Assembly (NCBI RefSeq): GCF_003605635.1
Contig: NZ_QMDW01000026.1
Span: forward strand, 1-35,938
Length of the DNA: 35,938 bases
Source: Halonotius pteroides
Lineage (GTDB): Archaea > Halobacteriota > Halobacteria > Halobacteriales > Haloferacaceae
Direction of reading: 5' to 3'
A model generated the notes under the pieces. That model was not told where the DNA came from. It ran no database searches and saw only the letters and a program-made list of their open reading frames with translations. Positions 1 through 35,938 of the stretch are shown piece by piece; the first letter of the stretch is position 1; each line of letters starts with the position of its first letter. The translations under genes were made by a program, and so were the position numbers.

Positions 1-82
1 TGGCGCGAGCAGTTCGCGCCACGGCCTCTTCTGGGAGGGCTGTTCGAAGTGACTGGGTGATTCGGTAGATACACCGATCCAT
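1..82 (-). CDS. Putative transposase, N-terminal fragment
   Basis: An open frame starts at ATG (base 82) and runs off the window after 27 codons. The visible peptide begins MDRCIYRITQSLRTAL and continues PEEAVARTARA. A leucine/arginine-rich N-terminus with a PEEAV step resembles the start of IS4/ISH3/ISH8-type haloarchaeal transposases as I remember them, but this is a resemblance only. Its position about 97 bases inside the IS end, reading away from that end, fits a transposase. An alternative upstream ATG in another frame exists near base 112, so frame and start are tentative. Confidence 0.4.
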   Translation of the reverse strand, partial: MDRCIYRITQSLRTALPEEAVARTARA

Positions 83-179
83 GTCTCGTTGAAGCAGAAG
101 GTGCAACAGACATCTGTCGTCTCAGAAATACCGTATTTTACCGTAATGTTACGGTAAGCTGCTTAGGCGATAACGGGTG
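1..179 (-). mobile_element. Insertion sequence end (partial), left copy
   Basis: The outer end of an insertion sequence lies here and the element continues leftwards beyond the window. Its terminal segment, read on the minus strand from base 179, starts CACCCGTTATCGCC and matches bases 35884-35938 in opposite orientation over about 55 bases with two differences. It interrupts the cbiM gene exactly at base 179/180. A near-perfect 10-bp inverted repeat (137-146 and 149-158) sits just inside the end and may be a transposase binding site. A putative transposase start lies at base 82. The family cannot be fixed from this fragment. Confidence 0.75.
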
Positions 180-377
180 GCCCCACACAGGGATATTTAG
201 CTGGAAAACTGCGAAGCTCGCGGCCGCGCCGATGCCTGCGAGTGCTATCTGATGGGTCTCAATACCTCCCTTCCGAATTCGGTAAATGATGGTACTGATG
301 AGTCCAAGCCCAAGTAGCGTCCAAACTATCACTGCCCACAGTGGAAACGACCCTTCGCCGAGGTGAATGTGTGCCAT
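138..377 (-). pseudogene. cbiM: Truncated cobalt/nickel ECF transporter protein CbiM
   Basis: This is the first ~66 codons of CbiM, the integral membrane substrate-binding (S) component of a Co/Ni ECF transporter. The start MAHIHLGEGSFPLW carries the conserved Met-X-His-like N-terminal metal-binding segment, followed by a membrane helix (about residues 12-29) and a second hydrophobic stretch ending at NIPVWG. CbiM normally continues with GVHMNLTP-type sequence and about 150 more residues. Here the frame switches to insertion-sequence DNA at base 179 and stops at 138. The start at 377 is chosen over an upstream in-frame ATG at 425 because the family begins at the His motif. It follows two nikR genes on the same strand, consistent with a nickel-regulated uptake operon that the insertion has inactivated. 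Confidence 0.8.
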
Positions 378-494
378 ACGTGGTTGGCAATACTGGCTAA
401 TATTATAATAAACTTGCTGTACCAAAAGCTGAAAAATAATAATAAAAGCTATCTTTGCAATTTTGCTTGATACAAGAGGCTGTCAATACCCAAA
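378..494 (-). promoter_or_regulatory. AT-rich cbiM upstream region with TATA-like box
   Basis: The spacer between nikR (stop at 495) and cbiM (start at 377) holds, on the minus strand, a TTTATTATAATATTAG stretch about 25-35 bases upstream of the cbiM start, the expected place for a haloarchaeal TATA box. Two imperfect direct repeats of the type TGGC[A/T]A.TA lie between that box and the start codon. An operator role for them is a guess. Confidence 0.4.
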
Positions 495-926
495 TCAATG
501 TTGTTCAATTTCAGTGCTCACAACATCAATAGCTGTGGCTGTGTATTCAACTGAAATCGATTCATCTACACCCTGCACAGTGCCAATAAACTGCAAAACA
601 TCACTATATTCAGCCTCGATAACAAACGTCTCGACACAGCCCTCCCTGTCTTCAAGACAGATATGAGAATTTGATCTGATCGATGTTTCATATTCGTGAC
701 GTATATCCATCATTCTACCTTCGATATCCGGTTCGTTGTAGCCGAACATCGCCGCCACTGTCGCTAATACTAACCGATCTTCGTCATCAGAATGTTGATA
801 TTCCTCCAGTAGCGACTGGCAAGCCTCTCGGATGACCTCACTTCGTCCTGTGTAGCCATGTTCTTCTGCAAACGTGTCGAGATCGTCTCGAAGTCGCTCT
901 GTCATCGAGGAGCTTACTATCGGCAT
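495..926 (-). CDS. NikR-family regulator with variant metal site
   Basis: A 143-residue ribbon-helix-helix regulator of the NikR family. Residues 1-45 form the RHH DNA-binding domain (…[12 protein letters not shown]…), and residues 55-135 the ACT-like regulatory domain. In E. coli NikR, nickel is bound by H76, H87, H89 and C95. Here H77 and H88 are present at the same spacing, but the H89 equivalent is Cys90, and the last cysteine (Cys97) is one residue further on, because one extra residue lies between. Its neighbour at 1112-1540 keeps the canonical set. The two genes lie on one strand and lead to cbiM. It may sense a different metal or have altered affinity. Family assignment is firm; metal specificity is unknown. 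Confidence 0.85.
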   Translation of the reverse strand: MPIVSSSMTERLRDDLDTFAEEHGYTGRSEVIREACQSLLEEYQHSDDEDRLVLATVAAMFGYNEPDIEGRMMDIRHEYETSIRSNSHICLEDREGCVETFVIEAEYSDVLQFIGTVQGVDESISVEYTATAIDVVSTEIEQH

Positions 927-1111
927 ATATTAAAATAAGACTCAAAGATAATAGATACAGTGGTTTATACAAACAGAATTAATATAAAATACTAAAATAG
1001 AATTAAATATTGTTTTAGCTATTTTTCGGGGATCGATTAAACAAACTGGCCTAAGTAAATAGCCGAGTAAAACAAACGTTATTTTCTAGTTAACTGAATT
1101 TTAAATTCAGA
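927..1111. other. AT-rich spacer between two nikR genes
   Basis: No gene is seen. A perfect 17-base palindrome CTGAATTTTAAATTCAG lies at 1094-1110, directly after the stop of the upstream nikR; it could be a terminator-like element or an operator. The 9-mer AATAGCCGA occurs at 1058-1066 and recurs in both orientations near the NosL-like gene. Confidence 0.5.
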
Positions 1112-1540
1112 TCAGTTTATATCCGCGAGTGGCCCAAAATCGTCTACCGGTAGCACTGAGTAGTCGATAGTAAGCGTATCTTTTGTTGCCCGTATCTTTC
1201 CGACAAAGGTCGAAATTTGTTCAAGCGACCCTTCTAGCACGAACAATTCCATGCAGTGATGTCCCCCAACGTGACTGTGAAAGTTAGACGCAACAATTTC
1301 TTCATGCTTGTGGCGGAGATGCATCATTTTTTCTTCGACGGTCGTTGTTTCGTAGTCGAAAAGTACGGTGATAACCCCCATTAGATCCCTGTCTTCTAGC
1401 CTTTCATCCTCAAACTCCCCCAGCAGATTGCGACCGGCTTCACGGAGGACTTCGCTTCGCCCGGTATAGCCGTGATCGTCGGCAAATTGGTCAATTCGAT
1501 CAAGTAATTCTTCTGGCATTGAGATACTCACTACACTCAT
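1112..1540 (-). CDS. nikR: Nickel-responsive regulator NikR
   Basis: A 142-residue NikR: an N-terminal ribbon-helix-helix domain ([13 protein letters not shown]…[17 protein letters not shown]) and a C-terminal ACT-like metal-sensing domain. The four nickel ligands of the E. coli protein (H76, H87, H89, C95) are all visible as H77, H88, H90 and C96 with exact spacing (…RHKHEE…[10 protein letters not shown]). NikR tetramers bind operators upstream of nickel uptake genes when nickel is plentiful. The frame extends 16 codons further upstream to base 1588, but family members start at [12 protein letters not shown], so 1540 is used. It lies upstream of a second NikR-like gene and the broken cbiM on the same strand, so it probably controlled nickel/cobalt uptake here. 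Confidence 0.9.
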
Positions 1541-1588
1541 ATATGAAATGAGTCGCAGCGAAATATTAAAAATTATTATATCGTTCAT

Positions 1589-1813
1589 CTAGTGTAGGTT
1601 AGAGATACTTATTTGTTTTCTAAACAGTGCGACTATTGCTGTGCTGTGACGGGCAGTAACTCGTCCCATGGAGTTAGTTTTCCAGTCGAAGTCGGCGAAC
1701 GAGTGTGTATAATGCCAGACAGCCACTACCTCATCGACATCAAAGGTGAGCACACAATCAGTTAATTCGATTGATATAATTCTCTCCTTGATCCCTGTGT
1801 CATGGAGGCTCAT
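1589..1813 (-). CDS. Short unrecognised open frame
   Basis: A 74-codon frame (start MSLHDTGIKERIISIEL) directly upstream of nikR on the same strand. It is moderately acidic in the first half (TFDVDEVVAVWHY) and basic toward the end. I do not recognise it. It could be a small nickel-locus protein, a remnant of a larger gene, or non-coding AT-rich sequence. Its only support is its length in an AT-rich region, the shared strand and the tight spacing to nikR. Confidence 0.25.
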   Translation of the reverse strand: MSLHDTGIKERIISIELTDCVLTFDVDEVVAVWHYTHSFADFDWKTNSMGRVTARHSTAIVALFRKQISISNLH

Positions 1814-1992
1814 CTACCAATGGTTTATCAAATTCTGGGATAGCCAGCACGATCAGATATGTTGACCGGGTCGGGTGCATTCTATTTTTCATTTGTTAGA
1901 TCCTTCTATCCTGTAGTTGATAAATAGCCGAATCACCGATACGGAGTACGCACTTTGCAAATGGTTTTTGTCGTTCATCGGCTATTCGGGCT
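1814..1992. promoter_or_regulatory. Upstream region of NosL-like gene with inverted 9-mer
   Basis: No gene is seen. AATAGCCGA (1923-1931) and its reverse complement TCGGCTATT (1978-1986) flank the presumed promoter of the lipoprotein gene that starts at 1993. The arms are 46 bases apart. A third copy lies at 1058-1066. They are candidate regulator sites; the regulator is not known. Confidence 0.35.
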
Positions 1993-2586
1993 ATGAGAAA
2001 CAGACGACAGTTTATTACTGCAGCAACAACGGTTAATTTACTCTCAATCGCTGGATGTGCTCAAAACGAAGGGGTTGGCAGACAGGCACCTGATCCAGTT
2101 GATTTGTCAGGGGAAAAGACAGACTTCCAAGGGGGTATGGTAATAGGTGATCATGGTGGCCCTAACGGACAGATCTTCTATGAAGAAACCGAGCCGAAAC
2201 CGCGACAAGGTGCCGGTGTAGAGGGAAATTCACCTGATAACCTTGCGTGGTTTCATACGCTTGTTTACGGGTTGTTCCCCTACCACTTTGAGATGCGTAA
2301 CAGCGGTGCCCAAGCAGCTGGTATTTATGTGACAGATTATTCAATAGTAGACTGGGAGCTATCGTCTGATACTATGATCATGCCTGCCCCAACAAGTCCA
2401 GAAACGTTCGCCGATGCAACGGAACTTATATATGTTGTCGATAGTGACGCGAGAGGAGGGATGGGTAGTGCTCTTCTCCCGTTTTCTAACAGTAACGATG
2501 CAGCGCGATTTATTAGCGAATACAATGGCCGTACGATTAATTACGATGAGATCGACAGAACGCTTATTTCCGGGATTAGGCGATGA
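1993..2586 (+). CDS. NosL-like Tat lipoprotein lacking the CxxCGM metal motif
   Basis: A 197-residue exported lipoprotein. The N-terminus has a twin-arginine signal (NRRQFI) and a lipobox (SIAGC) with the modified cysteine at residue 22, so it is likely exported folded and anchored to the membrane. The body resembles the NosL family (copper-binding accessory proteins of nitrous oxide reductase): GGMVIGDHGGPNGQIFY, IYVTDYSIVDWEL, and a C-terminal MGSALLPFSNSNDAARFI block. NosL proteins normally carry CxxCGM before the MVI; here the corresponding residues read DFQGGM, so both cysteines are gone. It may be a relative with another ligand or role. No nos genes are nearby. It sits in the AT-rich region beside the nickel genes. 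Confidence 0.7.
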   Translation: MRNRRQFITAATTVNLLSIAGCAQNEGVGRQAPDPVDLSGEKTDFQGGMVIGDHGGPNGQIFYEETEPKPRQGAGVEGNSPDNLAWFHTLVYGLFPYHFEMRNSGAQAAGIYVTDYSIVDWELSSDTMIMPAPTSPETFADATELIYVVDSDARGGMGSALLPFSNSNDAARFISEYNGRTINYDEIDRTLISGIRR

Positions 2587-2846
2587 TAAAAATCATATGC
2601 TGAATTCAATTAAATATCTTACACTGACAAATTGATCACCAGCTATTCATCGATACAATGTGTGTATTTCTACTCAGTATGATTGTAGTTGACGTGCAAA
2701 AACACACACATAATTTCGAAAAACAGTACTACCCACAGTGAAAAGAGATCAAGACATGCGCTGAATATGCGCGTTACATCTTGCACGGATCAAGAAAAAT
2801 AACAATTATCGTATGATGAAACTCGCCTTCCACAGCTACCGTCTCC
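2587..2846. other. AT-rich gene-free spacer
   Basis: No gene is supported. On the minus strand, downstream of gatA, there is a short T-rich run (complement of 2791-2800), which may end the gatCA transcript. The change from AT-rich to GC-rich sequence falls at its right border, about base 2825. Confidence 0.4.
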
Positions 2847-4145
2847 TCAGTCTTCGACCGCACTCGCCGCCCGAATGATTGTCTCCTCGCCGAACTTCGG
2901 GCCGATGAGCTGGCAGCCGACCGGCAGGCCGTCCACGTCGCCGGCGGGCACCGAGATCGCCGGCAGATTGGCGAGATTGACGGGGACGGTGTTGGCGTCC
3001 ATCAGATAGAGCTGGAGCGGATCGTCGAGGCTCTCGCCGAGTTTCGGCGGGACGACGGGCATCGTCGGCGACGCCAGCACGTCCACGTCCTCGAAGGCGG
3101 CGTCGAAGTCCTGTTTCACCCACGCTCGGGCGTCTTGGGCCTTCTTGTAGTACTTGTCGTGATAGCCCGCAGAAAGCGCGTAGGTGCCGAGCAGGATCCG
3201 GCGTTTGACCTCCGGGCCGAAGCCCGCCTCGCGGACGGCGGCGAACTGCTCGTTCCAGTTGCCCGCGCTGTCGGTGTCAGGGCCGTAGCGAACGCCGTCG
3301 AAGCGCGCAAGATTTGAGGAGGCCTCCGACATGGCGATCACGTAGTAGGCCTGCACCGCGTGCTCCAGCGACTCCAGCGAAACCTCGGTGATCTCCGCGC
3401 CCTGTGCTTCGAGGTCGTCCAACGAGGCCTCGAAGGTCTTGACCACGTCATCGTCCGCGCCGTCGATCAGATCGGTGATGACGCCGACTGTGAGGCCCTC
3501 AACGTCGCCGTCAGCGGCGGCCGCATAGTCGGAGTCGGCACCGCCGTCGTTGGTTGTCGCGTCGTTTGGGTCGGAACCGGAAATCACGTCGAGCAGCAGG
3601 GCGGCGTCCTCGACCGTATTCGCCAGCGGGCCGACCTGTTCGAGGCTGTTGGCGTAGGCGACGATCCCGTATCGGGAGACCAGCCCGTAGGTCGGTTTAA
3701 TACCGACGACGCCACAGAAGGCGGCGGGGTTACGCACCGAGCCGCCGGTGTCGCTGCCGAGTGCGAGGTCGGCCTCGCCGCCGGCAACCGCTGCGGCTGA
3801 GCCACCTGAGGAGCCGCCGGGGACGCGACCCGGCGCGGCGGGGTTTTCGGTCGCGCCGAACGCCGAGGTTTCGGTGGTGCCGCCCATGGCAAACTCATCC
3901 ATGTTGGCCTTGCCGACCATGGTTGCGCCAGCATCGAGTACGCGATCGACGACGGTCGCGTTGTACGGCGGGACGTAGTCGTCAAGCATGGCCGAACCGC
4001 AGGTTGTCCGGACGCCGTCGGTCGACATGTTATCCTTGATGGCGATCGTGCGGCCGGCCAGCGGGCCGTCGGAGTCGCCCTCGATTGTCGCCTCGGTGAC
4101 GAAGGCGTTGTAGGCGTCTTCGGCGGCAGCCTGATCGCTGCTCAT
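2847..4145 (-). CDS. gatA: Asp-tRNA(Asn)/Glu-tRNA(Gln) amidotransferase subunit A
   Basis: GatA is the glutaminase of the GatCAB enzyme. It releases ammonia from glutamine, which GatB uses to amidate Asp-tRNA(Asn) or Glu-tRNA(Gln) in the cytoplasm. The 432-residue protein is full length for haloarchaea. The amidase-signature Ser-cisSer-Lys triad is visible as K37 (GRTIAIKDNM), S112 (PGGSSGGSAAA) and S136 (GSDTGGSVRNP), the two serines being 24 residues apart as in the family. It overlaps the gatC stop by four bases (ATGA), so the two are translationally coupled. No gatB is in this window. Confidence 0.96.
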   Translation of the reverse strand: MSSDQAAAEDAYNAFVTEATIEGDSDGPLAGRTIAIKDNMSTDGVRTTCGSAMLDDYVPPYNATVVDRVLDAGATMVGKANMDEFAMGGTTETSAFGATENPAAPGRVPGGSSGGSAAAVAGGEADLALGSDTGGSVRNPAAFCGVVGIKPTYGLVSRYGIVAYANSLEQVGPLANTVEDAALLLDVISGSDPNDATTNDGGADSDYAAAADGDVEGLTVGVITDLIDGADDDVVKTFEASLDDLEAQGAEITEVSLESLEHAVQAYYVIAMSEASSNLARFDGVRYGPDTDSAGNWNEQFAAVREAGFGPEVKRRILLGTYALSAGYHDKYYKKAQDARAWVKQDFDAAFEDVDVLASPTMPVVPPKLGESLDDPLQLYLMDANTVPVNLANLPAISVPAGDVDGLPVGCQLIGPKFGEETIIRAASAVED

Positions 4146-4420
4146 GAGACGCTCGGCCCCTTGAAGAAGCCATCCTCGGTTTCAGGGGCGTTCTGGAGGG
4201 CCTCGTCCTGCGACAGGCCGCCTTCGACCTCGTCGGCCCGCATCACGTTGACCAACTCGGGGTCGCTGTCGACCTCGGGCACCTCATCCAGTGCGTCGAA
4301 ATACGAGAGGATGTCGGCGAACTGCTCGGTGAACTCGTCGCGCTCCGCGTCGGCGAGATCAACCCGTGCGAGGTCGGCAACATGTTGTACCTCGTCGGGA
4401 TCAACGGACGAATCGCTCAT
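4142..4420 (-). CDS. gatC: Asp/Glu-tRNA amidotransferase subunit C
   Basis: A 92-residue GatC, the small subunit that wraps around and stabilises GatA in the GatCAB complex. Recognisable features are the N-terminal helix EVQHVADLARVDLADAE, the ILSYFDALDEV segment and the C-terminal FFKGPSV tail. It is the first gene of a gatC-gatA unit with a four-base overlap. It starts at ATG 4420, transcribed divergently from the tfb gene at 4731. Confidence 0.93.
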   Translation of the reverse strand: MSDSSVDPDEVQHVADLARVDLADAERDEFTEQFADILSYFDALDEVPEVDSDPELVNVMRADEVEGGLSQDEALQNAPETEDGFFKGPSVS

Positions 4421-4730
4421 ATGCGTCCCGAATCACGGCCTGAGAGTAAGGGTTTCGTTTCCAACATCGACCGGCTGCCATCCTGCTTGATCCGCTTGGC
4501 AACGCACTTGATCGGCCCGCTATCGTTCCCAACGAAGCAACGGAGTACCGGGTGGCTACGCGCATCAATTCGTATTAGATTCATAATCATTCTTTACCCG
4601 GTTTCGTCCGGTAGTTTTCGGCATATATACTAATGAAATTATAGGGTATTATTAAGTTGTTTCAGCCCGTGTATACTGATGCACAAAACGGGTGTGATAC
4701 CGCGATCTCTCACACCGTTTCATCCATATC
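4421..4730. promoter_or_regulatory. Divergent promoter region gatC / tfb
   Basis: This 310-base spacer separates two divergent genes and holds no supported gene. The gatC side is GC-rich. The tfb side becomes AT-rich with TATATACTAATG (about 4624-4635) and TTATAGGGTATTATTAAG (about 4640-4657), either of which could be the TATA box for tfb. That would leave a leader of roughly 50-80 bases, unlike the leaderless genes elsewhere in the window. Confidence 0.45.
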
Positions 4731-5720
4731 ATGAGCGACAACGTTCGTACGTTTACCGACGAGCACACCCGGAGCCATAACCGGTCTCCCCAGCAGACGG
4801 AGTCGACCGACACCGACGAGACGCTCCGCTGCCCGGAGTGCGACGGCCAACTGGCAACCGACACCGAGCACGGCGAAACAGTCTGTCGTGACTGCGGACT
4901 CGTCGTCGAGGAAGACGAGATCGACCACGGCCCCGAGTGGCGTGCCTTCGACAGCAACGAGAAGGATCAGAAATCCCGTGTCGGCGCGCCGACAACGAAG
5001 ATGATGCACGACAAGGGGCTCTCAACCAACATCGGCTGGCAGGATAAAGACGCCTACGGCAAGTCGCTGTCCTCGCGGCAACGCCAGAAGATGCAGCGGC
5101 TCCGCACCTGGAACGAGCGGTTCCGCACCCGCGACAGCAAGGAACGCAACCTGAAACAAGCCCTCGGCGAGATTGACCGCATGGCAAGTGCGCTTGGCCT
5201 GCCGGATGCCGTTCGGGAAACCGCCTCGGTCATCTATCGTCGCGCTCTCGATGAGGATCTGTTGCCCGGTCGATCCATCGAGGGTGTTTCGACGGCGGCG
5301 CTCTATGCGGCGGCTCGACAGGCTGGCACCCCGCGTAGCCTTGATGAGCTCACGGCTGTCTCCAGAGTCGACAAAGACGAGATCGCCCGCACCTACCGAT
5401 ACGTCGCCCGCGAGCTCAACCTCGAAATCAAGCCGGCCGATCCTGAGCAGTACGTCCCGCGGTTCGCCTCGGATCTGACGCTCTCAGATGAGGCCGAGCG
5501 TCGGGCCCGTGAACTGTTGTCGACGGCGAAAGCACAGGGTGTCCACAGCGGTAAATCCCCGGTCGGTCTCGCTGCGGCGGCGATCTATGCCGCCTCGCTG
5601 CTGACCAACCAGAAGGTCACCCAAAATCAGGTCAGCGAGGTCGCCAACATCTCCGAGGTCACGATCCGCAATCGTTACCACGAACTGCTTGAGGCCGACG
5701 AACAGCAGTCTGTCGCCTGA
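4731..5720 (+). CDS. tfb: Transcription initiation factor IIB (TFB)
   Basis: A 329-residue TFB, the archaeal counterpart of TFIIB that bridges TBP-bound promoter DNA and RNA polymerase. A zinc ribbon has cysteine pairs C34/C37 (RCPEC) and C52/C55 (VCRDC). The B-reader/linker follows (EWRAFDSNEKD…RVGAPTT, about 68-90). Two cyclin repeats occupy about 125-220 and 225-320, ending in a helix-turn-helix (NISEVTIRNRYHELL) that contacts the BRE. Haloarchaea carry several TFB paralogues for different promoter sets; which one this is cannot be told from the sequence alone. A Nudix gene follows after 52 bases. Confidence 0.95.
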   Translation: MSDNVRTFTDEHTRSHNRSPQQTESTDTDETLRCPECDGQLATDTEHGETVCRDCGLVVEEDEIDHGPEWRAFDSNEKDQKSRVGAPTTKMMHDKGLSTNIGWQDKDAYGKSLSSRQRQKMQRLRTWNERFRTRDSKERNLKQALGEIDRMASALGLPDAVRETASVIYRRALDEDLLPGRSIEGVSTAALYAAARQAGTPRSLDELTAVSRVDKDEIARTYRYVARELNLEIKPADPEQYVPRFASDLTLSDEAERRARELLSTAKAQGVHSGKSPVGLAAAAIYAASLLTNQKVTQNQVSEVANISEVTIRNRYHELLEADEQQSVA

Positions 5721-5772
5721 CGACCTTCGTTTCTTTCGCAACCGCAAAACCGTCGGCCCGCAAGCAACAGCC

Positions 5773-6246
5773 ATGGAGACGACACGCCATTTCACCGCGA
5801 CGGTCTACATCGTCAACGACGGCGCGACCGCACTGCATCGGCATGCTGGTCTGGAGATCCGTATCCCGCCCGGCGGCCACGTTGATCGCGACGAATGCCC
5901 CCACGAGGCGGGTCGCCGTGAAGTCCGCGAGGAAACCGGTCTTGATCCAACCCTCCACCGCGAAACCGCCGAACTGACCCCACCGGCTGGCGAGGTGTTG
6001 CCACAGCCGGCGCATATGCTGCTGTACGATATTAACACCCAGCCTGACGGGACGGTCGGCCACCAGCATATCGATCACATCTACTTTGCGGCCGTTGAGA
6101 GCCGTGAGATCGAACCTGAAGCGGGCGAAGCCCCCGCAGACCGCTGGGCGTGGTATACGCCGACAGCGCTCCACAACAGCGATCTCGATCCCGACACGAT
6201 TGCTATCGGCTGTGAAGCCATCGAAACTATCGACAACACTGCGTAG
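5773..6246 (+). CDS. Nudix hydrolase
   Basis: A 157-residue Nudix-family pyrophosphohydrolase. The complete Nudix box GX5EX7REUXEEXGU spans residues 35-57 (G35, E41, R49-E50, E53-E54, G56), giving the Mg2+-binding loop-helix-loop. The substrate (nucleoside diphosphate linked to X) is not predictable. The frame extends upstream to 5689 inside tfb, but METTRHFTATVYIVND fits the family start and follows the tfb stop by 52 bases. It is probably cotranscribed with the GGCT-family gene 8 bases downstream. Confidence 0.88.
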   Translation: METTRHFTATVYIVNDGATALHRHAGLEIRIPPGGHVDRDECPHEAGRREVREETGLDPTLHRETAELTPPAGEVLPQPAHMLLYDINTQPDGTVGHQHIDHIYFAAVESREIEPEAGEAPADRWAWYTPTALHNSDLDPDTIAIGCEAIETIDNTA

Positions 6247-6254
6247 CCGCCACA

Positions 6255-6704
6255 ATGGTCGTGTTGGTCTTTGTCTACGGCACGCTCACCAACGATGAGC
6301 AGGTTGCGTCGCTGCTTGACAGCTATCGGTTTGTCGGTTCCGCTACCTGTATGGGCCTCCGTCGTCTCGATGGCCGATATCCGACGCTCGTCCCGGGTGA
6401 CTCGGTCACCGGTCGACTGCTTGAAACCGATGAGATCGAGCGGCTCGATCTATACGAGGGCGTCGACCGCGGGCTCTACCACCGGGTATCGGTCTCACTT
6501 GCGCCGTCGCTCGCGGCGACGGTGTCGACATCGACGGCGAGCGTTTATATCGGCGATCCGGCCGCGCTTGGCCTCGGCTCACCTGATCAGTACTGGCCCG
6601 GCACCGCCGCGTTTCCATCGCGGATCGAACGCTGTCTCTCAGCGACTCACATTGAATTTGTCAATAAAAATAATAAGTTTGAACCGAGACCGACAGCTGT
6701 CTGA
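6255..6704 (+). CDS. Gamma-glutamylcyclotransferase (AIG2/GGCT) family protein
   Basis: A 149-residue protein of the GGCT/AIG2 fold. It starts with the hallmark phosphate/substrate-binding segment FVYGTLTND (residues 6-14) and has the typical block GRLLETDEIERLDLYEGV with the acidic residues that align near the catalytic Glu of the family, followed by YHRVSV. Members cleave gamma-glutamyl-amine type bonds with cyclisation to 5-oxoproline or act on glutathione-like compounds. The haloarchaeal substrate is unknown; gamma-glutamylcysteine, their main thiol, is a possibility. It lies 8 bases after the Nudix gene. Confidence 0.82.
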   Translation: MVVLVFVYGTLTNDEQVASLLDSYRFVGSATCMGLRRLDGRYPTLVPGDSVTGRLLETDEIERLDLYEGVDRGLYHRVSVSLAPSLAATVSTSTASVYIGDPAALGLGSPDQYWPGTAAFPSRIERCLSATHIEFVNKNNKFEPRPTAV

Positions 6705-6943
6705 CAGACATCAGCAGTCGCCGCCTGTGTGCGGTTTTCACTTTCACTACGCATGCCGGATCTTTATATACTTCCGGGCCAAACACTCAGTTGCGCGTCA
6801 CACGCGTACATTCCCTATCCCGTTTTTATACTCGTGAGTGATAACGACACGCTGCCAGCGACGACAATCGATCCGGCTCCTTTCTTTGAACCGCTATCAC
6901 TAACACCGAAACCGATTAGCGCACGTCCCCACCAACGAGAGAT
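6705..6943 (+). promoter_or_regulatory. ilvA upstream region with several TATA-like boxes
   Basis: No gene is supported. TATA-like sequences lie at about 6762-6771 (CTTTATATAC), 6822-6831 (TTTTTATACT) and 6912-6920 (CGATTAGCG). The last lies about 28 bases before the ilvA start and would give a leaderless message. The first would give a leader of about 150 bases. Confidence 0.4.
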
Positions 6944-8155
6944 ATGCTCTCGCTTGCGGCAATACGTGCGGCCCGCGATCGCATCGCCGATGTGGCCCGC
7001 GTGACGCCGGTTCGCTACTCACACACCTTCTCGGAGCGAACCGGCGCGTCGGTCTCTCTCAAGCTAGAAAACGTCCAGCGGACGGGCGCGTTCAAGATCC
7101 GGGGCGCGCTCAACCGGATTGCGACGCTCTCTGATGCCGAACAGGCCGCCGGCGTCGTCACCGCCAGCGCGGGCAATCACGCCCAAGGCGTCGCCCTGGC
7201 AGCGACCCGTGCTGGTGTCGATGTGACGATCGTCATGCCGGAACACGCGCCGATCTCGAAGGTCAAAGCAACGCGTGGATATGGTGCCCGTGTCGTCCTC
7301 GACGGTGCTGACTACGCCGAGGCTCAAGCCCGCGCCCACGAGATCGAACACGAGGCGGGCCGCACCTACGTTCACGCCTTCGACGACGAGATGGTAATGG
7401 CCGGCCAAGGGACGATCGGCCTCGAAATCCTCGAACAGCAGCCTGACGTCGAAACCGTTGTCGTCCCCATCGGCGGTGGCGGCCTCATTTCCGGGATCGC
7501 CACCGCGATCACGAGCCAGCAGCCGGACGTCCGCGTTATCGGCGTCCAAGCTGAGGGTGCCTCCAGCGTTATCGACTCCCTTGAGGCCGGTGAGATCAAA
7601 TCCCGGGACAGCGTCGACACCGTCGCCGACGGGATCGCCACCCGCTCGGTTGGCGAGCAACCCTTCGAGATCATCCAAGAGCGTGTCGACGAGGTGGTGA
7701 CTGTCTCCGACGAGGAGATTGCCCTTGCGCTGACGCTGCTGCTTGAACGGAGCAAAACCGTCGTCGAGGGCGCGGGTGCGGTCGCGCTGTCGGCGCTGCT
7801 TGAGGGTCGCTTTGCATATGAGGAAGACGAGGTAATCGTCCCCGCACTGTGTGGCGGCAACATCGATATGAACGTGTTGACAACGGTGATCCTGCGGGGG
7901 ATGATCCAAATGGGGCGGTATCTGAAGATCCGCACCGTCCTCCCGGATCGCCCCGGCGCACTGGAGTCGTTGATCGAGATCATCGCCGACAAAGGTGCTA
8001 ATATCTACGAGATCCACCACGAACGCACCTCCCGGGAGGTCGGCATGAGCGACACCTCCGTCGAACTCGAACTCGAAACCCACGGGCCTGACCATGCCGC
8101 CGATCTGCTGGCGACACTTCGTGATGCGGGCTACACCGTTGACGTACGGAAGTGA
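6944..8155 (+). CDS. ilvA: Threonine ammonia-lyase with ACT domain
   Basis: A 403-residue PLP enzyme that converts threonine to 2-oxobutanoate and ammonia, the entry to isoleucine synthesis from threonine. The PLP lysine is K51 in TGAFKIRGALNR. The phosphate-binding glycine loop is VPIGGGGLISG, and ASAGNHAQG is the substrate loop. Residues about 325-403 form an ACT domain (KIRTVLPDRPGALESLIEII), as in the single-ACT threonine dehydratases. That domain often binds a regulatory amino acid. A ridA gene follows 39 bases downstream; RidA handles the enamine/imine released by this enzyme type. Confidence 0.95.
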   Translation: MLSLAAIRAARDRIADVARVTPVRYSHTFSERTGASVSLKLENVQRTGAFKIRGALNRIATLSDAEQAAGVVTASAGNHAQGVALAATRAGVDVTIVMPEHAPISKVKATRGYGARVVLDGADYAEAQARAHEIEHEAGRTYVHAFDDEMVMAGQGTIGLEILEQQPDVETVVVPIGGGGLISGIATAITSQQPDVRVIGVQAEGASSVIDSLEAGEIKSRDSVDTVADGIATRSVGEQPFEIIQERVDEVVTVSDEEIALALTLLLERSKTVVEGAGAVALSALLEGRFAYEEDEVIVPALCGGNIDMNVLTTVILRGMIQMGRYLKIRTVLPDRPGALESLIEIIADKGANIYEIHHERTSREVGMSDTSVELELETHGPDHAADLLATLRDAGYTVDVRK

Positions 8156-8194
8156 GGGGGCGGATTTATTCGCCTCGATCACCCACCCGAAGCC

Positions 8195-8581
8195 ATGAAA
8201 CGAACCATCAGCACCGACGACGCCCCCGAAGCCGTGGGTGCCTACAGCCAAGCGACGACCGACGGCTCGACGCTCTACACCGCTGGTCAGATCCCCCTCA
8301 CGCCCGACGGCGACCTCCACGCCGACGCCGACATCGCCACCCAGACCGAACTCGCCCTCGACAACGTCATGGCGATCCTCGCGGCTGAGGATCTCGCCGC
8401 CGAGCATATCCTCAAAACGACGGTCTTTCTGGCCGATATCGACGACTTCGGCGCAATGAACGAGACATACGAGACGTACTTCGCTGCCGCCCCGCCGGCT
8501 CGCAGCGCGGTCGAGGCAGGCGCGCTCCCGAAGGGTGTCGGCGTCGAGATCGAGGCCGTGGCGACGTATCCGGAGGCGTGA
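8195..8581 (+). CDS. ridA: RidA family 2-iminobutanoate/2-iminopropanoate deaminase
   Basis: A 128-residue YjgF/YER057c/UK114 protein. RidA hydrolyses the 2-aminoacrylate and 2-aminocrotonate (imine forms) made by PLP dehydratases such as IlvA, protecting PLP enzymes from damage. The signature runs PPARSAVEAGALPKGVGVEIE, with R103 in the position of the carboxylate-binding arginine. Preceding ilvA fits this job directly. A TATA-like GGATTTATT (about 8161-8169) sits about 30 bases before the ATG, so it may also have its own leaderless promoter. Its stop overlaps the next start (GTGA). Confidence 0.93.
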   Translation: MKRTISTDDAPEAVGAYSQATTDGSTLYTAGQIPLTPDGDLHADADIATQTELALDNVMAILAAEDLAAEHILKTTVFLADIDDFGAMNETYETYFAAAPPARSAVEAGALPKGVGVEIEAVATYPEA

Positions 8582-8784
8582 GCCCACGTCGCACATCGAG
8601 CCTGTTGTGGGGGCTCGTCGGCGCGCTGTTGTTTCTTGTCCTCGCCGTGGGCTACCGTCTTGCCGGCGGTTCGCTGCCGATCGGCGTCGGCGGACTCGCC
8701 GGGCTCGGCCTTGCTGTCGGTGGCGTCGTCGCCGTTGCCGCGGCGATCATCGAACCACGGCTGGCCGGGAAGGGAAGGACTTAA
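8578..8784 (+). CDS. Small two-helix membrane protein
   Basis: A 68-residue protein starting at GTG 8578, overlapping the ridA stop (GTGA). After a short basic N-terminus (SPRRTSS) it has two hydrophobic segments, about residues 9-28 and 36-58, joined by a glycine-rich turn, and a basic tail (EPRLAGKGRT). It is probably an inner-membrane hairpin with both ends inside by the positive-inside rule. I do not recognise a function. The overlap with ridA suggests cotranslation in an ilvA-ridA unit. Confidence 0.65.
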   Translation: MSPRRTSSLLWGLVGALLFLVLAVGYRLAGGSLPIGVGGLAGLGLAVGGVVAVAAAIIEPRLAGKGRT

Positions 8785-8811
8785 AATCGCCACCGCGATA
8801 GGGACAGACGG

Positions 8812-8892
8812 GCCAGGATGGCCGAGTGGTAAGGCGCACGCCTGGAAAGCGTGTTCCCTTTGGGATCCGGGGTTCAAATCCCTGTCCTGGCG
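8812..8892 (+). tRNA. tRNA-Ser (anticodon GGA)
   Basis: An 81-base class II tRNA. The acceptor stem GCCAGGA (8812-8818) pairs perfectly with TCCTGGC (8885-8891), with discriminator G at 8892. The anticodon stem CACGC/GCGTG encloses the loop CTGGAAA with anticodon GGA (serine). A long variable arm (TTCCCTTTGGGATCC) is as expected for tRNA-Ser. The T arm has TTCAAAT in the loop. CCA is not encoded. No intron is seen. The 3' part from 8872 is copied twice more downstream. Confidence 0.95.
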
Positions 8893-9166
8893 TTTCTGAC
8901 GGGTCAGCACCCACCAGCGGCGCGTTTTATCGCGCCGTGACCACCGCTGATCCGGAAACGCTGACTGACAGGATTTGAGCAGCGAGCGACCGTAGGGAGT
9001 GAGTGAGTTCAAATCCCTGTCCTGGCGTTTCTGACGGGTCAGCACCCACCAGCGGCGCGTTTTATCGCGCCGTGACCACCGCTGATCCGGAATCGCCGAC
9101 TGACAGGAGTTGAACACGGAACGAAGTGAGCGGAGCGGCTGCGTTCACATCCTTATGCTGGCATTT
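8872..9166 (+). repeat. Tandem ~135-bp repeats seeded from tRNA-Ser 3' end
   Basis: Bases 8872-8978 and 9007-9113 are direct repeats: 107 bases with three differences. Each starts in the T arm of the tRNA (GTTCAAATCCC) and contains the whole 3' acceptor strand plus about 87 bases of downstream DNA. A third, degenerate copy of the tRNA 3' end (19 of 24 matches) lies at 9143-9166, again about 136 bases on. Each full copy contains the hairpin GGCGCG-TTTTAT-CGCGCC. Such copies of a tRNA 3' end are what integrases leave as attL/attR scars, but no integrase gene is present here. Confidence 0.85.
8914..8940 (+). terminator. Hairpin after tRNA-Ser
   Basis: GGCGCG-TTTTAT-CGCGCC forms a perfect 6-bp stem within the repeat unit about 25-45 bases after the tRNA 3' end. 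It may end or protect the tRNA transcript. The same hairpin recurs in the second repeat copy (about 9054-9071). No long T tract follows, so its terminator role is uncertain. Confidence 0.35.
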
Positions 9167-9183
9167 TTCGGACAACAACCGTT

Positions 9184-10869
9184 TTAGCTCTCGTCGAGCA
9201 CGTCCAGTACCTCGGCCCGTGTCTCACAGGCCAGCGCGTCGGCAGCGAGGTCGTTGGCGGCGTCGGTCGCGGCTTGCTGTACCTGCTGTTTCACCGCCGG
9301 CACCGTCACCGCACTCATACTGAGTTCATCGAGGCCGAGGCCGACAAGTAACTCCGTGAGGTCGGGGTCGCCGGCCATCTCGCCGCACATGCCGACCCAG
9401 GCGTCGTTGCCGTCGGCCGCCGAGACCGTCCGGTCGATGGCGCGCAACACCGCCGGATACAGCGGGTCGTGGTAGTCGGCGACGGCGTCATTCTCGCGGT
9501 CGACGGCGATCACGTACTGTGTGAGGTCGTTGGTGCCGATACTGAGGAAGTCGAGTCGCGCAGCCAAGCTGTCGGCAAGAAACGCGGCCGCCGGCGTTTC
9601 GATCATCACGCCGAGTTCCGGCATCGCGTAGTCGACGCCCTCGCCGTCAAGCTCGGCGGCGACCGATTCGACGCGTTCGATGGCGGCTTCGACCTCCTCG
9701 ATCTGTGTCGCCATCGGGAACATCACCGCGAGGTCGTCGCCATGCTCGCTGGCCGCCGCCCGCAGCAACGCACGCAACTGTGTCTCGAAGAGATCGCTGT
9801 GGGCTTCCAACGAGAGCCGAATCCCGCGTTGCCCAAGGAAGGGGTTTGTTTCCTCTGGAAGGTCGAGATACGACACGTCCTTGTCGCCGCCGATATCCAG
9901 CGTTCGAACGACGATCCGATCGTCCGGGAACGCTTCCAGCACGGTCGTGATCGCGTCGTACTGTTCGGCCTCATCGGGTGGCCGCTCACGATCCAAAAAC
10001 AGAAATTCGCTACGAAAGAGGCCGATCCCGTCGGCACCGCGGGCGACGGCCGGATCGAGTTCCGCCCTGCCGCCGATGTTGGCGGCGACCTCGATCTGCT
10101 TCCCGTCATCGGTCGACACCGTCTCCTCGACGACCGGGGCGTCAACGCCGCCGGCGGCCGCCCGCTCGTCTTCGTCGGGATCGACAACCACGCTACCGCT
10201 CTCGCCGTCGACAAGCACGTCCGCGCCTGCTTCGATCTCGGTCAGCTCCTCGCCGACGCCGACGACCGCTGGGATCGCCAGCGAGCGGGCGATAATCGCG
10301 GCATGAGAGGTGCGCCCGCCGGTGACGGTGGCGATGCCGGCGACCGACTCGGGATCGAGCGTTGCGGTATCACTCGGGGTGAGGCGCTCGGCTAGCAGGA
10401 TCGTGCCGGCTGGCAACGCCGAGAGATCGACGGTCTCGACGTCCAACAGTGTCCGGAGGAGTCGATTCCGGATATCACGCAGATCGCCGGCACGCTCGGC
10501 CATCCGGCCGTCCATCCCCTCGAACTGAGCGATCGCCTCCCCAAACCGATCGTCGACGGCGTGTTCGGCCGGTGTGCCCTCGCCGATCGCGCCTTCGATG
10601 TCGTCGACGAGTTGGGGATCATCGAGAAACTGGAGGTGGGCCTCGAAGACGGCGGCTTCGTCCTCGCCGACGCGCTCGGCGGCCTGCTGGCGGGCCTGTT
10701 CGATCTGCTGGCGGGCGGTCGCTTGGGCGTCCTCGAAGCGGGCCTGTTCGGCGTCGCTGTCGACCGCGCTTGGGTCGGGTTGCTCAGGCAGCGTCAGATC
10801 ACCGGGTCGGTACCAGCGGGCGGTGCCGACACCGGATAGCGGTGTGCTCCCGATGCCGCTGCGCTTCAT
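9184..10869 (-). CDS. ptsI: PTS enzyme I (PEP-protein phosphotransferase)
   Basis: A 561-residue enzyme I, which takes phosphate from phosphoenolpyruvate onto a histidine and passes it to HPr. The phospho-histidine lies in GGRTSHAAIIARSL (about residue 190). The C-terminal PEP-binding barrel has the motif DFLSIGTNDLTQY and the active-site cysteine in GMCGEMAGD. The N-terminal helical HPr-binding part is rich in Q/A/E. It overlaps ptsH by four bases. In haloarchaea the PTS supports fructose uptake and dihydroxyacetone phosphorylation, but no EII or DhaKLM gene is in this window. Confidence 0.94.
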   Translation of the reverse strand: MKRSGIGSTPLSGVGTARWYRPGDLTLPEQPDPSAVDSDAEQARFEDAQATARQQIEQARQQAAERVGEDEAAVFEAHLQFLDDPQLVDDIEGAIGEGTPAEHAVDDRFGEAIAQFEGMDGRMAERAGDLRDIRNRLLRTLLDVETVDLSALPAGTILLAERLTPSDTATLDPESVAGIATVTGGRTSHAAIIARSLAIPAVVGVGEELTEIEAGADVLVDGESGSVVVDPDEDERAAAGGVDAPVVEETVSTDDGKQIEVAANIGGRAELDPAVARGADGIGLFRSEFLFLDRERPPDEAEQYDAITTVLEAFPDDRIVVRTLDIGGDKDVSYLDLPEETNPFLGQRGIRLSLEAHSDLFETQLRALLRAAASEHGDDLAVMFPMATQIEEVEAAIERVESVAAELDGEGVDYAMPELGVMIETPAAAFLADSLAARLDFLSIGTNDLTQYVIAVDRENDAVADYHDPLYPAVLRAIDRTVSAADGNDAWVGMCGEMAGDPDLTELLVGLGLDELSMSAVTVPAVKQQVQQAATDAANDLAADALACETRAEVLDVLDES

Positions 10870-11153
10870 TCGCTGTCTTCCTCCTCGTCTTCGACCGGCG
10901 TTGTCAACAGCGCTTCGAGTTCGTCGAGCGCAGCCTCAGCGTCGTCGCCGTCGGCGGTGATCCGCACCGACTCGCCGTGTTCGATGCTCAGCCCGGTCAC
11001 CGCGAGCATGCTGTTTGCACCCACGGCGTCGCCGCCGCCGGCCCGGCCGACTGTGATTTCACTATCGAATCGATTTGCCGCCTGGACAAGTTGTGAGGCC
11101 GGCCGTGCGTGCAATCCGGCGTCCGGAACCACCTCGACGATTCGTTCCATCAT
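10866..11153 (-). CDS. ptsH: PTS phosphocarrier protein HPr
   Basis: A 95-residue HPr. The phosphorylated histidine is H15 in DAGLHARPAS, with the conserved arginine at 17. A serine at position 48 (GANSMLAVTGL) lies where bacterial HPr has regulatory Ser46, though no HPr kinase is seen here. A 10-residue acidic tail (VEDEEEDSE) is typical of halophile adaptation. It is the first gene of a ptsH-ptsI unit with a four-base overlap. An adjacent second Met gives an alternative start one codon later. Confidence 0.93.
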   Translation of the reverse strand: MMERIVEVVPDAGLHARPASQLVQAANRFDSEITVGRAGGGDAVGANSMLAVTGLSIEHGESVRITADGDDAEAALDELEALLTTPVEDEEEDSE

Positions 11154-11222
11154 GCCCTGATTTAGCTGGTAGGCTCTTACAATGTTTGCCGCCGTGGTGA
11201 CAGGTTTCCCGTCGGCGGGGTG

Positions 11223-12581
11223 TTATTCCACGGCCGCCCGCACCACGTCGGCGAGATCGGTCGCCAGTTCCTCGGCGCGGTCGGCGGTTGTCGCCTCGGC
11301 GACGATCCGGATCTTCGGCTCGGTGCCGCTGGGTCGCACCAATACCCACGAGTTGCCGTACTCGAGGCGGTAGCCGTCGAGCGTTGAGATCTCGGCGTCG
11401 GCGGCATGAACGTACTCCTCGGCGGCCGACAGCATCGTCCGGCGTTCGGCCTCGCTGCCGTAGGCGAGATTAACCCGTGTGCTGTGGTAGTCCTGATACG
11501 GGGCGACGACCTCGCTGGCCGGCGTGTCGGCGATCAGTTCGAGGAACTTCGCGCCGATATACGGGCCGTCACGGACGAGGCGGTGATTCGGGAAGAAGAC
11601 GCCGCCGTTGCCCTCGCCGGCGATGGGAACGGTCTCACCGGCCGTCCACAGCTCCTTGATCCGGGTGATGATGTGTGTCGCGCCGATCGGTGTGAGCGCC
11701 AACTCGGCGTCGACGCGCTCACAGACATCGACCAACCGCTGGGAGACGTTGACCGCGGCGACGGTGTGGTCGCCGGCCGATAGCTCGCGTGCAGCTAGGG
11801 CAGCCAGTGAGGCGTCGCCGTCGATGAACCGACCCTGTTCGTCGAAAAACACCGAGCGGTCGGCATCGCCGTCGTGGGCGATCCCAACATCGGCGTCGGC
11901 GGCCTCGACGAGCCGACCGAGGTCATCGAGATTTTCCGGGACTGGCTCGGGCATCCGGCCGGGGAACCGCCCGTCGAGTTGGGCGTTGACGGTGACAACC
12001 TCACACCCTAATTCGCGGTAAAATTCCGGGCTGACTACACCGCCGGCACCGTGGCCGGGGTCGAGCGCGACTGTGAGGTCGGCGTCGGCGATGCGCTCGG
12101 TGTCGATGGCGTCGAGCAGCGACTGTTGATAGGTGGCGTTGGCGGTGTCGACCTCGCGGCTCTCGCCGACGAGCTCCCACGGCACAAGATCAAACTCCTC
12201 GCCGAGGGCGTGGGCTTCGATCCGTTCTAAGCGGTCGATCGAGAGCTCGATCCCGTCGGCACCGATGAGCTTGATGCCGTTGTACTCCGGCGGATTGTGC
12301 GAGGCCGTCAGCATCACCCCCGGGATCGCTTCCTGTTCGCAGTACCGCCCGATCGCCGGCGTTGGCGTTAGCCCGAGGCGGTCGACATCGAGGCCGACAC
12401 CGGCCAGCCCCGAGGCGGTGGCATCGGCGAACATCTGTCCGGTCAGGCGGGTGTCGGTGGCGACGGCGGCGCGGTCGGCCTCCCAGACCGTCCCGGCGGC
12501 TTGGGCAACCTGCAGCACGAACTCGGGGGTGAGTTCGGTGCCGGCGATCCCGCGGGCTCCACTGGAGCCGAACACTTCCAT
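11223..12581 (-). CDS. glmM: Phosphohexomutase, probable phosphoglucosamine mutase
   Basis: A 452-residue alpha-D-phosphohexomutase. The phosphoserine loop is LTASHNPPEYNG with the active serine S94. The Mg2+ loop is AHDGDADRSVFF, the sugar-specificity loop is GEGNGG, and the phosphate-binding loop is RPSGTEPKIRIV near the C-terminus. The start MEVFGSSGARG resembles archaeal GlmM-type enzymes, which interconvert glucosamine-6-P and glucosamine-1-P for UDP-GlcNAc synthesis. Phosphomannomutase activity cannot be excluded. A second, distinct mutase lies at 13874-15247, and pcn is between them. Confidence 0.85.
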   Translation of the reverse strand: MEVFGSSGARGIAGTELTPEFVLQVAQAAGTVWEADRAAVATDTRLTGQMFADATASGLAGVGLDVDRLGLTPTPAIGRYCEQEAIPGVMLTASHNPPEYNGIKLIGADGIELSIDRLERIEAHALGEEFDLVPWELVGESREVDTANATYQQSLLDAIDTERIADADLTVALDPGHGAGGVVSPEFYRELGCEVVTVNAQLDGRFPGRMPEPVPENLDDLGRLVEAADADVGIAHDGDADRSVFFDEQGRFIDGDASLAALAARELSAGDHTVAAVNVSQRLVDVCERVDAELALTPIGATHIITRIKELWTAGETVPIAGEGNGGVFFPNHRLVRDGPYIGAKFLELIADTPASEVVAPYQDYHSTRVNLAYGSEAERRTMLSAAEEYVHAADAEISTLDGYRLEYGNSWVLVRPSGTEPKIRIVAEATTADRAEELATDLADVVRAAVE

Positions 12582-12663
12582 ACCTACGCCTCAAGCGGGC
12601 GGGTAAAATCGGTTGCGGCCTGCCGCTGTCAGCCTGCCACGCCAGCCGGTGCGTCTACACTCG

Positions 12664-13407
12664 TCAGTCGCTTTGGATCCGCGGGGCGAGCATGTAGGTA
12701 ACTTGGCCGAGGGCTTCGGCAAACTCATAGTGGAGTTTGACGGGGAACTCCTCGCCGAGCTCGGTCGTGACCTCGGCTGCCTTCGGGATCGCCTTGTTCA
12801 TATCCTTCAGATAGTCGAGTGAGAACAGGGAGTCGGCCGCGCCGGCGGTGAGATCGATCAGATCGTCGCTGTCGAGTTTGAGATCCACGTCGTCGGTGTC
12901 GCCCTCGGCTTCGATATAAAACGCTTCATCGTCGGGATCGACGCGAAGCGCGATGTGGTCGCTGACCATATCGGCGGCGGTGATCCCGCGGCTGAGTTGG
13001 CTGCCCTCCAAGACGATCTCCGCCGAGAGATCGAGATCCGGGATGTCGGGTTCCTGACGGATCGAATCGGGGTCGATCAGCGCAAGGGTATACGAGAGGC
13101 CGTCGATCTGGATGTGGAGCTTGCGGGTTTCTTCGTCGAGTTCGAGATGAATGAGGTCGCCGCTGTTTGCCATCCCGGCGATATCTTCGAGTCGACCGAG
13201 GTTGACGCCGATGACGCCGCCGTCGGCCTCGTAGGACTCAAAGGCGGCTGCCGCCAGCGAGAGGTCGACCATCCCGACGTTGGCAGGGTCGACGGCGCGG
13301 ATGGCGAACTCCGCTTCGTTCAGCCGGATCTTACACTCGTCAACCAACACGCTCACCGAGTCAAGCGCGTCCTTGAGCGTGTCAGCACTCACGATGGCCT
13401 TGAACAT
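12664..13407 (-). CDS. pcn: DNA polymerase sliding clamp PCNA
   Basis: A 247-residue PCNA, the trimeric ring that tethers replicative polymerases, FEN1, ligase and other partners to DNA. It begins [21 protein letters not shown] and has the expected interdomain connecting region ([28 protein letters not shown]) and the C-terminal YMLAPRIQ strand. It is very acidic, as in other haloarchaea. A TATA-like TTTTTAT (complement of 13430-13436) is centred 26 bases before the ATG, so the message is probably leaderless. That promoter sequence is duplicated exactly 388 bases upstream. Confidence 0.96.
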
Positions 13408-13429
13408 GCTGCGGGGTACGAAAGCCCGG

Positions 13430-13456
13430 ATAAAAAGACACCCGGTTTACACACCG
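13430..13456 (-). promoter_or_regulatory. pcn promoter, first copy of a 27-bp direct repeat
   Basis: These 27 bases are identical to 13818-13844. On the minus strand they contain an upstream half-palindrome around CGGTGTGTAAACCGGG and end in the TATA-like TTTTTAT, 26 bases from the pcn start codon. The palindromic part may bind a regulator common to both copies. Confidence 0.7.
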
Positions 13457-13601
13457 TTTCGCCGACATCAGGCTGTTTGTAGGTTCTATGGCAAATTACA
13501 TCAATGAGGAGTGTCTACTAGTAGACGGAGACACCAAGTCTCCATGGTATACAGGCCAGTGGAACATCCGAGAGGATGATAGAATCAGCGGCCTGAACCC
13601 C

Positions 13602-13643
13602 AAAAAAAGGAGACCAGTCGACAGCGAGTCACTCGCCGTCGAC
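13602..13643 (-). terminator. Hairpin plus T tract ending the small minus-strand unit
   Basis: Bases 13617-13643 form a near-perfect palindrome (arms GTCGAC and GCGAGT against ACTCGC and GTCGAC). On the minus strand it is followed by TGGTCTCC and a run of seven T (complement of 13602-13608). The stop codon of the 42-residue frame lies in the hairpin tip. This looks like a strong factor-independent terminator. Confidence 0.65.
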
Positions 13644-13757
13644 AGCCGACGTAACAGCGATCATCAGCACGACGGTTCCGACCGGCCTACCAAACAGGAC
13701 GAGAACTGTCCCGCAGATGATCGCTGCAATTTGCGGTTTTTCGGAGATGCTACTCAC
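13629..13757 (-). CDS. Possible 42-residue membrane protein
   Basis: A GTG-initiated frame of 42 residues (VSSISEKPQIAAIICG…) with a hydrophobic stretch of about 25 residues (IAAIICGTVLVLF, then VGTVVLMIAVTSAV) broken by GRP, and a short acidic end (VDGE). The start lies inside a perfect 8-base anti-16S match GGAGGTGA (complement of 13754-13761) and overlaps the stop of a 15-codon upstream frame. Translation may therefore depend on termination-reinitiation. A promoter copied from pcn lies upstream and a hairpin terminator downstream. I recognise no family. A small RNA is the main alternative. Confidence 0.4.
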   Translation of the reverse strand: MSSISEKPQIAAIICGTVLVLFGRPVGTVVLMIAVTSAVDGE

Positions 13758-13797
13758 CTCCCAGGTCAGCTTGTTTTGTGACGCGACCCAACGTCAT
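13750..13797 (-). CDS. Possible 15-codon leaderless upstream frame
   Basis: ATG at 13797 lies about 24 bases after the TATA-like box at 13818-13824, the same geometry as pcn, so it should sit at the 5' end of the transcript. The frame reads MTLGRVTKQADLGGE and stops at TAG (13750-13752), overlapping the GTG of the 42-residue frame. It contains the GGAGGTGA anti-16S match near its end. It could be a regulatory upstream peptide, or the true N-terminus of one protein separated by a frameshift. Confidence 0.3.
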   Translation of the reverse strand: MTLGRVTKQADLGGE

Positions 13798-13817
13798 TAT
13801 TTTGCAGCGAAGCGTCA

Positions 13818-13844
13818 ATAAAAAGACACCCGGTTTACACACCG
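13818..13844 (-). promoter_or_regulatory. Second copy of the pcn promoter repeat
   Basis: Exactly identical to 13430-13456 (27 of 27 bases). Here the palindrome is complete: CCCGGT-TTACAC-ACCGGG (13829-13846). On the minus strand the TATA-like TTTTTAT lies about 24 bases before the ATG at 13797. It should drive the small unit that ends at the hairpin near 13602. Confidence 0.65.
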
Positions 13845-13873
13845 GGCCACCGCAGTCGGCAGGCGGTGAAAAC

Positions 13874-15247
13874 CTACACTAACGGTTCGACGAGGTCGAC
13901 GCCCTCGCCTAAGAGCGTCTGGAGTCGTTCGTCGCTGCCAGCCTCGCCGTAGACCCGCAGCTTCGGCTCGGTTCCGCTCGGCCGGATCAGCAGCCACGAG
14001 CCGTCCTCAAGGAGGAGTTTGAAGCCGTCGAGGGTGACGGTGTTGGCAACGGCTGAGCCGGCGACCGACTCGGGGATGTGGTCTTCGAGGTCGTTGAGGA
14101 CGCGTTCCTTCTCGCTGTCGGGGCAGTCGACACTGACCTTGCTGGCGTGAATCTCGCCGTGTTCGTCGAGCAGGGCGTCGACGCGGTCGTCAAGCGGTTT
14201 GGCGGCGGTGACCGCGCCGGCCAGCAGCGCCATCAGGACGCCGTCTTTCTCGCGGATGTGGCCGCGGATCGAGAAGCCGCCCGACTCCTCGCCGCCGATC
14301 AGCGCGTCTGAGTCACCCATCGCTTTGCCGACCCATTTGAATCCGACCGGTACCTCGACGACCTCCTCGCCGTTGGCCTCGGCGACACGATCGATGAGGA
14401 AGGTCGTCGACACCGAGCGGACGGCGGGGCCGGAATCCGATTCGAGGAGGTAGTCGTAGACCGCGGCGAAAAACAGATTCTCGTCGAGATAGCCACGCTC
14501 AGGGGTGGTGATCGCGATGCGGTCGGCGTCGCCGTCGTTGGCGATCCCAAGATCGGCGTCGTGCTCCTCGACCGCCTCGGCCAGCGACCGGAGGTTCTCG
14601 GGGCTGGGTTCGGGTTCATCGCCGCCGAAGTCGGGATCCTGGGTGCAGCGGCGGGTGATGACCTCCGCGCCCGCCGACTCAAGGAGGGCGTCGGTGACGC
14701 CGCGGCCGCTGCCGTGGAGGGCGTCGTAGACGATGGTGAGATCCGAGAGATCCGCGCCGACGAGATCGCTCGCGTGGTCGGCGTGGTCAGCGATAGGGTC
14801 GATCTCGGTGATCTCGCCGTGTTCCGCCTCAGGGAGGAGGTCGGGTTCGGCGAGGTTGTCGACGATCCTCTCGGTGCGTTCGGGGAGGGCGGGTGCGCCG
14901 TCTTCGGGAATGAACTTGACGCCGTTGTACTCCGGTGGATTGTGCGAGGCCGTGACCATCAGCGCACACGAGAGCCCGCGGTTGACGATCGCGTAGGCGA
15001 TCACCGGTGTCGGGCAGTCGCGTTCCGGCAGCAGCACGTCGAAACCGTGGCCAGCTATGATCTCAGCGAGGCTCTCGGCAAAGCCCGGCGAGGTTTCGCG
15101 GGCATCGTAGCCGATGATGACGGGATCGGTGTACCCCTCCTCCTCAAGATAGGTTGCGACCGCTTCGCCAACGATCCGGACACGGTCGTCGGTGAAGACA
15201 TCGAGGGTAGCACGCCACCCATCAGTGCCGAAGGCAATCTTGTCCAT
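13874..15247 (-). CDS. pgm: Phosphoglucomutase/phosphomannomutase
   Basis: A 457-residue alpha-D-phosphohexomutase. It starts with MDKIAFGTDGWRA, typical of archaeal/bacterial phosphoglucomutases of this subgroup. The phosphoserine is S101 in MVTASHNPPEYNGVKF, the Mg2+ loop is NDGDADRIAIT, the sugar-binding loop is GGEESGGFS, and the C-terminal phosphate loop is IRPSGTEPKLRVYG. The GEESGG loop points to glucose/mannose-phosphate rather than glucosamine-phosphate. An in-frame ATG at 15289 exists upstream, but the family start is at 15247. It and the GlmM-type gene flank pcn. Confidence 0.88.
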   Translation of the reverse strand: MDKIAFGTDGWRATLDVFTDDRVRIVGEAVATYLEEEGYTDPVIIGYDARETSPGFAESLAEIIAGHGFDVLLPERDCPTPVIAYAIVNRGLSCALMVTASHNPPEYNGVKFIPEDGAPALPERTERIVDNLAEPDLLPEAEHGEITEIDPIADHADHASDLVGADLSDLTIVYDALHGSGRGVTDALLESAGAEVITRRCTQDPDFGGDEPEPSPENLRSLAEAVEEHDADLGIANDGDADRIAITTPERGYLDENLFFAAVYDYLLESDSGPAVRSVSTTFLIDRVAEANGEEVVEVPVGFKWVGKAMGDSDALIGGEESGGFSIRGHIREKDGVLMALLAGAVTAAKPLDDRVDALLDEHGEIHASKVSVDCPDSEKERVLNDLEDHIPESVAGSAVANTVTLDGFKLLLEDGSWLLIRPSGTEPKLRVYGEAGSDERLQTLLGEGVDLVEPLV

Positions 15248-15328
15248 ACCATAGCTGCTGTGTGGATCGTCAAAAAGATAGGAGGTCACCAGCGTCCAAC
15301 CACCGGCTGTATCGACATAGGTTCAACC

Positions 15329-15374
15329 GATCAGTGTGCGACGACAGCAGTGATCAGTGTGCGACGACAGCAGT
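15329..15374. repeat. 23-bp perfect tandem repeat, two copies
   Basis: GATCAGTGTGCGACGACAGC plus AGT occurs twice head to tail (15329-15351 and 15352-15374). It lies between the divergent pgm and nitroreductase genes, about 90 bases before the nitroreductase start. It may be a duplicated regulator site or a replication slippage product. Confidence 0.85.
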
Positions 15375-15463
15375 GACCGGTGGTGTTGTGCATTCGCCCG
15401 TCGACAACACACCGATATCGCCGTGAGCACTGTCGTTTTCCCTGTCCACCCCCTTCTGCTGGT

Positions 15464-16138
15464 GTGGACTTCACAGATACTGTTTCGACCCGGCGATCAG
15501 TGCACGAATACAGTGATGAGTCGATCGAACAGCCAACACTCGATGCCATCTTCGAAGCGACAACGCTTGCGCCCTCCGGATACAACCTCCAGCCGTGGGA
15601 GTTCCTCGCGTTGCGCGATACTGAAACGAAAGAACGACTCAAAGCCGTTGCGAACGGCCAAGACCACGTTGTTGACGCTGACACAGCCGTTGTGGTACTC
15701 GGCAACACCGACCCGATGGCACATGCTGAGGCCGTTTTCGACGACTGGCTTGCGAAGGACTACATCCCGAATGCGGACGTACGAGACGCGCTGTTAGACA
15801 ATGTCGAAGCGATGGCTGGGATGTCTGCACCTGACCGTCAGACATGGACAACCCGGTCAACCTCGTTGGCGGCGATGACGCTCATGTATGCGGCGTGGAC
15901 ACACGGTGTTGCCAGCTGTCCGATGGAAGGATTCGACGCCGATGCCCTCGTTGAGGAGTTTGATATCCCTGACGGCTACGAGCCGGTCATGCTCATCACC
16001 CTCGGCTATCCCGCTGAGCCGACGGCTGACATCGATAACGAACGGAAGGGACGCCGCCCGATCGATGCGGTCGTCCACTACGAGACGTTCGACCCGAGTG
16101 CGGAGACAACGCTCGAAACACCGGATCTCGACTCCTAA
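15464..16138 (+). CDS. Nitroreductase family protein
   Basis: A 224-residue flavoprotein of the nitroreductase fold, which uses FMN and NAD(P)H. The N-terminal STRRSVHEYSDESI block carries the FMN phosphate-binding arginines. APSGYNLQPWEFL is the flavin/substrate loop, and ITLGYPAEP near the C-terminus is the second FMN contact region. The GTG at 15464 is chosen because homology begins at VDFTDTVSTRRS; an in-frame ATG at 15380 would add 28 poorly conserved, basic residues. The physiological substrate is unknown. Its stop overlaps, tail to tail, the end of a small frameshifted gene on the other strand. Confidence 0.88.
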   Translation: MDFTDTVSTRRSVHEYSDESIEQPTLDAIFEATTLAPSGYNLQPWEFLALRDTETKERLKAVANGQDHVVDADTAVVVLGNTDPMAHAEAVFDDWLAKDYIPNADVRDALLDNVEAMAGMSAPDRQTWTTRSTSLAAMTLMYAAWTHGVASCPMEGFDADALVEEFDIPDGYEPVMLITLGYPAEPTADIDNERKGRRPIDAVVHYETFDPSAETTLETPDLDS

Positions 16139-16349
16139 ACACTGATCTCGTCCGGCGTCAGTAGCCGCTTTTCTTGTCGATCGAATGCGACGATGCTGGC
16201 GGCAATACTCTCACGGTCTTTGGTTGTCAGTTGTTCGATCAGGGTGACTCCTGTCCCACAGAAAATACCACCCCGGAGCTCGAACGGGAAGCGTTGGGTA
16301 ACTTCCCCTACCTGTTCCGGGTAGTAGTCACACAGTCACCTTCAGTCAC
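16135..16349 (-). pseudogene. Frameshifted small gene of about 70 codons, function unknown
   Basis: The minus strand encodes an uninterrupted, protein-like segment from about 16329 to 16135: DYYPEQVGEVTQRFPFEL, then RGGIFCGTGVTLIEQL and a tail ending RLLTPDEISV. It has no start codon in frame. A GTG at 16349 opens the adjacent frame (VTEGDC), and dropping two bases (GT near 16330-16331) joins it smoothly to DYYPEQ. This suggests a 70-residue haloarchaeal protein broken by a 2-base insertion or a sequencing error. I do not recognise the family. It is too short and split to stand out as an ordinary open frame. Confidence 0.5.
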
Positions 16350-16592
16350 GAAAGGCGACTACCAACAGATTACGATGAGAGGCTGAAATAACCATCGACG
16401 AGATATTAAAAAAGATAACTACAGAAAACCGGCAATAGCATCACAATATACTTCGGTGCTGCCTGCTGAATCGATGCTTCCTATTATTCTACTATAATTA
16501 TCTTGTTTGAAAATCGCTGCCACAATTTTATATTCGTCTTCGGAGTTCGTCCCGATATCGCCGACCCTGTTCCGGGTGGGCGACGTCACACT
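16350..16592 (+). promoter_or_regulatory. AT-rich region upstream of archaellin gene
   Basis: No gene is supported. TATA-like sequences occur, the best being ATTTTATATT (about 16525-16534), some 60 bases before the archaellin start, implying a leader of roughly 30-35 bases. The sequence is markedly more AT-rich than its surroundings. Confidence 0.45.
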
Positions 16593-17180
16593 ATGTTCAA
16601 CGCAGCGAACCGAGGTCAGGTGGGGATCGGCACGCTCATCGTGTTCATCGCGATGGTGTTAGTCGCGGCGATCGCCGCGGGCGTGTTGATCAACACGGCC
16701 GGCCTCCTCCAATCACAGGCACAGCAAACCGGTGAAGAAACGACGGCCGAGGTCAGCGATGTCGTTCAGGTCGGTGAGGTAATCGGGCTTGAGACAAACG
16801 CAAACAACACGATCGATACGCTCAATGCGAGCGTTCGACTCGCCGCCGGCTCCGACCCGATCAACCTCAGCAAGGTGTCGTACACCATCGAAACCGACGG
16901 CGAAGCGACCGTGGTCAACGGTGCAAATACGAGTGCCGGCACCGCCAGCGATGGGATCGAATTGTATCCAAAACAGGGGCTCGAAGACGGCACCGATATC
17001 ATATCCGACCAAAACGATCTCATGGTGGTCGAGTTTTCCTTGACGGATATCAGTGGTGTGTCGCCACTCAACGAGTCAGAATCGATCACCTTCATCTCGC
17101 AAGCCCCGGCGGGTGGAAGCACCTACAAGCAGCTACAGGCCCCCCGCCGAATCGAGAACAACAGCGCGTACATCCTCTAA
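16593..17180 (+). CDS. Archaellin (type B flagellin) precursor
   Basis: A 195-residue archaellin, the filament subunit of the archaeal swimming apparatus. The short type-IV-pilin-like leader MFNAANRG is cut by the prepilin peptidase after G8, leaving [22 protein letters not shown], the hydrophobic helix that packs in the filament core. The surface part has several N-glycosylation sequons (NNT, NAS, NLS, NTS, NES, NNS), and the C-terminus has the familiar QLQAPRRI strand. The chemotaxis and fla/arl machinery genes are not adjacent, so this is a stand-alone filament gene. It could be a minor filament or ecoparalogue. The upstream frame to 16503 is ignored, since the leader motif fixes the start. 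Confidence 0.92.
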
Positions 17181-17314
17181 GCTGCCGGCTGGCTTCAACG
17201 ACCCCTTTTGAGCATCCGCCTCATCGCAGTCTGACATACTCAGTCGTCACCCCCACAACCACTCTCCCATCTCTACAGAGGCGGGTTGTGCTACCGCTTT
17301 CTGTGTTTGATACG

Positions 17315-19102
17315 TTATTTGCCCCAGAACGGATCGCGCTTTCGTCGCTTGTTCAGATACCCTGACAACGCCTCCAGCTCGTCGGCCGGGATCTCGTCGT
17401 TGAGCTCCTGTTCGAGGATCTTGGCGTGTTTCTCGGGGAGTTCGATCCAGAGCTCGTCGCCCTCCTCGATCTGGCGGCCAACGGTCGGCCCGTCGATGGC
17501 GACGCTGACGCGCTCGCCGGCGCGGGCTTCCTCAACGTCGTCACCCTGTGCTTGAATCCCCGACAGCTCGCCGACCCGATCCGGCTCGTTGTTGTCGAAT
17601 TTGGCGACGTTCGTGTTGTTGTTGATCGTCCCCGACATGATCTCAACGCCGACGACCGCGGGGTCGGACTGCCGGAAGGTGTGATCGTCGAGGATCTGAA
17701 ACCGGGCGGGGCGGACGATCTTATCGAGGATCGTCTCCTGTTGGGCCCGCTGCATCTCCGCGACGTGTTCCTCGTAGTCCTCGACGAGCTGGTAGATCAC
17801 GTCGTCGGCGAACAGCGTCACCTCGCTTTGTTCGAGTTCGCGCTCGGCATCCGGTAGCACCTCAACGTTGAACCCGAGAATCACCGTATGCTCGGGCTCT
17901 CTGGCTGTGCCGGCGACCGCGATATCCCGTGGGGCCACGTCGCCGACCTCCGCCCGGAGGATCGGCACCTCGGCCTCCTGTAAGGCGTTGGCCATCGCTT
18001 CGAGACTGCCGAGGGTGTCGGCTTTGACGACGACGCCCTCCTCTTCGGTGTCGACCTCGATCTCAGCGAGTTCGGCTTCGACTTCCGCGATCACATCGTC
18101 AACATCGCGGTCGCGGACGACCCGAACCGGCGCGCCAGCCATCGCCTCATCCAGATCGGGGGCGGCGATCTTGACACCCGCGGCGGCGGCGACGGCGTCG
18201 ACGCGTTCGAAGCGGTTTTCGACCCGGATCTCGGCGTTGGGCTGCGGCTGGAGCAACGCCCGGATCTCGGTGACGATCGGGTCGTTGACCCCACCAACGA
18301 CGATCTGGTCGCCCTCGTTGATCGTCCCGTCGTAGACAACGACATCCAGCGTCGCGCCGAACCCCTGTTGATCTTTGACCTCCAAGACTGTCCCCTCGCC
18401 GGGGCCGGCCACATCGATCTCCATCTCGGCTTTCATAAACCGCTGGGAGAGGCCCATCAACACCGCGAGGATGTCGGGGACGCCCTCGCCGGTCAGCGCG
18501 GAACAGGGGACGACGCCGATGTTTTTCTGGAAGTTCTGGACCCGCCAGTAGAGATCCGCCGAAAAGCCATCGTCCGACAGCTGGCCGATAATCTCATAGA
18601 GGTTTTCGTCGAGTCGCTGCCGGGCGGTATCGCTTTGGGCGTCGTAACTTGGCTTGATCGGGGCGTTCTCGTTTGGATTCCAACCTGGTGTCGTGTCGGC
18701 TTTGTTGGCGGCGACGACAAAGGGCGTGCCGGTGCGCTGGAGGATGTCGAGAGCTTCCTCAGTTTGTGGCTGGAAGCCATCGTTGACGTCGACAACGAGG
18801 ATCGCGAGATCGGCGAGCGCGCCGCCTCGTGAGCGCAGCGTTGAAAACGAGTGGTGGCCGGGCGTATCGATAAACAGCAGCCCCGGCAGGTCGAAGTCCT
18901 CGACTGTGACAAGATCGCCAGCCATGTCGGCGATCGTTTCGAGTGGAACGGCCGTCGCGCCGATATGCTGGGTGATCGCGCCGGCCTCGCCCTCGCTGAC
19001 CGCTGAGCCGCGGATCTTATCCAGCAGGCTGGTTTTGCCGTGATCGACGTGGCCGAGGACAGCAACGATCGGGGTTCGCAGTGAGGTATCGTGATCTGAC
19101 AT
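17315..19102 (-). CDS. infB: Translation initiation factor aIF5B/IF-2
   Basis: A 595-residue aIF5B, the GTPase that promotes subunit joining and initiator-tRNA placement. The G domain occupies residues 1-230, with G1 GHVDHGKT (17-24), G3 DTPGH and G4 ANKAD. Domain II follows (GTVLEVKDQQGFGATLDVVVYDGTI), then domain III (VVKADTLGSLEAMANAL) and domain IV with the C-terminal tRNA-binding barrel. The length is normal for archaea and no intein is present. The protein is highly acidic. Confidence 0.95.
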   Translation of the reverse strand: MSDHDTSLRTPIVAVLGHVDHGKTSLLDKIRGSAVSEGEAGAITQHIGATAVPLETIADMAGDLVTVEDFDLPGLLFIDTPGHHSFSTLRSRGGALADLAILVVDVNDGFQPQTEEALDILQRTGTPFVVAANKADTTPGWNPNENAPIKPSYDAQSDTARQRLDENLYEIIGQLSDDGFSADLYWRVQNFQKNIGVVPCSALTGEGVPDILAVLMGLSQRFMKAEMEIDVAGPGEGTVLEVKDQQGFGATLDVVVYDGTINEGDQIVVGGVNDPIVTEIRALLQPQPNAEIRVENRFERVDAVAAAAGVKIAAPDLDEAMAGAPVRVVRDRDVDDVIAEVEAELAEIEVDTEEEGVVVKADTLGSLEAMANALQEAEVPILRAEVGDVAPRDIAVAGTAREPEHTVILGFNVEVLPDAERELEQSEVTLFADDVIYQLVEDYEEHVAEMQRAQQETILDKIVRPARFQILDDHTFRQSDPAVVGVEIMSGTINNNTNVAKFDNNEPDRVGELSGIQAQGDDVEEARAGERVSVAIDGPTVGRQIEEGDELWIELPEKHAKILEQELNDEIPADELEALSGYLNKRRKRDPFWGK

Positions 19103-19251
19103 GCAGAGAACTCCGGCAACCGCGTTACCGGTGGAAACAGGCCATCGGAGTTAAGCCTTTCAAATTTCCTTGTCGCCACTGCTGGCGTCTCCCCGTGCGG
19201 TCGTCCTGCCTGTTCCACAGCTATATTCACCTGCGTCGGTAACCTGCGGGT

Positions 19252-19977
19252 ATGACAGACACCATCCTCATTCCGTTCGAACTCCCGGATCACAAGGCAT
19301 TATCGCCGGTGTTAGTCAACGATCTTGCATCGTTGGATGTCGTTGTGCTCGGCCATTTTGCGGTTCCCGAACAGACACCGGTTGAAGCCGCCCGCGAGCA
19401 GTTCGAAGCCGAGGCCCAGACAACACTGGACGAGATCGCCGACCAGTTCCGCGACGTGGGGGCGACAGCTCGAACCCGACTTGTCTTTGGGAAACAACGG
19501 GCCGCGACCATCGACCGGGTGATGATCGAAGAAGACTGCACAGCGGAGCTCAATCCCGCTTCAACCGACGGGATTGACCGTATTCTGGTTCCGATTCCAG
19601 CGGCCGACAACGTCGATCGTCTTCCGAGGTTTGTCGATATCCTGTGTGAGGATTCAACTCGTGAGATCACCCTGTTTCACGTCGCCGAGGGCGAGGAATC
19701 ACGCGACCACGCCGAGGAAATCGTCACCGAAACCCGCGAGGAAATGCTTGAGGCTGGCTTCGATGCCGACGCCGTTGATACACTCGTAGTCGAGGGCGAT
19801 AGTCACGACAGCGAGATCCTCACTGTCGCCGCCGACTACGACGCGGTCGTCATGTACGAGGCCCAGTCAGGGCTCAGCGACCACATCTTCGGTAGCCTGC
19901 CGGATCGCATCGGCGACGAAACCGGCGACCCCGTGATCGTTGTTCGACGCGATTACGATCCGTCGGCGACCGATTAA
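19252..19977 (+). CDS. Universal stress protein (UspA)-like protein
   Basis: A 241-residue protein resembling one or two fused Usp folds. It starts MTDTILIPFELPDHKAL with the typical first strand, has a second ILVPIP strand near residue 110, ITLFHVAEGEE, and ends in a Usp-like block, DAVVMYEAQSGLSDHIFGSLPDRI then PVIVVRR. In haloarchaea such proteins often lie beside amino acid permeases and may regulate them. A TATA-like GCTATATTC (about 19220-19228) is 28 bases before the ATG. Its stop overlaps that of the convergent permease gene by four bases. Confidence 0.8.
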   Translation: MTDTILIPFELPDHKALSPVLVNDLASLDVVVLGHFAVPEQTPVEAAREQFEAEAQTTLDEIADQFRDVGATARTRLVFGKQRAATIDRVMIEEDCTAELNPASTDGIDRILVPIPAADNVDRLPRFVDILCEDSTREITLFHVAEGEESRDHAEEIVTETREEMLEAGFDADAVDTLVVEGDSHDSEILTVAADYDAVVMYEAQSGLSDHIFGSLPDRIGDETGDPVIVVRRDYDPSATD

Positions 19978-21347
19978 TCGCTCTCCGGTTCGGGTGTCTC
20001 CTTTCGACGTCGTCGCTGGAGGTACTGACTGGCTGCTCCGACGCGGTCGGTTCGCGAGCGGCCGTACAACAGGTAGATGACCGCTCCACCGATGATGATC
20101 CCGCCGGCCCCGAGCAGCGGCACCAGCCCCATCTGTGTCAACAGGGCCATACACCCGAGAAAGCCAAACACCTGCACATACGGGTACCCTGGCGCGGTAA
20201 ACGCCGGCTCATAGCTTGTCGGATTCCCGACCCGAAACGCGATCAGCGCGAGGTTCAAAAACGAAAAGACGAGAATCTGAAACGCGCTGGCGAGCTTTGC
20301 CAACTCGATCACCGGCACGAAGGCGATCAACAGCAACAGGACGGCCCCGGTCAGCAACACCGCATTCCGCGGGGTTTTGAACCGCCGATCGATCCGTCTG
20401 AGAATCGGTGGCAACAGCTGATCTCGGCTCATCGCCAGCGGAAACCGCGAGGATGAAAGCACGCCGGCGTTTGCCATACTGGTCAGCGCGACGACCGCGA
20501 TCACCGAGATAACGACGACCCCGGCCCCACCGAACAGCATCGCCGCCCCGTCTGCCATCGGTGTCAGCGATGCGGTTCCATCCGGGCCACCCGTTTTCAA
20601 CACCGACGGATCGGCGAGTCCGACCACCGCACCGACGACGCCGATATAGATAACGGCCATAATCCCCAGTGAGCCAAGCATCGCCCGCGGGAGATTTTTG
20701 CCGGGCTCTTTGACCTCCTCTGCCACACTGGCGATCTTGGTCACGCCGGCATAGGAGACAAACACGAAGGCCGCGGCGGTCACGATCCCGGTGTTGCCGT
20801 CTGTTCGAAGCGGCGTAAACCGGCTCGTCTCGGCAAACAGCCCCGCGTTGATCGTGAAGGCGGTGATACCAACGATGACCAGGCTGACGATGATCGCCTG
20901 CACCTGCCCGCTGAGCTTCGTGCCCGAGATGTTGAGCACGACGACCAACGTCCCGAGAGCGAGGGCGACGATAACGATCTGGCCCTGTGAGATCGGCACA
21001 AGCAACAGCAGATACGCGCCGAGGCCGACAAGGGCAAAGGAGCTTTTGAATATCAGCGAGAACCACGCGCCGATGCCGGCGATCGTTCCGAACAACGGCC
21101 CCATAGCGCGATCAATGTAGAGATACGTTCCGCCGGACTCCGGCATCGCGGTCGCCATCTCGGCTTTCGACAGTGCGGCGGGCAAGACGATAATCGCCGC
21201 AAGGAGATACGCCACCACTACCGCGGGGCCGGCTTTTTTGTAGCCAAGGGCTGGAAGGACGAAGATCCCACTGCCGATCATCGCACCCATGCTGATCATC
21301 ATCGTCGAGTACAGCCCAAGACTTCGTTCGAGATCGCCTGACCCCAT
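19974..21347 (-). CDS. APC-family amino acid permease
   Basis: A 457-residue polytopic transporter of the amino acid-polyamine-organocation superfamily, with about 12 hydrophobic helices. The first helix holds the hallmark unwound substrate-binding segment MGAMIGSGIFVLPA, and AEMATAMPESGGTYLYI follows as the second conserved block. The C-terminus is arginine-rich and then acidic. No cytoplasmic Usp or TrkA-C domain is fused. Instead a free-standing Usp-like gene lies tail to tail with it. The substrate is not predictable. Confidence 0.9.
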   Translation of the reverse strand: MGSGDLERSLGLYSTMMISMGAMIGSGIFVLPALGYKKAGPAVVVAYLLAAIIVLPAALSKAEMATAMPESGGTYLYIDRAMGPLFGTIAGIGAWFSLIFKSSFALVGLGAYLLLLVPISQGQIVIVALALGTLVVVLNISGTKLSGQVQAIIVSLVIVGITAFTINAGLFAETSRFTPLRTDGNTGIVTAAAFVFVSYAGVTKIASVAEEVKEPGKNLPRAMLGSLGIMAVIYIGVVGAVVGLADPSVLKTGGPDGTASLTPMADGAAMLFGGAGVVVISVIAVVALTSMANAGVLSSSRFPLAMSRDQLLPPILRRIDRRFKTPRNAVLLTGAVLLLLIAFVPVIELAKLASAFQILVFSFLNLALIAFRVGNPTSYEPAFTAPGYPYVQVFGFLGCMALLTQMGLVPLLGAGGIIIGGAVIYLLYGRSRTDRVGAASQYLQRRRRKETPEPESD

Positions 21348-21469
21348 TTCATACTACTGCGGCAGCAACACCCAAAAGCCTCCCCCCGAATCATCGGGTA
21401 TCAACACGTTTCGGCGATCAGACTGTGCGCCGCCCCTCATCGCTGACGGCTGTCGGACGCGCCCGTGGC

Positions 21470-21478
21470 GTTTATATG
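21470..21478 (+). promoter_or_regulatory. TATA box of PRC-barrel-nob1 unit
   Basis: GTTTATATG lies about 25-30 bases before the ATG at 21501, the spacing expected for a leaderless haloarchaeal transcript. Confidence 0.55.
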
Positions 21479-21500
21479 AGTCCGCCCGCCTACCTCAGGC

Positions 21501-21746
21501 ATGGTTGACATACTCGCGGAAAACCTCTCGGGCAAAGCCGTGATGGGCGCCGACGGGACGGAACTCGGCGACCTCTACAACATTACAATGGATCTCAAAA
21601 CCGGTCGGCTCCACGACCTGCTTGTCACCCCCAACGAGGGGATCTCGGCGGCGGCCGCCGATTTCCCGGCCAACGAGGACGGCCGCCTCGAAATCCCAGC
21701 CGGTGCCGTTGATGCGGTCAAAGACTACATCGTTGTTTCTCGGTAA
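21501..21746 (+). CDS. PRC-barrel domain protein
   Basis: An 81-residue single PRC-barrel domain (LSGKAVMGADGTELGDLYNI, then DLLVTPNEG, and DAVKDYIVVSR at the end). The PRC barrel is named after photosynthetic reaction centres and is related to the RNA-processing protein RimM. It lies four bases upstream of nob1, so the two are surely cotranscribed. Small PRC-barrel proteins beside rRNA maturation factors suggest a role in RNA processing or ribosome assembly, but this is inferred from context. Confidence 0.88.
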   Translation: MVDILAENLSGKAVMGADGTELGDLYNITMDLKTGRLHDLLVTPNEGISAAAADFPANEDGRLEIPAGAVDAVKDYIVVSR

Positions 21747-21750
21747 CTAT

Positions 21751-22209
21751 ATGCAGATTCTCGACACGTCGGCATTTATCAACGAGTATCACACCGATGA
21801 GGACACCGCCTCGGTTCCACAAGTCCACGAGGAGTTGGAGGGCGAACACGCCTTCCGTTTCGACGCCGAGGAAGGCGCGGGGATGCACATTCACATCCCC
21901 TCCGAGGAGACGGTTGCAAAGATCAACCGCGCGGCAACCGAAACCGGCGATGCCGACGAACTCAGCGACACCGATATGGTGCTTATCGCCGCCGCCTTCG
22001 AACTTGACGGGACATTAGTCACCGACGATTACGCGATGCAGAACGTCGCCGATCGGCTCAACGTCGCCGTCAACGTGATCGCCCAGGAGGGGATCACCGA
22101 ACAGCGGGAGTGGCAGTTCCAGTGTCAGGGCTGTGGCCGCACCTACGACGACAATCTCGATCGCTGTCGGATCTGCGGCAGCGACCTTGCCCGCAAAAAC
22201 CCGAGTTAA
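21751..22209 (+). CDS. nob1: Endoribonuclease Nob1
   Basis: A 152-residue Nob1, the PIN-domain nuclease that cuts the 3' end of 16S rRNA late in small-subunit maturation. The PIN domain has the acidic active-site residues D5 (ILDTSAFI), a mid-domain Glu (EELEGEH), D73/D75 (LSDTDMVLIAAA) and D92-D93 (LVTDDYAMQNVA). A zinc ribbon follows with C125, C128, C139 and C142. The ATG at 21751 follows the PRC-barrel stop by four bases. Confidence 0.93.
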   Translation: MQILDTSAFINEYHTDEDTASVPQVHEELEGEHAFRFDAEEGAGMHIHIPSEETVAKINRAATETGDADELSDTDMVLIAAAFELDGTLVTDDYAMQNVADRLNVAVNVIAQEGITEQREWQFQCQGCGRTYDDNLDRCRICGSDLARKNPS

Positions 22210-22228
22210 GCTGTCGGTATCGCCTGTC

Positions 22229-22963
22229 TCAGACAACGCCAACCTCGCCCAGATAGAGCCACGCAAAGATGACGGCGTTGTTGACGCCGTGGATGACCGC
22301 CGGCACGACGATATTGTCGGTGCGCTCATAGAGATAGCCCAACAGCACGCCGAGCAGCGTTGCGGTGACAATGTAGGCAGCGATCCCGGCGGCACCGCCG
22401 GAGACAGAGGCGTGACTCAGCCCAAAGAGTACCGTTGCCGCAAGAATTGACGGCCAGACCCCCCACGTTTCCCGCAGCCGTCCCTGGACAACACCGCGAA
22501 ACAGCAGTTCCTCGGCTGGCCCAACAACAAGTAGCGAAAAGACAACCATCGTCAGCAGGTAGGCTGGCTCACCGGCACCGACAGTCACGGCGGCGTTGTC
22601 GCCGAGGCTCACGTCAACGGCGGCGAACAGTCGGGTGATCCCGTTGTTCGCACCGACGAGGACGACGATCCCGGCGACGATGAGGCCGAGCCCCCGGCGG
22701 CTAGGCGTCGCCCACGGGATCAACGGGTCGTCTCTGACAGCAAGGGCGTACCAGCCGGCAACCACCAGAAAGCCGGCGTACTGAAGCGCGAACTGCGAAA
22801 GATACTCCTCGGTGCTGCCGGGGGTGACGATCCCGGCGTCGATCAGTGGTGGGTTCACCGCGGCGAGCACGACGCTGGCAAACAGATACGCCCCAAAGAC
22901 GATCAGGAGCGTTTCGCCGAGGGCCTTCGCCCGCGGCTCCCAGCCGACGGTATCGGTCGCCAT
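22229..22963 (-). CDS. CPBP family intramembrane metalloprotease
   Basis: A 244-residue membrane protein with about seven or eight helices and the CPBP (CaaX protease/bacteriocin-processing, Abi) signature. It has E151-E152 and R156 (PAEELLFRG), H184 (LFGLSHAS) and H225/N229 (VIHGVNNA). These residues bind the catalytic metal in the membrane. Related proteins process prenylated or signal-bearing peptides, but the substrate here is unknown. It is transcribed convergently with nob1, with 19 bases between the stops. Confidence 0.9.
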   Translation of the reverse strand: MATDTVGWEPRAKALGETLLIVFGAYLFASVVLAAVNPPLIDAGIVTPGSTEEYLSQFALQYAGFLVVAGWYALAVRDDPLIPWATPSRRGLGLIVAGIVVLVGANNGITRLFAAVDVSLGDNAAVTVGAGEPAYLLTMVVFSLLVVGPAEELLFRGVVQGRLRETWGVWPSILAATVLFGLSHASVSGGAAGIAAYIVTATLLGVLLGYLYERTDNIVVPAVIHGVNNAVIFAWLYLGEVGVV

Positions 22964-23012
22964 TATCGGTTGGCTACGCCGCCGCCCCTGTTATGGACAC
23001 CGATTTGGGTGC

Positions 23013-24305
23013 TCACTCGATCTCGAAGGTGCGCTTGTCAGCGACCGCCTCGGCTTCCGCGAAGTCGCCACCGCCGAGCAGCCCGCGGGCGGCCTTCTTC
23101 CCCCATTCGACAGCGGGTTGGGTGAACGTTGACAGCCCGGCGAGTTCGCCGTAGATCACGGTTGCGGCCTCCATCGCGTACAACAACTCGCCGATATTCT
23201 CGGCGTCGACGGTGTCGATCTCGATGCGGACGTTGGGCCGCCCCTCGGCGGCGAGGCTGGCTTCGGTCGCCTCGAACTCCGCATCCAGTAGGTCGCCAAG
23301 CCCGGAGCCGCCGAGATAGAATAATCCTTCGAGATCGGTTTCGGGGATGTCGATGTCCTCGCGTTCGCGCGGTCGGACGAGCGTCACAAGCTTATCGCGG
23401 GGGCCGGCCCGATAGAGCTGGAGTTGGGAGTGTTGGTCGGTCGCGCCGAGTGCGCGGGCCGGCGTCTGGCCGACCTGTTCTTTCCCCAAGCTCTCGGCCC
23501 ACAGTTGGGCGAACCACTCGGCGAAGTATTCCAGTGATTCCGCATACGGCATCATCGCGTTGGTCAGCGCGCCACGCTCGGCGAGGCCGTAACAGACCGC
23601 GCCGTAGGCGTAGGCCGGCGACTCATACAGCGACCCCGAAAGGTCGTTCATCGCGGTTTGGGCACCGGCGACGACGCCCTCGATATCGAGGCCCTGCAGC
23701 GCGGCACAGGCCAGCCCAACCGTCGAGATGGCCGAAAAGCGACCCGGCACGCCTTCCGGGACGTTCAGCGACTGGAGATCGTGTGTATCGGCGAGATCTC
23801 GGAGATTGCCGTCGTCGCCAGTCGTGACAAAGGTTTGTTCGGTCCAGTCGACGCCGGCATCGGCCATCGCTTCGCGGACGACAAGAAAGTTCGAGAGCGT
23901 TTCAGCGGTCGTCCCCGACCGCGAAACGACGTTGACGACGGTGTCGTCGAGCGGCAGCGAATCGAGGAGTTCGGCGGTGTCCTCGGGGTCGACGTTGTCA
24001 AGGAAGTGCGCCTCAACGTCGGTCTGATCCGCGAGGGCAGCGGAGATGGTCGCCGCACCGAGCGCGCTACCGCCGATGCCGACCGTCAGCACGGCCTCGG
24101 GGGTGCCGAACGGCTCAACCGCCGCGCGGATTGCGTCGGTGTCGACCGTCTTGGGGAGGTTGAGCGCGGCGTAGCCGTGTTCGTTGTCCGCGCGGCCCTG
24201 CTCGATGCGCTCATGAGCGATCCCGACTCGCTCATCGAGGTGATCAAGGGTGTCTTCGGTGAGACCGGGACTGCCGCCGAGTGCATTACCGATATCCAGA
24301 TACAT
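23013..24305 (-). CDS. pgi: Glucose-6-phosphate isomerase
   Basis: A 430-residue PGI-superfamily isomerase interconverting glucose-6-P and fructose-6-P, used in haloarchaea for gluconeogenesis and the semi-phosphorylative route's return branch. Sugar-phosphate binding motifs are visible: GIGGSALGAATIS, VVSRSGTTAETLSNF and TDQHSQLQLY, with the catalytic C-terminal lysine in the VEWGKKAARGLL region. The frame continues upstream to 24536 but with non-acidic, unlikely residues; MYLDIGNALGG at 24305 is the haloarchaeal start. Confidence 0.92.
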   Translation of the reverse strand: MYLDIGNALGGSPGLTEDTLDHLDERVGIAHERIEQGRADNEHGYAALNLPKTVDTDAIRAAVEPFGTPEAVLTVGIGGSALGAATISAALADQTDVEAHFLDNVDPEDTAELLDSLPLDDTVVNVVSRSGTTAETLSNFLVVREAMADAGVDWTEQTFVTTGDDGNLRDLADTHDLQSLNVPEGVPGRFSAISTVGLACAALQGLDIEGVVAGAQTAMNDLSGSLYESPAYAYGAVCYGLAERGALTNAMMPYAESLEYFAEWFAQLWAESLGKEQVGQTPARALGATDQHSQLQLYRAGPRDKLVTLVRPREREDIDIPETDLEGLFYLGGSGLGDLLDAEFEATEASLAAEGRPNVRIEIDTVDAENIGELLYAMEAATVIYGELAGLSTFTQPAVEWGKKAARGLLGGGDFAEAEAVADKRTFEIE

Positions 24306-24461
24306 ACCTGTGGTCGCGTCCGGTGGCGGTAAAGTCGTTGTTGTGACTATTTTTGTGTGAAGCCGCACCGAAGTGGGAGTATCCGATGGCTCGATCCGCA
24401 CCGCGGACAGCCCGACACAATCGACCCAACCCGGTCGGGGCAGCGATTGGGAGCAAAGTGT

Positions 24462-24487
24462 TTTGTGTGCGACACGCGTCTCACAAA
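24462..24487. promoter_or_regulatory. Candidate operator of the toxin-antitoxin pair
   Basis: TTTGTG (24462-24467) and CACAAA (24482-24487) form an inverted repeat around a smaller palindrome GTGT-GCG-ACAC (24465-24475), ending two bases before the antitoxin start. RHH antitoxins usually bind such sites to repress their own operon. Confidence 0.4.
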
Positions 24488-24489
24488 GT

Positions 24490-24771
24490 ATGAGCACCGA
24501 CACCGATCGCTCCGAGAACGAGGCCGAAACGACCAAAATCGATGTGCGCGTGCCGACTGAGTTGGTTGAGCAGATCGACGATGAGTACCACCAACGCGGC
24601 TACACCTCTCGCTCGGAGGCGATCCGTGATGCGTTGCGGGCATGGGTCGATCCACCAGTTCGGCTCTCCGACGAGGCGTTGGATGATCTTGCCACCAGTC
24701 GTAAGCAGCGTGAGGAGGGCGACACGGTTCCGCTCGACGACGTGATGGAGAAATACGGGGTCGAGAAGTAG
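24490..24771 (+). CDS. Ribbon-helix-helix antitoxin
   Basis: A 93-residue protein. Residues about 15-50 form an RHH/CopG fold (TKIDVRVPTELVEQIDDEY, then GYTSRSEAIRDALRAW). An acidic, less structured C-terminal part follows (LSDEALDDLATSRKQREEG), as used by antitoxins to wrap their toxin. Its stop abuts the start of a RelE-like toxin gene with no gap, the classical order for type II modules. It is likely autoregulatory. The frame is open further upstream, but the ATG at 24490 fits the domain. Confidence 0.85.
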   Translation: MSTDTDRSENEAETTKIDVRVPTELVEQIDDEYHQRGYTSRSEAIRDALRAWVDPPVRLSDEALDDLATSRKQREEGDTVPLDDVMEKYGVEK

Positions 24772-25035
24772 ATGCCCACGGTCGAGATCACGCCACAGGC
24801 CGACGACCAGCTCGCTGATCTCGACACCGAACCACGCGAACGAATCCTGCAGAAGCTCGCCGAAGCCGAGGACTGGCCTGACCACCGGCTCAAATCGCTA
24901 TCGAACTATCCGTACTACACACTCCGCGCTGGCGATTACCGAGCGATCATTACGTGGGATCGAAACGGAGATCGGCTGATCGTCGAAGCGGTCGGCCATC
25001 GTCGCTACGTCTACGATCGGCACCTTCCACCGTGA
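24772..25035 (+). CDS. RelE/ParE-family toxin
   Basis: An 87-residue RelE/ParE-superfamily protein. It has the start MPTVEITPQADDQLADLD, the KLAEAEDWPDHRLKSLSNYPYYTLRAGDYRAII-type core (cited in parts), and a C-terminal VGHRRYVYDR with the basic/aromatic residues that in RelE act on mRNA in the ribosome A site. ParE relatives instead inhibit gyrase, and sequence alone does not decide. It starts directly after the antitoxin stop (TAG-ATG). Confidence 0.88.
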   Translation: MPTVEITPQADDQLADLDTEPRERILQKLAEAEDWPDHRLKSLSNYPYYTLRAGDYRAIITWDRNGDRLIVEAVGHRRYVYDRHLPP

Positions 25036-25096
25036 CAGCGGCAGGTGGATCGCCGGCGACACCAATCTCTTTGCCCACTCACAGTGAGTCCAACCC

Positions 25097-25750
25097 ATGC
25101 CCGACCACGTCGACCTCACCCAGCCCATCGAGGATGGGATGCAGACCTATCCTGGTGATCCAGCGGTCAGCGTGACCGACCACGCGACCCACGCCGCCGA
25201 CGGCTACCATGTTGAATCCCTCTCATGTGGCAGTCACACCGGCACCCACATCGACGCGCCGCGACACACCGAACCCAACGGCGACCCGCTGTCGGCGTTC
25301 TCACTCGACCGATTCGCTTTCGATGCCGTTCGGGTCGATTGCCGGGACTGTGAGCCCCGCGAGGCAATCACCCCGAAGCGACTTCCCGCAGGCGACGTGC
25401 TGACCGACGCTGACATGGTTGTCTGCTGGACTGGCTGGGATGATCACTGGGACACCGACCGCTATCTCGACCACCCTTACATTGCACCCGAAACGGCGGC
25501 CCGCTGTGCCGACCACGGGCTGGCGGTCGGCGTCGACGCGCTCAGCCCCGATCCGACGCCGAGGGCGCGGGCCGGCGACGACGAGCCGACCGATGTTGCG
25601 GCCCACCACGCGCTGCTCGGCGAGAACTGCGTGATCGTTGAGAACCTGACCAACCTCGGTGGCGTCGACGACCGCTTCGAGCTCCGGGCGTACCCGCTTG
25701 CCCTCGGCGGCGACGGCGCGCCGGTGCGAGCGGTCGGCTGCGAGCAGTGA
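25097..25750 (+). CDS. Cyclase family protein (kynurenine formamidase-like)
   Basis: A 217-residue metal-dependent hydrolase of the cyclase/KynB family. The metal-binding motif HxGTHxDxPxH is complete (H47, H51, D53, H57), and the start VDLTQPIEDGMQTYPGDP is typical. Related enzymes hydrolyse N-formylkynurenine, isatin or other amides, but no kyn genes are nearby, so the substrate is unknown. It is followed 34 bases later by a very small membrane protein gene with its own promoter. Confidence 0.88.
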   Translation: MPDHVDLTQPIEDGMQTYPGDPAVSVTDHATHAADGYHVESLSCGSHTGTHIDAPRHTEPNGDPLSAFSLDRFAFDAVRVDCRDCEPREAITPKRLPAGDVLTDADMVVCWTGWDDHWDTDRYLDHPYIAPETAARCADHGLAVGVDALSPDPTPRARAGDDEPTDVAAHHALLGENCVIVENLTNLGGVDDRFELRAYPLALGGDGAPVRAVGCEQ

Positions 25751-25751
25751 A

Positions 25752-25762
25752 GGGTTTATTAT
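25752..25762 (+). promoter_or_regulatory. TATA box of the 29-residue gene
   Basis: GGGTTTATTAT lies just after the cyclase stop and about 28 bases before the ATG at 25785, the spacing expected for a leaderless start. Confidence 0.5.
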
Positions 25763-25784
25763 CAGCCCCCCCAAAGCCGACGAT

Positions 25785-25874
25785 ATGTCGCAGGCCACCA
25801 AGGTTGTGCTCGGCACCGTGCTGCTGTCGGCCGTCTTTTCGGTCGGAATTATCCTCTCGTACGTCTTCGCCTAA
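25785..25874 (+). CDS. 29-residue single-helix membrane protein
   Basis: A very short gene (MSQATKVVLGTVLLSAVFSV, then GIILSYVFA) that is almost entirely one transmembrane helix with a short N-terminal tail. Support comes from a well-placed TATA box and from the TAATG overlap of its stop with the next start, so it is very likely translated with the downstream gene. I know no function for it. It could anchor or regulate the neighbour's product. Confidence 0.6.
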   Translation: MSQATKVVLGTVLLSAVFSVGIILSYVFA

Positions 25875-26662
25875 TGTTCTCCGAACGATCACTCCCACCG
25901 CTGTTGTCGACCGTCCGCCAGCAACACGCCCCCGAGGCGATCGTGCTGGATGTTCAAACTGACTTTGAGACGCTGCCGCCGGCGGTCGCCGAGGATCTTG
26001 GTTTGCTGGCCGACCGCCTCGATCCGGCCAGCTACCCCGCCGACTGGCTGCCCGACAGTGCCCCAACCGTCCTTGAGGAGTACGCCGGTGATACCTTTAC
26101 CATCGGCACCCCTGATGACGGAACCGTCGTCTGGACGACCCAGACTGAGCCGCCAACGGTGCTCTGCAAACAGCGCGCCGAGAACACCCCCGATGAGTTT
26201 CTCAACTTCCTTATCGCCGAAGCCTTGGTTCAGCTTGACTGCGATGTGCCCGAACACTTCCTGTCCTTCTTCGGCGAGCAGTATCCCAATCTTGACGCCG
26301 CGGTCGGGCTCAACGGGGCCGATGTCTATCAGGTCGCCGCCGCCCTATTTGAGGGCTGGGTTGGCCTCCAGACCCGCGAGGTGTTCGCCGCGTGGGCTGA
26401 CGACGACGAACTCGCGCCGCTTTATGAGGCGTGGGTCGATGCTGGGAGCCGACTTGAACCGCGGCTCGATGATCTCTCGCGGGCGGTCGCCCGCAACGAG
26501 ATGACGTTCCCCGAAGCGACCGAGTACGCCTGTGCGGCGATCAAACACGACCTCGACATTCCGACGCCGTTCAGCGCGCTTGATACCACGGCCTCCCGCG
26601 ACCACGGGGCGGCCTACGCTATCGAGTGGGCCGAGAAGACATTTGCCGAGCTCCGTGAGTAG
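25874..26662 (+). CDS. Conserved haloarchaeal-type protein, function unknown
   Basis: A 262-residue soluble, very acidic protein with no signal peptide or membrane segment. It looks alpha-helical (VYQVAAALFEGWVGLQTREV, then LSRAVARNEMTFPEATEYAC) and has three scattered cysteines but no clear catalytic motif. I believe it belongs to a haloarchaea-restricted DUF family but cannot name it with certainty. Its start overlaps the stop of the 29-residue membrane protein gene by one base (TAATG), which suggests that the two proteins act together. Confidence 0.75.
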   Translation: MFSERSLPPLLSTVRQQHAPEAIVLDVQTDFETLPPAVAEDLGLLADRLDPASYPADWLPDSAPTVLEEYAGDTFTIGTPDDGTVVWTTQTEPPTVLCKQRAENTPDEFLNFLIAEALVQLDCDVPEHFLSFFGEQYPNLDAAVGLNGADVYQVAAALFEGWVGLQTREVFAAWADDDELAPLYEAWVDAGSRLEPRLDDLSRAVARNEMTFPEATEYACAAIKHDLDIPTPFSALDTTASRDHGAAYAIEWAEKTFAELRE

Positions 26663-26734
26663 CCGCCAGGGCCGACTCAAACCGCCGTTTCAGCTTTAGG
26701 AACCTATTCATCTGTTGGCCGCCTCAGAGCTGCC

Positions 26735-27478
26735 ATGCAACGACGTGACTTTATTATCGGTACGGCAGCAGCCGGCGCGGCCGGCCTTTCGGGCTGTCTC
26801 GGCACCGCACAACAAGCAACCGATACCGCCGCTGGTGGCGGTGATAGTGGTCGGACAGTCACCGTTACCGGCTCAGCTGAGATGCAGGCCGCCCCCGACC
26901 GTGCGGTCATCGACGCCAGCGTTGAGGCCACCGGCGACAGCGCGGCCGCCGTCCGCGACGCGCTGTCAACACGCTCCGACAGCCTGCGACAGGCCCTCCG
27001 CGATGCTGGCTTATCCGACGATCAACTCACAACTGGGCGGTTTGCGATCCACCCACAGTACGACCGCCGCGAACCGGGTGCGGAGCCCGAGCAGACCGGC
27101 TACGAGGGCACCCACACGACCACCATCGAGGTCGACGATGTCGATACCACCGGCGACGTGATCGATACTGCCATCGATGGCGGGGCCGACTCGATCGGCC
27201 GCATCGAGTATACGCTTTCGGCGTCGACCCGCGAATCCTTGCGGGAGGATGCCCTCAAAGCGGCTGTCGATACCGCCCGTGACGAGGCGGATGTCCTCGC
27301 CGCCCGCGTCGACTCACGTGTGGTGTCGGTACAGCGGCTCAACGCCGCCGGTGGCGGGCTCTCGCCGACCTACGAACGCTACGACGTCGCCGAAGCGGCT
27401 TCTGTGGGCTCGACGGAGCTCCAGCCTGATGATGTCACTGTCAGTGCATCCGTTGAGGCAACCTACCGAATCGGGTGA
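26735..27478 (+). CDS. SIMPL (DUF541) domain Tat lipoprotein
   Basis: A 247-residue exported lipoprotein. The signal has the twin arginine QRRDFI and the lipobox GLSGC (Cys21). After a Gly/Thr-rich linker the SIMPL/DUF541 domain begins at VTVTGSAEMQAAPDRAVI and runs to the C-terminal VTVSASVEATYRI strand. SIMPL proteins form periplasmic or surface oligomers. Their role is poorly known, with links to stress tolerance in bacteria. A TATA-like CCTATTCATC lies about 28 bases before the ATG. Confidence 0.85.
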   Translation: MQRRDFIIGTAAAGAAGLSGCLGTAQQATDTAAGGGDSGRTVTVTGSAEMQAAPDRAVIDASVEATGDSAAAVRDALSTRSDSLRQALRDAGLSDDQLTTGRFAIHPQYDRREPGAEPEQTGYEGTHTTTIEVDDVDTTGDVIDTAIDGGADSIGRIEYTLSASTRESLREDALKAAVDTARDEADVLAARVDSRVVSVQRLNAAGGGLSPTYERYDVAEAASVGSTELQPDDVTVSASVEATYRIG

Positions 27479-27489
27479 TCGGCGGCCGG

Positions 27490-28068
27490 TTAAAATTCGG
27501 CAGTGACGCTGCCGTCGTCGTCGAGATCGATGACACCGTCGAAGCGCTCGCGGAACCGATCTATCGTCGCCTCGTCGTGTACCTCCTTTGAGAGGTGGAA
27601 GAGGCCAACGGCGTCGTGGTCGGCCAGCAGCCCACACAGGTTTTCGGTTGCATCGACGACGCCGTCCTCGTCGGCGTAGTAGATCATCTCGGTGATGGAG
27701 TCGACGCTGAGCCGAACCTTTCCGTCGTGGCTGGTGAGGAACGCCTCAACCTTGGCGACGATCCCGTCGAGGTCGTCGGGGGCGGAGACGTAGTGGACAT
27801 CGTCGGTGCCGCGCCGGGAGTAGCCGCGCTCGACCGACAGCGTATCGAGGATGACCGCGCTGTCCTCGTCGACATCGTAGTGTTCAAGCTTCTGTTCGAC
27901 CTCCCGAGCGGTCGTCCGCGTTGAGACGACGAGGAAGTGGTCGGTGTCGGTTTTGAAAAAGTCGGTGTCGATGCGGTCGGTTTCGCCGATCGAGGGATGC
28001 AGCAGGAGGACGCCTGTTCCACCCGCGATCGTCTCCGGCGCGTTCTCAACGGCTAGCGTGTAGTCCAT
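27490..28068 (-). CDS. KaiC/RecA-like haloarchaeal protein without a P-loop
   Basis: A 192-residue protein with the strand-helix pattern of RecA/KaiC-fold proteins seen in haloarchaeal 'HTR-like' signalling proteins. There is a first strand GVLLLHPSIGETD, a Walker-B-like AVILDTLSVERG, a VRLSVDSITEMIYY segment and FHLSKEVHD. There is no GxxxxGK[ST] Walker A motif, so ATP hydrolysis is unlikely. Its precise function is unknown; a degenerate sensor or partner protein is plausible. It is transcribed towards the SIMPL gene (convergent, 11 bases apart). Confidence 0.65.
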   Translation of the reverse strand: MDYTLAVENAPETIAGGTGVLLLHPSIGETDRIDTDFFKTDTDHFLVVSTRTTAREVEQKLEHYDVDEDSAVILDTLSVERGYSRRGTDDVHYVSAPDDLDGIVAKVEAFLTSHDGKVRLSVDSITEMIYYADEDGVVDATENLCGLLADHDAVGLFHLSKEVHDEATIDRFRERFDGVIDLDDDGSVTAEF

Positions 28069-28122
28069 ACCAGCCCCACCGGCTCAGTGACCTTAATGAT
28101 GTATGGATTCGGGCTCACGGCC

Positions 28123-29886
28123 TCACAGTCGTTCCGCGATCGTCGCTGCTGTTTTTTCGCCGACGCCGTCGACGGCCTGCAGATCGGCTTGTGAGGCATC
28201 CCGCACGTTGTCGACGCTGCCAAATCGGCGGAGTAGCCGCTTTCGGGTTTCTGGGCCGACGCCGGGAACCCCATCAAGTGCGGTCGACACGTCATCCCGA
28301 AGCTGCTGGTGGTACTGAACGGCGAACCGATGGGCCTCATCGCGGACGCGCTGACAGACATGGAGGTGGTCGGCGTCGTTCGGCCAGTCGAAGACGCGAT
28401 CCGGCGTGACCACCAACTCCTCGTCTTTTGCAAGGGCGACGACCGGCACGTCCCACCCCGTCTTGTCGAGGGCATCCATCGCGGCCCCAAGTTGGCCTTC
28501 GCCGCCGTCAACAAGCAGGAGGTCAGGATCGGATCGGTCGTCACGATCCTCCACGGCGCGGTTCGCTCGCCACTCGATCAACTCCCGCATGTTGGCGTAG
28601 TCATCGTTGCGGTCGGTGAGCCGCTTCCGGCGGTAGTCGCCGGTCTCCGCGCTGCCGTCGACAAAACAGACGTTGCTACCGACGACCGCCTTCCCCTGGC
28701 TGTGGCTTACATCGAACCCCTCGATCCGGCCCGGGCGGTCGATCCCAAGCGCCTCGCCGAGGGCCGCCAGCGGGTCGCCATCGACCGGCCCTTGTCTGGC
28801 GTTTTTCAGCGCAAGCTCGACGAGGGTTGCCTCCCGGCCGGCTCCCGGCACCCGAACTGCAACGCCCTCGCTCTCCAGCCACTCGATCACGTCATTATCG
28901 CCCGGGCGTTCGGAGAGCAAGATCGCATCCGGCAGTTGGCGTTCGGCGTAATACTGCGGGAGAAACGCCGCCAACAACGCAGCCACACGGTCGCCGCCGT
29001 CGGCTTCGTCGGGAGCATCAAGGCTGTGCCGTGAGCGATCGACGAGCTGGCCGCCCTCGCTGCGAAGCCGGGCGACGGTCGCCTGGTCGCCGTCGACAGC
29101 GACGCCAAGCACGTCCGCGACCGCCTCGCTGCCACCCCCCTCAGCCGCATCGCCGCTGGCAACCGCGCGCTCGCTGTCATCATGAATCGTCTCGACGGTA
29201 TCGAGTTGATCGCGGAGGTTGGCGGCCCGCTCAAAGGCCTGTTCCTGAGCGGCGGTCTCCATCTCCTGGCGGAGAGGATCGGCCAACACGCCGGTTTCGC
29301 CCTCGAAAAACCGGATCGCCGACTCCACGTTCTCGCGGTAGTGCTCGGCGTCGATCTCACCGGTACAGGGGGCCGAACACAACCCCATCTCGTAATCGAG
29401 GCAGGGTCGCTCCCGGTTCTCGTATTTGTGTTCTGAACAGCCACGCAGCCCGTAGACCGACCGGATCGCCTTGACCACGGTTTCGACCCGGCCCTTGTCT
29501 GTGAAGGGGCCGAAGACGGTTGCGGCGTCGTTGGGGTCGCGGGTGCTCTCGATGCGTGGGATCTCGTGGTCGGTGAACTGCACCAACGGATAGGATTTGT
29601 CGTCCTTCAGGCGGACGTTGTACCGCGGTTGATGCCGCTTGATCAGGTTGGCTTCCAACAGGAGGGCCTGGGTCTCGGTGTCGGTAACGGCGACCTCAAT
29701 TGCTGCTGCTCGGGTGACCATCTGTGCGATGCGGTCGCTGCGTGGGTCGGTGTAGGAACGCACCCGAGAGCGAAGATCGACCGCCTTGCCGACGTACAAC
29801 ACCCGATCGCCGGCCTGAAACTGATAGACGCCGGGCTCGGTCGGCAGCTCGCCGGCGCGTTCCCGAAGCGTTCTACCATCCATCAT
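28123..29886 (-). CDS. uvrC: Excinuclease ABC subunit C
   Basis: A 587-residue UvrC, which makes both cuts around a DNA lesion with UvrA and UvrB. The N-terminal GIY-YIG nuclease is visible ([20 protein letters not shown], then RSRVRSY). A cysteine-rich patch ([24 protein letters not shown]) follows, then the UvrB-binding UVR motif ([19 protein letters not shown]). The RNaseH-like 5' nuclease has [12 protein letters not shown] and [13 protein letters not shown]. The C-terminus has a helix-hairpin-helix pair ([18 protein letters not shown]). Tandem Met codons put the start at 29886 or 29883. An upstream extension to 30096 is rejected as basic and unlike the family. Confidence 0.94.
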
Positions 29887-29987
29887 CGACACTACCGGTG
29901 GCACACAATTGAACGTAACGTGATCGCGGCACTGACCGAGTCGTGTCGGATCGACAGCCACATGTTGTTCCTTCGATATCTCTTGAT

Positions 29988-30245
29988 ATGACCCGGCTCT
30001 GGCTGGTCGAACGTGAGTACGACGATCGCAACCTGATCTCTTTCGTGTATGCGACGACTGACGGCACCCAACAGCTTCGCAAGGAGCTGTCGGCAACGCT
30101 CCTCCAACAGCGCAGCGAGCCGATTACCGCCGCCATCGAAGCCGACGCGGATGATCTTACCCCGGTTGATCCCGACGAGCAACCTCGGTACGCGACGGAA
30201 GCCCAATCGGTCGCCGAGAGCCACGATCCGGACGATCCGATCTGA
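29988..30245 (+). CDS. Small conserved-looking soluble protein
   Basis: An 85-residue acidic protein ([20 protein letters not shown] at the start; [14 protein letters not shown] in the middle; acidic [15 protein letters not shown] tail). It reads like a real halophilic protein and is divergent from uvrC. I recognise no domain. The ATG at 29988 is preferred over one 15 codons upstream because the latter adds a non-acidic stretch over the likely promoter. Confidence 0.6.
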
Positions 30246-30348
30246 GGCTGGTGTGACCGCTATTACAAGCGGGCTCGTCGTCGCACGCCAGCCTTCATCC
30301 CGTCTCGCGGTCTTTTTGTCCGTCGCTGACAACGCCCTCACAACACCG

Positions 30349-30561
30349 ATGGAATACGAGCAAACCCTCCGGCGACTGTTGGCCAACGGGCGGGCGGATA
30401 TCGGACGGATCGTGCTGTCGACCCCGGCGATGCTCTTCTTTCTCCTTTCGCCGCGTGCCGGCTTCGAGGATGAACCCGTATCGAAGCTCTATGCGGCCGG
30501 AATCTCTGTGTATGCGTTGTTGGTGGTAGTGCTGTTTGTGCTGCTTGGGGCGCTGTTCTAA
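30349..30561 (+). CDS. Small membrane protein with two helices
   Basis: A 70-residue protein: a charged amphipathic start (MEYEQTLRRLLANGRADIG), a first hydrophobic segment (RIVLSTPAMLFFLLS), a loop (PRAGFEDEPVSK) and a C-terminal helix (AAGISVYALLVVVLFVLLGALF). The frame is open upstream but basic there. No function is recognised. Confidence 0.6.
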   Translation: MEYEQTLRRLLANGRADIGRIVLSTPAMLFFLLSPRAGFEDEPVSKLYAAGISVYALLVVVLFVLLGALF

Positions 30562-30663
30562 ACCGTTTGTTGCGGACGGTTTGCTTCGCGGTAGTGCCAC
30601 AGGACACCCCCGCTTGGGAGCCCCCAGCCGAACGCTTAATCTCGTTCGCCCCCAACAATATCT

Positions 30664-32025
30664 ATGAGTATTCGCCCCCCAGGCCCACAGGGCGTCCCGC
30701 TGTTCGGCAACGGTCAACAGTTCGCCGATGATCCCTTCCAGTTCATGACAGCCTGCGCCGATGCCTACGGCGATGTCGTCGCCTTCGACCTCGGCCCGAT
30801 CCCGCTGTATATGCTGACGAACCCACAGGACATCAAACGGGTGCTTGTCTCCGAACCCGATCGGTTCCCGAAACTGGATCTCGGCGACGACGCGATCTAC
30901 GAGCTGCTGGGTGATGGGCTGCTGCTGAGCGAGGGTGAGACGTGGCAACAGCAACGGCAGCTGGCAAACCCCGCCTTCCACGGTCGTCGCATCCGGACGC
31001 TCGGCGATATGATGGTCGAGCACACCGAGTCAACGGTCGGCGACTGGGCCGACGGCGACCGCCTCGATATCCAAATCGAGATGGCCCGGCTCACCGTGCG
31101 GATCATCGTCACCGCGATGTTGGGCACCGATATCAGCGACGAGCGGATTCGGACGATCCAGGAGAATCTCGAACCGCTGGGTGCGCGTTTCGAGCCCGAC
31201 CCGTTCCGCCGGCTAATCCCTGATTGGGCCCCGACCGCCGAAAACCGCGAGTTTCGGGCGGCCATCGATGATCTTGAATCGGTGATCGACGACATCGTCG
31301 CCGACCGCCGTCGGCGCGGCTACGAAGCCGGCGCGGAGACCCCTGTCGACACCGACACTGATGAGCCGATGGATCTGCTGTCGTTGTTGCTCCGGGCGAA
31401 AGATCGCGGCGAACAGACCGACCGACAGATCCGCGATGAGATGATGACGATGCTGTTGGCCGGTCACGACACGACCGCGCTCATGTTGACCTACACCTGG
31501 TATCTGCTCTCCCAGCATCCTGAAGTTGAGCGTCGTCTCCATGCCGAACTTGATTCCGTCCTCGATGGGTCGACGCCGACGGCAGCCGACGCCCGACAGC
31601 TGGAGTACACCGAACAGGTGCTCAACGAGGCGATGCGGCTGTATCCGCCGGTGTACACGCTGTTCCGCGAGGCAGCAACCGATGTCAAGATCGGCGGCTA
31701 CCGCATCCCGGCCGGCAGCGGGCTTATGTTGCCGCAGTGGGTCGTTCACCGGTCGCCGCGGTGGTATGACAACCCTGATCAGTTCAACCCTGATCGCTTC
31801 AACTCGGAGCGTGTCGCTGACCGCCCGCGGTTTTCGTTCTTCCCGTTCGGCGGCGGCCCCCGACACTGTATCGGCAAGCAGTTCTCGATGCTCGAAGCGA
31901 AGCTGATCTTGGCCACCGTCGCCCAAGAGTACCGACTTGACTACCTCGGCGACGCCCTTGAGCTTCGAGGGTCGCTGACGATGCACCCGAGAGAGCCGAT
32001 GGCGATGCGGCTGGAATCACGGTAG
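30664..32025 (+). CDS. Cytochrome P450
   Basis: A 453-residue soluble P450 monooxygenase. The I-helix oxygen-activation motif is AGHDTTALMLTY. The K-helix reads NEAMRLYPPVYTLFREA (the usual ExxR appears as EAMR). The heme loop FFPFGGGPRHCIGKQFS has the axial ligand C402. It resembles the CYP174-type P450s of halophilic archaea as I recall them. No membrane anchor is seen. The substrate and redox partner are unknown, and no ferredoxin gene is adjacent. Confidence 0.93.
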   Translation: MSIRPPGPQGVPLFGNGQQFADDPFQFMTACADAYGDVVAFDLGPIPLYMLTNPQDIKRVLVSEPDRFPKLDLGDDAIYELLGDGLLLSEGETWQQQRQLANPAFHGRRIRTLGDMMVEHTESTVGDWADGDRLDIQIEMARLTVRIIVTAMLGTDISDERIRTIQENLEPLGARFEPDPFRRLIPDWAPTAENREFRAAIDDLESVIDDIVADRRRRGYEAGAETPVDTDTDEPMDLLSLLLRAKDRGEQTDRQIRDEMMTMLLAGHDTTALMLTYTWYLLSQHPEVERRLHAELDSVLDGSTPTAADARQLEYTEQVLNEAMRLYPPVYTLFREAATDVKIGGYRIPAGSGLMLPQWVVHRSPRWYDNPDQFNPDRFNSERVADRPRFSFFPFGGGPRHCIGKQFSMLEAKLILATVAQEYRLDYLGDALELRGSLTMHPREPMAMRLESR

Positions 32026-32036
32026 CACCAACGCGG

Positions 32037-32570
32037 TCACGCGGGCAGCCCGAACCGCGCCGCCGGCGTGCGGTGTCTCGAATCCCAGATCACGAGCTCC
32101 GAGACCGTCCAGACGACCGGTTCGACCGCCTGGTTTTGCAACTGCTCTGTGACCGCTGTTGCCGCCGCCGATCCGCCGCGGGCCAGCGTCACGTGTGGTG
32201 TGTAGTCGTCGCCTTCGAGCCCGTCGATCGCCCCAAACGTATCGGTGAATGCCCGATGAATCCGGTGGAGGCCAGGGCTCTCGATGGTGAGATACACCAC
32301 CGGGCCATCGCCACGCACCGGCTCATCGAAGCTGTCGATCCCGGCGACCTTCGCCTCGACGGCCGGCAACCCGCTGATAACCGGGCGGAGCCGCTCCTGC
32401 AGCGTCGCCAACTGATGCTCCGGGTGGCCGTTTGCCAACTCGTCGTCCGGAAATCGCTTGACTACAAGTGTGTGGTCGCTCCGAACCCGCTCGAAATCGA
32501 GCAGCTGCGGCTGGAGATCGCTTGTGAGCCGCTTGACGGCCCCCGGAACAGGGACGTTGAGGCTGAACAC
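32037..32570 (-). CDS. 2H phosphoesterase / 2'-5' RNA ligase family protein
   Basis: A 177-residue LigT-like protein. The two catalytic HxT[L] motifs are HTLVVKRF (H33) and HVTLARGG (H126), which form the paired-histidine active site that opens or forms 2',3'-cyclic phosphate and 2'-5' bonds in RNA. The protein has full length for archaeal members. It is convergent with the P450 gene, with 11 bases between the stops. Its natural RNA substrate is not predictable. Confidence 0.88.
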   Translation of the reverse strand: MFSLNVPVPGAVKRLTSDLQPQLLDFERVRSDHTLVVKRFPDDELANGHPEHQLATLQERLRPVISGLPAVEAKVAGIDSFDEPVRGDGPVVYLTIESPGLHRIHRAFTDTFGAIDGLEGDDYTPHVTLARGGSAAATAVTEQLQNQAVEPVVWTVSELVIWDSRHRTPAARFGLPA

Positions 32571-32677
32571 ACAGGTGTTCGGTTCTGTGAGCCCAAAAGC
32601 ACTCCTTTCGGCTCGATCCCATCGATACCGTCGCCAGCGGGGGATAGGCGTAAGTGTCGCCGCCGTCTTATTCCGTT

Positions 32678-33841
32678 ATGTCCTCCCGCTCTACATTCGA
32701 TGAGCTCGCCACCCTCAGCGACGACATCCCCGACAGTGTCTGGCGAACGGTGGCCGCCGCTGGGGCTGCCGTCGTCGGGCTACTTGCCTTCGCCAGTCTC
32801 GATCCGATCGTTGCCGTCGGCGCGCTTGCCCTCTTTGTTCTCGCGGCCACGCTTGTCAGTGCGGTCGAGATCGTCGATGCCTACGAGAAACGCGCGCTGA
32901 CGGTCTTCGGCGAATACCGCAGCCTGCTCGAACCGGGGCTGCACCTCGTGCCGCCGTTTGTCTCTCGTACCTACGGCTTCGATGTCCGTACCCGCGTCAT
33001 CGACGTTGCTCCACAGGAGGCGATCACCCGCGATAACTCGCCGGTCACCGCCGACGCCGTCGTCTACTACCGGATCGTCGACGCGAAGAAGGCCTTTCTG
33101 GAGGTCGATAACTACGAAACCGCGATCTCGAATCTCGCCCAGACAACACTCCGGGCCGTGATCGGCGATCTCGAACTCGATGACACGCTCTCCCGACGCG
33201 ATGAGATCAACAGCCGCATTCGCCGTGATCTTGATGAGCCGACCGACGAGTGGGGGATCAGCGTTGAAGCCGTCGAGGTGCGGGAGGTCAGCCCCGCTAC
33301 CGGCGTCAAAAACGCGATGGAAGAACAGAGCTCCGCCGAGCGCCGCCGCCGTGCGATGATCCTCGAAGCACAGGGTGAACGCCGCAGCGCGGTCGAAACC
33401 GCTGAGGGTGACAAGCAGGCCGACATCATCCGATCACAGGGTGACAAACAGAGCCAAATCCTTGAGGCGCAGGGTGACGCCGTCTCGACGGTGCTTCGCG
33501 CGAAATCCGCCGAGTCGATGGGCGAACGCGCGATCATCGAACGCGGCATGGAGAGCCTCGAACGCATCGGCCAAGGTGACTCCTCGACGTTTATTATTCC
33601 GCAGGAACTCACCTCGCTGGTCGGTCGCTACGGCGGCCATCTCAGCGGCAGCGACAGCCAGCCGGCGGCCGCCGCACTCGAAAGCCGGGAGTTTGACGAG
33701 GAAACGCGGTCACTTCTCGGTCTCGACAACATCGACGAACTGTTGGCGAATCTCACGGAGATCGACCACTCGAATATCGACGCTGAGGTCGATGACAGCG
33801 ATGAGGAACGTGATCTCGAACCCGATGTCGAGATGGGATGA
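32678..33841 (+). CDS. SPFH/Band 7 (stomatin-prohibitin) membrane protein
   Basis: A 387-residue SPFH-domain protein. Two hydrophobic helices (about residues 25-66) anchor it. The SPFH domain runs about 70-235 (EKRALTVFGEYRSLLEPGLH, then VIDVAPQEAITRDNSPVTAD and YYRIVDAKKAFLEV). A long charged coiled coil of A/E/Q/R repeats follows (SSAERRRRAMILEAQGERRS…). The C-terminal tail is very acidic. Such proteins make large membrane-associated ring assemblies that organise membrane proteases. No NfeD-type partner is adjacent. A GTG 24 bases upstream is an alternative start. Confidence 0.9.
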   Translation: MSSRSTFDELATLSDDIPDSVWRTVAAAGAAVVGLLAFASLDPIVAVGALALFVLAATLVSAVEIVDAYEKRALTVFGEYRSLLEPGLHLVPPFVSRTYGFDVRTRVIDVAPQEAITRDNSPVTADAVVYYRIVDAKKAFLEVDNYETAISNLAQTTLRAVIGDLELDDTLSRRDEINSRIRRDLDEPTDEWGISVEAVEVREVSPATGVKNAMEEQSSAERRRRAMILEAQGERRSAVETAEGDKQADIIRSQGDKQSQILEAQGDAVSTVLRAKSAESMGERAIIERGMESLERIGQGDSSTFIIPQELTSLVGRYGGHLSGSDSQPAAAALESREFDEETRSLLGLDNIDELLANLTEIDHSNIDAEVDDSDEERDLEPDVEMG

Positions 33842-34126
33842 CTACTCTGCGTTGTCCCAGTATTCGCGCCACTCACGAAGCGGGACGCGCACTTCGCCGA
33901 GGCTGACGGTTACGTCGCCGTCAAACTTCCAGCGAGCGGTGTCAGCATCGGGGCTCATCCACATCGGGATGTCGAGGGTTACGTTGTCAAGTTCGCATTC
34001 GAGTGCTTCTTCGTTTCCGGCGAGTTCGCCGGTGAGGTGATCGATCAGATCGAGCCAGTTGTCGGCTGTCGGCGGCGGGTCGATCTCATCGAACTGTGGG
34101 CTGGCGTCGGCCGACGATGAGTCCAT
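33842..34126 (-). CDS. Small acidic protein, function unknown
   Basis: A 94-residue very acidic protein (MDSSSADASPQFDEIDPPPT at the start). The core DLIDHLTGELAGNEEALECELD and WMSPDADTARWKFDGDVTVSL suggest a small alpha/beta fold. It ends EVRVPLREWREYWDN. No family is recognised. Its stop directly abuts that of the SPFH gene (tail to tail, no gap). The ATG at 34126 is preferred over an in-frame ATG nine codons upstream; a TATA-like CCTTTGAC lies about 25-30 bases before it. Confidence 0.65.
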   Translation of the reverse strand: MDSSSADASPQFDEIDPPPTADNWLDLIDHLTGELAGNEEALECELDNVTLDIPMWMSPDADTARWKFDGDVTVSLGEVRVPLREWREYWDNAE

Positions 34127-34564
34127 ATCTACCTTCTCGCGGTGCACAGTCAAAGGCGTTTCCGCGGTTCCCGGTGGGTGATCACGGGTTGTCTCAGGCC
34201 CTGGGCCCCGTTTCGGGTGTCACAACTCTCACCCCGTCTGTCTACCATCTCATCGATGGCTGTCGAAACCGCCTGTTCAGTCCTTGTTGGTGCAAATCGA
34301 CAACACCCCAATCAGGCCTCTAATGGGTGAGCACTTGCCGCGGAGGCGATCTACTGCATAGTGCCTTTTCGTGTGGTTTCTCGACTGATTGAGTTTAAGA
34401 ACAAATATAAAAATCTCTTCTACAAAACAAAAAGAACAAGAAAGATAGCCGGATTTGGCTCGAAAAACCTAATCAAAGCACTCAAATTAGTCTTTTTATT
34501 ACGGTGATGCGGATGATATAGTGCAAATAGAAAAACAAATCATAATTTATTTTGCTCTCAAATA
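34127..34564. other. Gene-free region, AT-rich in its right half
   Basis: No gene is supported in these 438 bases. The left part (to about 34350) is GC-rich with short unconvincing frames and may be gene remnant. From about 34375 the composition becomes AT-rich with runs of A and T. TATA-like TTTTTATTA (about 34494-34502) and AATTTATTTTG (about 34545-34555) precede the kinase gene starting at 34565. Confidence 0.5.
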
Positions 34565-35605
34565 ATGAGCGTACATTGGACAGCAGACAAAAATCACATG
34601 ACCCACCCAGACTCGGTAAGCCGATTTGAGAACCTGTTCGAACTTATCGGTGATCCAGTCGTTGAATTTGAACTCATCGATACAAAGCCGATCGTTCGCA
34701 CAGTGAATCCTGCCTTCGGTGAGGTGTTTGGATATGATTCAGACAGCATGCTGGGCGAATCACTCAACGAATTCATCGTCCCACCGGAAGCAGATACCGA
34801 AGCCACCCGATTTGATCAACGCACGGCTGACGGGAAGTACAACTCCGGTGTTGTCACCCGTCTCACGGCTGACGGCCCACGAGACTTTCTCTACCGCGGG
34901 ATCCCATACGAACAAGACGGTCGGGAGTTTGGATTTGCCATCTACACCGACATCACCGAACGTAACAAACGAAAGCAGCAACTCCAACAGCAAAAACAAC
35001 GACTCGAACAGTTCGCTGCGGTCATCTCGCACGATATCCGGAACCCGCTGAATGTTGCCAAGGGGCGCGCCGAGATGCTTGATCAAGAGCACGCGGAGGT
35101 AATTACAACAAATCTCAGTCGAATTGACGATATCATCGATGACGTGCTAACCGTCGTTTGGACAGGGCAACCGGTCGATGGGGTGGAAGATGTCACCGTC
35201 TCAGCGATCGCCGATCAGTGTTGGCGGCACGTTGAAACCAACACGGCCACACTCACGACCGCGGATGAGGCTATCATACAGGCCGACCCTGATCGGTTCA
35301 AGCAACTGTTAGAGAACCTTTTTCGAAACGCAGTTGAACACGGTGGAGAGGATGTAACAGTAACCGTCGGAACAGTGGCCTCAGGCGGCCTCTTTATCGC
35401 CGATGATGGCACCGGAATTCCGCCTGAAGACCGCGAGGAGGTGTTTAACCGGGGCTACTCAACTGCGACTGATGGGACTGGCCTCGGATTATCGATCGTC
35501 CAAGGGATCTGTGACGCCCACGGCTGGAACGTGGCAGTAACCACCAGCAAAGCGGGCGGAGCGCGGTTTGAGATAACAGATATCCGTACTGTCACTCCAG
35601 ACTGA
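34565..35605 (+). CDS. PAS-domain sensor histidine kinase
   Basis: A 346-residue soluble sensor kinase. The PAS domain spans about residues 20-135 (LFELIGDPVVEFELID … AIYTDITERNKRK). A glutamine-rich coiled linker follows (QQLQQQKQRLEQF). The HisKA H-box FAAVISHDIRNPLNVAKG has the phospho-acceptor H156. The HATPase has the N-box LLENLFRNAVEHGG, the G1 box IADDGTGIP and the G2 box DGTGLGLSIV. No membrane segment is seen, so it senses a cytoplasmic signal. No response regulator is adjacent. An ATG 11 codons in is an alternative start. Confidence 0.9.
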   Translation: MSVHWTADKNHMTHPDSVSRFENLFELIGDPVVEFELIDTKPIVRTVNPAFGEVFGYDSDSMLGESLNEFIVPPEADTEATRFDQRTADGKYNSGVVTRLTADGPRDFLYRGIPYEQDGREFGFAIYTDITERNKRKQQLQQQKQRLEQFAAVISHDIRNPLNVAKGRAEMLDQEHAEVITTNLSRIDDIIDDVLTVVWTGQPVDGVEDVTVSAIADQCWRHVETNTATLTTADEAIIQADPDRFKQLLENLFRNAVEHGGEDVTVTVGTVASGGLFIADDGTGIPPEDREEVFNRGYSTATDGTGLGLSIVQGICDAHGWNVAVTTSKAGGARFEITDIRTVTPD

Positions 35606-35648
35606 CAACCGGTAGTTGTTTGCTTAGCCCTGTCGTTCAGGAAGAGGG

Positions 35649-35884
35649 CTACTCATCCTGTTGTCGTGCCCGGGGGAGTGCGATCTCAATCACCGTCCGT
35701 TCGAGACTGTTTTCTCTGACTGAGAGTCGCCCACCATGCGCTTCGATAATCGTCTGTACCTCCCAGAGGCCAATCCCCTCACCATGTTCTAACGGATCAG
35801 GATCATACCCACCGACGATCGGTTCGATCTCGATATCCGGGATCGGTTGTCCGGTATCGGTAACCCGAATCAATGCCTGTTCGC
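35649..35884 (-). pseudogene. Truncated histidine kinase, HATPase C-terminal part
   Basis: The C-terminal ~77 codons of a histidine kinase ATPase domain. A G1-like block (IRVTDTGQPIPD), a G2-like block (HGEGIGLWEVQTIIEAHGG) and the last strands (LSVRENSLERTVIEIALP) are present. The N-box, H-box and any sensor domain are missing, because the frame runs directly into the insertion-sequence end at base 35884. The right part of the gene presumably lies beyond the element. It is convergent with the intact kinase at 34565-35605. Confidence 0.75.
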
Positions 35885-35938
35885 ACCCGTTATCGCCTAA
35901 GCAGCTTACCGTAAAATTACGGTAAGATACGGTATTTC
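35884..35938 (+). mobile_element. Insertion sequence end (partial), right copy
   Basis: The same IS end as at bases 1-179, in opposite orientation: it starts CACCCGTTATCGCC and runs rightwards out of the window. Just inside lies a perfect 10-bp inverted repeat with a 2-base spacer (CTTACCGTAA / TTACGGTAAG, 35905-35926), followed by another TACGGTA. The left copy matches over the ~55 visible bases with two differences. It truncates the histidine kinase gene. Confidence 0.75.

Follow-up and report, generated by a model that had tools for sequence, protein, structure and literature searches.

Why does the promoter of pcn, the gene for the sliding clamp (PCNA), stand twice on the same strand of Halonotius pteroides DNA? 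We addressed this question in a window of 35,938 nucleotides, the whole stretch analysed, for which an earlier note had described a duplication of the pcn promoter that placed a second short transcription unit under the same control. Our analysis suggests that a non-autonomous small-gene unit probably inserted into the pcn promoter, that its target was duplicated, and that the unit is transcribed from the resulting copy and translated from an AUC codon.

An insertion with a duplicated flank

The exact duplication, TATA box included, is real. Positions 13430-13456 and 13818-13844 are identical at 27 of 27 bases, 388 bp apart from start to start, and the 20-bp core CGGTGTGTAAACCGGGTGTC has exact matches across the 3.01-Mb genome only in these two copies, the runner-up site carrying three mismatches. 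When the two flanks were shuffled as a chance control, the longest match was at most 9. A TATA-like TTTTTAT lies inside each copy, at 13430-13436 and 13818-13824. The locus is laid out as follows, with G003 denoting the nearest relative and G002, G004 and G016 further relatives.

12664-13407, minus strand: pcn, sliding clamp (PCNA)
13430-13456, minus strand: pcn-side repeat copy, the pcn core promoter; its downstream flank matches G003 and G002
13457-13817, minus strand: insert, a small-gene unit of 361 bp, absent in G003, G002, G004 and G016; 52% G+C against 61% for the window
13818-13844, minus strand: pgm-side repeat copy, directly upstream of the inserted unit; its upstream flank matches that of the single copy in G003
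13874-15289, minus strand: pgm, a phosphoglucomutase/phosphomannomutase-type gene on the other side of the insert

In G003, whose pcn protein is 98% identical, about 25 bp separate the pgm stop codon from a single repeat copy, after which comes pcn. Aligned with this genome, the window shows one interruption only, a clean 388-bp gap: on the pgm side the flank enters the copy at 13844-13818, and on the pcn side the flank leaves the copy at 13456-13430. The clean gap and the single copy in G003 together show that 361 bp were inserted and that 27 bp are present twice. The pcn site is likewise without the insert in G002, G004 and G016, and the foreign base composition of the inserted DNA supports insertion. 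The event is thus not a promoter duplication as such, as had been proposed, but an insertion with a duplicated flank, and the repeat is most simply read as a target duplication. The earlier note had let its claim hang on close relatives sharing the arrangement; they do not, and their empty site marks a recent insertion while leaving the feature real.

The break point falls immediately after TTTTTAT, so that pcn and the insert each have the same TATA box and the same upstream bases. The unit would accordingly have entered between the TATA box of pcn and its transcription start, and duplication of the target would have let pcn keep its promoter while the incoming gene gained an identical one. 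By an alternative route, the unit would recombine at the core promoter as a promoter-unit cassette. Two further elements of the original description stood in part. An ATG on the minus strand does follow each repeat at a similar distance (22 nt beyond the pcn-side copy, 20 nt beyond the second), but the second ATG opens a non-conserved 15-codon uORF and not the small protein. The upstream palindrome is present in both copies, but it is held in common with G003 only and is not retained in G002 and G004, for which reason we rejected it as a regulatory site.

We infer that a transposition-like event made the duplication. The unit contains no transposase, and a search for terminal inverted repeats at 13457/13817 gave none that was convincing; by eye there is only TTCGCYG at offset positions. 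The haloarchaeal target-site duplications given in the literature consulted measure 5-11 bp; 27 bp is long for such a duplication, which counts against a transposition-type origin. Insertion through an RNA is unsupported, as the first base of the insert lies some 20 nt upstream of where the transcript should begin and its other end is not at a T-run.

Elsewhere in the genome, a second PCNA-like gene (G000:C71:107352-108086) is 48% identical to the pcn of the window, and several relatives also have two. At 495-926 and 1112-1588 of the window, on the minus strand, lie adjacent genes with translations that by eye appear ribbon-helix-helix-like.

The small gene, its apparent start codon and its folded mRNA

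The minus-strand product of the insert is ISEKPQIAAIICGTVLVLFGRPVGTVVLMIAVTSAVDGE. Its gene and the surrounding elements are listed below.

13629-13748, minus strand: hydrophobic ORF of 39 codons plus stop, with the apparent start ATC at 13748-13746, from homologues and a comparison of start positions
13755-13761, minus strand: Shine-Dalgarno sequence GGAGGTG, 6 nt before the ATC; its GGAGGT can pair with ATCTCC at 13743-13748
13779-13796, minus strand: leader hairpin TGACG...CGTCA; counterpart in relatives GACGCC...GGCGTC
13655-13726, minus strand: coding-sequence hairpin with arms 13703-13726 and 13655-13678; covaries in relatives
13602-13608, minus strand: T-run after the stop codon, a probable terminator, read directly; T-rich sequence is similarly placed in several relatives
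13527-13543, minus strand: hairpin GGAGAC...GTCTCC beyond the T-run; counterpart in relatives GGACAC...GTGTCC
13750-13797, minus strand: uORF of 15 codons at the ATG behind the second repeat copy

Coupling of the small gene to this uORF was rejected because the uORF is not conserved, and a plus-strand ORF of 97 aa (13488-13781), for which no family match was found, is taken as spurious.

The window has a strong Shine-Dalgarno sequence and no well-placed ATG, GTG or TTG; the in-frame GTG belongs to the Shine-Dalgarno sequence itself and was rejected as a start, since many members have it out of frame or behind a stop codon. We compared 28 members at the position that follows GGAGGTG or GGGGTG, mostly 4-7 nt downstream, and found ATC in 11, GTG in 5, ATA and CTC in 4 each, and ATT, CTG, ATG and AGT once each. 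This position is fixed by the GTG and ATG members that occur there; the AGT case (G353) may reflect a misalignment, and the exact start of the CTC group is less certain. Between the in-frame stop and the start position, six members (G171, G116, G432, G482, G277 and G334) have no canonical start codon. Close pairs differ at codon positions 1/2/3 by 5/4/18 (G432/G434), 3/4/15 (G434/G482) and 8/2/16 (G277/G334); an excess at the third position in these pairs, whose frames have no canonical start, indicates that the frames are under protein selection and are translated. Initiation at AUC and related codons is the best reading of these comparisons, with AUC the likely start codon in the cell. Gene finders restricted to ATG, GTG and TTG would miss most family members.

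The mRNA is strongly folded, its coding sequence pairing with itself. Six aligned members have 85.7% of cells paired and 8 pairs changed on both sides, none of 500 shuffles being as good; when partners were slid as a control, pairing fell to 55% or less. Six of seven members fold more strongly than most of their synonymous permutations do, and the fold of the whole insert has a z of -5.8. A covariance model, R1, built from the six members matches 13635-13799 with 133 bits, the window copy being part of the building set; in a second haloarchaeal family it retrieved three members with the same layout, two of them weak. Codons 2-3 often read CCTCC or similar, which can pair with the Shine-Dalgarno sequence.

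Such a fold might suggest that the RNA itself is the product and the open frame incidental, a reading with which the covariation, the z of the whole insert and the missing canonical start agree. We regard it as improbable, given the third-position excess in close pairs, the conserved position of the stop codon, the Shine-Dalgarno spacing of 4-7 nt and the ATG or GTG start in some members. In the reading that we favour, host gene and unit would both be transcribed, the latter from the duplicated promoter, whose copy is presumably active, as a strongly folded mRNA. Translation would be assisted by the Shine-Dalgarno sequence and begin at the non-canonical AUC, and the near-cognate start with the paired Shine-Dalgarno site would result in low peptide synthesis. 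The hydrophobic make-up of the peptide suggests that it acts in the membrane, where a toxin-like action is possible.

A patchy family and copied host promoters

Across 170 genomes of the host's own family, which includes Haloferax elongans and Halorubrum trapanicum, strong matches occur in six (G000, G057, G171, G145, G116 and G115) and one diverged member in G113, while the second haloarchaeal family yielded 23 matches among 125 genomes. The distribution is thus patchy across two haloarchaeal families. The genome search found no second copy of the insert, and there is one unit in G000 and one per genome in nearly all other carriers. Members are recognised by a leader hairpin, a GGAGGTG-type Shine-Dalgarno sequence, a start mostly 4-7 nt on and a covarying hairpin within a hydrophobic ORF of 37-50 codons, all of which the insert has. 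In the second family, similarity across unrelated sites extends from about 75 bp upstream of the start codon to about 250 bp downstream of it; sharp ends at unrelated sites imply a discrete unit of about 320 bp. The window insert begins 69 bp before the start codon.

Members of the two branches matched no relevant Pfam or NCBIfam profile, and Rfam covariance models at gathering score matched only tRNA in the window and nine other loci. No relative turned up when plasmids, phages and viral contigs were searched for the insert region, the 27-mer and the proteins, one viral pattern match being a chance site within an unrelated viral gene. In a literature search at title and abstract level, with subscription papers largely outside its coverage, we found no description of the unit.

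The members in G113 and G115 lie in provirus-like regions with integrase and tail-type families, and that of G434 adjoins an integrase. A tRNA gene is found within about 1.1 kb of the members in G057, G116, G145 and G482, and the G171 member adjoins a conserved intron-bearing-tRNA-like sequence that ARAGORN and Rfam leave uncalled. Around the other members we detected no clear duplication as direct repeats, the only candidate being a decayed 22-bp pair in G432 at a spacing of 390. Two side observations concern possible relatives. At L182-L185 (G396, G394, G414 and G446, second family), the small gene adjoins a pgm-type gene on its 5' rather than its 3' side, which may be coincidence. L073, L085 and L086 (G013, G390 and G229) have weaker candidates, small ORFs that start with ATG and contain a CGTVL.L.G-type core; they may be remote relatives or form a small-protein group of their own.

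Own-family members elsewhere have promoter-like sequence further upstream, as judged by eye, and the window insert has none, leaving the duplicated pcn promoter as the only evident one. Promoter copies also precede units at other sites. In G327 and G212, which share one insertion, CCGCGCGTAAAGGGTGGCTTTTTATGTCGAC stands directly upstream of the unit and is identical at 31/31 positions to the pcn promoter of G029, a genome of the same genus that served as reference in place of G327's own; the 3-kb locus around the unit contains no pcn gene. The unit of G432, also in the second family, has ACGCGACCGGTGGGCTTTTTCTGCCG in front of it, and 25 bp of this upstream sequence, CGCGACCGGTGGGCTTTTTCTGCCG, are the apparent promoter of a PCC-domain gene. 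This stretch recurs once in the G432 genome, and each of the six relatives compared has it a single time. Background exact matches in 850 kb of compared DNA were mostly 15-16 bp. With the window included, an exactly copied host core promoter thus precedes the unit at three independent insertions. In two of these the copy comes from pcn, and the window alone has the complete duplication at the gene of origin. Non-orthologous units in G434 and G334 (L170:1390-1408, minus strand; L175:1390-1408, plus strand) also share 19 bp of upstream sequence, CTCTCGACAGATTGTAGTA, perhaps another copied promoter.

The proposal that the second copy drives a short minus-strand unit from the clamp-gene promoter has therefore gained ground: a real, conserved unit lies directly downstream, and sharing of this promoter is supported by its recurrence in G327/G212, in the second family. 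Its replication-linked role has not, since other members sit behind other promoters and no special replication link is shown. Its association with the pcn promoter in both haloarchaeal families suggests that such a small mobile unit is able to borrow the promoter of a replication gene and leave it intact, which would be a simple route to growth-linked expression. More tentatively, and without favouring the idea, one may envisage a new haloarchaeal mobile unit of about 320-360 bp, the size of its transcript, that targets or captures host core promoters (pcn twice, independently), duplicates them or carries them along to serve as its own, and encodes a membrane peptide throttled by near-cognate starts (AUC, AUA, AUU, CUC and CUG) and a paired Shine-Dalgarno site.

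The repeat could also have arisen by homology, if a circle of the unit and one pcn-promoter copy had recombined with the chromosomal pcn promoter; the repeat would then be a recombination footprint rather than a target duplication. Promoter-unit pairs do exist away from the source gene in G327/G212 and G432, other members have proviral and integrase neighbours, and the decayed repeat of G432, with its spacing of 390, counts on the same side. This route is nevertheless unlikely, as the pcn promoter of this very lineage would have had to be captured beforehand, no such cassette was found elsewhere in the genome, and a 388-bp circle is very small. We think it very unlikely that the insert is ancestral and was lost in G003 by deletion between the 27-bp repeats. 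Repeat-mediated deletions have been reported in the haloarchaeon Haloquadratum (PMC3119063), and G002 has 8 bp in common with the pcn-side insert edge; yet the empty sites of G002, G004 and G016 would demand several losses, and the origin of the repeat would be left unexplained. The 8-bp match itself, CGGCGAAA at L003 just upstream of the G002 pcn promoter, could be chance or the relic of an older insertion and subsequent loss. An assembly artefact or contamination, with two sequences wrongly joined at a common 27-mer, is scarcely credible even for a draft assembly of 115 contigs with 3.9% estimated contamination, because the insert is a complete, single-copy member of a real family and two genomes from a different family likewise have a pcn-promoter copy at the unit.

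Comparison with known systems

Insertion of the unit with target duplication, the reading we prefer, recalls the haloarchaeal ISH2-type MITEs with an ORF, which are likewise short and transposase-free, carry one small ORF and are flanked by a target duplication (PMC3119063, PMC10264941). ISH2 itself is about 520 bp long, has termini related to ISH8 and makes a 10-bp duplication (PMC3119063, PMC10264941). The insert shares with such transposable elements the apparent target duplication and the empty site; it differs in having a 27-bp repeat, no terminal inverted repeat that we could find and one copy per genome instead of several, and in its conserved mRNA structure and copied host promoters.

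As for translation, the bacterial genes infC and pcnB start with AUU, and a near-cognate start behind a Shine-Dalgarno sequence goes with low or regulated translation. The likeness lies in this near-cognate start behind a Shine-Dalgarno sequence; here, in contrast, a whole family varies among AUC, AUA, AUU, CUC, CUG, GUG and AUG. A review of archaeal initiation lists no start codons other than AUG, GUG and UUG (PMC7531240). The family thus offers a natural test of archaeal translation start at AUC or AUA.

Haloarchaeal CreT RNA toxins, which are controlled by CRISPR-Cas and act through two consecutive rare codons in a mini-ORF, are also small RNAs with a strong Shine-Dalgarno sequence, a short ORF and stable hairpins (PMC8501985). 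The insert differs from them in encoding a conserved protein of 37-50 residues. Its ORF has no pair of consecutive rare AGA/AGG or AUA codons such as marks the CreT mini-ORF, which lies next to a CRISPR-like creA, and we detected neither an Rfam CRISPR match in the window nor cas genes in the region of it examined.

A further parallel is with the bacterial type I toxin genes of the Hok, TisB and Ldr type, which also encode a hydrophobic peptide of fewer than 50 residues in a strongly folded mRNA with a paired Shine-Dalgarno site and have a patchy, mobile-linked distribution. The unit has in common with them a small hydrophobic peptide encoded by a structured mRNA, and stands apart through its near-cognate starts and archaeal host. 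The family offers a lead towards archaeal small membrane proteins that resemble type I toxins.
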